Program-made: the position numbers and the translations under genes
NCBI RefSeq assembly: GCF_004346225.1
Contig: NZ_SMAJ01000006.1
Location: 62,001-126,000 of the forward strand
Source: Paralcaligenes ureilyticus
GTDB lineage: Bacteria > Pseudomonadota > Gammaproteobacteria > Burkholderiales > Burkholderiaceae_B
Direction of reading: 5' to 3'
DNA length: 64,000 bases
The notes under the pieces: model-generated
Database searches by the model: none
What the model saw: the letters and a program-made list of their open reading frames with translations, nothing else
What the model was told of the DNA's origin: nothing
Shown: one piece after another, positions 1-64,000 of the stretch
Layout: every line of letters begins with the position of its first letter
Position numbering within the stretch: the stretch's first letter is position 1

Positions 1-264
1 GGCCGCGGCCTGTTCACGGGGGTGGAGTTCGTGCAAGACAAAAACACCAAAGCTCCCTTCGATCCTGCATTGAAAATCAATAGCCAATTAAAGACCCAGG
101 CCATGCACAACGGCCTGATGATGTACCCATCGGGCGGCACCATCGACGGCATCCACGGCGACCACGTACTGCTCGCGCCGCCCTTTATTTGCACCGCAGC
201 CAACATCAGTGAAATCGTCAACCGCTTCGTACAGACCGTGCAGGACATCGTGCCGGCCAAATAA
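1..264 (+). CDS. Class III (omega) aminotransferase, C-terminal fragment
   Basis: The 5' end lies outside the window; 87 C-terminal residues are visible and reading is open from base 1. The segment GRGLFTGVEFV followed by a long linker and HGDHVLLAPPFICT is the C-terminal small-domain pattern of PLP-dependent class III aminotransferases (omega-transaminase/aspartate aminotransferase family protein). The catalytic lysine is upstream and not visible. It ends 64 bp before a periplasmic amino acid binding protein gene on the same strand, so it may belong to the same operon and transaminate the imported amine or amino acid. The substrate cannot be told from this fragment. Confidence 0.8.
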   Translation, partial: GRGLFTGVEFVQDKNTKAPFDPALKINSQLKTQAMHNGLMMYPSGGTIDGIHGDHVLLAPPFICTAANISEIVNRFVQTVQDIVPAK

Positions 265-328
265 GGCCTGGGCCGACAGCCCTGCGAACGGCCGCATTCA
301 TATTTTCAGCAACAACAGGAGACAGGTA

Positions 329-1252
329 ATGAAACAAAAATCACTATCGATCAAGACCGCCGTACTGGGAGCCACGCTGGGTCTGCTCTCGTTCACGATG
401 GCCGCGCAGGCAGCCGTGGACGTCAGCAAAAGCCCCACGCTGACCAAGATCAAAACCAATAATGTGTTGGTCATAGGCCATAGAACGTCGTCAATTCCAT
501 TTTCTTACTACGACGAAAATCAGAAACCCATAGGCTTTGCGCAGGACATCTGCAACCAGATCATCGCCACGATCAAAACAGACGTCCAGAAACCCGATTT
601 ACCCGTCCGGCTGATGCCGCTCACGCCTCAAAATCGACTTACTCTGGTTCAAAACGGGACCGTCGACCTGGCCTGCGGGGTAGCCACCAACCTGAAAGCA
701 CGCCAGGAACAGGTCACCTTTGCCGATACCTATTTTGTCGCCGGCACCCGCCTGCTGGTCAACAAGAAAAGCGGCATCAAAGATTTCAAGGATATTCGCG
801 GCAAATCGGTGGTGACCTTGGCCGGCACAACCTCGGAAAAGATTCTGCGCAAAATGAACGATGAGCAAAACGCCAACATCACCATACAAAGCGCCAAGGA
901 ATATGCCGAAGCGTTCCTGATATTGCAATCCGGCCGTGTTTCCGCTTTTATGATGGACGACGTGTTGCTCTCGGGCGCCCGCACGCTGGCGCGCAACCCC
1001 AACGATTGGGAAATTGTAGGGACTTCGCAGTCGGTGGAGCCCTATGGCTTCTTCATGAAAAAGGGCGACCCTGTCTTTAAGCAAGTCGTCGACGGCGTCA
1101 TCGCCGGTATGATGAAAAGCGGTGAAATGGCCAAGCTCTACGACAAATGGTTCATGAACCCGGTGCCCCCCAAAGGCAGCAATTTCCATATGCCCATGAG
1201 CGACCTGGTGAAAAAGGCGTACGCGAACCCTAACGATCAAGCCATCAACTAA
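329..1252 (+). CDS. Amino acid ABC transporter substrate-binding protein (GltI-like)
   Basis: A 307-residue periplasmic binding protein of family 3 (SBP_bac_3). Residues 1-28 form a signal peptide with cleavage after AQA. The mature protein starts with the typical segment VLVIGHRTSSIPFSYYD, then IGFAQDIC and GTVDLACG, which match glutamate/aspartate receptors. The ATG at 329 is chosen because it follows a purine-rich AGGAGACAGG ribosome site and begins the signal peptide; an earlier in-frame start would add a non-signal leader. It is followed by a strong hairpin and two permease genes. The ligand is probably an acidic or polar amino acid; that is inferred from family only. Confidence 0.88.
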   Translation: MKQKSLSIKTAVLGATLGLLSFTMAAQAAVDVSKSPTLTKIKTNNVLVIGHRTSSIPFSYYDENQKPIGFAQDICNQIIATIKTDVQKPDLPVRLMPLTPQNRLTLVQNGTVDLACGVATNLKARQEQVTFADTYFVAGTRLLVNKKSGIKDFKDIRGKSVVTLAGTTSEKILRKMNDEQNANITIQSAKEYAEAFLILQSGRVSAFMMDDVLLSGARTLARNPNDWEIVGTSQSVEPYGFFMKKGDPVFKQVVDGVIAGMMKSGEMAKLYDKWFMNPVPPKGSNFHMPMSDLVKKAYANPNDQAIN

Positions 1253-1269
1253 AAGCACGGTAGTGCCAT

Positions 1270-1296
1270 AAGCGGCGCCGGCCTCCGGCGCCGCTT
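1270..1296 (+). terminator. Intercistronic hairpin after gltI-like gene
   Basis: A perfect 12-bp stem (AAGCGGCGCCGG / CCGGCGCCGCTT) with a 3-nt loop CCT lies 17 bp after the binding-protein stop. There is no U-tract, and the permease genes continue 21 bp later. It more likely attenuates or protects the 3' end of the abundant binding-protein mRNA than fully terminates. Confidence 0.6.
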
Positions 1297-1317
1297 AGCC
1301 TCTATTGCGAGCACACT

Positions 1318-2046
1318 ATGTCATACAAATGGGATTGGGGCGTTTTTCTGGAGCACGCCTCCAAAAACCAGACTTACCTGGACTGGATGCTGTCGGGCTT
1401 CGAAGTCACGCTGATGCTTGGGCTGTCGGCGTGGTTGATCGCCCTTGTCGTGGGCACGTCGCTGGGCGTCATGCGCACCCTGCCCAATCGCGCCTGCCGC
1501 GCCATCGGCGCCGCCTATGTTGAGCTGTTTCGCAATGTACCGCTGCTGGTGCAGTTTTTCATCTGGTATTTCGCGGTGCCCGAGCTCATGCCTTATGGCG
1601 AACAATTCAAGCAACTGCCGCCTTTTGTTCAGCAGTTTCTGGCGGCCATGATCTGTCTGGGGGTATTCACCGCCGCGCGGGTCTGCGAGCAGGTGCGCTC
1701 GGGCATCAATGCCTTGCCGCGCGGCCAGAAAAACGCGGGCCTGGCCAACGGATTAACGCTGCTCCAGACCTATCGATACGTGCTGTTGCCTGTCTCATTT
1801 CGCATCGTGCTGCCTCCCATTACGTCCGAATTCCTGAACATATTCAAGAACTCGGCAATCGCCTCGACCATAGGGCTCATGGAACTGGCCGCGCAGGGGC
1901 GCCAACTGGTCGACTACACGGCCCACTCTTACGAGTCATTTATGGCTGTCACGTTGCTCTACGCCCTGATCAGCCTGTGCGTCATGGCGATCATGTGGCG
2001 GATCGAGCGGCTTTGCTACATCCCCGGCCTGTCGTTCAGGAAATAA
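1318..2046 (+). CDS. Amino acid ABC transporter permease (GltJ-like)
   Basis: A 242-residue inner-membrane permease of the HisM/GltJ class. It has an N-terminal periplasmic stretch, then several hydrophobic helices, and the cytoplasmic coupling motif region near [18 protein letters not shown] and [15 protein letters not shown] (EAA loop). Length agrees with GltJ proteins. It lies 2 bp upstream of a second permease gene, the usual heterodimeric arrangement. No ATPase gene follows; the partner GltL must lie elsewhere, perhaps left of the window. Confidence 0.88.
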
Positions 2047-2048
2047 CC

Positions 2049-2726
2049 ATGATCTTTGGATTCGATTTCGGCTGGCTAAACCAAAGCACGTTCAACCTAT
2101 TGGGCCGCGGCATGGGTGTATCGCTGCAAATTACCTTTACGGCGATGGCGGCAGGCATCGTCTGGGGCACGCTGATCGCACTGATGCGCTTGTCGTCCTA
2201 CAAAACCTTGAACGTGTTGGCGGCCACTTATGTCACTATATTTCGCCTGGTGCCTCTGGTCATGGTGCTGCTGTGGTTTTTCCTGATCGTACCGGACTTT
2301 CTGCAGTCGCTGTTTGGGCTGTCAGGCGCCACCGACATGCGCCTGGTGTCGGCCCTGGTCGCCTTTGCGCTGTATGAAGCAGCCTACTATTCGGAAATTA
2401 TCCGCGCCGGAATTCAAAGCATTTCCAGTAGTCAGCAACACGCCGCGTTCGCGCTGGGCATGACCTATTCCCAATCCATGCGCCTGATTATTTTGCCGCA
2501 GGCCTTTCGCAATATGCTGCCGCTCTTTCTGACCCAGGGCATCATTCTGTTCCAGGACACATCACTCGTCTATGTCATTGCCCTGGCCGATTTTTTCGGC
2601 CAGGCCTACGGTGTGGGCGAGCGCAACGGCGCCGTGGTCGAAGCCCTGTTCTTTGTCGGCGCCGTGTACTTTATTATCTGCTATTCAGTGTCTTTAGTCG
2701 TAAAGCGCTACCAACATAACATCTGA
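2049..2726 (+). CDS. Amino acid ABC transporter permease (GltK-like)
   Basis: A 225-residue permease, the second half of the heterodimer with the preceding gene. The EAA-loop region is seen as [24 protein letters not shown], with hydrophobic helices on both sides. The ATG at 2049 is chosen because it sits 2 bp after the previous stop and opens with [12 protein letters not shown], typical of GltK; an upstream in-frame start would run deep into the previous gene. Translational coupling is likely. Confidence 0.88.
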
Positions 2727-2755
2727 TCATCGATCTCTACCCAGAAAGGACAACC

Positions 2756-3280
2756 ATGGCCCGCCTCCCCTACGCCGACCTGAACCACCCCGACGTCAGG
2801 CCGCTCGTCGAGCAAATCGTAGCCGAGCGCGGAAGCGTTCTGCATCTATACCAAATGCTGCTGCACAGCCCAGAAGTGGCGCGCGGCTGGCTCAGCCACT
2901 TGACCGGAATCCGGCAACGCAGCACATTGCCGGGCAAACTGCGTGAAATGGTCATCATGCGCATCGCAATCCTGAACGGCGCGCCGTACGAAGCCGACCA
3001 GCACGCCCCCATTGCACTCAAAGAAGGCATGACGCAAGGGCAGCTTGACGCACTCGACCAGTGGGAAGCATCGACGGTTTTCAACGAACAGGAACGCGCC
3101 GTGCTGGCCTACACCGATGCCATGACGCGCCACGTGCACGTACCCAAAGAGGTCTTCGCGGCCGTCAAACCGCATTTCGACGCCAAGCGGCTGGTCGAGC
3201 TGACCGCTACTATCGCCACCTACAACATGGTGGCGCGCTTCCTCGAGGCGCTGGAAATCCATTCGGATGACGAGCGTTGA
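2756..3280 (+). CDS. Carboxymuconolactone decarboxylase family protein
   Basis: A 174-residue all-helical protein of the CMD/AhpD fold. The core segment LREMVIMRIAILNGAPYEADQH matches the family, but it contains no cysteine at all, so the CxxC of AhpD-type peroxidases is missing and a peroxidase role is unlikely. It follows the permease gene by 29 bp with a good ribosome site (AGAAAGGA), so it is probably co-transcribed with the amino acid importer. A role as a decarboxylase or tautomerase on the imported compound is only inference. Confidence 0.75.
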   Translation: MARLPYADLNHPDVRPLVEQIVAERGSVLHLYQMLLHSPEVARGWLSHLTGIRQRSTLPGKLREMVIMRIAILNGAPYEADQHAPIALKEGMTQGQLDALDQWEASTVFNEQERAVLAYTDAMTRHVHVPKEVFAAVKPHFDAKRLVELTATIATYNMVARFLEALEIHSDDER

Positions 3281-3282
3281 AT

Positions 3283-3372
3283 GGCAGCCACAAGGGCTGC
3301 CGCTACATTAGCGACGGGTACGTTCTCGATTAGGACGGATACGTTTTTGTAGCGGCACCCCTTGTGGGTGCC
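3283..3372. repeat. REP pair (BIME-like) 1
   Basis: Two REP-like hairpins facing with their GTAG ends inward: 3283-3306 (stem GGCAGCC/GGCTGCC, on the minus strand) and 3349-3372 (GTAG at 3349, stem GGCACCC/GGGTGCC), 42 bp apart. It starts 2 bp after the stop of the CMD-like gene and separates convergent genes. The two stems differ but both pair perfectly. Confidence 0.88.
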
Positions 3373-3417
3373 ACCGGCACGTCACAACGGCGTCCACGTC
3401 CCCGTCCAACACCTATC

Positions 3418-4614
3418 CTACGCGGCCAGCGTCGCCTCGACCAACTTCGACCAATACGTGGCACCTATCGGCAGCAGGGCATCGTTGAAATCGTAATTGG
3501 AATTGTGCAGCTGGCACGGCCCCATGCCGTGATACGTATTGATGCGGTGATCGCCATCGCCATTGCCGATGAACAGATACGTGCCGGGCACTTTTTCCAG
3601 ATAGAAGGAAAAATCCTCTGCTCCGGTATGCGGCGGCGTATCCCTATCGACCCGGTCGGCGCCAAAGATTTTTTCGGCCAGATCTGCCGCAAACTCGGTT
3701 TGCTGCGGCCAATTGACCAAGGGCGGATAGCACCGCACAAAATCCAGCTCGCCCGTGCCGCCGTATGCCTCACAAAGTTTGGTCACAATGCGGCGCATAT
3801 TGTTTTCCATCAGATCCAGGACCTCGACGCTATAGGTTCTGACGGTCCCGCGAATCACTGCCTGCGCCGGAATCACGTTATAGGCGTCACCCGCATGAAT
3901 CTGCGTAATTGACAACACTGCCGTGTCGATCGGATTTTTATTGCGTGTGATGAGGGTTTGCAGGGCCTGCACCATTTCCGTCGCGATCATGATCGGGTCT
4001 ACGGACTTATGCGGCTGTGCGGCGTGGCCGCCCACCCCATTGATAATGATATCGAAGCGATTGCTCGAGGCCATGGTCGGCCCCGCACGAAAGCCGAAAG
4101 CACCCGCCTCCATCCCGGGCATATTATGCATGCCGTAGATCACATCGCAGGGAAAGCGCTCAAACAGGCCATCGTCCATCATGGCCTTGGCGCCGGCATT
4201 GCCGCCTTCTTCGGCCGGCTGGAAAATAAAGTTGACCACGCCGTTGAAATTTTTGTGCGTCGCCAGGTACTGGGCGGCGCCCAGCAGCATGGTGGTATGG
4301 CCGTCGTGGCCGCAACCATGCATTTTGCCGGGATTCGTCGAGCAATGCGCGAAACGATTGTTCTCGGGCATGGGCAGCGCGTCCATATCGGCGCGCAAGC
4401 CAATGGAGCGGCCGCCCGTTCCAGAGCGCAACACCCCCACAACCCCCGTCTTGCCTATATTCGTATGCACTTCCAGGCCCAATTCAGTCAGGCGCTTGGC
4501 CACCAGGGCCGAGGTGCGCTGTTCGTTAAACGCCAGTTCGGGGTGCGCATGAATATCGCGGCGGATCGCAATCAGTTCTTGATGGTTTTGTTCAATATCG
4601 GCTAATAAACTCAT
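3418..4614 (-). CDS. M20 family amidohydrolase (hippurate hydrolase-like)
   Basis: A 398-residue metal-dependent amidohydrolase of the M20D group (hippuricase, N-acyl-L-amino acid amidohydrolase). Visible features are IHAHPELAFNE near residue 21, the metal-binding GCGHDGHT at about 100-107 (Cys and His ligands), QPAEEGG at about 132-138 and HTGAEDFSF near the C-terminus. Start is set at 4614 (MSLLADIEQ); the 32-residue in-frame upstream extension reads partly through a degenerate REP element and is not family-like. It lies downstream of an N-formylglutamate amidohydrolase-like gene and a peptide importer, consistent with cleaving imported N-acyl amino acids. Confidence 0.88.
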   Translation of the reverse strand: MSLLADIEQNHQELIAIRRDIHAHPELAFNEQRTSALVAKRLTELGLEVHTNIGKTGVVGVLRSGTGGRSIGLRADMDALPMPENNRFAHCSTNPGKMHGCGHDGHTTMLLGAAQYLATHKNFNGVVNFIFQPAEEGGNAGAKAMMDDGLFERFPCDVIYGMHNMPGMEAGAFGFRAGPTMASSNRFDIIINGVGGHAAQPHKSVDPIMIATEMVQALQTLITRNKNPIDTAVLSITQIHAGDAYNVIPAQAVIRGTVRTYSVEVLDLMENNMRRIVTKLCEAYGGTGELDFVRCYPPLVNWPQQTEFAADLAEKIFGADRVDRDTPPHTGAEDFSFYLEKVPGTYLFIGNGDGDHRINTYHGMGPCQLHNSNYDFNDALLPIGATYWSKLVEATLAA

Positions 4615-4699
4615 AATTTTCGTCTCTAGGAATGACACTATGATGGAGTGTCTTGGGAATACGATAACGCAATTTACCGGGTTGGTGATAGCGTGCCTT

Positions 4700-4723
4700 G
4701 GCACCCACAAGGGGAGCCACTAC
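4700..4723 (-). repeat. Degenerate REP element
   Basis: On the minus strand GTAG (4723-4720) is followed by a mostly paired hairpin with the invariant loop; one stem position is mispaired (GGCACCC against GGGAGCC). The TAG of GTAG is the stop codon of the upstream amidohydrolase gene (4720-4722). Confidence 0.7.
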
Positions 4724-5583
4724 ACCAATTGCGCCTGCACGAACTTGGCCAAATGTTCGGACAGCAAGGTAAGTGATTTCTGCAAGGCGCCAAAGCCCGG
4801 CGATTTCTCGTAGGTATCTTCATCCATATACAGCTTGCGATTGACCTCGATTTGCAGGCTGTGGCGGTTCTCGGCGGGCCGCCCGATGCGGGCAATGACC
4901 GCCACGCCCTTGAACGGATCATTGCGCGCCACCGCATAGCCGCGCCCGATCAAAAAGGTTTCGATCGTTTCGACCAAGGCCGGATCACAGGTGACTCCGT
5001 CGCGGTCTCCCAGCACAAAATCAGCCAGAGGGTGGTCCGAGTCAATTTCAAGCACCTCGTAGGAATCGGCCGGCATCGAGTGCAGGTTCAAATGCCAGAC
5101 GCCTCCGAACTTTTCGTAGGCCGCTTCTATCTGCTGGTTTAGCGCGGCATGATAGGGTTGGTGGAAGGTCTGGATGCGATTTTCGACTTCAGCCACCCAT
5201 AACTTGCGATCGTAAATGGCCTGCTTGCGGGCAAGCCGCCATATCAGCCCGTGACCCAACCGGGTTTTCTCCGTGGGATGCACTTCGGTCGCCCAGGGCT
5301 CGGCGAGCATGTTCACGTCGATATCGGTGAGTTCACGGTTGGGATCGATATAGGACCGCGGGAAATTGGCGGCCAACAAAGACCCTCCCACCGCGGGAAT
5401 GGCGCGCCAAAGTTCGTCGACATAGGTGTCTTCACCCGAACGCAAAATCGACGCGGGCAGGCAACTACCGAAGTCCTTTGGGTAGATGACGCCGCTGTGC
5501 GGCGAATCGCAGACCAGCGGAATCGCGTGGCCCTTGGCCCGCGACAGGACAAAAGGTTCAAAATCGGAATCGGCGAATATCAT
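4720..5583 (-). CDS. N-formylglutamate amidohydrolase family protein
   Basis: A 287-residue protein of the FGase family (PF05013), which releases formate from N-formylglutamate in histidine breakdown; paralogues act on other N-acyl amino acids. Family segments are PLVCDSPHSGVIYP near the N-terminus, LNLHSMP in the centre and QIEVNRKLYMDE near the C-terminus. No other hut genes are nearby; the neighbours are an M20 amidohydrolase and a peptide-type ABC importer. The stop codon TAG is contributed by a REP-like element at 4700-4723. Exact substrate unknown. Confidence 0.8.
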   Translation of the reverse strand: MIFADSDFEPFVLSRAKGHAIPLVCDSPHSGVIYPKDFGSCLPASILRSGEDTYVDELWRAIPAVGGSLLAANFPRSYIDPNRELTDIDVNMLAEPWATEVHPTEKTRLGHGLIWRLARKQAIYDRKLWVAEVENRIQTFHQPYHAALNQQIEAAYEKFGGVWHLNLHSMPADSYEVLEIDSDHPLADFVLGDRDGVTCDPALVETIETFLIGRGYAVARNDPFKGVAVIARIGRPAENRHSLQIEVNRKLYMDEDTYEKSPGFGALQKSLTLLSEHLAKFVQAQLV

Positions 5584-5689
5584 TTGAAGGTTCCTTGAAA
5601 ATCCAGCCTTGAATCAAAATCATCGTTGCAATTGACGCGGATCGCATGGGCGTCAGGTATAGGGGCTGATCAATAGTTTACGGCGCGAT

Positions 5690-5757
5690 GGCAGCCACAA
5701 GGGCTGCCGCTACATAACGTGGCGGTCGCTCATGTAGCGGCACCCCTTGTGGGTGCC
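5690..5757. repeat. REP pair (BIME-like) 2
   Basis: Inward-facing GTAG hairpins at 5690-5713 (GGCAGCC/GGCTGCC, minus) and 5734-5757 (GGCACCC/GGGTGCC, plus), 20 bp apart, in the gap between dppF-like and hutG-like genes of the same operon direction. If transcribed, the two arms can form independent stems. Confidence 0.88.
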
Positions 5758-5785
5758 ATTTTCAACCCTAAAATTCATAACCGGC

Positions 5786-6820
5786 CTACGAACCATCATT
5801 CAAATGACAGGCGCTAAGGTGCTTGGACTCTCCTCCCGAAACCCCGTCATGCTCCACGGATTTAAGCAACGGACGCTCGACGCGGCAGCGCGGCATGGCA
5901 TGCGGACAGCGGGGATGAAACGGGCAGCCCGCGGGTGGATCGCTCGGGGAAGGAAGCTCGCCCTTGATCGTGTCGAACTGACGCCGTTCAGCCTGCAAAC
6001 GGGGCAGCTCTTTAATGAGCGCCTGCGTATACGGGTGGTTGGCCGCCTTGAAAATGGTTTCAGTTGGCGCGATTTCGACAATGCGTCCCAGGTACATAAT
6101 GGCCACGCGATCGGAAATATGGCTGACCACTCCCAGGTTGTGGCTGATGAAAAAATACGTTAAGCCATATTCACGCCGCAACTCGATAAACAGATTCAGC
6201 ACCTGCGCCTGGATCGACACATCCAGCGCCGCCACCGCCTCATCGCAGACAATGACCGAAGGCTTCAGAGCCAGGGCGCGAGCCACACCGATGCGCTGTC
6301 GCTGGCCGCCCGAGAACTGGTGCGGATAGCGGAACCGATAGGACGGGTCCAGGCCCACTTTCTGCATCAGCTCGCACACATAAGCCTCTTTGGCGGCACG
6401 CGTAACCATGCCATGCGCCATCGGAGCCTCGCCAATAATATCGATCACGCGCATGCGCGGATTCAGCGACGAGAAAGGATCCTGGAAAATCATCTGTACG
6501 CTTAACTCATACTGGCGCCGGGCCGCTGCATCAAGCGTCGCAACCGAGCGGCCCTTGTAGAAGATTTCACCCCGCGTAGGCGGCAAAATTCCAGTCAGCA
6601 TGCGCCCCAGCGTGGATTTTCCGCAACCCGATTCACCCACCACGCCTATGACCTCGCCGGCAATAATGTCCAGATCGACACCTGCCACGGCCTGCACCGG
6701 CCGAGGCGCGGCACGCCCCCTCAACACACGCCCTAGCCGATCCACCATGTCTTGCGGCTGCACATAATGGCGTTCCAACTGGCGCACGCCAAGAATGATG
6801 TCGTCGCGATCGGCGCTCAT
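5786..6820 (-). CDS. Peptide-type ABC transporter ATP-binding protein (DppF/OppF-like)
   Basis: A 344-residue ATPase with Walker [10 protein letters not shown], signature [10 protein letters not shown], and Walker B in [12 protein letters not shown]; the usual DEPVSALD has Ala at two positions, which is uncommon. The C-terminal oligopeptide/dipeptide extension has the Cys-rich [15 protein letters not shown] segment expected of the family. Its start overlaps the stop of the DppD-like gene by 4 bp (ATGA). It pairs with that gene to power the importer. Confidence 0.9.
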
Positions 6821-7815
6821 GCCTGAACCCCGCGATGCCAGCAGCTTACTTTATGCAAGGGCGCGACTTCCTCGAATAGCGGCTCCTGAACACACTGCGG
6901 CGTTGCGCGATAGCAGCGAGAGCGAAACGGGCAGCCTTCGGGCATATTCAGCAGCGACGGCGTCGAGCCGGGAATTTGGAATAGTTCCTTGCCGCGGGTG
7001 TCGAACGTAGGAATCGAGGCCATCAGGCCATGGGTATAGGGATGTTGCGCGGCCCCTATGATTTCGGCCGTCGGGGCCGTTTCAACGATGCGGCCTGCGT
7101 ACATCACCGCCAGGCGATCGGCCAGCCCCGACACAATCGCCAGGTCGTGCGTAATCCAGATCAGCGCCGTATCCATTTCACGGCACAGTTTTTGCACTTC
7201 GTACAGAATCTGCCCCTGTATGGTCACGTCCAATGCCGTCGTAGGCTCGTCGGCAATGATCAGCTTAGGCCTGTTCAACAAGGCAATGGCGATGGCAATG
7301 CGCTGGCGCATGCCGCCCGATAAATGGTGCGGATAGACACTCATCCGGTCGGCCGGAGCCGGGATGCCGACCATGCCCAGCACCTCTATCGAACGGGCAC
7401 GGGCCGCCGCCCGCGAAACGGATTCGTGCGCCTGTATCGTCTCGATCATTTGCGTATCGACGCGCAAGGTCGGATTCAGGGTCATCATGGGATCTTGAAA
7501 AATCATCGCCATGTCGTTTCCGCGCAAAGCGCGATATTCGCCTGCCGACAAGGTCTGCAAATCGCGCCCGTCGAAAAACAGGCGGTCGGCCTGAATCCGG
7601 CCCGGAGCGTCGACCAGGTTCATCAGGGAAAAACCGGTCATGCTTTTACCCGAACCCGATTCGCCCACCAGCCCCAGGATTTCTCCTCGTTTGATCTGCA
7701 AGGAAACGCCGTCCACCGCCTTGACCACGCCCGCGCGGGTATGGAACCAGACTTTCAGCCCCTGTACATCGAGCAGCCATGGGCTGGAAGAAAGCGGTGA
7801 TGCGTGTGTCTGCAA
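6817..7815 (-). CDS. Peptide-type ABC transporter ATP-binding protein (DppD/OppD-like)
   Basis: A 332-residue ATPase with Walker A GESGSGKS, signature [10 protein letters not shown], Walker [13 protein letters not shown] and the C-terminal GCPFRSRC cysteine segment of OppD/DppD proteins. It sits 14 bp after the DppC-like gene and overlaps the DppF-like gene by 4 bp, so the five transporter genes form one operon. The first residues before the ATPase domain are variable, so the start could be a few codons later. Confidence 0.9.
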
Positions 7816-7829
7816 AAAAAAGCTCCTGC

Positions 7830-8753
7830 CTAAATTTCGTTGCGCGGATTGAGAATATCGCGTAAATGATCGCCTACCAGATTAATGGCCACGACCACCA
7901 GCGCCAGCGCAATGCCCGGAAAGAACGAAATCCAGTAATTGCCCGACATCAAGAACTCGAAGCCGTTGGCGATCAGCATACCCAGCGACGGTTCGGTCAC
8001 AGGCACCCCCACGCCCAGAAAAGACAAGGTGGCTTCAAGTGCGATGGCATGCGCGAGATCGATGGTGGCAATGACCATGAGCGGCGGAATGCAATTGGGA
8101 AATACGTGATGAAATAAAATTCGCGGCCAGGACAGCGACATGCAGCGCGCCGCCTCGACGTATTCTCTGTTGCGCTCGACAATGGCGGCGCCTCTGGCCG
8201 CTCGCGCAAAATACGCCCACTGCACGGCAATAAGCGCCACAATCACCTTGTCTACGCCTTTGCCCAGCACCGCCAGCAATATCAGAGCCACCAGTATGGA
8301 TGGAAACGACAACTGGATGTCGACGATGCGCATCAGGAGTGCATCGACGCGGCCGCCGAAGTAGGCCGAAATCAAACCCACTGTTGAGCCGATCACAAAG
8401 GCGACGGATACCGACACAAAGCCCACAATGAGGCTGATGCGCAGGCCATACAAAATGGCGGAAAAGACGTCGCGCGCCTGGCCGTCCGTGCCCAGCCAAT
8501 ATGTCATGGCGCCACTGCCGCTCACCGACCCGGGAGGCAGTTTCGAATCCATGATGTCCAGCGTCCCGATATCGAACGGATTTTGCGGCGCAATCCAGGG
8601 CGCAAAAATCGCCAGGCATAAAAACAGAACCAGCAGAACAAGACCCAGCACCGCCAGCTTGCTGGCCAGGAACTGCTCGATAAACAGCCGCAACAGGCTT
8701 TCACGCCTGGCTGGCACAAGGCTGGGCTGAATGGGAGTATCGGCCGTCGTCAT
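7830..8753 (-). CDS. Peptide-type ABC transporter permease (DppC/OppC-like)
   Basis: A 307-residue permease with an N-terminal OppC_N segment and one helix at about 28-50, followed by five more hydrophobic helices. The coupling loop is seen at EAARCMSLSWPRILFHHVFP. Its start overlaps the DppB-like stop by 4 bp. It forms the translocation pore with the DppB-like protein. Confidence 0.9.
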   Translation of the reverse strand: MTTADTPIQPSLVPARRESLLRLFIEQFLASKLAVLGLVLLVLFLCLAIFAPWIAPQNPFDIGTLDIMDSKLPPGSVSGSGAMTYWLGTDGQARDVFSAILYGLRISLIVGFVSVSVAFVIGSTVGLISAYFGGRVDALLMRIVDIQLSFPSILVALILLAVLGKGVDKVIVALIAVQWAYFARAARGAAIVERNREYVEAARCMSLSWPRILFHHVFPNCIPPLMVIATIDLAHAIALEATLSFLGVGVPVTEPSLGMLIANGFEFLMSGNYWISFFPGIALALVVVAINLVGDHLRDILNPRNEI

Positions 8754-9724
8754 GCGCCCCCCTCCAAACGTACGCGCGGATCGAGCACGGTATAGATAAT
8801 GTCTACCGCCAGGTTAAGCATGGCCAGGAACACGACCGTCAACATCAGGTAGGCCACCACCACGGGCCGATCCAGCGTAATGATCGAATCGATCAGCAGT
8901 TTGCCCATGCCCGGCCAGGAAAATACCGTTTCCGTCACCACCGCAAACGCAAAAACCTGGCCGTATTCGAGACCCCCTATCGTGACGATGGGAATCAGAA
9001 TATTCTTGAGCAGATGCACCCCCAGCACGCGCTTTTCAGACAAGCCTTTGGCGCGGGCAAACTTGATGTAATCGAGCGGCAGGCATTCGCGAGTGGCGGC
9101 GCGCGTCACGCGGATGATCAGGGCGCACTTGGCACAGGCGATCGTGGAAGCGGGCAGGATCAGGTTGCGCCATCCCTCCCAGCTGAAAACACTAAGCTGA
9201 ATCGGCCCGAATGTTTCGACCGGCCCGCGCCCACCGGCCGGCAACCAGCCCAGCAACACGGCAAACACCATGATAAGCATCAGGCCGACCCAGAAATTGG
9301 GCAGCGAAAAACCCAACACCGATCCGGTCATGATCGAACGGGCGCTGACGCTTTCCGGTTTGAGGCCGGCATATATGCCCAGAGGCACGCCAATCAATAA
9401 CGACAGGAGCATGGCCACCGTGGCCAGTTCCAGGGTGGCCGGCATGCGTTCCAGAATCAAACGCATGGCCGGCTCGCCGGTTAAAAAGCTGTTGCCGAAA
9501 TCCAGATGGACGGCTTTGCTCAGAAAAATGAAATACTGATGCCACAAAGGCAGATTCAGGCCCAGGGACTGGCGAATCAACTCGCGCTGGGCATCGGTGG
9601 CCTCGGGGCTGGCCAGCATGGACACCGGGTCGCCCACCAGATAAAGCCCGGCAAATACCAACGCCGACATGACCAGCACCACAACAAAGGTCTGGATCAG
9701 TCGGCGAATAATGCTCGATAGCAC
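8750..9724 (-). CDS. Peptide-type ABC transporter permease (DppB/OppB-like)
   Basis: A 324-residue permease with an N-terminal helix, a long periplasmic loop and the coupling loop FARAKGLSEKRVLGVHLLKN. Length and hydrophobic pattern fit DppB. It follows the binding-protein gene by 14 bp and overlaps the DppC-like gene by 4 bp. Confidence 0.9.
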   Translation of the reverse strand: MLSSIIRRLIQTFVVVLVMSALVFAGLYLVGDPVSMLASPEATDAQRELIRQSLGLNLPLWHQYFIFLSKAVHLDFGNSFLTGEPAMRLILERMPATLELATVAMLLSLLIGVPLGIYAGLKPESVSARSIMTGSVLGFSLPNFWVGLMLIMVFAVLLGWLPAGGRGPVETFGPIQLSVFSWEGWRNLILPASTIACAKCALIIRVTRAATRECLPLDYIKFARAKGLSEKRVLGVHLLKNILIPIVTIGGLEYGQVFAFAVVTETVFSWPGMGKLLIDSIITLDRPVVVAYLMLTVVFLAMLNLAVDIIYTVLDPRVRLEGGA

Positions 9725-9738
9725 CTGTCAACCCGGCC

Positions 9739-11322
9739 TTACTTGGCCAGTGTCATGTCTTGAGCCAGCGTCATTTGATCGGTGCGCCCGCCGTAGCGGA
9801 TGTCCTTTTTCATCGCCCAGACCGATAGCTCGAATTGCAAAGGCAAGATGGCGTAGTTTTCCATCGCCATATTCGCCGCGCTCTGCAGCATTTCAGAGCG
9901 CTTGGCGTCGTCCAGGGTTTTGGACGCCTCCATGACCAGGCTGTCTATTTTGGGATTGGAATAATGGCTCCAGTTGGTGGTTCCCAGCCCAAGCTTCGGG
10001 TCTTTGGTCACGACCAGGGCCGTGAGCGGGTTGAGCATTTCGCCCGAGCTGGCCGCCCAGCCGGCCAGATAAGTACTGAATGAATAAGAGTCGCGTTTCT
10101 TGAAAAACACCGGCGGCGCCATGGTTTCGACATCGGTCTTGATGCCTATGCGCGCCCACATGGAGGCCACTGACTGCGCAATGCGCTGGTCATTGGTGTA
10201 ACGCCCGGCAGGCGAGCCCAAAGACACGGTGAAGCCTTTGGGGTAGCCCGCGGCAGCCAACAGCTCTTTGGCGCGAGCCGTATTGGCCTGGGGCACGACG
10301 GAATATTTTTTGGAAGCGCCAAAGGCCGGATAGGCCAGCAAATTGGCGGCGGGCTGGGCCACCCCGCCCATAATGCGCGAAACAATGGCCTTGCGGTCGA
10401 TCGCCAGCGATAAAGCTTCACGCACACGCGCATCGGTAAGCGGATTCTTGCCACCGGTGCCCGCCATGCCCGGAGGCACTTCCTTGGATTGATTCAGCGC
10501 CACGTAAATGACCCGCACCGAGGGCGTTTCCTGGATGTAAAGCTTTTTGTCTTTTTTGAGCTTGGGCAAATCGTCGGTCGGAGGATCCTCGATCACATCC
10601 ACGTCGCCCGCCAAAAGCGCCGCAACCCGCGCCGCCGAATTGGAAATGGGCCGATATATCACCTTGTCCCAGGCGGGCTTCGCGCCCCAGTAATACGGAT
10701 TGCGATCGAGCACGATTTCGGCGCCGCGCTTCCAGGACACGAATTTATAGGGGCCGGTGCCAATCAGGCCCTCGCCGCGATTCAACTCTACCGTAGTCTT
10801 GCCTTCGGGCGCCGGGCCGGATGCGTCTTTTTTGGACATGATCGGTATCATGGACAAATTGGCCAGCAAGACGGGCGATGGCCCCTTGGTGGTGATCCTT
10901 ACCGTTAACGGGTCAACCGCCTCGACCTTGGCAACGCTGCTTAAATACAGCGTATAGGATGAAGGGCTATTGGGAACCAGGGGTACGCGAGCGTAGGTAA
11001 ACACCACATCGTCGGCTGTAAAAGGCGAGCCGTCGGAGAATTTGACATTGGGGCGCAATTTGAACAACCACACATTGCCGTTGACCGTCCAGGACTCGGC
11101 CAGCGACGGTACAGGCTTGGCCGTGGCGTCGGTACGCACCAGGGGATCGAACATGGTTTCCGACAATTGCGTATTGGGCGTGAGCGAATGGAACTGCGGA
11201 TCCATGGAGCTGGGCTCGGAACGCAGGGCGATCGTCAGGTCGCGGGCCTGCGTCGTGCTGGCGATACTCAGGAAACCAACCGCCAGCGCCGACAAAAGAA
11301 CCGTTTTATGTATTAACTTCAT
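9739..11322 (-). CDS. Peptide-type ABC transporter substrate-binding protein (DppA-like)
   Basis: A 527-residue family 5 periplasmic binding protein (SBP_bac_5). Residues 1-26 form a signal peptide ending in TTQA; the mature start DLTIALRSEPSSMDPQ is diagnostic. ATG at 11322 is preferred over a GTG two codons earlier because the AAAAGG ribosome site is better spaced from it. First gene of the five-gene importer; a promoter should lie in 11323-11440. Ligand probably short peptides or acylated amino acids, given the two amidohydrolases downstream. Confidence 0.88.
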   Translation of the reverse strand: MKLIHKTVLLSALAVGFLSIASTTQARDLTIALRSEPSSMDPQFHSLTPNTQLSETMFDPLVRTDATAKPVPSLAESWTVNGNVWLFKLRPNVKFSDGSPFTADDVVFTYARVPLVPNSPSSYTLYLSSVAKVEAVDPLTVRITTKGPSPVLLANLSMIPIMSKKDASGPAPEGKTTVELNRGEGLIGTGPYKFVSWKRGAEIVLDRNPYYWGAKPAWDKVIYRPISNSAARVAALLAGDVDVIEDPPTDDLPKLKKDKKLYIQETPSVRVIYVALNQSKEVPPGMAGTGGKNPLTDARVREALSLAIDRKAIVSRIMGGVAQPAANLLAYPAFGASKKYSVVPQANTARAKELLAAAGYPKGFTVSLGSPAGRYTNDQRIAQSVASMWARIGIKTDVETMAPPVFFKKRDSYSFSTYLAGWAASSGEMLNPLTALVVTKDPKLGLGTTNWSHYSNPKIDSLVMEASKTLDDAKRSEMLQSAANMAMENYAILPLQFELSVWAMKKDIRYGGRTDQMTLAQDMTLAK

Positions 11323-11447
11323 GGTCACTATGCCTTTTAAAACGATAAGCCCCCCTTGGGCTCATCTACCCATTCTTCGAGTGTAAGCGACCCCACGCCA
11401 ATTAAAAGATCGGTGTTTTCCCCAAGCAGGTGGGACTCTTGAATGGC

Positions 11448-11470
11448 CGACGCCCCATAAAGGGGCGTCG
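11448..11470 (-). terminator. Hairpin after lipA
   Basis: A perfect 9-bp stem (CGACGCCCC/GGGGCGTCG) with a 5-nt loop, 4 bp after the lipA stop on the minus strand. There is no clear U-tract on the lipA side, so termination strength is uncertain; it may instead protect the lipA 3' end. Confidence 0.5.
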
Positions 11471-11474
11471 ATGT

Positions 11475-12473
11475 TTAAAAGACCAGGCCCGCCGCGTGGG
11501 CCTGGTCGTCGGCATGATACGAAGAGCGCACCATGGCGCCTACCGCCGCATGGCTGAAACCCATGGCAAGGGCTTCGCGCCTGAGCATGTCGAAAATGTC
11601 GGGCGGCGCATAACGCAGTACCGGCAGATGATGCTCGGAAGGCTGCAAATATTGCCCTATCGTCAGCATATCGACATTGTGAGAGCGCAAATCGCGCATG
11701 ACTTGCAGGATTTCCTCGTCCGTTTCGCCCAGACCCAGCATCAGCCCCGATTTGGTCGGGGTATTGGGATGCACTTTCTTGAACTCTGACAGCAAGGTGA
11801 GCGAGTGCTGGTAATCGGCCCCGGGCCGGGCCTGCTTGTACAGGCGAGGCACGGTTTCAAGATTGTGGTTCATCACATCGGGAGGGCCGCCATTGAGCAC
11901 CTCGAGCGCACGATCGAGACGGCCGCGAAAATCGGGGACCAACACTTCAATACGGGTGCTGGGTGACAATTCGCGCACCTTGCGTATGCATGCCACGAAA
12001 TGACCGGCCCCGCCATCGCGCAGATCGTCGCGGTCCACGGACGTAATCACCACATAGGAAAGCCGCAGGGCCGCAACAGTGCGCGCCAGGTTTTCGGGCT
12101 CGTTTTCGTCGAGCGCGTCCGGACGGCCGTGGCCCACGTCGCAGAAAGGACAGCGGCGAGTGCATTTGTCGCCCATGATCATGAAGGTGGCCGTACCCTT
12201 GCCGAAACACTCGCCGATATTGGGGCACGCCGCTTCTTCGCAAACCGTGTGCAGATGGTGCTCGCGCAAGATCCGCTTGATATCGTAAAAACGCGAACCG
12301 GCGGCCGGCGCCTTGGCGCGGATCCAGTCGGGCTTTCTGAGGCGTTCGGCCGGCACAACCTTAATGGGAATGCGCGACGTTTTGGCCAGGGATTTCTGTT
12401 TCTGAGTAGGATCGTAAGCGGGCGGCTGCGCCGCGGCTTCGTGGCCAAGAGACTGCTCGACGGGTGTGGTCAT
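11475..12473 (-). CDS. lipA: Lipoyl synthase
   Basis: A 332-residue radical SAM enzyme that inserts two sulfurs into octanoyl groups on E2/GcvH proteins. The auxiliary cluster motif [12 protein letters not shown] gives Cys 78, 83 and 89; the radical SAM motif CTRRCPFC gives Cys 104, 108 and 111; the conserved C-terminal RSSYHAD is present. Length is normal. In related bacteria it usually follows lipB directly; here a crotonase gene and repeat clusters stand between them. Confidence 0.96.
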
Positions 12474-12584
12474 ACGGCTTCCTGCGGCAAGACGCAGGTC
12501 TTGCGTTCATAGAAAAGTCATTTTAACCCGTGGCCTGCCGCGCCGCCTAATCTCCCTTTGGGGAAGGTCGGTATTAGCAGGAAT

Positions 12585-12651
12585 GGCACCCACAAGGGGT
12601 GCCGCTACAAAAACATACCTGTCGCATGTAGCGGCAGCCCTTGTGGCTGCC
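12585..12651. repeat. REP pair (BIME-like) 3
   Basis: Inward-facing GTAG hairpins at 12585-12608 (GGCACCC/GGGTGCC, minus) and 12628-12651 (GGCAGCC/GGCTGCC, plus), 19 bp apart, between the lipA start and the crotonase stop. Confidence 0.88.
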
Positions 12652-12665
12652 ATTTCACACCGCTG

Positions 12666-13454
12666 CTAACACCCCTTCCATACAGGCGGCCGCTTCTGCG
12701 TGAAGGCATCGATGCCTTCGGCCACGTCCTGGGCCATCATGTTTTGCGCCATAACACCCCCGGCATAATCGTACGCATCGGCCAGGCCCATACTGCGTTG
12801 CCGATAATACATGGCCTTGCCGGTACGCACCGCCACCGGACTTTTCGCGCAAATAGTCTGCACCAGGGCTGCCACGGTCGCGTCAAGCTGCCCGGGCGCC
12901 ACCGCCTGATTGATCAAGCCATTATCCACCGCTTCGGAACTGCTGATGAAGCGGCCGGTCATCAGCATTTCAAAAGCCTTTTTGGCCGGCACATTGCGCG
13001 ACAAGGCCACCGCGGGCGTCGAACAAAACAAGCCGACATTAATCCCCGACACCGCGAACTTGGCCGTATCGGCGGCAATGGCCAGGTCGCAACTGGCGAC
13101 CAATTGGCAACCGGCAGCGGTCGCCATCCCGTGCACTTTGGCAATTACGGGCACCGGCAACGCCACCAAACTTTGCATCACCCTCCCGCAACGCGCGAAT
13201 AACCGCACGTAGTAATCGTGGTCGGACGCAGCGCGCATCTGCTTCAAATCGTGGCCGGCGCAAAACGCCCGCCCCGCGGCGGCAAGCACCACACAGCGCA
13301 GGTCGGCGTCCTGCGCCAATACATCCAGGCTGCTTTGCAACTGGGCCAGGAGTTCCTCGGTCAAGGCATTGAATTGATCCGGCCGATTCAAGGTCAACGT
13401 GACTACCCCATCGACCCGATCCACCAACAATTGTGCTTGCTCTGATGTGGACAC
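12666..13454 (-). CDS. Enoyl-CoA hydratase/isomerase family protein (crotonase)
   Basis: A 262-residue crotonase-fold protein. The oxyanion-hole segment AAAGRAFCAGHDLKQM and the second, HGMATAAGCQLVASCDLAIA, are clear. The GTG at 13454 is taken as the start because it follows AGGAG by 6 bp and begins STSEQAQLLVDRVDGVVTL, the usual N-terminus; the upstream open frame runs into a REP element. It sits between lipB and lipA with REP clusters on both sides, which suggests it was inserted there. Substrate unknown. Confidence 0.88.
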   Translation of the reverse strand: MSTSEQAQLLVDRVDGVVTLTLNRPDQFNALTEELLAQLQSSLDVLAQDADLRCVVLAAAGRAFCAGHDLKQMRAASDHDYYVRLFARCGRVMQSLVALPVPVIAKVHGMATAAGCQLVASCDLAIAADTAKFAVSGINVGLFCSTPAVALSRNVPAKKAFEMLMTGRFISSSEAVDNGLINQAVAPGQLDATVAALVQTICAKSPVAVRTGKAMYYRQRSMGLADAYDYAGGVMAQNMMAQDVAEGIDAFTQKRPPVWKGC

Positions 13455-13561
13455 GCTGATCTCCTGTTGGCGCTGCGAAGCGGGAAGCTTTCTGCTTGCC
13501 CACCACTGAAAACAAATGAGTTTGTATTTTACGCTGGCGACGGTATCGCGACCGCTGTTGT

Positions 13562-13754
13562 GGCACCCACAAGGGGTGCCGCTACAAAGACCCGCCGGAA
13601 CGTTATGTAGCGCCACCCCTTGTGGGTGGCATAACCCTGGAATGAAAGACGGTGTCTTGCGTAGATGACAGGCACAAGGCCTGTCGCTACAAAATTCGCC
13701 TGCCGGTACAAAGCTCGCGTACAGGTACTTGTAGCGGCAGCCCTTGTGGCTGCC
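13562..13754. repeat. Cluster of four REP elements
   Basis: Four hairpins in a row: 13562-13585 (GGCACCC/GGGTGCC, minus), 13607-13630 (GTAG then GCCACCC/GGGTGGC, plus), 13667-13690 (GACAGGC/GCCTGTC, minus) and 13731-13754 (GTAG then GGCAGCC/GGCTGCC, plus). All four stem types of the family occur here, each perfectly paired with the same loop. The 13607-13690 part resembles the pair at 36086-36168, including the CCCTGG spacer. Confidence 0.88.
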
Positions 13755-13773
13755 ACCTTCACAACATAGCGTC

Positions 13774-13993
13774 GTGGCCAGTCAAGGTGGGGCGGGCGAT
13801 TCGGGCACGCCGCGCGCAGGGCCGGCTTCGGGGATGCAAGGCGTGCGCTGTTTGAGTGGGACGATTGCGAATAGCCCAGTGGGCTATTCGCCCCACGAGT
13901 TCGCACGCCGCCCCGAAGCCGGTCCTGCGCGCGGGAAGTCATGGCGAAGCCATGACCGTGACCGTCAGAGCCCGCCCCACCTTGACTGGCCAC
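13774..13993. repeat. Long fold-back element, copy 1
   Basis: A 220-nt imperfect palindrome in a 681-bp gene-free stretch (13455-14135). Outer arms 13774-13797 and 13970-13993 are 24 bp and pair perfectly. A second stem pairs 13811-13833 with 13911-13933 (one G-U), a third pairs 13840-13847 with 13902-13909, and the apex is an 11-bp stem 13867-13877/13881-13891 with loop AGT. The right arm carries an extra hairpin at 13938-13956 (GTCATGGC, GAA, GCCATGAC). A related copy with compensatory arm changes lies at 41828-42024. No open frame inside looks coding. Could be a MITE-like mobile element or a structured RNA. Confidence 0.85.
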
Positions 13994-14062
13994 GTCGCGG
14001 GGCTAGAAAAAAGGTTCTAGGCGGATAGGTTATGCGACAAAAGAATGCCACCTGCAGCGAAT

Positions 14063-14086
14063 GCCACCCACAAGGGGTGGCACTAC
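14063..14086 (-). repeat. Single REP element
   Basis: Minus-strand GTAG at 14086-14083 with stem GCCACCC/GGGTGGC. It is the right-hand end of a longer unit shared with 42091-42114, as the bases before it (GAATGCCnCCTnCAGCGAAT) are nearly the same in both places. A further partial GGGTGGCG follows at 14088. Confidence 0.85.
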
Positions 14087-14135
14087 GGGTGGCGTTGCGA
14101 ACGCGGTAATACGGGTAGCGATACAGAACGCCAAT

Positions 14136-14780
14136 CTACCGCACGCCCGAGCCATACCCCTCGAAAACCTGGCTCAGTCGCAGCGCCAGCAGATCGCCGG
14201 CTTGTTCAAACGGTATTGATATGCCGCAAGTCCGCAAATCAACAGTGCGCAAACCTTCGTAGCCGCAGGGATTAATCCCCAGAAAGGGCGACAAGTCCAT
14301 GGCCACATTCAACGCAACGCCGTGATAAGCGCAACCTTTGCGAATCTTGATCCCCAAGGCGGCAATCTTGGCCAGATCGTCTTGCTCCATAGGCACATAC
14401 ACCCCAGGCGCGCCCGCCTTGCAGCAGGCTCGGGCAAGCCCCAGCTCCTTCAGGACTCCAATCACCCCTTTCTCGAGCAACTCCACATACTCTTTGGCAT
14501 AAATGCCAAGACGCCGCAAATCGATCAGGCAATACGCCAGAACCTGGCCTGGCCCGTGATAGGTGACTTGCCCGCCGCGGTTCGATTGCACCACCGGAAT
14601 CGAACCGCTGTTCAGGATATGTTCGGGCTTGCCCGCCTGCCCCAAGGTATACACCGGCCGGTGCTCCACCAGCCAGATTTCATCGGGCGTGCCCCCGTCG
14701 CGCGCCTCGGTAAACGCCTGCATGGCCTGCCAGACATCAAGATACTCGGCCGGCCGCGCCCACCACTTGACGTTGATCAT
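14136..14780 (-). CDS. lipB: Octanoyl-[ACP]:protein octanoyltransferase
   Basis: A 214-residue lipoate pathway enzyme that moves octanoyl groups from ACP to lipoyl domains. Visible are [12 protein letters not shown] at 68-79, the active-site lysine region [12 protein letters not shown] at 143-154 and the catalytic cysteine in INPCG (Cys172). Its start overlaps the DUF493 stop by one base (TAATG), so translation is coupled. Confidence 0.95.
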
Positions 14781-15055
14781 TACAAGACTATCGCCACCAT
14801 CGGGTGAGCATGCAAGGCACGATACAAATTATCAAGCTGCTCGCGCGAAGTGGCTCGTACGGTAAACGTCAACCCTATGTAATTGGCGTTGGCGCTGGGG
14901 CGCATTTCCACGGACGCGGGATCGAACTGGGGATCGAACTGCATCACCAGGTCGGTCATCGTTTGCGCGAAATCGGGATGCGCCTTGCCCATGACCTTAA
15001 TCGGAAAATTGCTTGGGTACTCGATTAAGGATTGTTCGGGAGGAATCGTGGGCAT
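14780..15055 (-). CDS. DUF493 family protein (YbeD-like)
   Basis: A 91-residue cytoplasmic protein of the DUF493/YbeD family with an ACT-like fold. Segments [13 protein letters not shown] and [23 protein letters not shown] match the family. It is normally found next to lipB, as here. The molecular role is not established. Confidence 0.9.
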
Positions 15056-15068
15056 AAGGCGTTAATCG

Positions 15069-15935
15069 TTAAAGCGCAGCGATAGCCCTGTCGTAGCCCG
15101 CACGCAATTTGGCATACACGGCGCCCGGCTTGCCGCTTCCCACGGACTTGCCGTTGTAGTTGACAATAGGCAAGACCTCTTTGGTGGCCGACGACAGCAT
15201 CAGCTCATCAGCCTGCGCAACCTCGGCTTCGGACACCGGACGCGATTCGAATGACACTCCGGCATCGCCAGCCAGCTCTTCGAGAAAGCGGTAGCGTATT
15301 CCCTCGAGGATCAGGTTGTTGCGCGGCGGAGCAAGAAGCACGCCGTCTTTGACCACCCATATATTGCAGGACGACCCTTCGGACAGGAAACCATCGCGAA
15401 ACTGCACCACCTCGTCCACACCAGCCTCTATCGCGTGCTGTTTGGCCAGGACATTGCCCAATAGCGACACGGACTTGATCTCGCAATGCAGCCAGCGCAG
15501 ATCGGGCATGCTCACGACCGAAAGCCCCTGTTCACGGTGAGGAGCGTCTGGCCTCGTGAACGGCGACACCATGCAGAACACCGTAGGCACAAGTGCGTTT
15601 TTGGGGAACGCGTGGTCGCGCTTGGCCACGCCGCGCGTCACCTGCAGGTACACCATGCAATCCGCTGTGGGCGAGCGCTTGAGCATATCGAGCACCAGCT
15701 TTTCCCAGTCATCGCGAGAGCGGCCGGCTTTGATACCGATGGCCGCCAGGCTGCGCTCCAGACGCGCCAGGTGCGCCGCCATGCGAAAAGGTTTACGCCC
15801 GTAGGCCGGCACCACTTCATAAATGCCGTCGCCGAAAATAAACCCACGATCCAGCACCGAAATTTTGGCATCGCCCAAACGGACGTAGTCACCGTTCAAA
15901 TAAACAATACTGTCGCTATCAACATCGGGAATCAT
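15069..15935 (-). CDS. D-amino acid aminotransferase (class IV PLP)
   Basis: A 288-residue fold-type IV aminotransferase, PLP lysine at about K154 in LHCEIKSVSLLGN. The start VYLNGDYVRLGDAKISVLDRGFIFGDGIYE is the family's N-terminal signature. Its place between the DD-carboxypeptidase gene and DUF493/lipB matches the D-alanine transaminase (dat) of related bacteria, where it would supply D-Ala/D-Glu; branched-chain transaminases share the fold, so specificity is inferred from context. Confidence 0.85.
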   Translation of the reverse strand: MIPDVDSDSIVYLNGDYVRLGDAKISVLDRGFIFGDGIYEVVPAYGRKPFRMAAHLARLERSLAAIGIKAGRSRDDWEKLVLDMLKRSPTADCMVYLQVTRGVAKRDHAFPKNALVPTVFCMVSPFTRPDAPHREQGLSVVSMPDLRWLHCEIKSVSLLGNVLAKQHAIEAGVDEVVQFRDGFLSEGSSCNIWVVKDGVLLAPPRNNLILEGIRYRFLEELAGDAGVSFESRPVSEAEVAQADELMLSSATKEVLPIVNYNGKSVGSGKPGAVYAKLRAGYDRAIAAL

Positions 15936-15963
15936 TACTTATGCCTTGTCATCCGCTTGAAAA

Positions 15964-17286
15964 TTAGTGAAACATCAAACGGATTTTATCGTAAACGCGC
16001 CCGAAGAACCCGGCCTCAGGCACAGCGTTCAAAACCAGCAGAGAATCCTGGCGCAGTACTTTGCCACCCAGCGACAAGGATACGGTGCCCACCTTGGCAC
16101 CTTTTTTGAGCGGTGCAATCAGAGGCTGGGTGTATTGGGCCACCGGCTTGACCTCGGGGCCCTTGCCGCGCGGCACGGTAATCCAGATCGGCTGCATTTC
16201 GCCCAACCCCACGGTCTCGGCCTGCCCTTCCCACACCTTGGCCTGCACCGCCGGATGCTGGGTATCGAACAGTTTGATGGTGTCGAAATTCTGGAAGCCC
16301 CAGTTCAGCAGCTTGAGAGTGCTTTCGGTGCGCGCCGAGTTGCTCGCGGTCCCAACGACCACGGCCACCACGCGGCGATCATTGCGTATTGCGCTTGCCA
16401 CCAGGCAATAACCCGCCGACTGGGTATGGCCGGTTTTCAGGCCATCGACGGTAGGGTCGGTCCATAACAGGCGATTGCGATTCAGCTGCTTGATTTTGTT
16501 ATAGGTAAATTCTTTTTCTTTGTAATAGCGCATGTACTGCGGATGCTTGTGCAGCAGGCTGTTGGCGAGGATGCCCAAATCGCGTACTGTCGTGTAATGA
16601 TTGGGATCGGGCAACCCGGTTGAATTGGCAAAATGCGTATCTTTCATGCCGATCCGGGCCGCTTCCTGGTTCATCAACGCTACAAACGCCGACTCGCTGC
16701 CCGCCACGGCCTCGGCCAGAGCAACGGTTGCATCATTGCCCGACTGCACAACCAGCCCCTGCAACAAGTCGTCAACCGATACTTGCGTATTGAGTTTGAC
16801 GAACATGCGCGAGCCTTCCGTTTTCCAGGCTTTCGTGGAAATATTGACGGTTTGATCCAGCGTAAGACGTTTATTGTCGAGCGCATCGAACACAATGTCG
16901 GCCGACATCAGCTTGGTTAGCGACGCCGGTTCAATTTTTTCGTCGGGATTGGACGCGGCGATGATTTGGCCGCTGGTGGCATCCAGAACCAGCCACGCCT
17001 TGGCCTCGATCGCGGGTGCTGGAACCGAGGATAAATCACCGGCCATGGCCAATGTTCCGGCCGGAGCCGCCACTGGAGCCAGGACGCTTGCAGTTGGCGC
17101 GGACGCGGCCGGCGCAGATGCGGAGGCAGGCGCAGCCACTGGCGCGGCAGGCGGCGCCACAGCGGCAGGTGATTTTTGCGCCATGGATACCAGAGGAGCA
17201 AGGCTCAGCGCAAGTCCGGCAAGGACGTAACGCGAACGGTGGCCACTGAGAAAGCGAGCTGAACGAAAACGAACTGAATGGGTCAT
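15964..17286 (-). CDS. dacC: D-alanyl-D-alanine carboxypeptidase (PBP5/6 family)
   Basis: A 440-residue periplasmic penicillin-binding protein that trims pentapeptide side chains of peptidoglycan. Signal peptide about 1-37, then an Ala/Pro-rich linker at about 38-80, then the peptidase domain with SLTK (Ser122, Lys125), SGN (182-184) and KTG (284-286), followed by the PBP5 C-terminal beta domain and a short amphipathic tail that anchors it to the inner membrane. ATG at 17286 is chosen because GGAAAG precedes it and a signal peptide follows. The Ala/Pro linker is longer than in enteric PBP5. Confidence 0.92.
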   Translation of the reverse strand: MTHSVRFRSARFLSGHRSRYVLAGLALSLAPLVSMAQKSPAAVAPPAAPVAAPASASAPAASAPTASVLAPVAAPAGTLAMAGDLSSVPAPAIEAKAWLVLDATSGQIIAASNPDEKIEPASLTKLMSADIVFDALDNKRLTLDQTVNISTKAWKTEGSRMFVKLNTQVSVDDLLQGLVVQSGNDATVALAEAVAGSESAFVALMNQEAARIGMKDTHFANSTGLPDPNHYTTVRDLGILANSLLHKHPQYMRYYKEKEFTYNKIKQLNRNRLLWTDPTVDGLKTGHTQSAGYCLVASAIRNDRRVVAVVVGTASNSARTESTLKLLNWGFQNFDTIKLFDTQHPAVQAKVWEGQAETVGLGEMQPIWITVPRGKGPEVKPVAQYTQPLIAPLKKGAKVGTVSLSLGGKVLRQDSLLVLNAVPEAGFFGRVYDKIRLMFH

Positions 17287-17429
17287 CGACTTTCCAAAGT
17301 AACGGTCCAAGCTTGAAGGCCTGAAAAGCAAAGACCCCATTATAGGCAGAGCCCACCCGGCACAAAGTGGCTGATCCGAGAATTCAGCGCGCGAACCTGA
17401 AAACAGTTGATACTGGATTTTCCAACAAA

Positions 17430-18074
17430 TTACAACGCTGCCAGGCGTTGCTGCAGCAACAGTTTGAGTGTAATCAGACGTCCGTGAAAAAAATGCGATG
17501 CATCGGGCACGACGACAACCGGCAAGCCATGCGCACGCGCGAAGTCCATGGACTCGGACAGGGGCACCACTTCGTCGCGCTCGCCATGGATCAGCAAGGT
17601 ATCTTCGGGCACGACAACGTCGCGAAACTTGAAGCGATCCACCGCGGTGCCGGCCAATATGAGCGCGTTGGGCGTTTTCTGCCGCTGTTGGGCCAGGCCT
17701 GCATACAACTGGGCTGCCACCGCGGTCCCGAACGAAAACCCCGCCAGCACCCATTTGCCGTCGGCCAGTTCGGGGTTGGCCGCCGAGAACTGCGCCACCA
17801 GTTCGTGCATGTCGGCCGTTTCGCCCACCGCCCGATCGAACTCACCGGCCGACGCGCCGACGCCGCGAAAATTGGGTCGCACCGCCACCAGACCCTGTTG
17901 CACGCACGCGCGCGCAATCGTGGTCACAATCTTGTTATCGCGCGCACCGCCGTGCAAGGGATGCGGGTGCAAAACCAGGGCCCAGCCACGCAACGGACCA
18001 TCAGGCCAGTCGATAGTGCAGTCAATCGCCCCGGCCAGGCCCTGAAATACGGCATTTTTAGCAAATACAGGCAT
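17430..18074 (-). CDS. Alpha/beta hydrolase family protein
   Basis: A 214-residue alpha/beta hydrolase. Visible: LHPHPLHGG (oxyanion region) near residue 35, RPNFRGVGAS near 67, the nucleophile elbow GFSFG near 113, and the acid and His positions in HGERDEVVP and DASHFFHG. It resembles the short cytoplasmic hydrolases of COG2945. Transcribed divergently from birA with a 111-bp gap. Substrate not known. Confidence 0.85.
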   Translation of the reverse strand: MPVFAKNAVFQGLAGAIDCTIDWPDGPLRGWALVLHPHPLHGGARDNKIVTTIARACVQQGLVAVRPNFRGVGASAGEFDRAVGETADMHELVAQFSAANPELADGKWVLAGFSFGTAVAAQLYAGLAQQRQKTPNALILAGTAVDRFKFRDVVVPEDTLLIHGERDEVVPLSESMDFARAHGLPVVVVPDASHFFHGRLITLKLLLQQRLAAL

Positions 18075-18185
18075 AAAGCATCAAGGCGGAAAAAAGATTC
18101 AAATCATAACAACATCGGGTAGACTCTCTCTAACCAGAGGCGCCGCCGCTGGCCCGGCCACTATTACAACACCCTATTACCCACG

Positions 18186-19052
18186 ATGCCAGCGTCATCC
18201 GCCCCTATTCTGCCGCCGCCGGACCAAATGGCCGCGAGCCTGCGGCTGGCCTTGCCCAACTTCAGACACATCGAATGGGTTGAACGCACCGCCTCCACCA
18301 ATGGCGACCTGCTTGCCCGGGCACGCCATAACGAGCAATCCATGGCCCGGCCCTGGCTGCTGGGCGCACACTTGCAGGAAAGCGGGCGTGGGCGAGCCGG
18401 CCGCACCTGGCAGAACCGCAGCGGCGCCAACCTGATGTTTTCCTGCGCCTTCGATGTATTTCTGCCACCCAGGCAACTGCCAACGCTTTCGCCGCTGGCC
18501 GGCGTGGCCGCCTGCGAAGCCTTGCGCGAACTGATCGGCCCCGCACACCGCAACCGCCTCGTCATGAAATGGCCCAATGACGTGTACTGGCAATTTTCCA
18601 AGCTGGCCGGCATATTGGTCGAAATTACTCGCGCAGGCACGGCGCGCCTGGCGGCGGACCACCACGTCGTGGTTGTCGGCATAGGCATTAATCTGGAAGA
18701 TGCGCGGGCGCTAAGCCAATCGCTAAACAGGCAAATCGCCGACTGGTCCGAAATCGCCGCGCGAGACGTGCAGGCGGCGGCAACCTCTACGGCCAGCATG
18801 GTCGCCGCTATCGCGCGTTCCTGGTCGACCAGTTTCAGCCAGGCCGTACGCGACGGTTTTGACTCTCTCCCCGAGCGTTATGCCTGCACCGACGTCCTGG
18901 CCGGCCAACACATCAATGTGCTCGAAGGCGGGCGCATCATGCACGCCGGCATCGCCTGCGGCGTCAATACGTTTGGGCAGCTTCTGGTGCGCAACGCAGA
19001 AGGGGAAACGGCCATTTCGATCGGTGAAATTTCGGTGCGGCTGCAGCCATGA
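18186..19052 (+). CDS. birA: Biotin--[acetyl-CoA-carboxylase] ligase
   Basis: A 288-residue biotin protein ligase. The ATP/biotin-binding GRGRAGRTWQ follows HLQESG, and KWPNDVYW and the KLAGILVE segment are typical. The N-terminus lacks the DNA-binding HTH of E. coli BirA, so it is a ligase only (group I), not a repressor. Its stop overlaps coaX by 4 bp (ATGA), the arrangement seen in Bordetella. Confidence 0.94.
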   Translation: MPASSAPILPPPDQMAASLRLALPNFRHIEWVERTASTNGDLLARARHNEQSMARPWLLGAHLQESGRGRAGRTWQNRSGANLMFSCAFDVFLPPRQLPTLSPLAGVAACEALRELIGPAHRNRLVMKWPNDVYWQFSKLAGILVEITRAGTARLAADHHVVVVGIGINLEDARALSQSLNRQIADWSEIAARDVQAAATSTASMVAAIARSWSTSFSQAVRDGFDSLPERYACTDVLAGQHINVLEGGRIMHAGIACGVNTFGQLLVRNAEGETAISIGEISVRLQP

Positions 19053-19867
19053 TGCTTTTGATCGACGCGGGCAATACCCGGATCAAATTCGGCTGGGTCG
19101 AGCGTCAAAGCGGCAGGCGCGAAACGGCGGCTTTGACGCTCGACCATGCCGCCCTGGACCGGTTTCCCCGCTGGCTGGCGCAACTTCCCGCACCGCCCGT
19201 GGCCGCCTTGGGCGTGAACGTGGCCGGCGCATCGATCTGTGCGGCAATCGAGTCCTGCCTGGCTTTGCATGCATGCCCCATAGCCTGGGTAACCAGTGGC
19301 AGCGAAGCACTGGGGGTACGCAATCGCTATCAATCCCCGGATCAGTTGGGCGCCGACCGCTGGGTGTCGATGCTGGCTCTGGCGCAGCGCGCACAGGATG
19401 CGCGCGCGGGCCAAACAACAGGCCGTGAGCCCGAATCTGCATTGATGCTGGCCAGCTTTGGCACGGCGACTACTATCGATACGCTTAGCCCGCACCTGAG
19501 CTTCGAGGGTGGCCTGATTCTCCCTGGGCCGGAGCTCATGCGTATTTCGCTCGCCCAGGCCACCGCCAATCTGCCGCAAGCCCGGGGGGAAACGACGGCC
19601 TACCCCACCGATACGCATGGGGCTATCGCCACCGGCATCGCCGCCGCCCAGGCCGGCGCCGTATTGCGGCAATGGCTGATCGGGCTGGAGCACTATGGCC
19701 GAGCTCCACGCATATACAGCGCCGGCGGCGGCTGGCCCATCGTCCAGCAAGAAACGCTGGCCCTGCTCGCCGCCGCCCAAACACGCCTGGGCCTACCGAT
19801 CACAGCCATAGAATGGCTGGCGGCTCCGGTGCTTGACGGCCTGGCCCGTCTGGCCTGCGAACAGTAG
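19049..19867 (+). CDS. coaX: Type III pantothenate kinase (Baf)
   Basis: A 272-residue ASKHA-fold kinase for the first step of CoA synthesis; in Bordetella it was first named Bvg accessory factor. The phosphate-binding LLIDAGNTRIKFGW is at the N-terminus, DQLGADRW near the centre (DxGxDRW-type) and ASFGTATTID further on. Overlaps birA by 4 bp and is expected to be translationally coupled. Confidence 0.94.
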   Translation: MMLLIDAGNTRIKFGWVERQSGRRETAALTLDHAALDRFPRWLAQLPAPPVAALGVNVAGASICAAIESCLALHACPIAWVTSGSEALGVRNRYQSPDQLGADRWVSMLALAQRAQDARAGQTTGREPESALMLASFGTATTIDTLSPHLSFEGGLILPGPELMRISLAQATANLPQARGETTAYPTDTHGAIATGIAAAQAGAVLRQWLIGLEHYGRAPRIYSAGGGWPIVQQETLALLAAAQTRLGLPITAIEWLAAPVLDGLARLACEQ

Positions 19868-19951
19868 CCAGACTTCGAACTACAATACGGAAAACTCGAG
19901 CACAGCCAAAAACACCGGCGCAGCTCAAACCATTTTCCGTTCTTGTCGGCC

Positions 19952-20164
19952 ATGCGCTTTCTATTCCTGCTCATTCTGATCGCCAACATCATTGTCCTGG
20001 CCTACGGCCAAGGCTTTTTAGGCAACCCGCCCAGCGAGGAAGGGCGCGATTCCCATATGCTATTGACACAGAAAAGCCCCGAATCCGTCAAACTGGGGGT
20101 CCCTTCGGTGGGTACTCAGCCCGCCGCCGGCGCGGCCCCGGCCGCCACGCAAAGCAAACCGTAG
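19952..20164 (+). CDS. Small single-helix membrane protein, unknown function
   Basis: A 70-residue protein with one hydrophobic helix at about residues 2-20 (RFLFLLILIANIIVLAYG) and a hydrophilic tail ending in an Ala/Pro-rich stretch. It starts 84 bp after coaX on the same strand. In related genomes a longer protein with a similar membrane start follows coaX, so this may be a short or truncated relative; that comparison is from memory of the neighbourhood, not from a search. The ATG at 19952 is used; a TTG three codons earlier is possible. Confidence 0.6.
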   Translation: MRFLFLLILIANIIVLAYGQGFLGNPPSEEGRDSHMLLTQKSPESVKLGVPSVGTQPAAGAAPAATQSKP

Positions 20165-20210
20165 ACGCACACCGTCGAGACTTCATTTCGGCCTCAAAGC
20201 GAAATCACAA

Positions 20211-20318
20211 TCAGAGCGTGGCCCCCAGATGCTTTGCATCGACCGGCACTTGCTCGCTGGCCGGAGGAACGACCAGGTCCATGGGTTTTTGGGCCTGTCC
20301 GAGCAGCATTCCGTACAT
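20211..20318 (-). CDS. Possible 35-residue small protein (or gene remnant)
   Basis: A short open frame downstream of the Bug receptor gene, on the same strand, with codon choice like the coding regions. It begins MYGMLLGQAQ, has a proline-containing middle (VVPPASEQ) and ends HLGATL before TGA. A TTG at 20342 would add LAISCGFF in front and make one hydrophobic helix, overlapping the receptor's end. No family is recognised. It could be a real small membrane protein, a remnant, or chance. Confidence 0.3.
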   Translation of the reverse strand: MYGMLLGQAQKPMDLVVPPASEQVPVDAKHLGATL

Positions 20319-20331
20319 AAAGAATCCACAG

Positions 20332-21291
20332 CTAATTGCCAAATTTCAGATGCGCCTGGTTGATCACGTCGACCCAGCGCGCTTCTTCGCAGTGCATCCA
20401 GCCGGCTTGCCACGCAGGATCGTGGTATTGCGCCACCGATCCTTGCACGATGAACGCATCCTGCACGGCCTTTTCCTGCAGCACCTGCTTCAAGGCCGCC
20501 GTCACTGGCGCCAGCGCACTGGCTGGTGCGCCCTTGGGCGCGAGCAGGAACAACGACGGAGTCACGTCGTAGCCCGGCACGGCTTCTGCTACCGTAGGAA
20601 TATTGGGCAGCGCAGGAAATCTTTTGGCCGACAAACCGGCAAGAATGCGGATTTTCCCAGCCTGAGCAAGGCCCATCGCCGAAGCGATGCTGGCAATAGA
20701 CATCGATACCTCACCCGCCGCCAGCGCCTGGTTGACCTTGCTGCCGCCGCGATACGGAACGTGCAGAAGTTTTACGCCGGCCTTGAGCTCCAGCAATTCG
20801 CCCGCCAGGTGATGAATCGACCCGACCCCAACCGAGGCAAAGGGATATTTACCCGGCGCTTTTTTGGCCATGGCCAAAAAGTCGGCCAGCGTTTTAGCCG
20901 GGCTATTGCCAGGCACCGCAATCGCCAGACCGGCCTGCCCGACCATACCCACGGGCTCGAAGCTTCCCGGTAATTTGTAAGCAACCTTGGGATAAACGTG
21001 CGGTGCAATCAGCAAGGACGTATCGCCCAGCAGCAAGGTATTGCCGTCAGGCGACGAGTTGGCCACGTAATCGGCGGCAATCGTGCCGCCCGCCCCCGAT
21101 TTATTTTCCACCACCACAAAGCGCATGAGCGTCGTTTCAAGGTGACGCGCCGTAATCCTGGCCAATGCATCCACTCCGCCGCCAGGCGCAAACCCCACGA
21201 CAATTTTCAGAGGCGCCGATTGAGCAAGGGCTGGGGAAATCGAACTCAGGCTTAACAGTACCGCCAATGCCATCATTTTGAGCTTGAGCAT
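20332..21291 (-). CDS. Bug-family tricarboxylate transport receptor (TctC-like)
   Basis: A 319-residue periplasmic receptor of the TTT/Bug family. Signal peptide about 1-23 ending in ALA, then PLKIVVGFAPGGGVDALAR, the family's ligand-loop signature, and VVENKSGAGGTIAADYVA. ATG at 21291 follows GGTGGAG. No TctA/TctB membrane genes are near, as is common for the expanded Bug families of Alcaligenaceae. The GntR gene 60 bp upstream on the same strand may control it. Ligand probably a carboxylate. Confidence 0.88.
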   Translation of the reverse strand: MLKLKMMALAVLLSLSSISPALAQSAPLKIVVGFAPGGGVDALARITARHLETTLMRFVVVENKSGAGGTIAADYVANSSPDGNTLLLGDTSLLIAPHVYPKVAYKLPGSFEPVGMVGQAGLAIAVPGNSPAKTLADFLAMAKKAPGKYPFASVGVGSIHHLAGELLELKAGVKLLHVPYRGGSKVNQALAAGEVSMSIASIASAMGLAQAGKIRILAGLSAKRFPALPNIPTVAEAVPGYDVTPSLFLLAPKGAPASALAPVTAALKQVLQEKAVQDAFIVQGSVAQYHDPAWQAGWMHCEEARWVDVINQAHLKFGN

Positions 21292-21351
21292 AGTCGTCTC
21301 CACCTACGCAAAGAGTATTAGCCAACCCTCCGTTCTTTGAAGCGCTTTCTG

Positions 21352-22125
21352 CTAGTGCACAGGAGGCGTAGGCGCGAACACACTCGGCATATCGGCAATA
21401 CCGCAATCCCACGCAGCGCTGGTGTCCGGGTCGAACTGCAGATACTCCGGAGACGCAGCAACCAGGTCGCAAAAGTCCTTGCCGCCGACCAAAATATGTT
21501 CCGTCGCTTCGCGTGCCGCCCCGTGTTCGTCTTTGTTCACCACCGCCAGCAGCAAACGATCATGTTCGAACCAGGAACTGGCCATGCGGTCGGTATAGTC
21601 GAAATGGCGCATGCGGTAAGGGTTCGTGCGCTTGCGCATTTGCGTAATCTGATTGATCAAATAAGCATTGCCGCAATTGGCATAAAAAAGCTCGTGGAAA
21701 GCCTTGTTATAAGCAGAATAATCATCCAGGCTTTTACGAGTTACCGCACGTTTGCCCTCCTTGTGCAATAAACGCAAGTCCTTGATCTGCGCCGATCCGA
21801 TACGCTGCACCACCAGCCGCGCGCACAAACCCTCGGCGTACGCCAGGCTTTCGAATATATCGGCCAGTTCACCAGCCGAAAGCTGCACCACATAGGTGCC
21901 CGACCGCGCCGCTATGCGTACAAAACCTAGAACCTGCAATTGAAGCAAGGCCTCTCGAACCGGCGTGCGGGAAATCGAAAATATCCGGCTTAAGCGGCCT
22001 TCGTCCAATTGTGCGCCTGGGGGCAGCAAGCCTGCAACAATGCGGGCTTCGATTTCCCGCCGGACACGATCTGTCGCAGAAATAGACGCAAGCGATTCTG
22101 GTAACCCACCTTTTTCCTTACCCAT
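21352..22125 (-). CDS. GntR-family regulator, FCD domain (FadR-like)
   Basis: A 257-residue regulator with an N-terminal winged HTH (RRLxRI-type; FSISRTPVREALLQLQVLGFV) and an all-helical FCD ligand domain with the expected histidines in AFHELFYANCG and EHDRLLLAV. The start at 22125 (MGKEKGG) is preferred because GGGAG lies 9 bp before it; starts up to 22218 are open but lack a ribosome site. Same strand as the Bug receptor downstream. Candidate operators lie at 22237-22270. Confidence 0.83.
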   Translation of the reverse strand: MGKEKGGLPESLASISATDRVRREIEARIVAGLLPPGAQLDEGRLSRIFSISRTPVREALLQLQVLGFVRIAARSGTYVVQLSAGELADIFESLAYAEGLCARLVVQRIGSAQIKDLRLLHKEGKRAVTRKSLDDYSAYNKAFHELFYANCGNAYLINQITQMRKRTNPYRMRHFDYTDRMASSWFEHDRLLLAVVNKDEHGAAREATEHILVGGKDFCDLVAASPEYLQFDPDTSAAWDCGIADMPSVFAPTPPVH

Positions 22126-22413
22126 TCCAAATGACTCCCGGCCGTGTTCGAACCCCATCCATTTTCCGCGACGGCCGTTGTGAGCATCAAACGGGTCAGC
22201 CATCTTCTTGCGGCCCATTCTATAGTAACTGGCGGCTGATATATCAAAGGGTATCCGTTTATCAAATACCCCACCCCAATCCGTTGGTGAGGGACAGTTT
22301 TAACAGGCCGCCGTGACGTGGTGCGAATTTGCTGCAGGCGTGAGCAATACGCCCAGGCGCTTTATCCCATAAAATGACAGGCTTACCAAAGCACTCAAAA
22401 ACAATTATTCATC

Positions 22414-23244
22414 ATGAAGCCAATTCGCAAAGCCGTATTTCCCGTGGCCGGCCTGGGCACCCGTTTTCTGCCCGCTACCAAAGCGATGCCCAAGGAAATG
22501 CTGCCCATCGTCGATAAACCACTGATCCAATATGCGGTCGAAGAGGCTATCGCAGCAGGCATCACTGATCTGATTTTCATAACGGGCCGCAATAAGCGAG
22601 CCATCGAAGATCACTTCGATAGCGTTCCCGAGCTCGAAGCCGACCTTGAATCAAAACACAAGACGAAATTGCTCGATGCCATACGCAACATCATCCCCAA
22701 TCATGTCAATTGCATCTACACCAGGCAATCCGCCCCGCTGGGGCTGGGGCACGCCGTGCTGTGCGCGGCTCCCATTGTGGGCAACGAACCCTTTGTCGTG
22801 CTGCTGGCCGACGATCTGATCGACGCCACCACATCGGTTACACATCAACTGATTGAGGCCGCACACCAACAAAACGGCAGCGTACTCGCCATACAAAATG
22901 TGCCGCGCGATCAAACGAACAAATACGGAATTATTTCCGGCAGCCGGATCAACGGCAAAACAACCCGCCTGACGGCGATCGTCGAAAAGCCGGCACCCGA
23001 CGTCGCGCCCACCACACTCGCCGTGGTTGGGCGCTACGTGCTGGAACCTGAAATCTTCGAACACCTGCGCCAAGTCCAGGCGGGGGTAGGCGGCGAAATC
23101 CAGCTGACCGACGGCATTGCAAGTTTGCTCGGCACCAGAGAGGTATACGGTTTTGAGTATGAAGGCCTGCGCTACGATTGCGGCAGCAAGGCGGGATTTT
23201 TTCAGGCCACCCTGGAACTGGGCCGCAAGTACCACGGGCTTTGA
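22414..23244 (+). CDS. galU: UTP--glucose-1-phosphate uridylyltransferase
   Basis: A 276-residue nucleotidyltransferase that makes UDP-glucose for LPS and exopolysaccharide. N-terminal [19 protein letters not shown] is the nucleotide-binding signature; [18 protein letters not shown] and IVEKPAP follow as expected. Convergent with waaA across a REP pair; on the far side lie LPS core genes, so a shared cell-envelope context is likely. Confidence 0.95.
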
Positions 23245-23287
23245 TGGAGCGGGGTTCAGCCCGGGCAGGCCTATTGCCGCGGTCGAT

Positions 23288-23356
23288 GGCACCCACAAGG
23301 GGTGCCGCTACGTTAGCGGCGGGTACGTTTTTGTAGCGGCACCTCTTGTGGGTGCC
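23288..23356. repeat. REP pair (BIME-like) inside the end of waaA
   Basis: Inward-facing hairpins at 23288-23311 (GGCACCC/GGGTGCC, minus) and 23333-23356 (GTAG then GGCACCT/GGGTGCC, with one G-U pair, plus), 21 bp apart. The waaA frame reads through the second and stops at the TAG of GTAG in the first (23308-23310). Confidence 0.88.
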
Positions 23357-24687
23357 ACCGCCTTCCGGGCCTTGATCTCGTTCAACCCGGCGACGACCCT
23401 GGCGATGGCGCCGGTATGCTTTTGCACCCAATGCGCGCCGGCCTGGCCCATTTTGCTTAGCTCAGCGGGCTGATCCAGCAAATCGAGCGCCTTGCACAAG
23501 GCCGCGTCGACAGTCTGGACCCGTATCGCGGCGCCCTCATCGATCGCATCGACCACCGCCTGCTCGAAATTCCGGGTATGCGGCCCCACGAGTACCGGCA
23601 CGCCTACCGCGCACGCCTCAATCAAATTCTGCCCGCCCATAGGCTCAAAGCTGCCCGCCACAATGGCAATATGGCTGCTCGCGTAATAACTGGGCATTTC
23701 GCCCAGACTATCGCCCAGCAGCACCAAAGGCTGGCCACCGGCACGCAGGGCCGCGGCCCCCGCCTGGCCGATATCAACCAACTGGGAGCGCCGCATAAAC
23801 GGCAGCTGCGCTTTCTGCAGTAACGCCGCCGCCTCTTCGAAGCGTTGTGGATGGCGCGGGATCAAATAAAACATCACCCGCTCGGCCAGATCCTTGCCAT
23901 GCCCGCGGGCGCGTCCGACTTTGCGGGCTATCGCATCCACAAACAGCTGGTCCTCACCCTCACGCGTGCTGGCAATGGCGACGACCTTGCGTTTGAGCGC
24001 CGCATTGAAAGCCTTGCCGCGCGCCACCTTGTCGGCAGGCAGGGAAACATCAAATTTGAAATTGCCCGACACCCGCACCGCCGAAGCGCCAGCCTGCTCG
24101 AGTCGCTGCGCATCGCTTAACGTCTGGGCATAGACCGCATCAAGGCTGCCATAGGCCTCTCGCATGACACGCCCGGCCCGCAGGCTGTTACGTAAGGCGT
24201 GATCGGAAAAGCGCGCGCTCACCAGCATCATGGGTATGTGTGCCCGGCGAGCCGACGCAATCGCGTTGGGCCAAACCTCGCGCTCGATCAATATGCCGAT
24301 GAGCGGCCGGTAATGCGCCATAAACCGCTGTGTACAGCCGGGGAAATCGTAGGGCAGCCACTCCTGCTTCAACCGGCCCTGCGCAATGGCGGTTGCAAAG
24401 GTCAGGGCTCCTTCGGCGCGCCCGGTCACCGTCATATGCGTGAGGAGCACGCTCTCGCCCTGATCGAGCAAAGCCTGCACAAGCGGCTGCGCTGCACGGG
24501 TCTCGCCCAGGCTGACGGCATGCACCCAGATGGGTTTCTTCAGCACGCTCACGCCTGCATAACGGCCAAAACGGCTGCCCGACCATACGCCCCAATCGCC
24601 GCCCGCCCGCCGCGCACGCAATGCCATCCACCCCAGCAAGCCGGGCGACAGCAAACGGATAAAAGCAGTGTAGAAAAAGCGATTCAA
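23308..24687 (-). CDS. waaA: 3-deoxy-D-manno-octulosonic acid (Kdo) transferase
   Basis: A 459-residue GT30 glycosyltransferase that adds Kdo to lipid A at the inner membrane. N-terminal membrane anchor about 1-25, then IWVHAVSLGETRAAQPLV, LLTHMTVTGR and, in the C-terminal half, GSFEPMGGQNLIEACAVGVPVLVGPH. The last 16 or so residues (from VAPTRGAAT) are encoded by a REP pair and are not family sequence; the native protein probably ended near NEIKARK. 55 bp downstream of waaC on the same strand. Confidence 0.93.
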   Translation of the reverse strand: MNRFFYTAFIRLLSPGLLGWMALRARRAGGDWGVWSGSRFGRYAGVSVLKKPIWVHAVSLGETRAAQPLVQALLDQGESVLLTHMTVTGRAEGALTFATAIAQGRLKQEWLPYDFPGCTQRFMAHYRPLIGILIEREVWPNAIASARRAHIPMMLVSARFSDHALRNSLRAGRVMREAYGSLDAVYAQTLSDAQRLEQAGASAVRVSGNFKFDVSLPADKVARGKAFNAALKRKVVAIASTREGEDQLFVDAIARKVGRARGHGKDLAERVMFYLIPRHPQRFEEAAALLQKAQLPFMRRSQLVDIGQAGAAALRAGGQPLVLLGDSLGEMPSYYASSHIAIVAGSFEPMGGQNLIEACAVGVPVLVGPHTRNFEQAVVDAIDEGAAIRVQTVDAALCKALDLLDQPAELSKMGQAGAHWVQKHTGAIARVVAGLNEIKARKAVAPTRGAATKTYPPLT

Positions 24688-24742
24688 TGAAGGATCACCG
24701 CCATACGAAAAAGGCTGTAACTAAAAGGTACACATGCCAATT

Positions 24743-25762
24743 CTAAATGAAATCACTCCCAGACAGGCTGTAAGACCCTTCCAAGCTGTCGGGGGCGCTG
24801 CTCGCGTCACGATAGGCCAGGGCCTGCTCGAGAGCGCTGAGCACGGTTTCTGCCGAGGGCGCATTACCCCGTTCACCAAGGCTGGCCGTGTAGGCCGGCC
24901 CTTCGAGCGGGGTACGCACCGGGGTCGACGCCTTGTAGATGCCCACAGTGGGCCGCCCCAGGCCTGCCGACAAATGAGTCAGGCCGCTATCGAGCCCGAC
25001 CATCACCCGCGCACAGGACAGAACCTTGGCAATATCGTTCAAGCCCATTCGCGGCAAAACCTGCGCATCGGCCCGACCCGCCACAAGCGCCTCGGCCCGG
25101 GCCGTCTCGGCCTCGGTGCCTGCCAAAAGCCGCAGCGCCAGACCATGCTCTTGCAGGCGCAAAAAAACTTTGTGCCAATCTTCAACCGGCCAGAGCTTGT
25201 CGGGGCGGCTGGCCGACGGCATGATGACCGCGTAGGGCTGAATCACGGCGCCGCCGATGACTGCCTGTAACCCGAAATCGGGCGCACCGCTATACGTATA
25301 GGCAAAGGCGGCGGCAGCCAGCTCACGCTGCCGCGTTACCGCCGGCTGCCAGAAATTGACGGTGTGCTTGACGTCGTAAAAAAAAGAAGCCAGAGGCTCG
25401 CGTGCGGATCGCCAGTCCAGGCCATGGCGCAAACCATGCGTCTGGCGCACCAGCCATACCGATTTCATCAGGGCCTGCATATCAAGCACTACATCGTAAC
25501 GGCGCGAATGCAGGTTTTGCCGCAACGCCGCACGTTCGGCCCGGGTTTCGGCCGACCACCAATGCTTGCGCCAGCGCCGGTGCGCCACCGTTATAACGTC
25601 GTGGACGGCCGGATGCCAGGCAGGAATCTCGGCGAAATTCTCTTCGACAATCCAGTCTATCTGCGCCTGCGGGACATGCCGGGCAATATCGGATATTGCC
25701 GGCAGCATATGCACCAGATCACCCAGCGAGGATGTGCGAACAATAAGGATTTTTGTCGTCAT
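24743..25762 (-). CDS. waaC: Lipopolysaccharide heptosyltransferase I
   Basis: A 339-residue GT9 enzyme that adds the first heptose to Kdo2-lipid A. N-terminal KILIVRTSSLGDLVHMLPAISD is the family start; DWIVEENFAEIPAWHP and, in the C-terminal domain, MVGLDSGLTHLSAGLGRPTVGIY are diagnostic. Upstream of waaA with a 55-bp gap, forming an LPS inner-core pair. Confidence 0.93.
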   Translation of the reverse strand: MTTKILIVRTSSLGDLVHMLPAISDIARHVPQAQIDWIVEENFAEIPAWHPAVHDVITVAHRRWRKHWWSAETRAERAALRQNLHSRRYDVVLDMQALMKSVWLVRQTHGLRHGLDWRSAREPLASFFYDVKHTVNFWQPAVTRQRELAAAAFAYTYSGAPDFGLQAVIGGAVIQPYAVIMPSASRPDKLWPVEDWHKVFLRLQEHGLALRLLAGTEAETARAEALVAGRADAQVLPRMGLNDIAKVLSCARVMVGLDSGLTHLSAGLGRPTVGIYKASTPVRTPLEGPAYTASLGERGNAPSAETVLSALEQALAYRDASSAPDSLEGSYSLSGSDFI

Positions 25763-25864
25763 GGCGCGATTATAAAGACAAGTCGCGCACGCCCATACAA
25801 TTAATATTCAATCCTCAAATCCAACGGCCCGCGGCAGCGCGCACCGATGAATTGCGTGTGATTA

Positions 25865-26473
25865 TCAGGCGGAGGGTCGCGTATCGGCGACCGAAGGCCG
25901 TTTGCTTATTTCCGCAAACCAGGCCGCTAACGCGGGATGAGTGCTGCGCCAATCATAATCGGCGAAACGAAAGTCCAGATACCCCAAGGCGCACACCAAA
26001 GCAATCGTGCCGATATCAAAGGTCTTGCCGCGAACCCCAATCACCGCTTCGAAATGGCCCAAGCCGCTTTTGATTTTGTCCATCTGCCCTGCCGTCCAGT
26101 CGTCCCAGCGCAGCTCTTCGGGACGCATCGCGTTTTCGTACCGGGCCAACAAGGCGGCATCCAGAATGCCGTCGGCCAGCGACTGCTCGGTGAGCGTCTG
26201 CCATTTCAGATCCGACTCTTTGGGGAAAAGATTTCCTTTGCCCAGATCATTCAGATATTCGCAAATGACCCGGCTGTCGTACAAGGCCTGGCCCTTATCC
26301 GTAAAAAACGTGGGCACCTTGCCCAGGGGATTGGCGGCCACAACCGTCTGATCGCGCACAACTGGACCGGCGGCGCTGGGCAGCTTTTCGACTTGCGATG
26401 CCAGGCCCAGTTCCTGCGCCACGATCATGCATTTGCGCACAAACGGCGAGGCGGGTGAAAAATAAATCTTCAT
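25865..26473 (-). CDS. Glutathione S-transferase family protein
   Basis: A 202-residue GST with an N-terminal thioredoxin-like domain (SPASPFVRKCMIVAQE; NPLGKVPTF; DSRVICEYL with the glutathione gamma-Glu site) and a helical C-terminal domain. It lies 32 bp after the flavoprotein gene on the same strand, so it may be the last gene of the catabolic operon or a separate housekeeping GST. No substrate inferred. Confidence 0.88.
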   Translation of the reverse strand: MKIYFSPASPFVRKCMIVAQELGLASQVEKLPSAAGPVVRDQTVVAANPLGKVPTFFTDKGQALYDSRVICEYLNDLGKGNLFPKESDLKWQTLTEQSLADGILDAALLARYENAMRPEELRWDDWTAGQMDKIKSGLGHFEAVIGVRGKTFDIGTIALVCALGYLDFRFADYDWRSTHPALAAWFAEISKRPSVADTRPSA

Positions 26474-26505
26474 AATCGTCCTTGAGATAAATAGACAAAC
26501 CAGAG

Positions 26506-28206
26506 CTACTGTAACGCCAACTGCCGGCCCGCCACCCAGCCGAAGGTAAGGGCGGGGCCCAGCGTAATACCCGGGGCCGGATATGCCCCTCCCATCACCG
26601 ACTGCATATCGTTGCCTGCCACGTACAAGCCGGCAATCGCCTGACCATCGGCCCCCACCGCCTGGGCATACTCGTTACAGGAAATTCCGCACGCCGTACC
26701 GATATCTCCCGCCACTACCTTGACGGCATAAAACGGCGCATTGCCCAATGGAGCCAGACAGGGGTTGGGCTTGTGCTGCGGGTCGCCCAAATACCGGTTG
26801 TATTCGGTACTGCCTTTGCCAAAATCAGTATCCACACCACTCACTGCCAAATCGTTGTAACGATTCACGGTTTGAACGAGCGCATCGGCAGGCACCCCCA
26901 TCAGCCGGGCCAGCTCATCCAGTGAACTCGCCTTTAACAGATACCCGGCGTCGATCAGGTATTGCCTCGGACGCCCGCCTGGCAAAGCCAGGCCCAGCCC
27001 CCATTTATCCACAAACGCCTGATCACAGATCAGATGGGCGGGTATGCTGGGCACCGTTTCGTTCGAACGATACATGCCCAGGACGAACTCGTGATAAGAA
27101 GAAGACTCGTTGACAAAACGCCGGCCGTGGGCGTTGACGGCAATCAATCCGGGCTTGGATCGATCCCAGACCAAATGCGGGTAGCGAACCACTTCGCCGT
27201 TGGGCTTGGTCCATATCGAGACCGGAGCCCAAAAAGCGGGCGACACGTGGCCTCGCCCCATGACGGCCCCCGCCTCTTGCGCGAGCCGTATGCCGTCGCC
27301 CTGATTATCCGTTGGGGACATGGACCACATCCCGATCGGCTTGGGATACAAGGCGTGCCGCAGGGACGCATTCCATGGAAATCCGCCGCTGGCCACGACC
27401 ACCCCTTTGCGCACCTGTATGTTCACATCGGCACCGTTGCGGGCAACGGTGACGCCTACCACCCGGCCGCTGGCATCGCAATGCAAACGCCGGGCCGCCG
27501 TCGACAGCCAATAAGGCAGCTTGGAATGCAACACCCCGGCAAACAGCTGCGCCGCCAGGGCATTACCCAGCAACAGTCGTGTGCCGCGATGATAGCCGCG
27601 AACCCTGTCGGACCCATATCGCAGGACCAGCTTTCCCGCGTGCCAGAACGATGCAAAGGAATGGCTCACATTGAGCAAATGCCGTACATCGACCAACGAC
27701 ACCATCATGCCGCCCAACACCAGGAACTCCTTTAGCGGATCGTGCAGCTCCTTGAAATGCCGGCCTAGCCTGCGGCCATCGAACTCAACCGGATCAAGCG
27801 CCCGCCCGCCCAAGGCGGCGCCTGGACGATCGGGATAATAGTCCGGCGAAAACGTGCGTGCCGCCAGCGTCAATACACCATGAGACGTCATGTAGTCCAG
27901 CATCTTCGGGCCCATTTCCAGATACGCCCGTTTCATGGACTCCGCCGAGGCATCGCCCACGGTATGGTCCAGGTATTCCCACACCTTCTCAAAGGTATCG
28001 GGATGGCCCGCCGCCGCGGACTGCGAATTGAGCGGCAGCCAGACCGCGCCGCCCGATACGGCCGTCGAGCCGCCGATCCTGCCTGTTTTCTCGATGAGCA
28101 ACACCTCCAGGCCTTCGAAATGAGCGGTCAGGGCGGCCGTCATGCCGCTCGCGCCCGACCCGATCACCACCGCATCCACGGTTTCGTCCCACCTTACGTC
28201 TTCCAT
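26506..28206 (-). CDS. FAD-dependent oxidoreductase (3-ketosteroid dehydrogenase-like)
   Basis: A 566-residue flavoprotein of the fumarate reductase/3-ketosteroid-Delta1-dehydrogenase superfamily. The N-terminal FAD site is DAVVIGSGASGMTAALTAH with GRIGGSTAVSGGAVWLP; the C-terminal FAD segment is GLYVAGNDMQSVMGGAYPAPG. There is no haem or signal sequence, so it is soluble and cytoplasmic. Six bp after an SDR gene in a Liv-transporter operon. Desaturation of a cyclic ketone or acid is the best guess; flavins of this fold also reduce or oxidise other substrates. Confidence 0.83.
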   Translation of the reverse strand: MEDVRWDETVDAVVIGSGASGMTAALTAHFEGLEVLLIEKTGRIGGSTAVSGGAVWLPLNSQSAAAGHPDTFEKVWEYLDHTVGDASAESMKRAYLEMGPKMLDYMTSHGVLTLAARTFSPDYYPDRPGAALGGRALDPVEFDGRRLGRHFKELHDPLKEFLVLGGMMVSLVDVRHLLNVSHSFASFWHAGKLVLRYGSDRVRGYHRGTRLLLGNALAAQLFAGVLHSKLPYWLSTAARRLHCDASGRVVGVTVARNGADVNIQVRKGVVVASGGFPWNASLRHALYPKPIGMWSMSPTDNQGDGIRLAQEAGAVMGRGHVSPAFWAPVSIWTKPNGEVVRYPHLVWDRSKPGLIAVNAHGRRFVNESSSYHEFVLGMYRSNETVPSIPAHLICDQAFVDKWGLGLALPGGRPRQYLIDAGYLLKASSLDELARLMGVPADALVQTVNRYNDLAVSGVDTDFGKGSTEYNRYLGDPQHKPNPCLAPLGNAPFYAVKVVAGDIGTACGISCNEYAQAVGADGQAIAGLYVAGNDMQSVMGGAYPAPGITLGPALTFGWVAGRQLALQ

Positions 28207-28212
28207 GATTTC

Positions 28213-28938
28213 CTATGCTCCCGACCCGCCCAACGACTTGCCGCCATCTACAAACAAGACCTGGCCCGTAATAAAGCTCATGGCCGGGCTCGCCAGAAAG
28301 GACACCGCATTGGCCACATCGTCGGGTCGTCCGGCTCGTCCCGTCGGCTGCAAGGCCAGTTGGGCCGCAAGCCGCTCAGGGCTTAGAGCCTGCAGCAGCG
28401 GCGTATCGATCAGGCCTGGCGCGATGGCGTTGACCAATATCCCCCGCGGGGCAAGCTCCATCGCCGAAGCCCGGGTGTAGCCGACCAGAGCAGCCTTGGA
28501 GGCCACATAGTGAGGATGGTTCTTTGCTCCCAGATAAGCACGCGAAGCAATATTGATTATCTTCGAGCCCGAGGTCATTTTCCCGGCAAGCTCTTGCGTC
28601 AAGGTAGCGGCCGCAATCAGGTTGACCTCGTACATGCGGCGAAAATCTTCGTTCGAAACCTCGAAAAACAGACGCTCGTCGAATAAGCCTGCGTTGTTCA
28701 CCAAAGCGGCTACCGGTGGCAACTGCGCAGCCAAGGCGCGCAATTCATCCTCGTCGGTGAGATCAACGCATCGGCCCTCCACATCCAGCTCCTCGGCCCG
28801 AAACTCCTCGATCGTGCGGCCCAACAACAACTCATTACGATCCAGAACCATTACTCGAAACCCGTCGCGAGCCAGGCGCTGCACTATCGCCATGCCCATG
28901 CCGCTCGCGCCGCCCGTGACCACCGCCATTGCTTTCAT
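28213..28938 (-). CDS. Short-chain dehydrogenase/reductase
   Basis: A 241-residue classical SDR. NAD(P) site VVTGGASGMG at 6-15, NNAG in ALVNNAGLFDE, active-site Ser region IINIASRAY and catalytic Tyr/Lys in HYVASKAAL, then PGLIDTP. Lies 11 bp after another SDR gene and 6 bp before the flavoprotein gene. Probably oxidises a hydroxyl of the operon's substrate to a ketone. Confidence 0.9.
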   Translation of the reverse strand: MKAMAVVTGGASGMGMAIVQRLARDGFRVMVLDRNELLLGRTIEEFRAEELDVEGRCVDLTDEDELRALAAQLPPVAALVNNAGLFDERLFFEVSNEDFRRMYEVNLIAAATLTQELAGKMTSGSKIINIASRAYLGAKNHPHYVASKAALVGYTRASAMELAPRGILVNAIAPGLIDTPLLQALSPERLAAQLALQPTGRAGRPDDVANAVSFLASPAMSFITGQVLFVDGGKSLGGSGA

Positions 28939-28949
28939 TCTGCTTCGCC

Positions 28950-29702
28950 TTATACCGCCAAATACCCACCGTCCACGGGCAGTATGACGCCGTTGACGTA
29001 ACTGGCCATGGACGAGGCCAGGAAAATGACCGGACCTACGATTTCTTCAGGAGTCCCATTTCTGGCCATGGGCGTGCGGGAACAATACCAATCCGTGCCA
29101 TGCGGCGTCGCGCGCTGGCCCGCTGTCATATCGGTTTCCATCAAGCCCGGCGCCACGGCATTGACCCGTACTCCGTACGGGGCCAGATCCCGGGCCATGA
29201 CCTGCGTCAGCGACCTCACCCCACCCTTTGACACCACATAGCCTACCGACGAAATACCGCTGCCAAAAGCCACGATGGAACAAAGATTGATAATCGCGCC
29301 TTGCGTTTTTTTCAGGGCGCCGACAAAGGCATGGCTGACGTTGAACGTGCCCTGCAAATTCACCTGCATTACCCTGGCCCATACATCAGGGCTATCCGCA
29401 TCATCAAAGCGGCCCTTTACCGACATACCGGCATTGTTGACCAGAATGTCGATGGCGCCGAGCTGTTCGCCCACCCGGGCGGCCACTTGGACGACATCGG
29501 CCGCCACCCTCACATCAAACGCGAACGAATGCGCCGCGCCGCCCGTGGACTGTATCTCGCGAACGGTCGCGAGTGCCGCCGGCTCATCCATATCGGCGAC
29601 GACGACCGTCGCGCCTTCGCGCGCCAGGCCTTTGGCTATGGCCGCCCCCAGGCCTTTTCCCGCGCCCGTCACCAACGCCAGCTTTCCCTGTACCAAGCCC
29701 AT
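28950..29702 (-). CDS. Short-chain dehydrogenase/reductase
   Basis: A 250-residue SDR of the FabG type with VTGAGKGLG, DILVNNAGMS, NLCSIVAFGSG and catalytic YVVSKGGV. ATG at 29702 is used because GGAG lies 6 bp upstream; an in-frame GTG at 29714 is less likely. It is 18 bp after livF-like, so co-transcribed with the transporter. Confidence 0.9.
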   Translation of the reverse strand: MGLVQGKLALVTGAGKGLGAAIAKGLAREGATVVVADMDEPAALATVREIQSTGGAAHSFAFDVRVAADVVQVAARVGEQLGAIDILVNNAGMSVKGRFDDADSPDVWARVMQVNLQGTFNVSHAFVGALKKTQGAIINLCSIVAFGSGISSVGYVVSKGGVRSLTQVMARDLAPYGVRVNAVAPGLMETDMTAGQRATPHGTDWYCSRTPMARNGTPEEIVGPVIFLASSMASYVNGVILPVDGGYLAV

Positions 29703-29720
29703 GCCAATCTCCACCCTGCT

Positions 29721-30440
29721 CTAAGCACCCAGATAGGCGCGACGCACGCCATCGTCGGCCATCAGATCGGCCGCTTTGCCCTTCAATGAAATCTCGCCGT
29801 TCTCCAGAATGTAGGCGTAGCTCGATACCGACAGCGCCAGCTTCACGTTCTGTTCGACAAGTAAAATCGTCATGCCCTGTTCGCGATTCAGCCTGCGGAT
29901 AATTTCAAAAATCTGCTCGACAATCAGCGGAGCCAACCCCATCGACGGCTCATCGAGCAATATCATCCGCGGCCTGGACATCATGGCCCGGGCCGTTGCA
30001 AGCATCTGCTGCTCGCCGCCAGAAAGTGTGGCGGCCTTTTGGCCGATCCGCTCGCGCAGACGCGGGAAAATATCGCACATCTGATCCAGATCGGTGCGCA
30101 CGCCAGGCCGATCGCGTCGCTGATACGCACCCATTTCCAGGTTCTCGCGTACGGTCATATCGCGAAATATCTCGCGCCCCTCAGGCACCTGGACTATGCC
30201 CCGGCGCACGATCTCGTCCGTTCGCCGGGTATGTATGGGGTGCCCATCGAAATGCACCGATCCGCCCGTCGGCTTAATCAACCGCGAGATGACATTGAGG
30301 GTGGTGGATTTACCCGCGCCATTGGCGCCCAGCAACGCCACAATTTCACCTTCGGGCACCGACAGGGAAACCTCGTGCAAGGCCTGAATATGCCCATACG
30401 CCGCCGAGATGGACTCGACCTCAAGGAGCGCGCCGCTCAT
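29721..30440 (-). CDS. Branched-chain-type ABC transporter ATP-binding protein (LivF-like)
   Basis: A 239-residue ATPase with Walker A GANGAGKST, signature TLSGGEQQMLA and Walker B MILLDEPSMGLAP, the last being typical of LivF. Start overlaps the LivG-like stop by 4 bp (ATGA). Works with the LivG-like subunit to power import. Confidence 0.9.
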   Translation of the reverse strand: MSGALLEVESISAAYGHIQALHEVSLSVPEGEIVALLGANGAGKSTTLNVISRLIKPTGGSVHFDGHPIHTRRTDEIVRRGIVQVPEGREIFRDMTVRENLEMGAYQRRDRPGVRTDLDQMCDIFPRLRERIGQKAATLSGGEQQMLATARAMMSRPRMILLDEPSMGLAPLIVEQIFEIIRRLNREQGMTILLVEQNVKLALSVSSYAYILENGEISLKGKAADLMADDGVRRAYLGA

Positions 30441-31192
30441 GACTGGCCCTCCTTGCCCAGATACGCCTCGATTACCCGCGGATCGGTGCGAATGTCGGCC
30501 GGAGCGCCCTGCGCTATTTTTTCGCCGAAGGACATCACCGTAATGGCGTGCGAAATCGACATGACCAGCTGCATGACGTGCTCGACCAGCAGCACCGTAA
30601 TGCCGTCCTTGGCGCACAGTTCGACGAGCAAGTGGTCCAGCGTATCAATTTCCCGATTCCGCAATCCGGCGGCAGGCTCGTCGAGCAGCAGCAGCCGGGG
30701 GCGTATTGCCAGCGCGCGCGCCAGCTCAAGCATCTTCTGGCGGCCGAAATCCAGGCTGTTGGCCGGCGCATCGACGAAGTCGATCAAGCCCACGCGCTGG
30801 AGCAGGTATTCGGCAAACTCGATGTTCTCGGCGCTGGAACGCCGCAGCACGCCAAGCAGGCTGCGCGCGCTATGCGAATACGAACCCAGCAGCACGTTTT
30901 CTCGGACCGAAAGCCCACCGAAGAGTTCCAGATTTTGAAACGTGCGGGCTATCCCCAAACCCGCCATGTGGTGCGGATAGCGGCGCGTAATGTCCTGGCC
31001 CTCGAACACTATTTTTCCCGCGTAAGGATCGTAATAGCGCGACACACAATTAAAAATGGTGGATTTCCCCGCCCCGTTGGGGCCGATCAGCGCGTGAATG
31101 CGTCCCTGCTCAATATCGAAGGACAGATTATTGACGGCGGTGAGGCCGCCAAACTTCACCGTCAGGTTTTCAATCGACAGGCAGGCGGTCAT
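30437..31192 (-). CDS. Branched-chain-type ABC transporter ATP-binding protein (LivG-like)
   Basis: A 251-residue ATPase: Walker A GPNGAGKSTIFN, then GLGIARTFQNLELF, a LivG hallmark, a shortened signature region DFGRQKMLELARAL where LSxGxQ is replaced by LDFGRQ, and LLLLDEPAAGL. The signature change is common in LivG proteins. Overlaps livM-like by 4 bp. Confidence 0.9.
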   Translation of the reverse strand: MTACLSIENLTVKFGGLTAVNNLSFDIEQGRIHALIGPNGAGKSTIFNCVSRYYDPYAGKIVFEGQDITRRYPHHMAGLGIARTFQNLELFGGLSVRENVLLGSYSHSARSLLGVLRRSSAENIEFAEYLLQRVGLIDFVDAPANSLDFGRQKMLELARALAIRPRLLLLDEPAAGLRNREIDTLDHLLVELCAKDGITVLLVEHVMQLVMSISHAITVMSFGEKIAQGAPADIRTDPRVIEAYLGKEGQS

Positions 31193-32181
31193 GGGCGGCC
31201 CTCGTCGTGTCCGGCCGACGATTTCACGCCTTGCGTCGCGGGCAACCGAGACAAACGCTGCGCCCCGCGGGCCTGCCTTTTAATGAACAGGCCTCCGGGA
31301 GCAAACATCATGAATCCGATCAGGATCAGGCCATAAATAATTTCCTGAAACGACAGCACCTGCCGCAAGACCTCAGAGATCAGGCCGAAGAGCACGGCAC
31401 CCACCACCGCACCGCGCACCGAACCCAGCCCTCCGACCACAATCATGATCAGAATCAGCAAGGTGGCGTCAAAGCCCAGGCTGTCCGGATGGATAAATGA
31501 CGCAAACGTGGTGTACACACCGCCGGCCACGCCGGCATAAGCGGCCGAAAACATAAAGGCCACGCGCTTGACCACATTCACATTCACTCCCATGGCCTGC
31601 GCCGCCACATCGCTTTCCCGCACGGCACGAAAGGCCGAGCCCAGCCGCGAACGCGAAAGCAGGACCGTCAGCCACAGCGTCAATGCCGCAATCGCCACCA
31701 CAAACGGATAGGCGCGTATATCGGAGGTCAGTTGAAAACCGAAAATCCGGGCCGGCGACATCTGATAGCCGTTGGAGCCATTGGTGACCGCCGTCCAGTT
31801 GACGAACACCCACTGCATCGCCTCGCCAAAAGCAAAGGTCGATAGCGCCAGGTAGATATCCCGCATACGGATGGCCAGGGCGCCGAGCACATAACCCAAA
31901 ACGGCGGAGACCAGGCCGCCCGCCAAAATGGACACGATAAACGGCGGGTGCCACGCGGTATTGAGAATGGCGGCGGTGTAGATGCCTACGCCGTAAAAGG
32001 CCGCATGCGACAAGGCAAACTGGCCGGTTTCACCTATCACGATATGCAGGCCAAGCGACAGGATGACGTAAACCATCAGCAGATTCACGATATACAGCAC
32101 ATAGCCCGTGGCGGTAAAGGGCAACACCAACAACACCAGCAAAGCCAGCCACAAAAGGGCTTTATCCAGGTTGATCTTCAT
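31189..32181 (-). CDS. Branched-chain-type ABC transporter permease (LivM-like)
   Basis: A 330-residue membrane protein with about nine hydrophobic helices. The family motifs GETGQFALSHAAFYGVGIY and GGLGSVRGAVVGA are visible. Overlaps both neighbours by 4 bp, so the four membrane and ATPase genes are tightly coupled. Confidence 0.9.
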   Translation of the reverse strand: MKINLDKALLWLALLVLLVLPFTATGYVLYIVNLLMVYVILSLGLHIVIGETGQFALSHAAFYGVGIYTAAILNTAWHPPFIVSILAGGLVSAVLGYVLGALAIRMRDIYLALSTFAFGEAMQWVFVNWTAVTNGSNGYQMSPARIFGFQLTSDIRAYPFVVAIAALTLWLTVLLSRSRLGSAFRAVRESDVAAQAMGVNVNVVKRVAFMFSAAYAGVAGGVYTTFASFIHPDSLGFDATLLILIMIVVGGLGSVRGAVVGAVLFGLISEVLRQVLSFQEIIYGLILIGFMMFAPGGLFIKRQARGAQRLSRLPATQGVKSSAGHDEGRP

Positions 32182-33080
32182 ACCTTTTTAACCTGCAGGC
32201 TGCCGCCCAGAATACCTTGCGGGCGCAACACCAGAACAATCATGATGGCCAGAAAAGGCGCTACGACAATGGCATTGGTCGATATGAACAGGCCCACCAG
32301 GTTTTCCGCAATGCCGATGATGAATCCGCCCACTATCGCACCGGGCACACTGCTGATGCCGCCCACAATGGCTGCGGCAAACGCCAATATGACGATATGG
32401 CCAATATCGGGGGTCATCAGGATTTTGGGGGTGATCAGAATGGCCGAAACCGCAGAGATCAGGCCGGCAAGCCCCCATACGGCCATGCGCATGGTTTGCA
32501 AATTGACGCCGACTATCTGTGCCGCTTTCGGGTTCATGCCCACGGCCCGCATGGCCTTGCCGATTCGCGTGTAATTGAACATGAAAAATAACAGCAGCAT
32601 TACGACGATGGCCACTACAAAAATCATGACATCCAGCCGGGTCAATATGGCCTGGCCAATCATGACCGTATCGGTCGACACCAAAGGAGGCAAGGATCGC
32701 GGCACATCGCCCAGGCCAGTCTGGCGCACCAGCCCTTTAAGCACATAAGCCAGGCCCAGGGTAGCAATCACCAATTGCACGCCCACCCCTTTGTTCATCA
32801 CCACCCGCTCCATGACGACGCGCTGAAAAAAAGCGCATACCGCCGACACGACAATCAGGGTCAAGGGAATAACCAGTAAATAGGACCAATGCAGGGCGAC
32901 AATCATAAATAGCGCCGCATAGCCGCCCAGCATGAAGATTTCGCCGGCCGCGAAATTCGGCACGTCCGTGGCTTTAAAGATAATCACCACTGCAACAGCC
33001 AGCAAGGCATAAACACTGCCGGTGACCAGGCCCGACAAAATACCCTGCTGCAAAAATAGCCAAATGTCGGCAAGACTCAT
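32178..33080 (-). CDS. Branched-chain-type ABC transporter permease (LivH-like)
   Basis: A 300-residue membrane protein, second pore subunit. Motifs GLVTGSVYALLAVAVV near the N-terminus and GGISSVPGAIVGGFIIG near the C-terminus fit LivH. It follows the binding-protein gene by 55 bp. Confidence 0.9.
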   Translation of the reverse strand: MSLADIWLFLQQGILSGLVTGSVYALLAVAVVIIFKATDVPNFAAGEIFMLGGYAALFMIVALHWSYLLVIPLTLIVVSAVCAFFQRVVMERVVMNKGVGVQLVIATLGLAYVLKGLVRQTGLGDVPRSLPPLVSTDTVMIGQAILTRLDVMIFVVAIVVMLLLFFMFNYTRIGKAMRAVGMNPKAAQIVGVNLQTMRMAVWGLAGLISAVSAILITPKILMTPDIGHIVILAFAAAIVGGISSVPGAIVGGFIIGIAENLVGLFISTNAIVVAPFLAIMIVLVLRPQGILGGSLQVKKV

Positions 33081-33135
33081 GCGTGTCTCCGCAAGGCGCA
33101 GGCGTGCCTAGGCATAGCCCGCGCCCGGGGTGAAT

Positions 33136-34353
33136 TCATTTAGGCTGATAGGTCCAGTCGCTCTTGTAGGAACCTGGAATCAATTCCCTATGAGTCCCAT
33201 CGAACTTGATGTAAATGGCGGCTTTCTGGCCCGCGTGATCGGTAGGCGTGAATTCAATGGGACCCGCCATGACTTTGGAATCCAGCTTCATATGCTCCAG
33301 CGCCGTCAAGACTTTTTCCCGAGTCAAGTCACGCCCGGCTTCCTTCAGAGCCTCCACCACCGTCATGGCCGACGGAATGCCATAGGGCATGAAGGTTTGC
33401 GGATGCCCCGGCTTGGCCGCGAGATCCGGATAATTATCCTTGTACATCTTGTACACCCAGGCCATTTTGGGGTCGTCGGGCAGGCCCGCGACCACATCCT
33501 GGATATAGAAATTCTTGAGCGCGTCGCTACCGCCCACGTTTGCCACTAACTGGGTCACATCGGCGGCGCCATTCACCGCCAGAACGATCGGTTTGGTCCA
33601 ACCCATCTCGCGCGCCTTTTTGATAATCAGCGCAGCCGGCCGTGCGTAGGTGGCCAATAACAGAACATCGGGGTTGGCGGCGCGAATTTTCAGCATGGGT
33701 GCCGTCACATCAGTGATGGAAGGATTGATCGACTGGACGTCCAGCGTCACCCCGCCCAGCTTCTGGGCCTGAAACCGGGCCGCGTCCAGATTCCAGGTTC
33801 CGTAGGCATCGTCATGATTGATGTACCCGATTTTCTTGGCTTTCAAATGCTCGACCGCAAATTGCACGATCGACCCTCCAACGGCATGCTGGGAAATGGA
33901 GAAAGCGCCATAGATGTACTTGGAGGGTGGATACAAGGCGCCGTCGCCTGACGCGTTGAGCATCAAGAGCGGAATCTTGGCGCGATCGACATATTCGCGA
34001 GCGGCCACCACGGCCGCCGAACACGAGCCGCCGTTCAGGAGAAACACCTTGTCCTGCTCGGTGAGTTTTTTCACCGCGGCCATCAGGTCATTGGCGTTGC
34101 AGCGCGTATCCTCGACGGACAGCACAATCTTGCGCCCGTTGATACCGCCTTCCTTGTTGACTTTTTCGTACCACATCTTGGCGGCGTTGATCACATCAAA
34201 GCCATATGCCATGCCGCTGCCCGACAAGGGAGAAAACACGCCTATCTTGATGGTGGTATCCGTTACTCCCGGCTCTTGTTCCGCCGCTAGCGCCGAGGCT
34301 GCCAAAAGGCCGCTTGCAAGAACTGCCGCGGCAATGCGATTAAAAATTTTCAT
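33136..34353 (-). CDS. Branched-chain-type ABC transporter substrate-binding protein
   Basis: A 405-residue type I periplasmic binding protein (peripla_BP_6). Signal peptide about 1-23 ending in SALA; mature start VTDTTIKIGVFSPLSG is the family's. ATG at 34353 begins the signal peptide; a longer frame upstream is not. Such LivK-like receptors often bind aromatic or alicyclic acids rather than leucine, which fits the catabolic genes in this operon. Confidence 0.88.
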   Translation of the reverse strand: MKIFNRIAAAVLASGLLAASALAAEQEPGVTDTTIKIGVFSPLSGSGMAYGFDVINAAKMWYEKVNKEGGINGRKIVLSVEDTRCNANDLMAAVKKLTEQDKVFLLNGGSCSAAVVAAREYVDRAKIPLLMLNASGDGALYPPSKYIYGAFSISQHAVGGSIVQFAVEHLKAKKIGYINHDDAYGTWNLDAARFQAQKLGGVTLDVQSINPSITDVTAPMLKIRAANPDVLLLATYARPAALIIKKAREMGWTKPIVLAVNGAADVTQLVANVGGSDALKNFYIQDVVAGLPDDPKMAWVYKMYKDNYPDLAAKPGHPQTFMPYGIPSAMTVVEALKEAGRDLTREKVLTALEHMKLDSKVMAGPIEFTPTDHAGQKAAIYIKFDGTHRELIPGSYKSDWTYQPK

Positions 34354-34408
34354 GCTGTCTCCAATCTTTGTTGTTTTGGGCCACCACGGCCGCGACTTTG
34401 CCAAACTA

Positions 34409-35218
34409 TTACTGCATGCGGTAACCGCCGTTCACATCGATGACGCTGCCGGTGATATAGGCCGCATTTTCCGACGCAAGAAACTCCACGGCGCAGGCCA
34501 CGTCGTCGACCGTGCCGATACGCCCCAAAGGAATATTGGCGGCGGCCGTTTCCATGGCGCCGCTACTGGAAATAGTGCTTCGGAGCATATCGGTATCGAT
34601 CAAGCCGGGAGCAACGCTGTTTACCGTAATGCCCAAATGCGAAACCTCTCTGGCCATGGCCTTGGTCAAACCCAACACTGCCGATTTGGCGGCGATATAC
34701 GAAGCGCTGGAACGGTAGCCGCCCAGTTGAGCCGCCACCGAACTGAAGGTGACAAACCGCCCATGCGGCACGGGCGCCTTCTCACGCCGATTGATATAGG
34801 CTCGGGCGCAAAGAAACACGCCGCGCGCATTGACTGCCTGACTACGTTCCCAAATGTCCACCGATGTGTTCTTGATCAAAGGCCGTTCTCCATCGGCCTG
34901 GAACAACAGCAGCCCGGCCGCGCAGACCACTACCTGCACGGGGCCCCAATCTCGCTCGATATGATCGAATGCGCTTTCGACTGCGATTTCGTCGCTGACA
35001 TCGAAAGGCAGGGAAACATGGCCTGGCGATCCTGATTCGCCCAATTCGCGCGCGACCCGGCCGGCGCGCGCAGGGTCGATGTCGCCCGCGACGACTCGAA
35101 ACCCGGCCGCCGCCAATTTCCGGCAAATACACGCGCCAATGCCGCCTCCGGCCCCCGTCACCAATGCAATTGGCGTTCGTTCTTGCGACAACACTTCCAT
35201 CTTGTTGTAAAGACCCAT
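34409..35218 (-). CDS. Short-chain dehydrogenase/reductase
   Basis: A 269-residue SDR: VTGAGGGIGA, CAAGLLL in place of NNAG, FSSVAAQLGG and catalytic YIAAKSAV, C-terminal ITGSVIDVNGGY. First gene of a ten-gene operon running to the GST gene. Its start codon overlaps a TGTATACA palindrome (35218-35225), the likely operator of the divergent GntR regulator; GAGGG lies 9 bp before the ATG. A second ATG at 35200 is possible. Confidence 0.88.
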   Translation of the reverse strand: MGLYNKMEVLSQERTPIALVTGAGGGIGACICRKLAAAGFRVVAGDIDPARAGRVARELGESGSPGHVSLPFDVSDEIAVESAFDHIERDWGPVQVVVCAAGLLLFQADGERPLIKNTSVDIWERSQAVNARGVFLCARAYINRREKAPVPHGRFVTFSSVAAQLGGYRSSASYIAAKSAVLGLTKAMAREVSHLGITVNSVAPGLIDTDMLRSTISSSGAMETAAANIPLGRIGTVDDVACAVEFLASENAAYITGSVIDVNGGYRMQ

Positions 35219-35225
35219 GTATACA
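35218..35225. promoter_or_regulatory. Candidate GntR/FCD operator 1
   Basis: The palindrome TGTATACA, inside the 11-nt ATGTATACAAT, overlaps the first codon of the SDR/Liv operon. The same 11 nt recur at 35383-35393 before the divergent GntR gene. TNGTATACNA-type sites are known for FadR-subfamily regulators such as VanR-like proteins. Binding here would block the operon. Confidence 0.6.
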
Positions 35226-35383
35226 ATCCCTCAAACCGGTTGAGAGGACCCGAATCCAGGAAAAGCGTGATCTATTGCTAAAACAACTCAGGAAATTATG
35301 CATACATAAGAGGTTCACAGCATCCGTAGTTTCCCTAAAGGCTGCAATTTTTCAAGCATCATTTCAGATTTTTTTCGTCCCTA

Positions 35384-35391
35384 TGTATACA
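35384..35391. promoter_or_regulatory. Candidate GntR/FCD operator 2
   Basis: Second TGTATACA palindrome, 166 bp from the first and 8 bp before the GntR start codon. It replaces a clear ribosome site there, suggesting autoregulation; the gene may start close to its promoter. Confidence 0.6.
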
Positions 35392-35399
35392 ATTTGGCG

Positions 35400-36089
35400 A
35401 TGGACACACTTTCAGAACATGTTACCGAAACGCTCAGGGCCTGGGTTTTGCAGGGAATCCTGGCACCGGGCCAGCGCCTGGAAGAAATCCCGCTGGCGGC
35501 CCGATTGGGTGTGTCACGCACACCGGTTCGGGCGGCGCTCGCCAACCTGGGCAATGAAGGCTTGCTGGATCACCAGGCCAAACGCGGCTATACCGTGCGG
35601 GTATATCAGGTTGAAGAAATCGTCGGGGCCTACGAAGTGCGGTCCGTACTCGAAGGCCTCGCCTGTCGAAGAGCGGCTCAGCGCGGCCTGGACCACGACA
35701 CCATCCGCATACTCAAGACCTGCCTCGCCACGGGCGACCGCATCCTGGCCAAAGGCGTGCTGCTTCCCGCAGATCATCAACCTTATCAGCGCATGAATAT
35801 CGACCTGCACAATACGATACTGAGTGCCGCGAACAACCCCTGGGTCGTTCGATTCGCCACGCAGGCGCAAACAACGCCTTTCGCTTCAGACCGAATCATG
35901 CTTTGGGACGATCACCAGATTATCCTGCGCTCGCACAATGACCACCATCGTATCGTCGACGCACTCATCGAACGCGACGCGGCCCGCGCCGAAACCTTGA
36001 TGCGCGAGCATGTGTACTATGCCGGAATAATATTGAAGGACAATTATCAGCGTTTGACCAAGGCCGCCGCCGAAAATCCGCTCGCGTAG
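35400..36089 (+). CDS. GntR-family regulator, FCD domain
   Basis: A 229-residue regulator: winged HTH at about 10-70 (LAARLGVSRTPVRAALANLGNEG), then an FCD domain with DLHNTILSA and the metal/ligand histidines in HNDHHRIVDAL. It is divergent from the ten-gene catabolic operon and probably represses it until the substrate or an acyl-CoA product binds. The TAG stop is supplied by the GTAG of a REP element (36086-36109). Confidence 0.88.
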   Translation: MDTLSEHVTETLRAWVLQGILAPGQRLEEIPLAARLGVSRTPVRAALANLGNEGLLDHQAKRGYTVRVYQVEEIVGAYEVRSVLEGLACRRAAQRGLDHDTIRILKTCLATGDRILAKGVLLPADHQPYQRMNIDLHNTILSAANNPWVVRFATQAQTTPFASDRIMLWDDHQIILRSHNDHHRIVDALIERDAARAETLMREHVYYAGIILKDNYQRLTKAAAENPLA

Positions 36090-36168
36090 TGCCACCCCTT
36101 GTGGGTGGCATATCCCTGGCGCAAGAGATGTATCCTGCATGGATGACAGGCACAAGGCCTGTCGCTAC
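36086..36168. repeat. REP pair overlapping the GntR stop codon
   Basis: Hairpins at 36086-36109 (GTAG then GCCACCC/GGGTGGC, plus) and 36145-36168 (GACAGGC/GCCTGTC, minus), here with GTAG ends outward. TAG at 36087-36089 ends the GntR gene. The pair resembles 13607-13690. Confidence 0.88.
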
Positions 36169-36227
36169 AAAATTCACGTACGCGCCTTGCCGTACAATCT
36201 AGCCCTGTTCATTCCGACTCGAAACGC

Positions 36228-37253
36228 ATGTCCCCTACCATCCTGGTCACCGGCGGCACCGGCTTTATCGGCAGCCACACCACGGTGGCTTTGCAAGAAG
36301 CGGGCTATCGCGTCGTCATTCTGGACAATCTGTGCAACAGCAAGCCCGACGTCCTGGATCGTATCGCGCAAATCACCGGCATCAAACCCGGATTCGTCGA
36401 AGGCGACGTGCGCGATGCCCGGACGCTGGAGAGGCTATTCGAAACGCAGTCCATTTCCGCAACTATGCACTTTGCCGGGCTCAAGGCAGTCGGCGAATCG
36501 ACCCAGCAGCCGCTGCGGTATTACGACAATAACGTGAACGGCAGCGTGCATTTGCTGCAAGCCATGGATCAGGCCGGCATCAAAACCTTTGTGTTTTCAT
36601 CATCGGCCACCGTATACGGCAACCCACAAATACTGCCGCTCGCCGAAGACCACCCGCGATCGGCGACCAACCCCTACGGCCACAGCAAACTGATGGTCGA
36701 AGACATTCTGGAAGACGTATACCGCGCCACGACCGGCTGGCGCATTGCGCGGCTGCGCTACTTCAACCCGGTGGGCGCACACCCCAGCGGCCTGATCGGC
36801 GAATCCCCTCAGGGCGTGCCTAATAACCTGATGCCCTACATCGCTCAGGTTGCCGCGGGCCGGCATCCTCGCCTGAAAGTATTCGGCAACGACTATGACA
36901 CCCCCGACGGGACGGGTGTGCGCGACTACATTCATGTCTCGGACCTGGCCCAGGGCCATCTTGCCGCTCTAAAATATTGCGAACAGGCCGGGCAAGAATT
37001 GCTGACGGTCAACCTCGGAACAGGCAGAGGCTATTCGGTGATGGATATGATCCACGCCTTTGAACACGCAAGCCGGAAAGCCATTGCCTACGACATCGTT
37101 GCACGGCGCCCCGGCGATATCGGAGCTTGCTGGGCCGACACCCGTCTGGCTGCCGAAAAGCTCGGATGGCGCGCGGATAAAGGCATAGCCGAAATGTGTG
37201 AGGATGCCTGGCGCTGGGAAAACGGCATCTGCAAAAAACGCGCCCGTCGCTAA
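36228..37253 (+). CDS. galE: UDP-glucose 4-epimerase
   Basis: A 341-residue extended SDR interconverting UDP-glucose and UDP-galactose. NAD site VTGGTGFIGSHT, SSSATVYG with catalytic Ser, and YGHSK with catalytic Tyr/Lys; LRYFNPVGAHPSG is diagnostic for GalE. The stop is followed one base later by a REP element. Works with galU for surface sugars. Confidence 0.95.
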   Translation: MSPTILVTGGTGFIGSHTTVALQEAGYRVVILDNLCNSKPDVLDRIAQITGIKPGFVEGDVRDARTLERLFETQSISATMHFAGLKAVGESTQQPLRYYDNNVNGSVHLLQAMDQAGIKTFVFSSSATVYGNPQILPLAEDHPRSATNPYGHSKLMVEDILEDVYRATTGWRIARLRYFNPVGAHPSGLIGESPQGVPNNLMPYIAQVAAGRHPRLKVFGNDYDTPDGTGVRDYIHVSDLAQGHLAALKYCEQAGQELLTVNLGTGRGYSVMDMIHAFEHASRKAIAYDIVARRPGDIGACWADTRLAAEKLGWRADKGIAEMCEDAWRWENGICKKRARR

Positions 37254-37254
37254 T

Positions 37255-37346
37255 GTAGCGGCAGCCCTTGTGGCTGCCATTCCCCGAAAATGCAGGTACC
37301 GCGTTTTGATGGGCAGCGCTTTGCCACCCACAAGGGGTGGTGCTAC
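37255..37346. repeat. REP pair after galE
   Basis: Hairpins at 37255-37278 (GTAG then GGCAGCC/GGCTGCC, plus) and 37323-37346 (GCCACCC/GGGTGGT with one G-U pair, minus), outward GTAG ends, between the convergent galE and fmt genes. A partial GGGGTGGTGCT copy follows at 37350. Confidence 0.85.
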
Positions 37347-37359
37347 AAAGGGGTGGTGC

Positions 37360-38304
37360 TCACGCCGGGATCTGCCAGCCCTGCACAAAAGCCGCAACCG
37401 GCTGACGTTTGCCGCCCGCTTTCTGCAGCTCCAGCACACGCAACACGCCGTCGGCGGTCGCCACGTCCAGCCCATCGGGGCCAACGCCCTCCAATTCACC
37501 TGGAGTCTTTTGAGCGGGCCTGTTCAAAACCTCGGCTGACCAGACCTTTACTGGATCGTCCAGGCCCGGCAAACGCAAACTCGCCCCCGGAACAGGATTG
37601 AAAGCCCGGATGCGCCGCTCGAGTACGGCGGCGGATTGCAGAAAATCCAGAGCGGCCTCGGACTTGTCCAGCTTGGCCGCATAGCTCACACCTTCAGCAG
37701 GCTGAGGCACCGCAGTCAAGCCACCGCCGGCGATTTCATCCAGAACCTGAACAATCAACCCGGCCCCCAGCACGGCCAATTCATCGTGCACCTGCGCCGC
37801 ATTGTGGGTGGCGCCGATCTCCAGCGACTGCACCCGCAGCATATCGCCCGTATCCAGGCCGGCGTCCATTTGCATGATCGTAATACCGGTCCGGGCGTCG
37901 CCCGCCTCGATCGCCCTTTGTATAGGTGCCGCTCCGCGCCAGCGCGGCAAAAGGCTGGCGTGAATGTTCAGGCAGCCAAATCGAGGCAAGGACAGCACCC
38001 ACTCGGGCAATATCAATCCATAAGCCGCCACAACAATCGCCTCTGGAGCCAACGCCAACAAGGCGTGCCGCACCGCCTGCGCCTCATCGGGGTACTTGCC
38101 ATCGAGCCGCAGGCTGCGGGCCTGCAACACGGGAACCCCTGCAGCCACTGCCGCCTGCTTGACCGCACTTGGCATTAATTTCAGGCCACGTCCGGAAGGA
38201 CGATCGGGCTGAGTCAACACCAAACCGACCTCGTGGCCGGCCGCCAGAATGGATTCCAGGGCCAGGCGGGCAAATTGCGGAGTTCCGGCAAAGGCGATGC
38301 GCAT
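37360..38304 (-). CDS. fmt: Methionyl-tRNA formyltransferase
   Basis: A 314-residue enzyme that formylates initiator Met-tRNA. N-terminal [12 protein letters not shown], catalytic [20 protein letters not shown] and [12 protein letters not shown] are present, with the C-terminal OB-like domain. Downstream of def on the same strand, the usual def-fmt pair. Confidence 0.96.
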
Positions 38305-38403
38305 AGAAAAATCGAACCGTGTAATTGAACCGGCATGATACCAAGTCCAGCAGCCCTGGAGGCAGGGCTAGCCCAGCGTGCCGTTTGGCCGGCTTGGCCG
38401 CAG

Positions 38404-38919
38404 CTACATGCGCTGGGCGTCCTGACGCTCTTGCTTGCGAATCCTGGCCTTGATGCGGTTTTGTTTAAGCCTGGACAGATACTCGACAAACACTTTGCCC
38501 ATGAGGTGGTCCAGCTCGTGCTGAACACATACCGCCAGCAAACCCTCGGCTTCGAACTCGAAGTGCTCGCCATGCTCGTTCAAGCCGCGCACGCGTATGC
38601 GGGCCGCGCGCTCGACCTCGTCGTACACGCCAGGCACCGAGAGGCAGCCTTCTTCATACACCTGAACCTCTTCGCTCTTCCAGGTGATTTCAGGGTTGAT
38701 CAAGACGCGCAGATCGCTGTCATCTTCGGACACGTCGATCACCACGACGCGTTCATGCACGTCCACCTGCGTGGCCGCCAGCCCTACCCCCGGGGCCTCA
38801 TACATAGTCTGGGCCATATCGCGCACCAGCTCGCGTATACGGTCATCCACAACATCAACCGGCTTGGCAATTTTGTGCAAGCGCGGATCGGGGTAACGAA
38901 GAATAGGAAGCAAAGCCAT
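38404..38919 (-). CDS. def: Peptide deformylase
   Basis: A 171-residue metalloenzyme that removes formyl from nascent proteins. The three motifs are GVGLAATQ (44-51), EGCLS with metal ligand Cys92, and QHELDH with His134, Glu135 and His138. ATG at 38919 ([14 protein letters not shown]) is chosen over an upstream in-frame start. Divergent from dprA, 99 bp before fmt. Confidence 0.95.
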
Positions 38920-39089
38920 GAAACTCATCCGATAAAGCATTCAAGCTCTAATGATAAAACAAGTCTGGGCGACGCTGCACCGGGACGTCTTGACGGAGCC
39001 CCGCTGACGCAATGCAGCAACGGCCGCGCGCGGTGGCTTTTCTGTCATGCCGGCGACACGCGCGCCGTACGCTGTGTCACACTGACGCC

Positions 39090-40226
39090 ATGTTGCCACC
39101 ATTATCCTCCGAAGAACTCGCCGCCTGGCTGCGCTTGTCGCTCGAACCCGGGCTGGGCGCAACCCAGGCCCGACACCTGTTGCAGGAGGTCGGCCTGCCG
39201 CAAAACATCTACGCCCTGTCCTCGACCGCCCGGGCCAGGCTGCTGCCGCAGGAACTGGCCCGCCAGATGGTCGCCGAACCGGCGCCCGGCACGCTGGACA
39301 TCATTACCCGCACGCTCCGATGGCTGGACGCCCCCGCACACCATATCGTAACGCTGGCCGACCCGGCCTACCCCAAGGCCCTGCTCGATACCCACGACCC
39401 GCCCTTACTGCTATATGTCAACGGCCGGGTTGAACTGCTCGATAGCCCCATCATTGCCATGGTCGGCGCACGCAATGCCAGCCAGGGCGGCATTGACAAC
39501 GCTCTGGCATTTGCGCGCTACCTGGCCGAACATGGCTGGTGCATTGCCAGCGGGCTGGCACTGGGCATAGACGCCGCTGCGCACCAAGGCGCCCTGCGCG
39601 CCGGCCCGGGGGGCGGCGGCACCGTAGCCGTGCTGGGTACGGGCATTGACGTGGTGTATCCGGCCAAAAATCTCGATCTGGCGCACCAGATCGCCCTGCA
39701 CGGCGCGCTGGTGTCCGAATTTCCGTTGGGCACGCGCGCAATGCCCTACCAGTTCCCCAAACGCAACCGAGTCGTGGCCGGCCTGGCACGCGGAGTCCTG
39801 GTCGTCGAGGCGGCAACTCAAAGCGGCTCCCTCATCACCGCCAAATTCGCGGCCGACATGGGGCGTGAAGTTTTCGCCATCCCAGGCTCGATCCACTCGC
39901 CCTTGTCGCGCGGCTGCCACGCCCTGATACGCCAAGGGGCCAAACTGGTTGAATCGGGGGCCGACATCCATGACGAGCTCGGCCTGGCGCGCCCCGGCGT
40001 AGCCATCGACGCCCCTTCTCGCACCAAAATGGCTTCCCCGCCACCGAAAGCGGTAGACGTCGACACCCAGCGGGTGCTCGACGCATTAGGCTACGATCCG
40101 GTGGATATCGACACGCTGCAACGGCGCACCCAACTCAGTCCGGGAGCGCTGAACACTTGCCTGCTGGAACTCGAACTGAACGAATCCATTGTCCGGACGG
40201 ACGACGGCCGTTTTCAACGGCGCTAA
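39090..40226 (+). CDS. dprA: DNA-processing protein DprA (Smf)
   Basis: A 378-residue protein that loads RecA on incoming single-stranded DNA in natural transformation. An N-terminal SAM-like helical part is followed by the Rossmann domain (VGARNASQGG; GGTVAVLGTGIDVVYPAKN; VAGLARGVLVVEAATQSGSLITA) and a C-terminal winged helix (RVLDALGYDPVDIDTL). The standard def-fmt/dprA neighbourhood supports it. Start at 39090 is the usual N-terminus; earlier starts are open. Confidence 0.93.
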   Translation: MLPPLSSEELAAWLRLSLEPGLGATQARHLLQEVGLPQNIYALSSTARARLLPQELARQMVAEPAPGTLDIITRTLRWLDAPAHHIVTLADPAYPKALLDTHDPPLLLYVNGRVELLDSPIIAMVGARNASQGGIDNALAFARYLAEHGWCIASGLALGIDAAAHQGALRAGPGGGGTVAVLGTGIDVVYPAKNLDLAHQIALHGALVSEFPLGTRAMPYQFPKRNRVVAGLARGVLVVEAATQSGSLITAKFAADMGREVFAIPGSIHSPLSRGCHALIRQGAKLVESGADIHDELGLARPGVAIDAPSRTKMASPPPKAVDVDTQRVLDALGYDPVDIDTLQRRTQLSPGALNTCLLELELNESIVRTDDGRFQRR

Positions 40227-40265
40227 ACGGTTTATGATTAAGCCTGTTCCTTCTCCAAACCGGCC

Positions 40266-40285
40266 GCGGGCTCCTGTCAGCCCGC
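40266..40285 (+). terminator. Weak hairpin between dprA and mvaB
   Basis: A 7-bp stem GCGGGCT/AGCCCGC with a 6-nt loop and no U-tract, 39 bp after dprA. It could slow transcription or help terminate with Rho. Confidence 0.3.
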
Positions 40286-40315
40286 CTGCCAACTGTCTCC
40301 ACCCAGGAATACCTC

Positions 40316-41224
40316 ATGTCTTTACCAGATCGAGTCAAAATAGTTGAAGTTTCCCCACGCGACGGATTACAGAACGAAAAAGGAATCATCGCCGCGGCCG
40401 TCAAAATTGAATTGATCGACCGGCTGACTTCCGCCGGATTCCAGAACATCGAGGCCGCTTCTTTCGTATCCCCAAAATGGGTCCCGCAAATGGCCGATGG
40501 CGCCGAGGTCATGTTGGGCATACAACGTCTGCCCGACACCATCTATTCGGTGCTCACACCCAATATGCGCGGCTTTAACGACGCGCTGGCGGTTCGCGCC
40601 GACGAAGTCGTTATTTTCGGTTCGGCCAGCGAAGCCTTTTCGCAGAAAAACATCAACTGCTCGATTGCCGAGTCCATCGCCCGATTCGAACCCGTTGCCC
40701 AGGCAGCCAAAGCCGCCGGACTACGCCTGCGCGGCAGCATCAGCTGTTCGCTGGGCTGTCCCTATCAAGGCGAAACGCCGATTCAATCCGTCGTCGATGT
40801 TGCCCAACGCTTCCTGGCCTTGGGCTGCGACGAAATCGACGTGGCCGACACCATAGGCGTGGGCACCCCGAAACGGGTCAGGCAGGTCATGGACGCCGTC
40901 ACCCGGATCATCGATCCAGCCCGCATCTCAGGGCATTTCCACGATACCTACGGCCAATCGCTGGCCAATATCCTGGCCTCGCTCGAAGCCGGCATCAGCA
41001 TATTCCACACTTCCGTCGCCGGCCTGGGCGGCTGTCCCTATGCCAAAGGCGCTACGGGCAACGTCGCTACCGAAGACGTGCTATTCATGATGGACGGGCT
41101 TGATATCGAAACCGGCGTCGACCTGAACGAAGTGGTCGACATCGGAATGTGGATATCAGCCCATCTGGGGCGCAAGACGGCCAGCCGGGCCGGCAGCGCG
41201 CTGGCAGCGCGCAAGGCCGCCTGA
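40316..41224 (+). CDS. mvaB: Hydroxymethylglutaryl-CoA lyase
   Basis: A 302-residue TIM-barrel lyase that splits HMG-CoA to acetoacetate and acetyl-CoA in leucine breakdown. KIVEVSPRDGLQNE at the N-terminus and the catalytic-cysteine loop GLGGCPYAKGATGN near residue 236 identify it. The other leucine genes are not adjacent. Directly followed by a membrane protein gene. Confidence 0.93.
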   Translation: MSLPDRVKIVEVSPRDGLQNEKGIIAAAVKIELIDRLTSAGFQNIEAASFVSPKWVPQMADGAEVMLGIQRLPDTIYSVLTPNMRGFNDALAVRADEVVIFGSASEAFSQKNINCSIAESIARFEPVAQAAKAAGLRLRGSISCSLGCPYQGETPIQSVVDVAQRFLALGCDEIDVADTIGVGTPKRVRQVMDAVTRIIDPARISGHFHDTYGQSLANILASLEAGISIFHTSVAGLGGCPYAKGATGNVATEDVLFMMDGLDIETGVDLNEVVDIGMWISAHLGRKTASRAGSALAARKAA

Positions 41225-41743
41225 GTGGATCACGCCAAGGCGCAAGCGCCAGCGCAGTACCCGCCTGGCCTGCCCCCCATGTGCGGCCCCAGCGCCGAAG
41301 AACGTTCCGCCTTGTTCGAAGATATCGGCCCACTGCCATTGCATGGCCAGGCCTGGCCCACCTGGATCAAGATCATGGCCTGGGTGGTGCTGCTTATCAT
41401 TGCCATGCAAATCACCCGCACAGCCACCAGCCCGCATGCACACAGCGTCAACCCCGTGATCGCGGGCGGCATTCTGGTGTGCTTTATGGCACTGCTGGTC
41501 GTGGCGCGGTTCATGCTGATCTCCGAAACCCGAATTACATGCAACGGCATCGAGCAATCGTGGATAACGCGACGGCAGATCATCTGGGACGACATCCAGT
41601 TTGCCAAATTCGTGCCGCTGATCGCCTCCAAACGTCTGGTTTGCTTCACCCGCCACGGCCGGCCGGTAGTATTTCAGGGCGGCACACGCGAACTCCAAAT
41701 AGCCTTCGCCCGCATCGCCCTGGCCTACCGGCGGCGGCGCTAG
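41225..41743 (+). CDS. Two-helix membrane protein, unknown function
   Basis: A 172-residue protein with a Pro-rich start, hydrophobic helices at about 48-62 and 75-97, and a cytoplasmic C-terminal domain that looks like a PH-like/bPH segment (RITCNGIEQSWITRRQIIWDDIQFAKFV). GTG at 41225 directly follows the mvaB stop; an ATG at 41279 is the alternative. Coupled to mvaB, but no functional link is evident. Confidence 0.75.
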   Translation: MDHAKAQAPAQYPPGLPPMCGPSAEERSALFEDIGPLPLHGQAWPTWIKIMAWVVLLIIAMQITRTATSPHAHSVNPVIAGGILVCFMALLVVARFMLISETRITCNGIEQSWITRRQIIWDDIQFAKFVPLIASKRLVCFTRHGRPVVFQGGTRELQIAFARIALAYRRRR

Positions 41744-41764
41744 GGATTGATTAGGTCGGGCGAT

Positions 41765-41788
41765 GCCACGCACAAGGGGTGGCGCTAC
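41765..41788 (-). repeat. REP element with one mispair
   Basis: Minus-strand GTAG with stem GCCACGC/GGGTGGC, one mismatch; 21 bp after the membrane-protein stop. Left flank of the gene-free stretch with fold-back copy 2. Confidence 0.8.
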
Positions 41789-41827
41789 AACGCCGACGAC
41801 CACGCGAGCATCCACCGATTGAGCGTC

Positions 41828-42024
41828 GTGGGCGGTTAAGGTGGGGCGGGCGATTCGGGCACGCCGCGCGCAGGGCCGGCTTCGGGGATTCAAGGCGTGC
41901 GCTGTTTGAGCGAGACGCTTGCGAATAGCCCAGTGGGCTATTCGCCTCGCGAGTTCGCACGCCGCCCCGAAGCCGGCCCTGCGCGCGGCGTGCCCGAATC
42001 GCCCGATCCGCCTTAACCGCCCAC
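41828..42024. repeat. Long fold-back element, copy 2
   Basis: A 197-nt palindrome in the 395-bp gene-free stretch 41744-42138. Outer arms 41828-41841/42011-42024 (14 bp) and inner arms 41848-41887/41965-42004 (40 bp, perfect) are separated by a nearly paired 6-nt step, giving about 60 bp of stem. Then 41894-41901/41956-41963 and the apex 41921-41931/41935-41945 with loop AGT. Copy 1 at 13774-13993 shares most of the left arm and apex, but the outer stem sequence differs on both sides so that pairing is kept (CAGTC/GACTG against CGGTT/AACCG). Confidence 0.87.
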
Positions 42025-42090
42025 GATGCGGGGCTAGAAGGTTTATGCGGCATAGGGCGGTATATCAAAAGAATGCCGCCTTCAGCGAAT

Positions 42091-42142
42091 GCCACCCACA
42101 AGGGGTGGCGCTACGGGGGTGGCGCTACAGGGCTGCCGCTAC
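42091..42142 (-). repeat. REP element and two fragments at the thiolase end
   Basis: A full minus-strand element at 42091-42114 (GCCACCC/GGGTGGC) followed by 3' halves at 42116-42128 and 42130-42142 (GGGTGGC-GCTAC and GGCTGCC-GCTAC). The last CTAC supplies the TAG stop of the thiolase gene at 42139-42141. Confidence 0.82.
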
Positions 42143-43335
42143 AGACGCTCGAAAATCCCAGCCGCGCCCATCCCCGTGCCCACGCACATGGTCAGCATGC
42201 CGTAATCGAACTTGCGGCGGCGTATGCCGTGAATCACTGTAGCGGCGCGTATCGCGCCCGTAGCCCCCAAAGGATGGCCTAAAGCAATAGCGCCACCCAT
42301 AGGATTGACGATATCAGGATCAAGCCCCAGGTCGCGGATCACCGCCAGCGACTGCGCGGCAAACGCCTCGTTCAATTCAATCCAGCCCATCTGATCAAGC
42401 TTCAGGCCAGCGTGCTTGAGCGCCCGCGGTATCGCTTCCTTAGGCCCTATCCCCATAATCTCCGGCGGAACGCCGCGCACAACGAAAGTCACGAAACGCG
42501 CCAAAGGAGTGAGCTTATGGATTTTAAGAGCCCTCTCGGACACCACCAGCAACGCCCCAGCCCCATCAGAGATTTGCGAACTATTGCCCGCTGTCACACT
42601 GCCTCTGGCCGCGAACACCGGACGCAACCTCGCCAGGGCCTCAAGGCTGGTATCAGGCCTAGGCCCCTCATCAAGGCTAACCATCTTATGAACTTCAGCG
42701 ACCTTGCCGCTACGTAAATCCGGCACATGATTGACAATATCCAGCGGCAGCATTTCGTCGGAAAATTCGCCCGCCTGCTGGGCCGCGATGGCGCGTTGAT
42801 GCGAACGCAAGGCAAACGCATCCTGATCCTCGCGCGACACCTTCCAGCGCATGGCTACCTGCTCGGCCGTCGTACCCATGCCATAGGCAATACCCAGGTT
42901 TTCATCGTGCGTAAAAATGTTCGGACTAAACGACGTACTCACACCCATAGTAGGCACCTGACTCATGGACTCGACGCCGGCCGCCAACAACACATCGGCT
43001 TCACCCACGCGGATCCTGTCGGCAGCCATCGCGATGGCCGTCAGTCCCGACGCGCAAAAGCGATTGACAGTGACGCCCGGCACCGAACTGGGCAAACCCG
43101 CCAGCAAAGCGCCGATACGGGCTACATTCAGGCCCTGCGGGCCTTCGGGAATGGCGCAACCCACAATGGCATCTTCGATCGCCCCCGGATCGAGATCCGG
43201 CGCCTGCGCCAACACGCCCCGAATCACGCGCGCCAGCAAATCATCGGGACGCTGACGCGACAACACGCCGCGCGGCGCCCGCCCGATTGGCGTACGGGTT
43301 GCGGCAACGATATAAGCTTGTTGTAGTGTGCTCAC
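42139..43335 (-). CDS. Acetyl-CoA acyltransferase (thiolase, FadA/FadI type)
   Basis: A 398-residue thiolase. Acyl-accepting Cys94 in NRFCASGLTA, then GGAIALGHPLGATGA with catalytic His, and CVGTGMGAAG with the second catalytic Cys near the C-terminus. GTG start at 43335, 10 bp after the multifunctional beta-oxidation gene. The pair completes the last steps of a fatty-acid beta-oxidation cycle. The TAG stop belongs to a REP remnant. Confidence 0.92.
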   Translation of the reverse strand: MSTLQQAYIVAATRTPIGRAPRGVLSRQRPDDLLARVIRGVLAQAPDLDPGAIEDAIVGCAIPEGPQGLNVARIGALLAGLPSSVPGVTVNRFCASGLTAIAMAADRIRVGEADVLLAAGVESMSQVPTMGVSTSFSPNIFTHDENLGIAYGMGTTAEQVAMRWKVSREDQDAFALRSHQRAIAAQQAGEFSDEMLPLDIVNHVPDLRSGKVAEVHKMVSLDEGPRPDTSLEALARLRPVFAARGSVTAGNSSQISDGAGALLVVSERALKIHKLTPLARFVTFVVRGVPPEIMGIGPKEAIPRALKHAGLKLDQMGWIELNEAFAAQSLAVIRDLGLDPDIVNPMGGAIALGHPLGATGAIRAATVIHGIRRRKFDYGMLTMCVGTGMGAAGIFERL

Positions 43336-43345
43336 GTCCAGCTCC

Positions 43346-45787
43346 TTAATTTCGAACAGGCTTGCCTGTTTTCAATATACCGGCGATCCGCTCCTGGGTT
43401 TTCGGATTGCCGAGCAGGCCCAGGAATGCTTCGCGCTCAAGCGCCAGCATCCACGCCTCATCGACCATCGACCCGGGGTCAACGTCGCCGCCGCATATCA
43501 CATGCGCCACTTTCTCGGCCACCACGAAGTCGTAATCGGAAATAAACCCGCCTACTTTCATATTGAGCAGCTGGGCCTTCAAGGTAGCGGCGCCATCGCG
43601 CCCCGCCACAGGAAAGGTTTGCGCCATGGGGGGGCGCCAGCCCGACTCGGCCAGAGCCCACGCTTCGCGCACCGCCACATACAATAGTTCGTAGCGATTC
43701 ATGACCACCGTATCGGAAGGCAGCAAATAACCTATGTGGCGCGCATCGAGCGCCGATTTCGACACCTGCGCGCTGGCCACGGCCAGGGCGAATTTCTTAA
43801 GATAGGCCAACAGGGGCGCATCGGGCGCCCCTTCAGCCTGCAACTGCGCGGCACGGCGCGCGCAATACGACATGCCGCCGGCGCCGGGAATCACGCCTAT
43901 GCCGACCTCGACCAGACCGATATAGGTTTCGAAATGCGCGACCCGCTTGGCGCAGTGCACAGAAAGCTCGCACCCGCCGCCCAGCGCCATGCCCGCCAAG
44001 GCCGCCACTACCGGCACCTGGGCATAGCGCAGACGCAAAACCATTTCCTGCATCTCGCGCTCTATGGGCTCGACGGCCGCCACGCCGCCCGCCGCAAAAG
44101 CGGGCATCATGGCTTTCAGGTCCGCCCCTGCGGAGAACGGTTCGCTGAGCTGGCCTATCACCAGGGCCTTGAATGACGCTTCGGCCAGATCGACCGCATG
44201 AGCAATGCCGCGCACCACGTCGGGACTGAGCGTATGCATTTTGGTTTTGAACGACAAGATCAACACATCTCGTGGATGCGGCGCGGGCAAAGTCCAGCAC
44301 TTGATGGCTTCGTTTTCGAAAACCACGGTTTCATGCAAGGTGCTGGGTTCCCCCACCTGACGCGGGGCGCCGATCTGCCGTTGATACACCGGCAATGCGC
44401 TACGCGGTTCGAACTTCTGCGTACGGGGATTCCATGAGCCGGCGGCCGTCTGCACACCCTGCGCCTCCCATACCGGGCCGCTGCCCACCCAGGCGGGCAA
44501 AGGTGTGCTGGACAGGGCCTTCCCGGCCTTGATGTCGTCGGCTATCCAGCCGGCCACTTGCTGCCAGCCGGCAGCCTGCCAGATTTCGAAGGGCCCCAAT
44601 GCATGGCCAAACCCCCAGGCCATGGCCTGGTCCACTTGCCGCGCCGTATCGGCAATATCGGCCAAGTGGACCGCGCTGTAATGAAAGCCGTCGCGCAGCA
44701 CGGCCCACACAAACTGAGCCTGCGGGTGCGCGGACTCGCGCAACGCCTTTAACCGCTTGGCAGCATCGTGTTCGGCCAATATAGCGGCAACACCCTCGTC
44801 GATTTTGGCGTCGGCCGGAATATATTCCTGAGTGGCGGGGTCGATCCGCAAAATGGCTTTGCCTTGCTTGCGATAGAAACCCGCACCCGTCTTTTGCCCC
44901 AAAGCGCCCTTTTCGATCAAGGCCGCCACCACCGGCGGCACCTTGAAATGAGCATGGAACGGATCGTCCGTTAACTGATCCTGCATGGTGCGCACCACAT
45001 GCGCCAGCGTATCCAGGCCGACGACATCGGCCGTACGAAACGTGCCCGACTTGGCGCGCCCCAAACGCGTACCAGTGAGCTCATCGACCAACTCGTACGG
45101 CAAGCCGAACCTGTCGGCCTGCGCAAACACCGACAAAATACCGAATACGCCTATGCGATTGCCCACAAAGTTGGGAGTATCCCGGGCGCGCACCACGCCT
45201 TTGCCCAATTGCGCCACCAGAAAGGTCTCCAACTGGTCCAGCAACACGGAGTCGGTGTCGGCGGTGGGAATCAGCTCGACCAGGTTCATGTAGCGCGGCG
45301 GATTGAAAAAATGCACCCCGCAAAAGCGATGACGAAGCGGCTCGGGCAAGGCTTGCGACAAGGAGGTAATCGACAGGCCCGACGTATTGCTCGCGATAAT
45401 GGCGCCCGGCTTGATGGCCGGCGCCAATCGATGATAGAGCTCGCGCTTCCAGTCCAGGCGTTCGGCAATGGCCTCGATGACGATATCGCACTGAGTCAGG
45501 AGGCCCAGGTCGTCCGCATAATTGGCCGCGGTGATCAGATCACCCAGTTCGGGCGTACCCAGCGGCGCCGGGCTCAGCTTCTTCAACTGTGCGATCGCCT
45601 TTTTGGCAATGGCGCTTTTATCACCGTCTTTGGCCGACAAATCGAACAGCACCACCGGCACGCCAGCATTGACGCAATGGGCGGCGATCTGTGCCCCCAT
45701 GACCCCTGCGCCGCACACGGCCACTTTGCGTATATAGAAATTCGATCCAGGGAGGGCAGCCTCGACGGCTGATAAACGTGCAGACAT
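43346..45787 (-). CDS. 3-hydroxyacyl-CoA dehydrogenase/enoyl-CoA hydratase (FadN type)
   Basis: An 813-residue beta-oxidation protein. The N-terminal NAD domain has VAVCGAGVMGAQIAAH at about 23-38, with the dehydrogenase domains ending near residue 400; the crotonase domain with GQLSEPFSAGADLKAM and AALAGMALGGGCEL is C-terminal. This order is opposite to FadB/FadJ and matches FadN (YusL). A linker of about 100 residues joins the parts. Followed by the thiolase gene; an acyl-CoA dehydrogenase is not in the window. Confidence 0.9.
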   Translation of the reverse strand: MSARLSAVEAALPGSNFYIRKVAVCGAGVMGAQIAAHCVNAGVPVVLFDLSAKDGDKSAIAKKAIAQLKKLSPAPLGTPELGDLITAANYADDLGLLTQCDIVIEAIAERLDWKRELYHRLAPAIKPGAIIASNTSGLSITSLSQALPEPLRHRFCGVHFFNPPRYMNLVELIPTADTDSVLLDQLETFLVAQLGKGVVRARDTPNFVGNRIGVFGILSVFAQADRFGLPYELVDELTGTRLGRAKSGTFRTADVVGLDTLAHVVRTMQDQLTDDPFHAHFKVPPVVAALIEKGALGQKTGAGFYRKQGKAILRIDPATQEYIPADAKIDEGVAAILAEHDAAKRLKALRESAHPQAQFVWAVLRDGFHYSAVHLADIADTARQVDQAMAWGFGHALGPFEIWQAAGWQQVAGWIADDIKAGKALSSTPLPAWVGSGPVWEAQGVQTAAGSWNPRTQKFEPRSALPVYQRQIGAPRQVGEPSTLHETVVFENEAIKCWTLPAPHPRDVLILSFKTKMHTLSPDVVRGIAHAVDLAEASFKALVIGQLSEPFSAGADLKAMMPAFAAGGVAAVEPIEREMQEMVLRLRYAQVPVVAALAGMALGGGCELSVHCAKRVAHFETYIGLVEVGIGVIPGAGGMSYCARRAAQLQAEGAPDAPLLAYLKKFALAVASAQVSKSALDARHIGYLLPSDTVVMNRYELLYVAVREAWALAESGWRPPMAQTFPVAGRDGAATLKAQLLNMKVGGFISDYDFVVAEKVAHVICGGDVDPGSMVDEAWMLALEREAFLGLLGNPKTQERIAGILKTGKPVRN

Positions 45788-46011
45788 GGATAGCCTCCAG
45801 GAAACGGAGGGACCATGAGGATAAAGGTCCCTGTCACAAAAATGATCGCCTGCCCCAGTGTATTACGTGCGGCGTCCGAAAGGAATTATGCACCGATCAA
45901 GGCGGGCTCTTGTGTGCATCGTGATGAAGACAGCTTTATCCGGCGTACTTGCCACAATTGGATTCGCACGCTTATTCACATAAGGTATTCACTCCTCATG
46001 ATTTTAAAAAT

Positions 46012-46449
46012 ATGGCACTGAGTGATATACTTTTGTCTACTTATACCGATCCCCCAACACGCGTTTTCAAAACGGCCTGGTTTAGGCGCGCTGCAAATAA
46101 AATCGAGATTTCAGATGTCACGCTATGCCGAAGGATCAGACAGGCTCAGCGCATCAGCATCGGTAATTTGGGTGGTGGCGTAGTTAAAATTCGGTTGAAG
46201 AATAATCTTTACCGATCAATAGTCCTTACTGATTATGGACATTTGTGGATCTACGTCCATTTATACGCCAAACAGGACAGCGCTAATATCAAAGCATCCG
46301 AACTATCCGATTTCCGAAAGCTGGCTATTTTGTACCAACGGTCAAGCGCAACCAACATTAACATTGCCGTATCTAACGGCGATCTATTCGAGATATGTCA
46401 TGATGAGGAAGCCAATATTCAAAAGCAAGGCGTTGGAAGCGATTCATAG
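46012..46449 (+). CDS. RelE/HigB-type toxin (type II toxin-antitoxin)
   Basis: A 145-residue protein. FKTAWFRRAANKIEISD and NLGGGVVKIRL...RSIVLTDYGHLWIYVHLYAKQD match the RelE family PF06296 (HigB-like mRNA interferases). It is longer than the usual 100-110 residues because a 30-residue tail overlaps the antitoxin gene by 50 bp, and it lacks the GKSGG turn. The region is AT-richer than its neighbours, hinting at transfer. ATG at 46012 starts the family-like part; earlier in-frame starts are unlikely. Confidence 0.78.
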   Translation: MALSDILLSTYTDPPTRVFKTAWFRRAANKIEISDVTLCRRIRQAQRISIGNLGGGVVKIRLKNNLYRSIVLTDYGHLWIYVHLYAKQDSANIKASELSDFRKLAILYQRSSATNINIAVSNGDLFEICHDEEANIQKQGVGSDS

Positions 46450-46723
46450 CGCAGCCAACGGGCTGTATCACGCAAACGCAATCAGCAAAGCAACTATGCG
46501 TGAGTTCGACGAGTCCTGTCTTGTCATTCCTACTGTGATGGCTCCAGATCAGATTAAACATATTCGGGAAGCAAACCATGTCAGCCAACCCGTTTTCGCG
46601 CGCTATCTAAATACCAGCGAATCGACCATAAAGAAATGGGAAACAGGCGCCAAACAACCTAGCGGAATGGCATTGAAACTGCTCAGTATCGTGCAGAAGC
46701 ATGGCCTTGCTCCCCTGAGCTGA
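46400..46723 (+). CDS. HigA/NadS-type antitoxin, Xre HTH
   Basis: A 107-residue protein with a C-terminal HTH_3 domain (IREANHVSQPVFARYLNTSESTIKKWETGAKQPSG) that binds DNA and a variable N-terminus that should neutralise the toxin. It starts with ATGATG at 46400, inside the toxin gene; toxin-first order is typical of HigBA. The complex probably represses its own promoter in 45788-46011. Confidence 0.85.
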   Translation: MMRKPIFKSKALEAIHSAANGLYHANAISKATMREFDESCLVIPTVMAPDQIKHIREANHVSQPVFARYLNTSESTIKKWETGAKQPSGMALKLLSIVQKHGLAPLS

Positions 46724-46755
46724 TCGTCAAATTCCCGCTCGATGCATTGCAAGCC

Positions 46756-47586
46756 TTACGCGCAGGCCAGGTTCTCGGCATTTTTCCGCTGCACCGCTTC
46801 AGGGATGGGAATAACCGTTTGCCTGGCCGCAAGCCCATTTTCAAACATGATCAGCTGGCCGGCATCCAGGCGGGTCCAGGTTTCATTATCGGTAAGAGGC
46901 TTGGTGGCTATCACCGCTACGCAATCGCCCTGGCGGTTGGTCTGCGAAAAATCGACCGTCATGTCGGCATCGAGCAAATGCGCCTTGTTAAACGGCCATT
47001 TGCGAACAATGTAATGCAAATTGGTCGAACAATGCGCGAATAGCACGCGGCCATTGGAAATCAGAAAATTGAACACCCCGTAGTGGGTGAGTTCGCGGGT
47101 CAGCGATTCAACTGCGTCGAACAGTTGGGCGTTCGAAGGCGCTTCGTAACCGAACCGACGCCGTAAACCCTGCAAAATCTGACAGAACGCGGCTTCGCTA
47201 TCGGTCCCACCTACCGGCCGGTATTGGCCGTCCAGCGTGGGCGAATAGTCCTTCAGGTCGCCATTATGGGCAAAAATCCAGTGTCGGCCCCATAACTCAC
47301 GCATGAAAGGATGGCAGTTCTCCAGTTCGATGGAACCCTGCGTTGCCTTGCGTATATGCGCAATCACATTCTTGGACTTGATGGGATAACGTTTGATGAG
47401 TTCGGCCACGGGCGACCGGCACGACGGCGCATTATCGATAAACAGGCGGCAGGCTTTGTTCTCGAAGAAAGCTACGCCAAAACCATCGGCATGATGATCA
47501 GTTTGCCCCCCGCGCGCCGCAAAACCCGTAAAGGAAAAGGTGATATCGGTGGGAGTGGCACAACTCATGCCCAACAACTGACACAT
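46756..47586 (-). CDS. Class II glutamine amidotransferase domain protein (YafJ-like)
   Basis: A 276-residue Ntn-type glutamine amidotransferase with catalytic Cys2 right after Met1 (MCQLLGM), GGQTDHHADGFGVAFF, and HIRKATQG and NCHPFMRELWGRHWIFAHNGDL segments. There is no synthase domain, as in YafJ/EgtC-like proteins. Its partner is unknown. Convergent with the antitoxin gene, 32 bp apart. Confidence 0.88.
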   Translation of the reverse strand: MCQLLGMSCATPTDITFSFTGFAARGGQTDHHADGFGVAFFENKACRLFIDNAPSCRSPVAELIKRYPIKSKNVIAHIRKATQGSIELENCHPFMRELWGRHWIFAHNGDLKDYSPTLDGQYRPVGGTDSEAAFCQILQGLRRRFGYEAPSNAQLFDAVESLTRELTHYGVFNFLISNGRVLFAHCSTNLHYIVRKWPFNKAHLLDADMTVDFSQTNRQGDCVAVIATKPLTDNETWTRLDAGQLIMFENGLAARQTVIPIPEAVQRKNAENLACA

Positions 47587-47824
47587 AGTGTTTGGTCTTT
47601 AACGCAAAACAACGCGTCATTAAGGGCGTAAGCACCAAGCACTACGCGATGCGCTGATTAGCCACAATTTTAGTACGGGAATATTCAAATCACATAAAAC
47701 GCTGATCAATCAATTAGTTATTAGCTATTCCGATGTATTTTCGCAACGTCATGCCAGTCGGGACAGGCCATTAATGCCACACGTATCCGGCACTCTGCAA
47801 GAAGGGTATATACAGAAAGACGAT

Positions 47825-47852
47825 GGCAGCCACAAAGGGGGCGCTCCTCTAC
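47825..47852 (-). repeat. Degenerate REP element at LysR end
   Basis: Minus-strand GTAG (47852-47849) followed by a decayed hairpin (GGCAGCC left, GGGGGCGCTCC right). TAG of this GTAG is the LysR stop codon. The rest of 47587-47824 holds no feature I can support. Confidence 0.55.
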
Positions 47853-48721
47853 ACCAGCGCAAACCATTTCGTCAGATTGAATTTGCTGCGTGCGGACCAG
47901 ATGGCAAGCAGATCAAAACTGGGTAAACCATCGCCGTCGGAAATGGGGCAAAAGGTGACGCCCGGAAAATCGATGGTTTGAATCCAGTTTGGCAATAAAC
48001 CGATTCCGCAACCGCCTGCAACGCAGGCCAGTACCGTCATGGTGCGATTGGCATGCTGATTGATTTTGACCTCGTAGCCGGCTTGGCGAAGGGCCTGTGT
48101 TATCCCCGCGTATAGATGCGGCAACTGATCCTTGGGATACAAGACCAAACCCTGCTCGGCCACTTGCTGCAAGGAAATTTTCTTTTTTAGCTTCAAGGCC
48201 AGTCCACTGGGTACGGCCGCAATCAATTTGTCTCTGCGCAACACACGCTCATTCATGAGGCCGCTGACAGCGACAGGCGAGTGCATCAGACCCACATCGA
48301 GCGCTCCTTCCCCCAAGGCCGACACCTGCTCTTCGTTACTCATTTCCTTCAACACCAACTGCAGGCCGGGAGCATATTGACGAATAATCGCGATCACCTT
48401 GGGCAATACCTCAAACAAGGCGGAGGAGACCAGACCGATACGCAATGTGCCCGACAGCCCGGTTTGGGCCTGTTGAGCCTTGTGGGCGGCTTCATCCAGC
48501 AAGTACAAGCCGTTGCGGATATCTTGCGCCATGACCAGAGCGGCCGCAGTGGGCTTGGCGCCTCGCCTGGATCGCTCGAAAAGCACGGTGCCCAGGCTCT
48601 TTTCCATTCTTGAAATCGACTGGCTCAGCGCCGGCTGTGCAATATCCAGTTTGTGGGCTGCCCGGCCAATGGCACCTTCGTCCAGGATCGCAAGAAAACC
48701 GCGCAATTGGCTAATTTCCAT
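47849..48721 (-). CDS. LysR-family regulator
   Basis: A 290-residue LysR regulator: HTH at about 1-60 (AIGRAAHKLDIAQPALSQSISRMEKSLG) and a periplasmic-fold effector domain. Divergent from the amidohydrolase gene with a 52-bp, AT-rich gap that should hold its operator. It likely controls the amidohydrolase and Bug receptor. Stop codon from a REP remnant. Confidence 0.9.
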   Translation of the reverse strand: MEISQLRGFLAILDEGAIGRAAHKLDIAQPALSQSISRMEKSLGTVLFERSRRGAKPTAAALVMAQDIRNGLYLLDEAAHKAQQAQTGLSGTLRIGLVSSALFEVLPKVIAIIRQYAPGLQLVLKEMSNEEQVSALGEGALDVGLMHSPVAVSGLMNERVLRRDKLIAAVPSGLALKLKKKISLQQVAEQGLVLYPKDQLPHLYAGITQALRQAGYEVKINQHANRTMTVLACVAGGCGIGLLPNWIQTIDFPGVTFCPISDGDGLPSFDLLAIWSARSKFNLTKWFALV

Positions 48722-48773
48722 ATCTTATAAATATGAATAAATATTGATTAAATAATAGATGATTATGGCCTGA

Positions 48774-49649
48774 ATGCCTAGAATTACCCCTATTCTCAGC
48801 CACTCAGACTTGCTCATGAGCGCCAGATCCCTCCCAGGAAATATGCCGCCAGGCGCGATCGACGCACATGCCCATGTATTCGATCGCGATCTGCCCATGA
48901 TTGCGCAGCGCCGTTACACGCCCGACTATCCGGCACCACTGGGACGCTATCTGTCTTTACTGCACGATCATGGCCTGGCAGGCGGCGTTCTGGTGCAGCC
49001 CAGCTTCCTCGGCTACGACAATCGCCATTTGCTGCGGTGCTTGCGCCAGGCCAAGGGACTGTGCAAAGGAGTCGTAGCGCTCGACCCCGCGACGCCCAAG
49101 GCCATTCTGCACGAAATGGCTCATGCAGGAGTCGTCGGCGCCCGCATGAATTTATTCGGCCAGGACTTGCCCGGATTCCAAAACGAGACCTGGCGCCGGT
49201 TTCTGTCCGAAGCCCGGCAACTGGACTGGCATATCGAAGTGCATTGTCCGGTCACTCAACTTCCAGACGTACTGCCGCCATTGCTGGCCTTCGATTGCAA
49301 AATCGTCATTGATCATTTTGGCCGCCCGGATTATGAATCGGGCATCGATCTGTCAACACTCGATTACCTGTGCGGCCTTGCGCAAACCCAGCGTGTATGG
49401 GTGAAATTATCAGCGGCTTACCGCGTCTGGTCCGAGAAAACCATCGCTCAGTCCAGCCTCGTCGCCCACCGTCTGCTACAGGCTTTTTCGGCGCGGCGTT
49501 TGGTCTGGGGCAGCGACTGGCCTCATACCGAACATGAAGCAAGCGCCGGATTTGATCGCGCATTGCAACACCTGGCCGACTGGATTCCACAAGAAGAAGA
49601 TCGGTTCGCCATTCTGGTGGACACCCCTCGCCTGTTATTTCAATTTTAA
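48774..49649 (+). CDS. Amidohydrolase-2 family protein (PDC lactonase-like)
   Basis: A 291-residue TIM-barrel hydrolase of the amidohydrolase superfamily. GAIDAHAHVFD supplies the metal HxH, VIDHFGRPD and GSDWPHTEH the other conserved sites. This set is typical of 2-pyrone-4,6-dicarboxylate lactonase-like enzymes. The start is uncertain: 48774, 48816 and 48843 are all in frame, the last after AGGA. Followed by a Bug receptor gene 11 bp later, so a dicarboxylate or lactone is a plausible substrate. Confidence 0.8.
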   Translation: MPRITPILSHSDLLMSARSLPGNMPPGAIDAHAHVFDRDLPMIAQRRYTPDYPAPLGRYLSLLHDHGLAGGVLVQPSFLGYDNRHLLRCLRQAKGLCKGVVALDPATPKAILHEMAHAGVVGARMNLFGQDLPGFQNETWRRFLSEARQLDWHIEVHCPVTQLPDVLPPLLAFDCKIVIDHFGRPDYESGIDLSTLDYLCGLAQTQRVWVKLSAAYRVWSEKTIAQSSLVAHRLLQAFSARRLVWGSDWPHTEHEASAGFDRALQHLADWIPQEEDRFAILVDTPRLLFQF

Positions 49650-49660
49650 GGAGACTCATC

Positions 49661-50644
49661 ATGCTTTTTTGTTCCATCGCATTGAAGAAGACTATCCGTT
49701 ATTTACTGGGCGCCTGCGCCGCCGGCGCGGCTACCCTGGCGTTTGCCGCGTATCCCGACAAACCCATTACATTGATCGTGACCTATCCACCCGGCGGCAC
49801 CGTAGATGTCGTGGGCCGACTGATTGCACCCGAACTGGGCAAGAAGCTGGGGCAGACGGTAGTGATAGAAAACAAAGGCGGCGCGGGTGGCATGATAGGC
49901 GAAGGATTCGTCTCACGTAGTACTGCCGACGGCTACACCTTGATGCTGGATGCCTCCAATTTCGCGCAGAATCCGGCGCTGCGATCCAAAATGAGCTTTG
50001 ACGTGCAAAAGGACTTTGAGCCCGTATCCCTATTGCTCAAAGTGCCCAACGTGTTGGTCGTGAACCCCAAAAGCCAGATTAAATCCGTCGCCGACCTGAT
50101 CAAACTGGGTAAGGATCGCCAACATCCCACCTACTTTGCATCGGCCGGCCCGGGCTCGGCTCAACATCTTGCCGGCGAACTGTTCAATCTGATGGCCGGC
50201 ACGCACCTGGTGCACGTACCCTATAAGGGCGGCGGCCCAGCCATGTTGGATGTCATGGCCGGACAGGTGCCACTGATGTTTGCAAGCCTGGGATCGTCCT
50301 GGGCGCACATAAAAAGCGCCAAATTGCGAGCCGTGGCCGTAGGCGGCACAACGAGATCCAGCCTGATGCCCACTATTCCAACCATTGCCGAATCCGGCCT
50401 GCCGGGATTTTCGTCCTATGAGTGGAATGCCATTTTTGCACCGGCAGGAACACCCAAGCCCATCCTGAACAAGGTCTCAGCCGCGATTACCGAGGTATTG
50501 AAAGAACCCAAAGTGCGAACGCAACTCGAAGGGCTGGGCGCCGATGTCGTGGCGTCAAACCCCGAACAATTACGAGCGTTTGTGACTGAAGAAATTGCCA
50601 AATGGAAAAAGGTTGCCAAGGAAGCGCACTTGCAGCTGGATTGA
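49661..50644 (+). CDS. Bug-family tricarboxylate transport receptor (TctC-like)
   Basis: A 327-residue periplasmic receptor. Signal peptide about 1-29, then YPDKPITLIVTYPPGGTVDVVGR and VVIENKGGAGGMIGE, the two ligand-loop signatures. AAGGAG lies 7 bp before the ATG. Co-directional with the amidohydrolase and without TctA/TctB neighbours. Confidence 0.9.
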   Translation: MLFCSIALKKTIRYLLGACAAGAATLAFAAYPDKPITLIVTYPPGGTVDVVGRLIAPELGKKLGQTVVIENKGGAGGMIGEGFVSRSTADGYTLMLDASNFAQNPALRSKMSFDVQKDFEPVSLLLKVPNVLVVNPKSQIKSVADLIKLGKDRQHPTYFASAGPGSAQHLAGELFNLMAGTHLVHVPYKGGGPAMLDVMAGQVPLMFASLGSSWAHIKSAKLRAVAVGGTTRSSLMPTIPTIAESGLPGFSSYEWNAIFAPAGTPKPILNKVSAAITEVLKEPKVRTQLEGLGADVVASNPEQLRAFVTEEIAKWKKVAKEAHLQLD

Positions 50645-50659
50645 GGCGATGTGGGAAAT

Positions 50660-50791
50660 GGCACCCACAAGGGGTGCCGCTACATGAGCGAAGGAGTTCG
50701 TTTGACCGATAGCGCATCGGACGTCAAGGTTTTGTAGCGGCAGCCCTTGTGGCTGCCATATCGGCAATCCAAGCGACCCCTTGCGGCTGCC
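50660..50791. repeat. REP pair with an extra half element
   Basis: Inward-facing hairpins at 50660-50683 (GGCACCC/GGGTGCC, minus) and 50734-50757 (GTAG then GGCAGCC/GGCTGCC, plus), 50 bp apart, then a half copy at 50773-50791 (ACCCCTTGCGGCTGCC). Lies between the convergent Bug and clsB genes. Confidence 0.85.
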
Positions 50792-50804
50792 ATCCCCCGA
50801 CACT

Positions 50805-52052
50805 TCAATACAGCGACGATTTACCGGTCAATGCCACACCCACACGCAGCATGAAATACGAAACGGCGTCGATCCAGCGACCCAGGAAGCTGCGCTTTTG
50901 CAGGCCCGCCGACGTGACGCGCCGCGCGTCGTTATGCATGACCGCATCCAGTGCACCAACCAGGCGACTGGAGAAGTCGACGTCATCGACGAAGACGTTG
51001 GCCTCGCGCGCCAGCAGCAGGCTAAAGGGGTCGAGGTTGGACGAGCCGACCGTGGCAAGCGCGTCGATAGCGGCGACCTTGGCATGCAGGTAGCTCGCCT
51101 GGTATTCGTAGACCTCGATGCCATCGTCGAGTAGCTTGTCATACATGAACCGGCCGGCACGATATTGCATGGGATATTCGCTGCGCCCCTGCAATAGCAG
51201 GCAAACCCGAACGCCCCGCGCGGCGGCCTCCTCTAGCGACTGACGCAAACGCCGTCCAGGGAAGAAGTACGCGTTGGCGATGACAACGCGGTTTTTCGCG
51301 CTGCGGATGGCCTGCACATAGACATTTTCTATCGTCTGCCGATAGCGAACGTTGTCGCGCAGCACCAGTGTGGCGAGCAATCCCGAGTCGATGCCCGACG
51401 ATGGCTCTGTATGGCGCTCACGACGCCATTTGCGCCAATCGGCCAGGCGCCGCGCAAAACCCTCCCAATCGTCACGACGGCGCCAGCCCATGCGCAGCCA
51501 CAACTGGCTTTGCGCAGAAACGATATCGGCCACCAACGGGCCTTGCACACGCACCGTGAAGTCAAAGCGCGGTCGAGGCGGCAAGCCGTCATCGGGCACA
51601 TCCTCGAAATCATCCAGAATATTAATGCCACCCACAAAGGCAATACGGCCGTCCGTCACGGCCACCTTGCGGTGCAGGCGCCGCAAACGTCTGGGATTAG
51701 GCAAGAGTCTCGCCCAACCCTTGGGTTCGGGGCGATATATCCGGTGCTGCACGCCCATCGCGGCAAACCGTTCGGCCAGCGTCTGCGCATGCAACAGGCT
51801 GCCATATCCGTCAATCACCACACGTACCTTGACGCCGCGCGCGCAGGCCTGCTGCAGATGATCAAGCAAGCGAAGCCCTGTGCGATCCAGATTGAAGATA
51901 TAGGTTTCCAGGTGAATCGACGTTTGCGCCGCGTCGATTGCCTGGAACAAAGCCGGAAAAAACTGCTCGCCGTTTTGCAGCAGATCAAGCTGATTGCCCT
52001 TGCGCCAGCGCAAATGTAAATCCTTGTGCGACGCAGACCGCAGGACCGGCAT
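50805..52052 (-). CDS. Phospholipase D/cardiolipin synthase B family protein
   Basis: A 415-residue PLD-superfamily enzyme with two HKD motifs: LHRKVAVTDGRIAFVGG and YLHAKVAAIDALATVGSSN. It resembles ClsB, which joins phosphatidylglycerol molecules, and ends with a hydrophobic stretch (YFMLRVGVAL). The start follows an EEP-family gene by 5 bp, a pairing common to ClsB. Confidence 0.88.
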   Translation of the reverse strand: MPVLRSASHKDLHLRWRKGNQLDLLQNGEQFFPALFQAIDAAQTSIHLETYIFNLDRTGLRLLDHLQQACARGVKVRVVIDGYGSLLHAQTLAERFAAMGVQHRIYRPEPKGWARLLPNPRRLRRLHRKVAVTDGRIAFVGGINILDDFEDVPDDGLPPRPRFDFTVRVQGPLVADIVSAQSQLWLRMGWRRRDDWEGFARRLADWRKWRRERHTEPSSGIDSGLLATLVLRDNVRYRQTIENVYVQAIRSAKNRVVIANAYFFPGRRLRQSLEEAAARGVRVCLLLQGRSEYPMQYRAGRFMYDKLLDDGIEVYEYQASYLHAKVAAIDALATVGSSNLDPFSLLLAREANVFVDDVDFSSRLVGALDAVMHNDARRVTSAGLQKRSFLGRWIDAVSYFMLRVGVALTGKSSLY

Positions 52053-52057
52053 GAGGA

Positions 52058-52918
52058 TCAGGGAAGCTCCAGTTCAGCAAACAAGGGGGCATGATCGGAC
52101 AGTTGCTTCCAGGGCGAGCCGTGGAGCACACGGGCGTGACGCACGGCAAAGCCGCGCTGATAAATGCGGTCCAGGCGAAGCCAGGGAAATACCGCCGGGA
52201 AGGTACGCGGCGGCAAGGTCAAGCGTGCCGCCCCATTCATGCCAAGCTCGCGTACGGACTGCGGCAAGGCCATGGGTTTGGGGAAGCGGCGCAAGCTTTT
52301 TCCCAGACGCCTGACGGAATTGCGCAGCTTCGCAGGCCCGGTAGCAACCCCTTCGGGCGCCACCGCAAACACTTCGAACAACCCCAATTGCTGCACAAAT
52401 AACGGCGCAAGGCGATTGTTCCAGTCGTTAAAATCGCCCGCAATCAGGACGGGCTCATCGACCGGCACCAAACGCTTGATGCGCTCGACCAACGCGGCAA
52501 CCTGGCGCGAGCGGCTGCCGGCGAACAAGCCCAAATGCACGACAAGACAGTGAACGACGGTATCGCCAACCTGAACCTTGACATGCAAAAGCCCGCGTTG
52601 CTCAAGCTTGTGGTCGGAGATATCCTGGTTTTCGTGACTCAGTATGGGAAAGCGCGACAGCAAGGCATTGCCATGATCGGTATTCTGATGAACGGCATTG
52701 CAGCCGTATGCAGCATCCATGCGAAGCGCCGCCGCGAGCGATTCATGCTGCGCATCCAGGCTGATGTGCCGTTCGTTGCGCCCCTGAACCTCTTGCAGAA
52801 ACAATAGATCGGGACGCAGGCCATACAAGCCTAATCGCAAATCGGGCAGGCACTCGCGGCTGCCCGTTGCTGACCGGCCTTTATGGATGTTGTAACTGAC
52901 GATGCGAAGTACGGACAC
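52058..52918 (-). CDS. Endonuclease/exonuclease/phosphatase family protein
   Basis: A 286-residue EEP-fold hydrolase: SYNIHKG at the start, LFLQEVQGRN with the metal Glu, IAGDFNDWN and SDHAPLFAELEL at the end. GTG start at 52918. It is translationally close to clsB, so a lipid phosphatase role is possible, but nucleases share the fold. Confidence 0.85.
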   Translation of the reverse strand: MSVLRIVSYNIHKGRSATGSRECLPDLRLGLYGLRPDLLFLQEVQGRNERHISLDAQHESLAAALRMDAAYGCNAVHQNTDHGNALLSRFPILSHENQDISDHKLEQRGLLHVKVQVGDTVVHCLVVHLGLFAGSRSRQVAALVERIKRLVPVDEPVLIAGDFNDWNNRLAPLFVQQLGLFEVFAVAPEGVATGPAKLRNSVRRLGKSLRRFPKPMALPQSVRELGMNGAARLTLPPRTFPAVFPWLRLDRIYQRGFAVRHARVLHGSPWKQLSDHAPLFAELELP

Positions 52919-53013
52919 AGACAGCCTTTATGATGTTTCGTGCGGTGGCGCCTCTCCGATCGTACACTTTTCCTGTCTTAAAGTGATCCGGTAAAACACC
53001 AAGGCCCCACGAA

Positions 53014-54798
53014 TCACTCGGCGGTACGCAGGCGAATATGCAGTTCGCGCAGTTGTTTCTCGTCGACAGCCGAGGGGGCCTGGGTCAGCAGGCATTGCGC
53101 ACGCTGGGTTTTGGGGAAGGCGATTACGTCGCGGATCGACTCGGCGCCCGCCATCATGGTCACCAGACGATCCAGACCGAAGGCCACCCCGCCATGCGGC
53201 GGCGCGCCATACTGCAGCGCATCGAGCAGGAATCCGAATTTATTGCGCGCCTCGTCGGCATCGATATTCAGTGCCCGGAAAACCTTGTTCTGCACATCGG
53301 CACGATGAATACGCACCGAACCGCCACCGATCTCCCAGCCGTTGAGAACCATATCGTAGGCCTTTGCCAAGGCACGCGCAGGATCGGTCTCGAGATAATC
53401 TTCGTGGCCATCCTTGGGGCTGGTGAACGGATGGTGCGCCGCAAAATAACGGCCTTCCGCCTGGTCGTACTCGAACATGGGGAAGTCGACGACCCACAAG
53501 GGTTTCCAGCCCGGCACGAACAGCCCGGCTTTCTTGCCGAATTCACTGTGGCCGATCTTGACGCGCAACGCGCCCATAGCGTCGTTGACCACTTTGGTCT
53601 TGTCGGCGCCAAAGAAAATCAGGTCACCACTTTGCGCGCCCGTGCGTTCGATCAGCTGAATCAGTACCTGGCCATGGATGTTCTTGACGATGGGCGACTG
53701 CAGTCCATCGGGAATGGAGGTGGCATCATTCACCTTGATATAAGCCAGGCCTTTCGCGCCGTATATGCCCACGAACTTGGTGTAGGCATCGATTTCGCTG
53801 CGCGGCATGGCCGCTCCGCCCGGAACACGCAGGGCCACCACGCGGCTGGCCGCATCGTTGGCAGGGCCCGAAAACACCTTGAAGTCCACGTCTCGCATAA
53901 GATCGGACACATCGGTGAACTCGAGCGTGACACGCAAATCGGGCTTGTCCGAACCATAACGGCGCATGGCCTCGTCCCAGGCCATGATAGGGAAAACGGC
54001 AGGCAATTCCACTTTTTGGACAGTACTGAAAACGTGCCGAATCATGCCCTCGAAGATTTCGCGGATCTGCTCTTCGTTGAGGAACGACGTTTCGCAATCG
54101 ATTTGCGTAAATTCCGGCTGACGATCGGCGCGCAGGTCTTCGTCGCGAAAACATTTCGTGATCTGATAGTAGCGATCGAAGCCCGCCACCATCAGCAACT
54201 GCTTGAAAAGCTGCGGCGACTGCGGCAGCGCGAAAAACTGGCCTGCGTTCACGCGCGAAGGCACCAGGTAATCGCGCGCACCCTCGGGCGTGCTTTTGGT
54301 AAGCATGGGGGTTTCAATGTCGATAAAGCCCAAGGCATCAAGATACTTGCGCACTTCGATCGACACGCGATAGCGCAGCATAAGGTTGTGCTGCATCTGC
54401 GGGCGGCGCAGATCCAGGACACGGTGCGTCAGGCGCGTGGTTTCCGACAAATTATCATCATCGAGCTGAAACGGCGGAGTAACCGACGGATTGAGGATCT
54501 CAATTTCGCGGCACAGGACTTCAATTTCACCCGATGCCAACTCGCTATTGGTCGTCCCTTCGGGACGGCGGCGCACCAGGCCCGTCACGCGTACGCAGAA
54601 CTCGTTGCGCAGTTTTTCAGCTATTTCGAAAGCGGCGACGTTATCGGGATCAACCACAATCTGCGCCAGGCCGGCGCGGTCGCGCAAGTCGATAAAAATA
54701 ACGCCCCCGTGGTCACGGCGACGATGCACCCAACCAAACAAGGTGACCGTTTGATCCAAATGGCTTGGAGAAACCTCGCCGGTGTAGCAGGTACGCAT
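53014..54798 (-). CDS. aspS: Aspartyl-tRNA synthetase
   Basis: A 594-residue class II synthetase. N-terminal OB fold ([23 protein letters not shown]), motif 2 [19 protein letters not shown], the bacterial GAD insertion domain, and motif 3 [15 protein letters not shown]. Length fits bacterial AspRS. It follows DUF502 by 32 bp and may be non-discriminating if GatCAB is present; not testable here. Confidence 0.96.
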
Positions 54799-54830
54799 GA
54801 AGAATTACTCCGTGTAAAAAACTCTTGAAT

Positions 54831-55520
54831 TCAGGCTGGGGGCCGCTGATCGGGCGTGTCCGCCACATGATCGGCCGCATCATGCGTATGCCCGCCGAGC
54901 GCGGCCGGGTCGCCGCCTTCCAGCAATTTGCCGACTGCGGGCGCAACCACCCCCATGGACACGATGTACTTGAGCGCGGCGTCCACGCTCATATCCAGGA
55001 CATGCACATCCTCGCGCGGCATCATCAAAAAAAAGCCCGAGGTGGGATTGGGTGTGGTGGGCACATATACGCTTACGTGCCGGCCTGGAAGATAAGCCGC
55101 CACCTCGCCGCTGGGCGATCCGGTCAGGAACGCAATGGTCCAGGAGCCCTGGCGCGGATATTGCACCAGCACGGCTTCGCGAAATGCCTGGCCATTGGGC
55201 GCGAGCACTGTATCGCTGACCTGCTTGACCGAGTTGTAGATGGAACGCACCAGCGGAATCCGGCCCAGCAGCTTTTCCCAGCGATCAACAAAGGCACGGC
55301 CTATGAAATTGGCGCCGAACAGCCCTGTGACCAACACCACCACCAGCACAAGGACGACAGGAAACCCGGGAATCCGGACCCCGAACAATGATTGCGACGA
55401 CAGGAAGCTCGGTACGAAACTATCCATCGTCCGGATCAAAAGCGTGATCACCCAGACGGTAATGACCAGCGGAATCCAGATCAGCAAACCGGTAATGAAG
55501 TATCGCTTGAAGAAACGCAT
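54831..55520 (-). CDS. DUF502 family membrane protein
   Basis: A 229-residue protein with two hydrophobic helices at about 8-27 and 52-75, then a DUF502 core (GRIPLVRSIYNSVKQVSDTVL) and a His/Asp-rich tail. Commonly next to aspS in betaproteobacteria, as here; function unknown. Confidence 0.9.
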   Translation of the reverse strand: MRFFKRYFITGLLIWIPLVITVWVITLLIRTMDSFVPSFLSSQSLFGVRIPGFPVVLVLVVVLVTGLFGANFIGRAFVDRWEKLLGRIPLVRSIYNSVKQVSDTVLAPNGQAFREAVLVQYPRQGSWTIAFLTGSPSGEVAAYLPGRHVSVYVPTTPNPTSGFFLMMPREDVHVLDMSVDAALKYIVSMGVVAPAVGKLLEGGDPAALGGHTHDAADHVADTPDQRPPA

Positions 55521-55526
55521 GTATTC

Positions 55527-55952
55527 CTAGTGTTTCGGCGCAGCAGCAGCCGATGACGATGAGGCCGGCGGCGCTGCGGCTGTCTTGGGCGCAGCCGTCT
55601 TGTTCTCGGTATGGGACGTCGAGGACGAGCCGTTGGTTGCCGAACCGTTGGAGCTTGCGCCGCCATTAGTCGAAGCAGGCGTCGAAGCGGACGCCCCATC
55701 ATGAGCCCCCGTGGACGAAGAGCTATGGCCGTTGGTCGAGTGTGTATGGCCTGTGTCGGGCTTGCTGCCGTTGCCGCGGAAATCGGTCACATACCAGCCC
55801 GAACCCTTCAATTGAAATCCCGCTGCGGTAACTTGCTTGACATAGGTGCTTTGACCACACTGAGGACACACCGTTAACCGCGGATCCGACATTTTCTGCA
55901 GCACGTCCTGTTCATGTCCGCAGGCGCTGCATTTATAAGCATAAATAGGCAC
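55527..55952 (-). CDS. FmdB-family zinc ribbon protein with low-complexity tail
   Basis: A 141-residue protein. The first 45 residues hold a zinc ribbon with two CxxC pairs (CSACGH and CPQCGQ); residues from about 65 are a Ser/Ala/Thr/Gly/Asn-rich, probably disordered tail. GTG at 55952 is chosen because AGGGA precedes it; the in-frame upstream start is less likely. 6 bp before DUF502. Role not established. Confidence 0.87.
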   Translation of the reverse strand: MPIYAYKCSACGHEQDVLQKMSDPRLTVCPQCGQSTYVKQVTAAGFQLKGSGWYVTDFRGNGSKPDTGHTHSTNGHSSSSTGAHDGASASTPASTNGGASSNGSATNGSSSTSHTENKTAAPKTAAAPPASSSSAAAAPKH

Positions 55953-56176
55953 GACAACAAATCCCTGAAAAACCAACTAAGTAAGCACACGATTTTAGCC
56001 GTTTTTGCTCTGGAGTGCGGATGGCCGAGGCAAGAGGGATATGGCGGTGGCGAGAATTTCCTTTTACTTCCGGGGCGAATAATTTAAGATTGGACCGACT
56101 GAATGACAAGACTGGCTATGCTCGTGCATTAAAAACCGGATTGCCGAGCCCGCGCACAAGACATAAAAAAACGCCT

Positions 56177-56953
56177 ATGACAATAGAGACAAAAGAAGTT
56201 GTTATTAACTTTCAAGATGTCGTGGTGGAACTCGGCGGGCAGAAAATATACGATCGCCTGAGCTTTGAAGTAAACAAAGGAGAGTTCGTTTGCCTGCTGG
56301 GGCCATCGGGCTGCGGAAAATCGACCAGCCTCAGAGTGATGGGGGGATTATTGCCCATCACCTCCGGAACCGTGCAAATCATGGGGCTGGATCCTTCCAT
56401 AGCCTGGTCCAAGATTGCATACGTCTTCCAATCGCCCCGGCTGGTTTCGTGGCGCAATGCCATGGAAAATGTCCTCCTGGGAATAGAACTGCGCCTGGGC
56501 CCGGGAAACAAGAGCGCCAGAGAGCAAAAAGCGCTGGACCTGCTCGCCCTGGTTGGGCTATCGAAAGAGGTGAAGAAATATCCCTCCATACTCTCCGGCG
56601 GCGAACGGCAGCGCGTTGCGATCGCCAGAGCCCTTGCCGTCGATCCCGAAATCATTTTCATGGACGAGCCGTTCTCTGCCCTGGATCCGACCACCAGGGA
56701 AAGAATGCGGGTGGAGATAGAACAAATATGGCAAAAAACAGGAAAAACGATTGTGTTTGTTACGCACGATATTGACGAGGCCGTGCAACTGGCGGACCGG
56801 ATCATTTTGCTGACGAAGAAACCGACGATAGTCAAAGAAAATATTCCCCTGCCGGATGCCAGACCTCGAAGCCTGGGCCTGCCTGCGCTGGCTTTGCATC
56901 GCAACCGATTGCTTCAGATGTTCAACTCTATCGAGTCGGACAGCAAAACGTGA
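56177..56953 (+). CDS. ABC transporter ATP-binding protein (SsuB/TauB-like)
   Basis: A 258-residue ATPase: Walker A GPSGCGKST, signature LSGGERQRVAIARAL, Walker B IIFMDEPFSALD and a switch His in FVTHDIDEAVQL. It is of the nitrate/sulfonate/taurine class. ATG at 56177 is used. It leads a four-gene importer; codon use is more AT-rich than in the neighbours. Confidence 0.9.
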   Translation: MTIETKEVVINFQDVVVELGGQKIYDRLSFEVNKGEFVCLLGPSGCGKSTSLRVMGGLLPITSGTVQIMGLDPSIAWSKIAYVFQSPRLVSWRNAMENVLLGIELRLGPGNKSAREQKALDLLALVGLSKEVKKYPSILSGGERQRVAIARALAVDPEIIFMDEPFSALDPTTRERMRVEIEQIWQKTGKTIVFVTHDIDEAVQLADRIILLTKKPTIVKENIPLPDARPRSLGLPALALHRNRLLQMFNSIESDSKT

Positions 56954-56978
56954 CTATCCGCTTAGAAAGGAGCTACAG

Positions 56979-57983
56979 ATGAAAAGACGCAGCCTGTTAA
57001 AAATGGCATTGATCGCATTTCCAAGCCTGATGACGGTGGCCAGGCCAGGCTACGCCGCCCCCGCACGCAAGAAGATTTCTTATGCTTACTTGCTGGATCC
57101 CGCCTATGACGCGGTGACGTGGGCCATCAACAACGGCAAGGTCAAATCGGATTTAATTGACATCGAGACTAAAGGGCTGGCTATCCCGCAATTACTGCAA
57201 GCCACATCCTCGAAGCAATACGACGTCATCATGACGGCGGTTATCGGCTTGCCCGCAGCCGCGTCCAGGGGCCTGGAATTACGCCTGCTGAACACCGCCT
57301 TGCAGCAGTCAAAGGGCGGTTTGGGCGGGGGAATCTGGGTCAAGAAAGATAGCCCGCTTCACAGCCCGAAGGAATTGAAGGGAAAAATACTGGGCTCCTA
57401 CAGCCTGAAATCCACGGGCTACACGCAAGTCAGAATAGCGCTCCAAAAGAAATATGGCATCAACACCAACCTGCAAGGCGGCGATTTGAAACAACTGCAA
57501 ATTCCCGCCTCGAATTTGCCCGCTGCGCTCTCCAGGGCAAGCGTAGACGCGGCAACCCTGATTCACAGCCAGGCATACAGGGCCATCCGTTCCGGGGAAT
57601 ATCGAACCATAGCCGAAACCGCAAGAGACAACATCGAGATGTTCAAAGTGCGATTCGTCAGCGCCGTTAATGTTTCATATCCTGAAAAGCTAAAAGCCGA
57701 TCCCGATGCCTATCTGGAATTTATCAGGATGTTCGATGCGTCCATTAAGTACGCGTTGAGCAACAGAACGGAGGTATTTAATTCGGTCTCGCAGAAAAGC
57801 GGCCTGGATCCGGCCTTCTTTGAGTGGTGGTTCGGCAATGTCTCCGATGTCCCGGGGGACTTCACCAAAGAGCACGCCATGGCAATCAACAAGTTTTACG
57901 ACTTGTCCGAGGAGCTGGGCGTCATCAAGAAAGCGCCGCCGATAGAATCATTTCTATGGGACAAGCTGCACATCAAGGCGTAA
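56979..57983 (+). CDS. ABC transporter substrate-binding protein (SsuA/TauA-like)
   Basis: A 334-residue periplasmic protein with a twin-basic (KRRSLLK), 28-residue signal peptide ending in GYAA. The mature part follows the NMT1/SsuA pattern (LDPAYDAVTWAINNGKV; IETKGLAIPQLLQATSSKQYDVI). AGAAAGGAG lies 5 bp before the ATG. Ligand unknown; a small organic anion or ester is possible because a carboxylesterase gene follows. Confidence 0.8.
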   Translation: MKRRSLLKMALIAFPSLMTVARPGYAAPARKKISYAYLLDPAYDAVTWAINNGKVKSDLIDIETKGLAIPQLLQATSSKQYDVIMTAVIGLPAAASRGLELRLLNTALQQSKGGLGGGIWVKKDSPLHSPKELKGKILGSYSLKSTGYTQVRIALQKKYGINTNLQGGDLKQLQIPASNLPAALSRASVDAATLIHSQAYRAIRSGEYRTIAETARDNIEMFKVRFVSAVNVSYPEKLKADPDAYLEFIRMFDASIKYALSNRTEVFNSVSQKSGLDPAFFEWWFGNVSDVPGDFTKEHAMAINKFYDLSEELGVIKKAPPIESFLWDKLHIKA

Positions 57984-58010
57984 CTCGCCCCCGGGAAAAG
58001 CTGATCGGAA

Positions 58011-58790
58011 ATGGAAACAACACAAAGCGCTCGCAGAACGGATTTCCAAAAGACGGCTGCAACACATGGCTTCACGCTTCTATGCCTGCTTGGCTGGAGC
58101 CTTCTTTCCTGGGTAAGCCCTTCGTATCAAATGCCAAGCCCTCTTGCCGTTCTGCGCGGCATTGGGGCCTTTCTGTCCAACCTGAACCTGGTGGAGCAAC
58201 TGGGATTTTCTCTTTACCACGTAGGGATGGCGATATTCCTGTCGTTCCTGATAGGTTCGATACTCGCCCTGATCCCTTATTATTTTCCGGTTTTCCGGTT
58301 CGCCATCCATCAACGGTTCGGCGCATTTCTGGGATCGTTCTCGGGCGTGGGTTGGGCGTTGCTGGCTGGAATGTGGTTTGGCATAAATTCCATCTCCGTC
58401 ATTTTTGCAATCAGCGCCGTTCTGATTCCATTCGCTTTAATAAATTTAAGCAGCGGCCTGAACAATCTGGACTTCGAACTCATGGAAATGGGGCAGAGTT
58501 TTTCACGAAACAAGATCAGGAAACTGCGAAAAATCGTGCTGCCGCTGCTGTATCCCTATGTTTTTGCAACCATACGGCTCATGTTTGGAGTCGCCTGGAA
58601 AGTCACGCTGGCCGCCGAACTGTTCGGAGGCAACTCAGGCCTGGGATATGTGATCAACCTTGCGCGCCAGGACTACGACACCACCACCATTTTCGTCATC
58701 CTGTTTCTAATCATATTTTTCGTTTATTGCACCGAACGGTTTTTCTTCAAACCGATCCAGACTCGCTTTGATGAATATGCAAAAATCTGA
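58011..58790 (+). CDS. ABC transporter permease (SsuC/TauC-like) 1
   Basis: A 259-residue inner-membrane permease with about six helices and the coupling loop ELMEMGQSFSRNKIRKLRKIVLP. It overlaps the next permease gene by 20 bp. Most Ssu/Tau systems use one permease as a homodimer; here two unequal permeases are encoded. Confidence 0.88.
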   Translation: METTQSARRTDFQKTAATHGFTLLCLLGWSLLSWVSPSYQMPSPLAVLRGIGAFLSNLNLVEQLGFSLYHVGMAIFLSFLIGSILALIPYYFPVFRFAIHQRFGAFLGSFSGVGWALLAGMWFGINSISVIFAISAVLIPFALINLSSGLNNLDFELMEMGQSFSRNKIRKLRKIVLPLLYPYVFATIRLMFGVAWKVTLAAELFGGNSGLGYVINLARQDYDTTTIFVILFLIIFFVYCTERFFFKPIQTRFDEYAKI

Positions 58791-59556
58791 GCCGCGGGCA
58801 AACTGGCAACAAGATATGCTGGGGCGGTTCCTGGGTGAGCTGCTTGTTGTCCTGTTTTTGGCAATCTGGTGGATCACGGCTCTAGGCTTGCCCGATTTCG
58901 TGCTGCCAGGCCCTTGGCCCGTGGCCAAAAGGCTGTTCGAACTGCTGCGGGATCCGGAGTTCCTGGACAATGCCCTGGTGTCCACCGTGCGGGTCGTTCT
59001 CTCGGTTCTGATCGCATGCCTGATCGGAGGCGTATTGGCCTTCATCGCCAACACGCTTCCCGTTTGCGACGGAGTGATCAATGAGCGCATAAAGCCATTT
59101 TTAAACTCATTCCCGTCAATAGGCTGGGCCATTCTGGCCGCCATATGGTTCAAGGCGGGCAATTTTGGGGTGGTATTCGTACAAGTGGCCATATTGATCC
59201 CATTTTGTCTGATCAACATCGACCAAGGTTTTCGTTCCATTGACAAAGAGCTCATTGAAATGGGCAGGAGCTTTACACGCAAACCTACGCGAATCTGGCT
59301 CAGGATAAACCTGCGCCTGCTTACCCCGTTCATTCTGGCGGCGATAAAGATTTCCTACGGCATCGCCTGGAAAATCGCGCTTGTTGCCGAACTTTTAGGC
59401 GCGCCCAACGGGCTGGGATATTTAATGCTGCAGGCGCAATCAACCGCCGAAACCGTTACCTTTCTGGCGGTCTGCTTTTCCATCGTCTTTATTTTCATGC
59501 TCGGCGACCGCCTGATCCTGGCTCCGCTGGAGAAGAGGTTTCCGGTCACCAAATAG
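58771..59556 (+). CDS. ABC transporter permease (SsuC/TauC-like) 2
   Basis: A 261-residue permease: coupling loop ELIEMGRSFTRKPTRIWLRINLRLL and the C-terminal GAPNGLGYLMLQAQS common to this class. ATG at 58771, or 58777, both inside the previous gene's end. Forms the pore, presumably with the preceding permease. Confidence 0.88.
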   Translation: MNMQKSEPRANWQQDMLGRFLGELLVVLFLAIWWITALGLPDFVLPGPWPVAKRLFELLRDPEFLDNALVSTVRVVLSVLIACLIGGVLAFIANTLPVCDGVINERIKPFLNSFPSIGWAILAAIWFKAGNFGVVFVQVAILIPFCLINIDQGFRSIDKELIEMGRSFTRKPTRIWLRINLRLLTPFILAAIKISYGIAWKIALVAELLGAPNGLGYLMLQAQSTAETVTFLAVCFSIVFIFMLGDRLILAPLEKRFPVTK

Positions 59557-59609
59557 TGTCGGGTCAAATCCCCGTCCTGATTTTTCGTCGTTAACTCCAA
59601 GGCCTGCCC

Positions 59610-61112
59610 ATGAGTCATTCCAATGAAAGCTCAAACTGCTATGCCACGATCCCTCACGGAGTCATGAAGGGAAGCCGCGTCAACGGCGTGTGCATTTACC
59701 GAGGCATCCCCTACGCCCAGCCCATGGTCGGAGACCTGCGGTTTAATCCACCCTTGCCCGCAAAGCCATGGCAAGGAGACTATGACGCCACGCAGGACCG
59801 ACCCATCGCGCCGCAAAACAGATCTCGCCTGGCCGCGGCCATGGGCGATTTTTCCTTGCCCCAAAACGAAGACTGCCTGACTCTGGATATCTGCACCCCG
59901 GCAGCCGATCCGGGCAAACTGCCGGTGGTCGTCTGGATACATGGCGGCGCATTCTCCAGCGGCGCTGGATCATTGCCCTGGTATTCGGGCGAAAACATGG
60001 CAAGAAACGGGCAAGTCGTTACCGTATCCATCAACTACCGATTGGGCGCTCTCGGTTTTTTATATCTGCCAGGCTTCTGCGACGGGAATCTGGGGCTAAA
60101 AGATCAGGTGCTGGCTGTGCAGTGGGTGAAAGACCATATTCACCATTTCGGCGGCGACCCGGACAACATTACCCTGATAGGACAGTCGGCGGGAGGCGGC
60201 TCCATAGCGGCACTGCTGACTATGCCCAATCTGGACGGCCTGTTCAGGCGAGCCATATTGCAAAGCGCGTCGATTGGCAGGCTGTTCACCGAGCCTGACG
60301 AGGCGGAAAAAATGGGGCACTCCTTCCTGAAAATTCTCGATATAAGCCGCCATGAGGCCCATAAACTGAAACAGATTGCCGTACAGGATTTATTGAAAGC
60401 GCAGCAATCTCTGGCTGTTGCCGAGCACAAGCTGGCGCAGACCAAGCCTCCATTCTGGCTTGTCCGGGATGGAGAGTTCATCTGCAACGAACTGTCGAGC
60501 ACGCTCGAAGGCGACCGCAAGCTGAATATCGATTTACTCATCGGCACCACACGAGAAGAAATGGCCGCCTTTTATCATTTCGACAGCAACGTGCAAAATG
60601 CGGATGACTCGGTCGTAAAGGAGCTGTTCCGCAAAGAGTTCGGCCAACACGCGGCGATGCGCCTGGACGCCTACACGCGACGGCGGGCCGTGCCGACCTC
60701 TGCGGCAATACTGGGAGACATGTACACCGACAAGGTTTTCAGACACCCTTCGCTGCAATTGGCGGAATCCTTCAGCAGCAGGAAGCTTGTCTCTTACGTG
60801 TACGAGTTCGACTGGCAGTCTCCCGGGCATTTTGAGGCATGCCATTGCCTGGAGATACCCTTTGTTTTCAACAACCTGGAAAAATGGGACGACGCGCCCA
60901 TGCTTGACGGGCTCGACAAGGAAGAATTTCGGGGGCTATCGAACGCCATGCAGAAAGCATGGGTCGCCTTCGCCTATTGCGGCAACCCCAATCATGCGGC
61001 GATACCCAAATGGGATTCATATACGCCCGAGACTCGAAGCGTCATGCACTTCGACCGCCTGATAGCGCCGCAGACAGCACATTTTGTCGGCGAAGGAAAT
61101 AGCGCGCCATAA
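59610..61112 (+). CDS. Type B carboxylesterase
   Basis: A 500-residue esterase. N-terminal VCIYRGIPYAQP, NEDCLTLDIC, oxyanion WIHGGAFSSG, nucleophile GQSAGGGS (Ser193), and catalytic His in EACHCLEIPFVF. No signal peptide is obvious, so it is cytoplasmic. It follows the importer by 53 bp and may hydrolyse an imported ester. Confidence 0.9.
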   Translation: MSHSNESSNCYATIPHGVMKGSRVNGVCIYRGIPYAQPMVGDLRFNPPLPAKPWQGDYDATQDRPIAPQNRSRLAAAMGDFSLPQNEDCLTLDICTPAADPGKLPVVVWIHGGAFSSGAGSLPWYSGENMARNGQVVTVSINYRLGALGFLYLPGFCDGNLGLKDQVLAVQWVKDHIHHFGGDPDNITLIGQSAGGGSIAALLTMPNLDGLFRRAILQSASIGRLFTEPDEAEKMGHSFLKILDISRHEAHKLKQIAVQDLLKAQQSLAVAEHKLAQTKPPFWLVRDGEFICNELSSTLEGDRKLNIDLLIGTTREEMAAFYHFDSNVQNADDSVVKELFRKEFGQHAAMRLDAYTRRRAVPTSAAILGDMYTDKVFRHPSLQLAESFSSRKLVSYVYEFDWQSPGHFEACHCLEIPFVFNNLEKWDDAPMLDGLDKEEFRGLSNAMQKAWVAFAYCGNPNHAAIPKWDSYTPETRSVMHFDRLIAPQTAHFVGEGNSAP

Positions 61113-61156
61113 GCCCTGCCGAGGCGCTCGCGCCCCACAACCGTTCACAGGCCGCT

Positions 61157-62470
61157 TCAGCCAAACGAATTGGGCAGCAGAAACATGAATGCGGCCACCA
61201 GCGTGGGAATGGCCGCCGCCGCCAGCAATTTGATGGGCGAAATGGCGCCGTCGGGAAAATAATTCTTCAAAATCGAAAATCCCGCCGGATTGGGCGCATT
61301 GGCAATAACGGTCAGTCCGCCGCCGGTCACAGCTCCCGCCACCAGCATGTAGCGCCACAAGTCGCTGGTGCCGTCGACCATCGACCCCAGATACGTCAGG
61401 GCCGCGTTATCCGTCACCGCCGTCAACGCGGTAGCCCCCCAATAGAGCACAACGGGCTGCAAGCCAGCCAGCAAATCCTGCAACCACCATTTTTGCAGGC
61501 CGCCCAGCACCACCAGGCCAGCCAGGAAAAAACCCACCAGCAGGCCCTCCTTGATCATCAAGGTGTCCTGATGGCCCTTGTAAGCCTCGGTATAGCCTAT
61601 AAAGAACATCAACAGGCCAAGGAAAATGGTGGGGTGATGCGCGCCGAGCACCACACCCAGAAGAAACAGCAGATGGATCGCCATGACCAGCGCCGGCACG
61701 GGCGCGCGCGGCGCGGCGCTGGCCAGTTTCGGCTGACCCGGCCCGTCTGCATCGACGTTCCGCCCGGCTCCCAATTCTCCGCTTAGCAGGTATTTGCGGC
61801 AGATCAGCGTCAAGACAGCGGCGTTGATAATGACCGCGCAGGCCGCACGCCAGCCAAAGTGCGTCGCCATGTAGGTGGCGTCCCAGCCAAAGGTATGAGC
61901 CACCATCAACACCGGCGGCGCGGCGTACGAAGTGAGCACGCCGCCTATCGACACATTGACGAACAGCACGCCCAGCGTCATGTACTTGAACCCGGTTTGT
62001 TCGGAATGCCTGAAATAGCCATCGCGCAACAACAGGGCCGCCAGCGTCATGGCGGCCGGCTCGGTGATGAAAGAGCCCGACAGCGGCACCAGCGACAAGG
62101 TAAGGAAATAGGTCGCCAGTTCAGTGCGGAACGGCAAAACCCGGGCGACACCTTGCACCACCATGCCGACCAGTTCCAGTATGGGACGGCTGGCAGCCAC
62201 AACCATAATGGCAAACACGAACGCGGGCTCGGTAAAATTGCGCGTGTCCATATAGGCCACGGCACCGCCCGTGCCCTTGAGCAAGGCCATGATCACCAAA
62301 AGAATAAACGCCCATACGCCAAACACCGCTTCGACTTCGGACAGCATGTGCCATAAACCCGCATGGCGGCCGCCGCGATGCGACAAGCGTGCAAAAACCG
62401 GAACAGAAAACGTATGGATAATCGCGATTGCGAACAAGACGCTGGCAATCAGCTCAATCAAATCGGGCAT
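61157..62470 (-). CDS. Putative Na+/H+ antiporter (PF07399-like)
   Basis: A 437-residue membrane protein with about eleven hydrophobic helices. The segments NFTEPAFVFAIMVVAASRPI, SGSFITEPAAMTLAALLLRDGYF and GGVLTSYAAPPVLMVAHTF fit the Na_H_antiport_3 family. Convergent with the esterase gene. The transported ions are not shown by sequence alone. Confidence 0.83.
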   Translation of the reverse strand: MPDLIELIASVLFAIAIIHTFSVPVFARLSHRGGRHAGLWHMLSEVEAVFGVWAFILLVIMALLKGTGGAVAYMDTRNFTEPAFVFAIMVVAASRPILELVGMVVQGVARVLPFRTELATYFLTLSLVPLSGSFITEPAAMTLAALLLRDGYFRHSEQTGFKYMTLGVLFVNVSIGGVLTSYAAPPVLMVAHTFGWDATYMATHFGWRAACAVIINAAVLTLICRKYLLSGELGAGRNVDADGPGQPKLASAAPRAPVPALVMAIHLLFLLGVVLGAHHPTIFLGLLMFFIGYTEAYKGHQDTLMIKEGLLVGFFLAGLVVLGGLQKWWLQDLLAGLQPVVLYWGATALTAVTDNAALTYLGSMVDGTSDLWRYMLVAGAVTGGGLTVIANAPNPAGFSILKNYFPDGAISPIKLLAAAAIPTLVAAFMFLLPNSFG

Positions 62471-62500
62471 TTTTAACCTGGTGGAAAATCACGTACAAAT

Positions 62501-62524
62501 GTAGCGGCAGCCCTTGTGGCTGCC
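62501..62524 (+). repeat. Single REP element
   Basis: GTAG at 62501 followed by stem GGCAGCC/GGCTGCC, 30 bp before the antiporter start, in the 133-bp gap after the GMC oxidoreductase gene. It lies upstream rather than downstream of a gene start, so it may sit in the antiporter's leader or promoter. Confidence 0.85.
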
Positions 62525-62603
62525 AAAATCAAGGCAGTACAAATTGTCGCACGGATTTTCAGCTGATCGTCAGTTTTATAAAAAACCGGCACGCCGGCAC
62601 CCC

Positions 62604-64000
62604 TCAAGCCGAGGCCAGAATAAACTGCGCGCCCTTCTCGGCAATCATGATGGTGGGCGAATTCGTATTGCCCGAGGTGATGGTCGGCATGATTGAAGCG
62701 TCGACCACGCGTAGATTCTGCACCCCCAGCACACGCAGTTCGGGATCGACCACCGCCATGGAATCGACCCCCATCTTGCAGGTGCCCACCGGATGGAAAA
62801 TCGTGGTGCCGATATCTCCCGCCGCCGCCTCGAGCTGGGCTTGCGTGCTGGTGGCCGGGCCGGGTTTGTATTCTTGCGGCTGGTATTTGGCCAGGGCGGG
62901 CTGCGCCACGATTTTACGCGTCAGCCGTATGCTGTCGGCCGCAACCCGGCGATCTTCCTCGGTTTGCAAATAGTTGCATAGAATATTGGGGGCATCGGTG
63001 GCCTGGGGCGTCGTGATCTGCACATGCCCGCGGCTGGTCGGCTGCAGATTGCAGACCGATGCGGTGATCGCCGGAAATTGGTGCAAGTCATCGCCGAATT
63101 TTTCCAGCGACAGGGGCTGCACGTGATATTCCAGATTGGCGCGGCTTCGATCCGGGCTCGAGCGGGCAAACGCCCCCAGTTGCGATGGCGCCATGGACAG
63201 AGGTCCGCTTTTTTGCAGTGTATATTGCAGGCCCATTTTGGCCTTGCCCCACCACGAAGACACCATGGTATTCAAGGTTTTGGCGTTCTGCACCTTATAA
63301 ATCATGCGCAATTGCAAATGATCCTGCAGATTTTGCCCGACACCGGCCGAGTCGTGCACGACGGGTATGCCCAGCGACTGCAGCAAAGCACCCGGTCCAA
63401 CTCCCGAGACCTGCAGCAATTGCGCCGAACCTATGGAGCCCGCCGACAGAATGACCTCGGTGCGGGCGCTGGCAAACAACTTCTGACCATTTTGCACAAA
63501 GCTGATTCCCTGCGCCTTGCGTTCTGCAAACACGATGCGCTCTGCCTGTGCACCGGTAAGCACCGTTAAATTGGCGCGGTTGGCAATCGGATGCAGGAAG
63601 GCTTTGGCCGCCGTCCAGCGCACGCCGCGGCGCTGGTTGACCTCGAAATAGGCGCAGCCTTCGTTGTCGCCACGATTGAAATCGTCAATCGCCGGGATAT
63701 CGGCCTGGGCCGCCGCCTGGCGAAAGGCATCGAGCACTTCCCAGGATAAACGCTGGCGCTCGACGCGCCATGTGCCCGACGCGCCATGAAACTCGCTGCT
63801 GCCGCCATGATGGTCTTCGACCCGCTTGAACACCGGCAAAACATCTTCCCAGCCCCAGCCGGAATTGCCCAGCGCGGCCCAGCCGTCGTAATCGGCGGCC
63901 TGGCCGCGCATGTAGACCATGCCGTTGATCGACGAGCTGCCGCCCAACACACGCCCGCGCGGATAGCCCAGGCTGCGATTATTGATCCCCGGATCGGGCT
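62604..64000 (-). CDS. GMC oxidoreductase (choline dehydrogenase-like), 5' end outside window
   Basis: 465 C-terminal residues of an FAD-dependent GMC-family alcohol dehydrogenase. The visible part opens with NNRSLGYPRGRVLGGSSSINGMVYMRG, GMC signature 1; signature 2 is seen at EVILSAGSIGSAQLLQVSG, and the catalytic region near HPVGTCKMG and SGNTNSPTIMIAE follows. The N-terminal FAD site lies beyond base 64000. Substrate unknown; choline is only one option. Confidence 0.9.
   Translation of the reverse strand, partial: PDPGINNRSLGYPRGRVLGGSSSINGMVYMRGQAADYDGWAALGNSGWGWEDVLPVFKRVEDHHGGSSEFHGASGTWRVERQRLSWEVLDAFRQAAAQADIPAIDDFNRGDNEGCAYFEVNQRRGVRWTAAKAFLHPIANRANLTVLTGAQAERIVFAERKAQGISFVQNGQKLFASARTEVILSAGSIGSAQLLQVSGVGPGALLQSLGIPVVHDSAGVGQNLQDHLQLRMIYKVQNAKTLNTMVSSWWGKAKMGLQYTLQKSGPLSMAPSQLGAFARSSPDRSRANLEYHVQPLSLEKFGDDLHQFPAITASVCNLQPTSRGHVQITTPQATDAPNILCNYLQTEEDRRVAADSIRLTRKIVAQPALAKYQPQEYKPGPATSTQAQLEAAAGDIGTTIFHPVGTCKMGVDSMAVVDPELRVLGVQNLRVVDASIMPTITSGNTNSPTIMIAEKGAQFILASA

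Follow-up and report, generated by a model that had tools for sequence, protein, structure and literature searches.

The stretch of Paralcaligenes ureilyticus DNA analysed here, 64,000 nucleotides of contig NZ_SMAJ01000006.1 and hereafter called the window, carries a large non-coding fold-back element between an enoyl-CoA hydratase gene and lipB (Table 1). The element, copy 1, is a 230-nt hairpin (13769-13998) within a 236-nt repeat unit and has a REP-like palindrome on either side. Its minimum free energy of -187.4 kcal/mol compares with -111.5 +/- 4.9 kcal/mol for shuffled sequences (z = -15.5), and none of 200 shuffles was equally stable. The initial annotation had described a folded palindrome at this position, and its coordinates and stems were right; the side hairpin at the three-way junction went unmentioned. 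It had also read paired changes between copy 1 and a second copy in the window, and these are correct, with CAGTC/GACTG and GTGGG/CCCAC in copy 1 against CGGTT/AACCG and GCGAG/CTCGC in copy 2.

Table 1. Features of the copy 1 locus, together with copy 2, in window coordinates.
Feature	Position	Strand	Remarks
Enoyl-CoA hydratase gene, one neighbour of copy 1	12666-13616	-	Ortholog flanks the element in another genus
REP-like palindrome, 5' flank of copy 1	13736-13754	-	GTAG type
Fold-back element copy 1, 236-nt unit	13768-14003	+	Strand is the orientation with the favoured fold; from folding and genome copies
Outer stem F, 5' arm	13769-13797	+	Pairs with 13970-13998; outer run of 25 bp, 13773-13797/13970-13994
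Junction stem, 5' side (GGGCACG)	13802-13809	+	Pairs with 13957-13964; junction sequence alike in other genera
Stem A, 5' arm	13810-13833	+	Second stem, 24 bp; pairs with 13911-13934
Conserved one-sided loop ANGCAA	13834-13839	+	Conservation C 0.97, A 1.00, A 0.98
Stem B, 5' arm	13840-13847	+	8 bp; pairs with 13902-13909
Conserved internal loop CTGTTTGA	13848-13855	+	T, G and G at 1.00; A 0.99
Stem C (collar), 5' arm	13856-13860	+	5 bp; pairs with 13892-13896
Apex hairpin D	13867-13891	+	11 bp, 13867-13877/13881-13891; covaries between copies
Conserved opposite loop GAGTT	13897-13901	+	Conservation 0.97-0.99
Side hairpin E (GTCATGGCGAAGCCATGAC)	13938-13956	+	8 bp, at the three-way junction; covaries with GTTCTGG..CCAGAAC of other copies; missing from copy 2
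Outer stem F, 3' arm	13970-13998	+	Pairs with 13769-13797
3' linker starting TAGAA (CTAGAA with the last base of the unit)	14004-14062	+	Common to own-genome copies
REP-like palindrome GCCACCCACAAGGGGTGGC	14063-14081	+	GTAG tag on the opposite strand
lipB (octanoyltransferase)	14136-14780	-	3' end toward copy 1; beside the element in another genus too
Copy 2	41823-42029	+	Same core; 3' arm the perfect complement of the 5' arm; hairpin E gone

The same parts recur across the family in a fixed order: outer stem F, the three-way junction with side hairpin E, stem A, loop ANGCAA, stem B, loop CTGTTTGA opposite GAGTT, stem C, a bulge near ACGNTT and apex hairpin D. Unit length is about 219-244 nt in most units with a cleanly delimited outer stem, in all genera sampled, and larger tabulated lengths reflect additional pairing in the flanks. 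In other genera the linker position is mostly taken by (C)TTAAGAAC or CAAGAAC.

Spread of the family within Alcaligenaceae

Copy 1 is a member of an old, non-coding, dispersed fold-back family typical of Alcaligenaceae. A search for further copies with a covariance model, as the initial annotation had advised, was made with a model built on the apical core of the element and found matches in 59 of 151 genomes and 24 of 43 genera of this taxonomic family, with 22 to 76 copies per genome in seven complete genomes. The P. ureilyticus genome holds about 45, some 40 found by the own-genome search and at least five more, of a subfamily mostly at contig ends, added by pattern search. The element breaks draft assemblies at contig ends, and in this draft genome the copy number is underestimated because contigs break inside elements (L239 1-90, L240 1-90, L241 3430-3591, L242 2080-2164 and the contig ends of L057-L060). 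A second subfamily in the same genome has the apex stem GCACAGCATGCTGTGC and a different collar (L224 1495; L240 16; L241 3439). Among named species, an exact match to the core occurs only in a Candidimonas metagenome-assembled genome.

Among 399 genomes sampled from the order, a single genome outside the family matched, and weakly, a negative result that is soft because filters were stricter and few candidates were scored per genome. This sole outside match has the same motif order in a smaller form, and more such small forms, related by motif order only, were found in other families by pattern search. The small forms of other Burkholderiales (L208, L243-L250) share the ordered CAAG...TGTTTGAG...CGAGTT motifs of the ~230-nt element and often carry a downstream GC-rich hairpin resembling hairpin E; their apex extension is short or absent, and several, among L243-L250 following the small form itself, bear a TTCTTTTGGNTACTTTTCTTG..CAAG hairpin that is not seen in the ~230-nt element. 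The order-wide pattern search mostly returned a repeated ungapped match resembling a coding motif, which was rejected, and a consensus of a wider Burkholderiales element had no BLAST, viral-contig or literature match.

The window has no match at or above gathering score in Rfam 15, and the element loci of relatives have only rRNA matches; weak matches to miRNA models were discarded as palindrome artefacts. The literature consulted names no such element, the Bordetella families of PMC2267715 being set aside. The ~230-nt fold-back family is previously uncatalogued and without an Rfam family, with these Bordetella families as a possible exception, and represents an uncatalogued structured repeat carried by more than half of the family's sampled genera. 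The stem-loop sequence families described from 40 bacterial genomes (PMC2267715) belong to the same general class of structured repeat and, through Bordetella, include a related genus. ERIC/IRU, RU-1/2/3 and YPAL are likewise dispersed, non-coding, palindromic and intergenic with tens of copies per genome, and have been proposed as MITEs or RNA elements (PMC2229807, PMC2759123). However, the RU classes measure 103-168 bp (PMC2229807, PMC2759123), whereas the element spans ~230 nt and combines a three-way junction and conserved one-sided loops with complete turnover of the stems and a measured strand bias; ERIC/IRU, which has a 127-bp conserved consensus, was compared from its literature description.

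Pairing, strand preference and genomic placement

Standard pairs account for 97.9% of cells in 101 distinct cores, both sides have changed in 31 of 33 pairs and nearly all stem positions use several base-pair types, although cell counts are not independent events because many copies are related. The covariation score is 0.853, compared with 0.185 +/- 0.007 for shuffled and 0.08-0.13 for slid controls, figures that are descriptive and not a formal test, since the model itself guided the alignment and its rows are related. The initial annotation had named a loss of covariation in a larger alignment among the outcomes that would speak against it, and with more copies aligned the covariation holds. 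It lies above both controls, as in a structured RNA, but template switching yields paired changes too. Most stem columns are conserved at only ~0.35-0.7, against mostly 0.85-1.00 for loop columns (few as low as 0.56-0.6), the conserved loops being GCAAG, TGTTTGA and CGAGTT, at mostly over 95%. Beside stem C a near-invariant GA lies opposite GA (A3 columns 30-31 and 90-91), which could form tandem sheared G.A pairs.

The fold of one strand appears to be favoured and a symmetric cruciform disfavoured, because G.T pairs outnumber A.C pairs both in the family cores (44 vs 3) and among 78 pairs predicted on both strands in own-genome copies (48 in 22 columns vs 7 in 6 columns). The flanks have no matching bias of C>T versus G>A (14/182 vs 22/268), and the + strand folds better by 14 kcal/mol on average. 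The suggestion in the initial annotation of a DNA cruciform is therefore disfavoured in its symmetric form. G.T pairs make up ~1.3% of core cells, a lower share than we would anticipate in an RNA stem free to evolve, which counts against an RNA. Conserved asymmetric loops together with the strand bias point to selection on the fold. The earlier view that preserved pairing reflects such selection therefore gains support from the 101 cores and the near-invariant asymmetric loops, but covariation alone is insufficient as proof, because template switching makes matched changes in both arms without selection and copies are homogenised within a genome.

Copies sit at gene 3' ends, away from promoters. 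In the P. ureilyticus genome 20 of 33 lie between convergent genes and 1 of 33 between divergent genes, against a background of 7 convergent among the 56 junctions of the window's predicted genes, a roughly five-fold enrichment based on gene calls from a simple codon-usage finder. Single copies in other genomes comprise 24 in convergent, 7 + 7 in tandem and none in divergent contexts, with one side undetermined for a further 8; a gene-orientation rule for single copies was abandoned, as the tandem contexts divide 7:7. Close pairs in other genomes are head to head in 23 of 23 cases, with 5' ends facing and some of these loci orthologous, while no head-to-head close pairs were seen in the own genome. 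A simple sigma-70 scan upstream of elements found no promoter enrichment. From these locations the element could influence the ends of convergent genes. Some copies of one related genus are found upstream of 16S rRNA genes, at a distance of ~1.2-1.4 kb (L119 2981-3101; L107 1-273); an association with rRNA operons was rejected, as it was seen at some copies of that genus and not in the own genome.

Shared sites and sequence turnover

The copy 1 site is common to G053, a genome of another genus, where an element lies in the same orientation between orthologs of the enoyl-CoA hydratase gene and lipB. Including this one, three sites in P. ureilyticus (G000) and G053 lie in the same orientation between genes that are orthologous on either side (79-93% protein identity). 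The orthologous element copies are 62-65% identical, no higher than random copies from the two genomes, whereas identity to own-genome copies is 83-90% in P. ureilyticus and 95% within G053. As copies at shared sites resemble those of their own genome and not their orthologs, concerted evolution is suggested as the simplest reading, from three sites in one genus pair; repeated insertion at preferred sites is a possible alternative. Full site stability is counted against by a relative, G001, which has a single 26-bp REP where the own genome has REP-linker-element-linker-REP (L002/L178), the one clean case of an empty site.

Hairpins can both arise and persist through template switching, a process known to make changes of the kinds described below (PMC8794818). 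Copy 2 is less than full length, since its exactly complementary arms leave it without the side hairpin, a loss found in this copy alone among those aligned, and by the look of its arms it may be a template-switch rewrite. This arm rewrite, and an element inverted in place at an orthologous site of G128 and G108 (L109/L125), fit template switching; between orthologous copies double changes outnumber single changes. The family offers a natural data set on the question of how extended stems stay perfectly paired while their sequence turns over: its copies number in the hundreds and include shared sites, inversions and rewritten arms, from which selection, template switching and gene conversion are separable. 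A head-to-head pair in G147 (L173 1200-2420) is reduced in G108 (L124 1240-1760) by a deletion from one apex to the edge of the other element, at a short shared CGCGC-like sequence.

Candidate molecules and functions

While the description of the family is well supported, the molecule and its function we infer. As a whole, the observations are best explained by a folded single strand with conserved loops, with the RNA version preferred, a reading to which we give a probability of about one half. The favoured strand would act in its folded, single-stranded form, which a trans-acting factor would recognise via the conserved loops. In the preferred version this would be RNA, made when transcripts run across the ends of convergent genes and serving as a structured element for 3'-end processing or as a boundary, with single-stranded DNA as a possible alternative molecule. 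Such an RNA needs transcription from the far side or between paired elements, because in most placements readthrough from the nearer gene gives the disfavoured strand. Selection would maintain stem pairing together with template switching and gene conversion between copies, the latter two supplying the matched changes in both arms. More tentatively, large folded elements of this kind may have sites inherited across genera and sequences rewritten in concert per genome. Template switching would then renew the pairing of the arms, and a dedicated partner that binds the single strand (RNA or DNA) would preserve the fixed asymmetric loops.

The initial annotation had also offered the folded form as a transposition substrate, which is possible in view of the one clean empty site. 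A MITE- or REPIN-like element, non-autonomous and mobilised as folded single-stranded DNA by a trans-acting transposase that works on the conserved hairpin, would fit that empty site, the genome-specific families of copies and the head-to-head close pairs, an arrangement frequent in REP dimers (PMC3733652), and the one-sided loops and strand preference recall single-strand substrates. We nevertheless consider it doubtful. The Y1 transposase family PF01797 was not found in the own genome and has no association with the element across 151 genomes, being present in 12 of 59 element-bearing and 21 of 92 other genomes; some sites are common to two genera, and no target-site duplication was seen apart from the REP. 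Plasmid records contain no match, and the lone viral-contig pattern match does not fold like the element, so that a plasmid or phage origin was dropped. Inverted repeats are present; the one element pair inspected for an autonomous partner, in the G003 region, has none: the two nearby copies enclose ordinary genes and no transposase, and their role as transposon ends was rejected. The REP, BIME and REPIN sequences of the GTAG-REP super-family likewise occupy gene 3' ends and form head-to-head dimers and genome-specific sequence families, and REP stems have alternative complementary residues and G.T pairs as the element does (PMC3733652, PMC3116915). However, REPs are 20-40 bp palindromes with a GTAG tag, whereas the core is several times longer, the 236-nt unit has no GTAG tag of its own and the own genome has no associated RAYT gene.

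It is unlikely that the elements are mutational by-products with a functionless fold, old palindromes that owe their perfect arms to template switching and their homogeneity to gene conversion. The rewritten 3' arm of copy 2, the in-place inversion, the excess of double changes at orthologous sites and the few G.T intermediates all agree with such an origin, but template switching on its own should remove both the asymmetric loops and the side hairpin, and among aligned copies only copy 2 has lost the hairpin. Loops that are nearly invariant across genera and the bias of G.T over A.C are also left unexplained by template switching. Less probable still is a transcription terminator or insulator acting between convergent genes via hairpin stability alone. 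Although convergent enrichment and the avoidance of divergent regions would suit this role, no intrinsic terminator, as a short GC hairpin with a T-run, was found over 13600-14150; an ordinary terminator is far shorter than the ~230-nt element, and stability alone requires neither conserved loops nor a junction hairpin.

The REPs flanking copy 1 are of the GTAG type, and the GCCACCCACAAGGGGTGGC palindrome has 626 matches with up to 2 mismatches in the genome. In the window, REP-like palindromes also occur in REPIN-like inverted pairs 48-79 bp apart from start to start (3283-3372, 5690-5757, 12585-12651, 13562-13630, 23288-23356 and 50660-50757), in a genome without a detectable Y1/RAYT transposase. 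Short tandem repeats such as CTTAAGAACG and GGGTGGCGCTAC are found at element or REP edges (flanks of L155, L169, L014 and L178).
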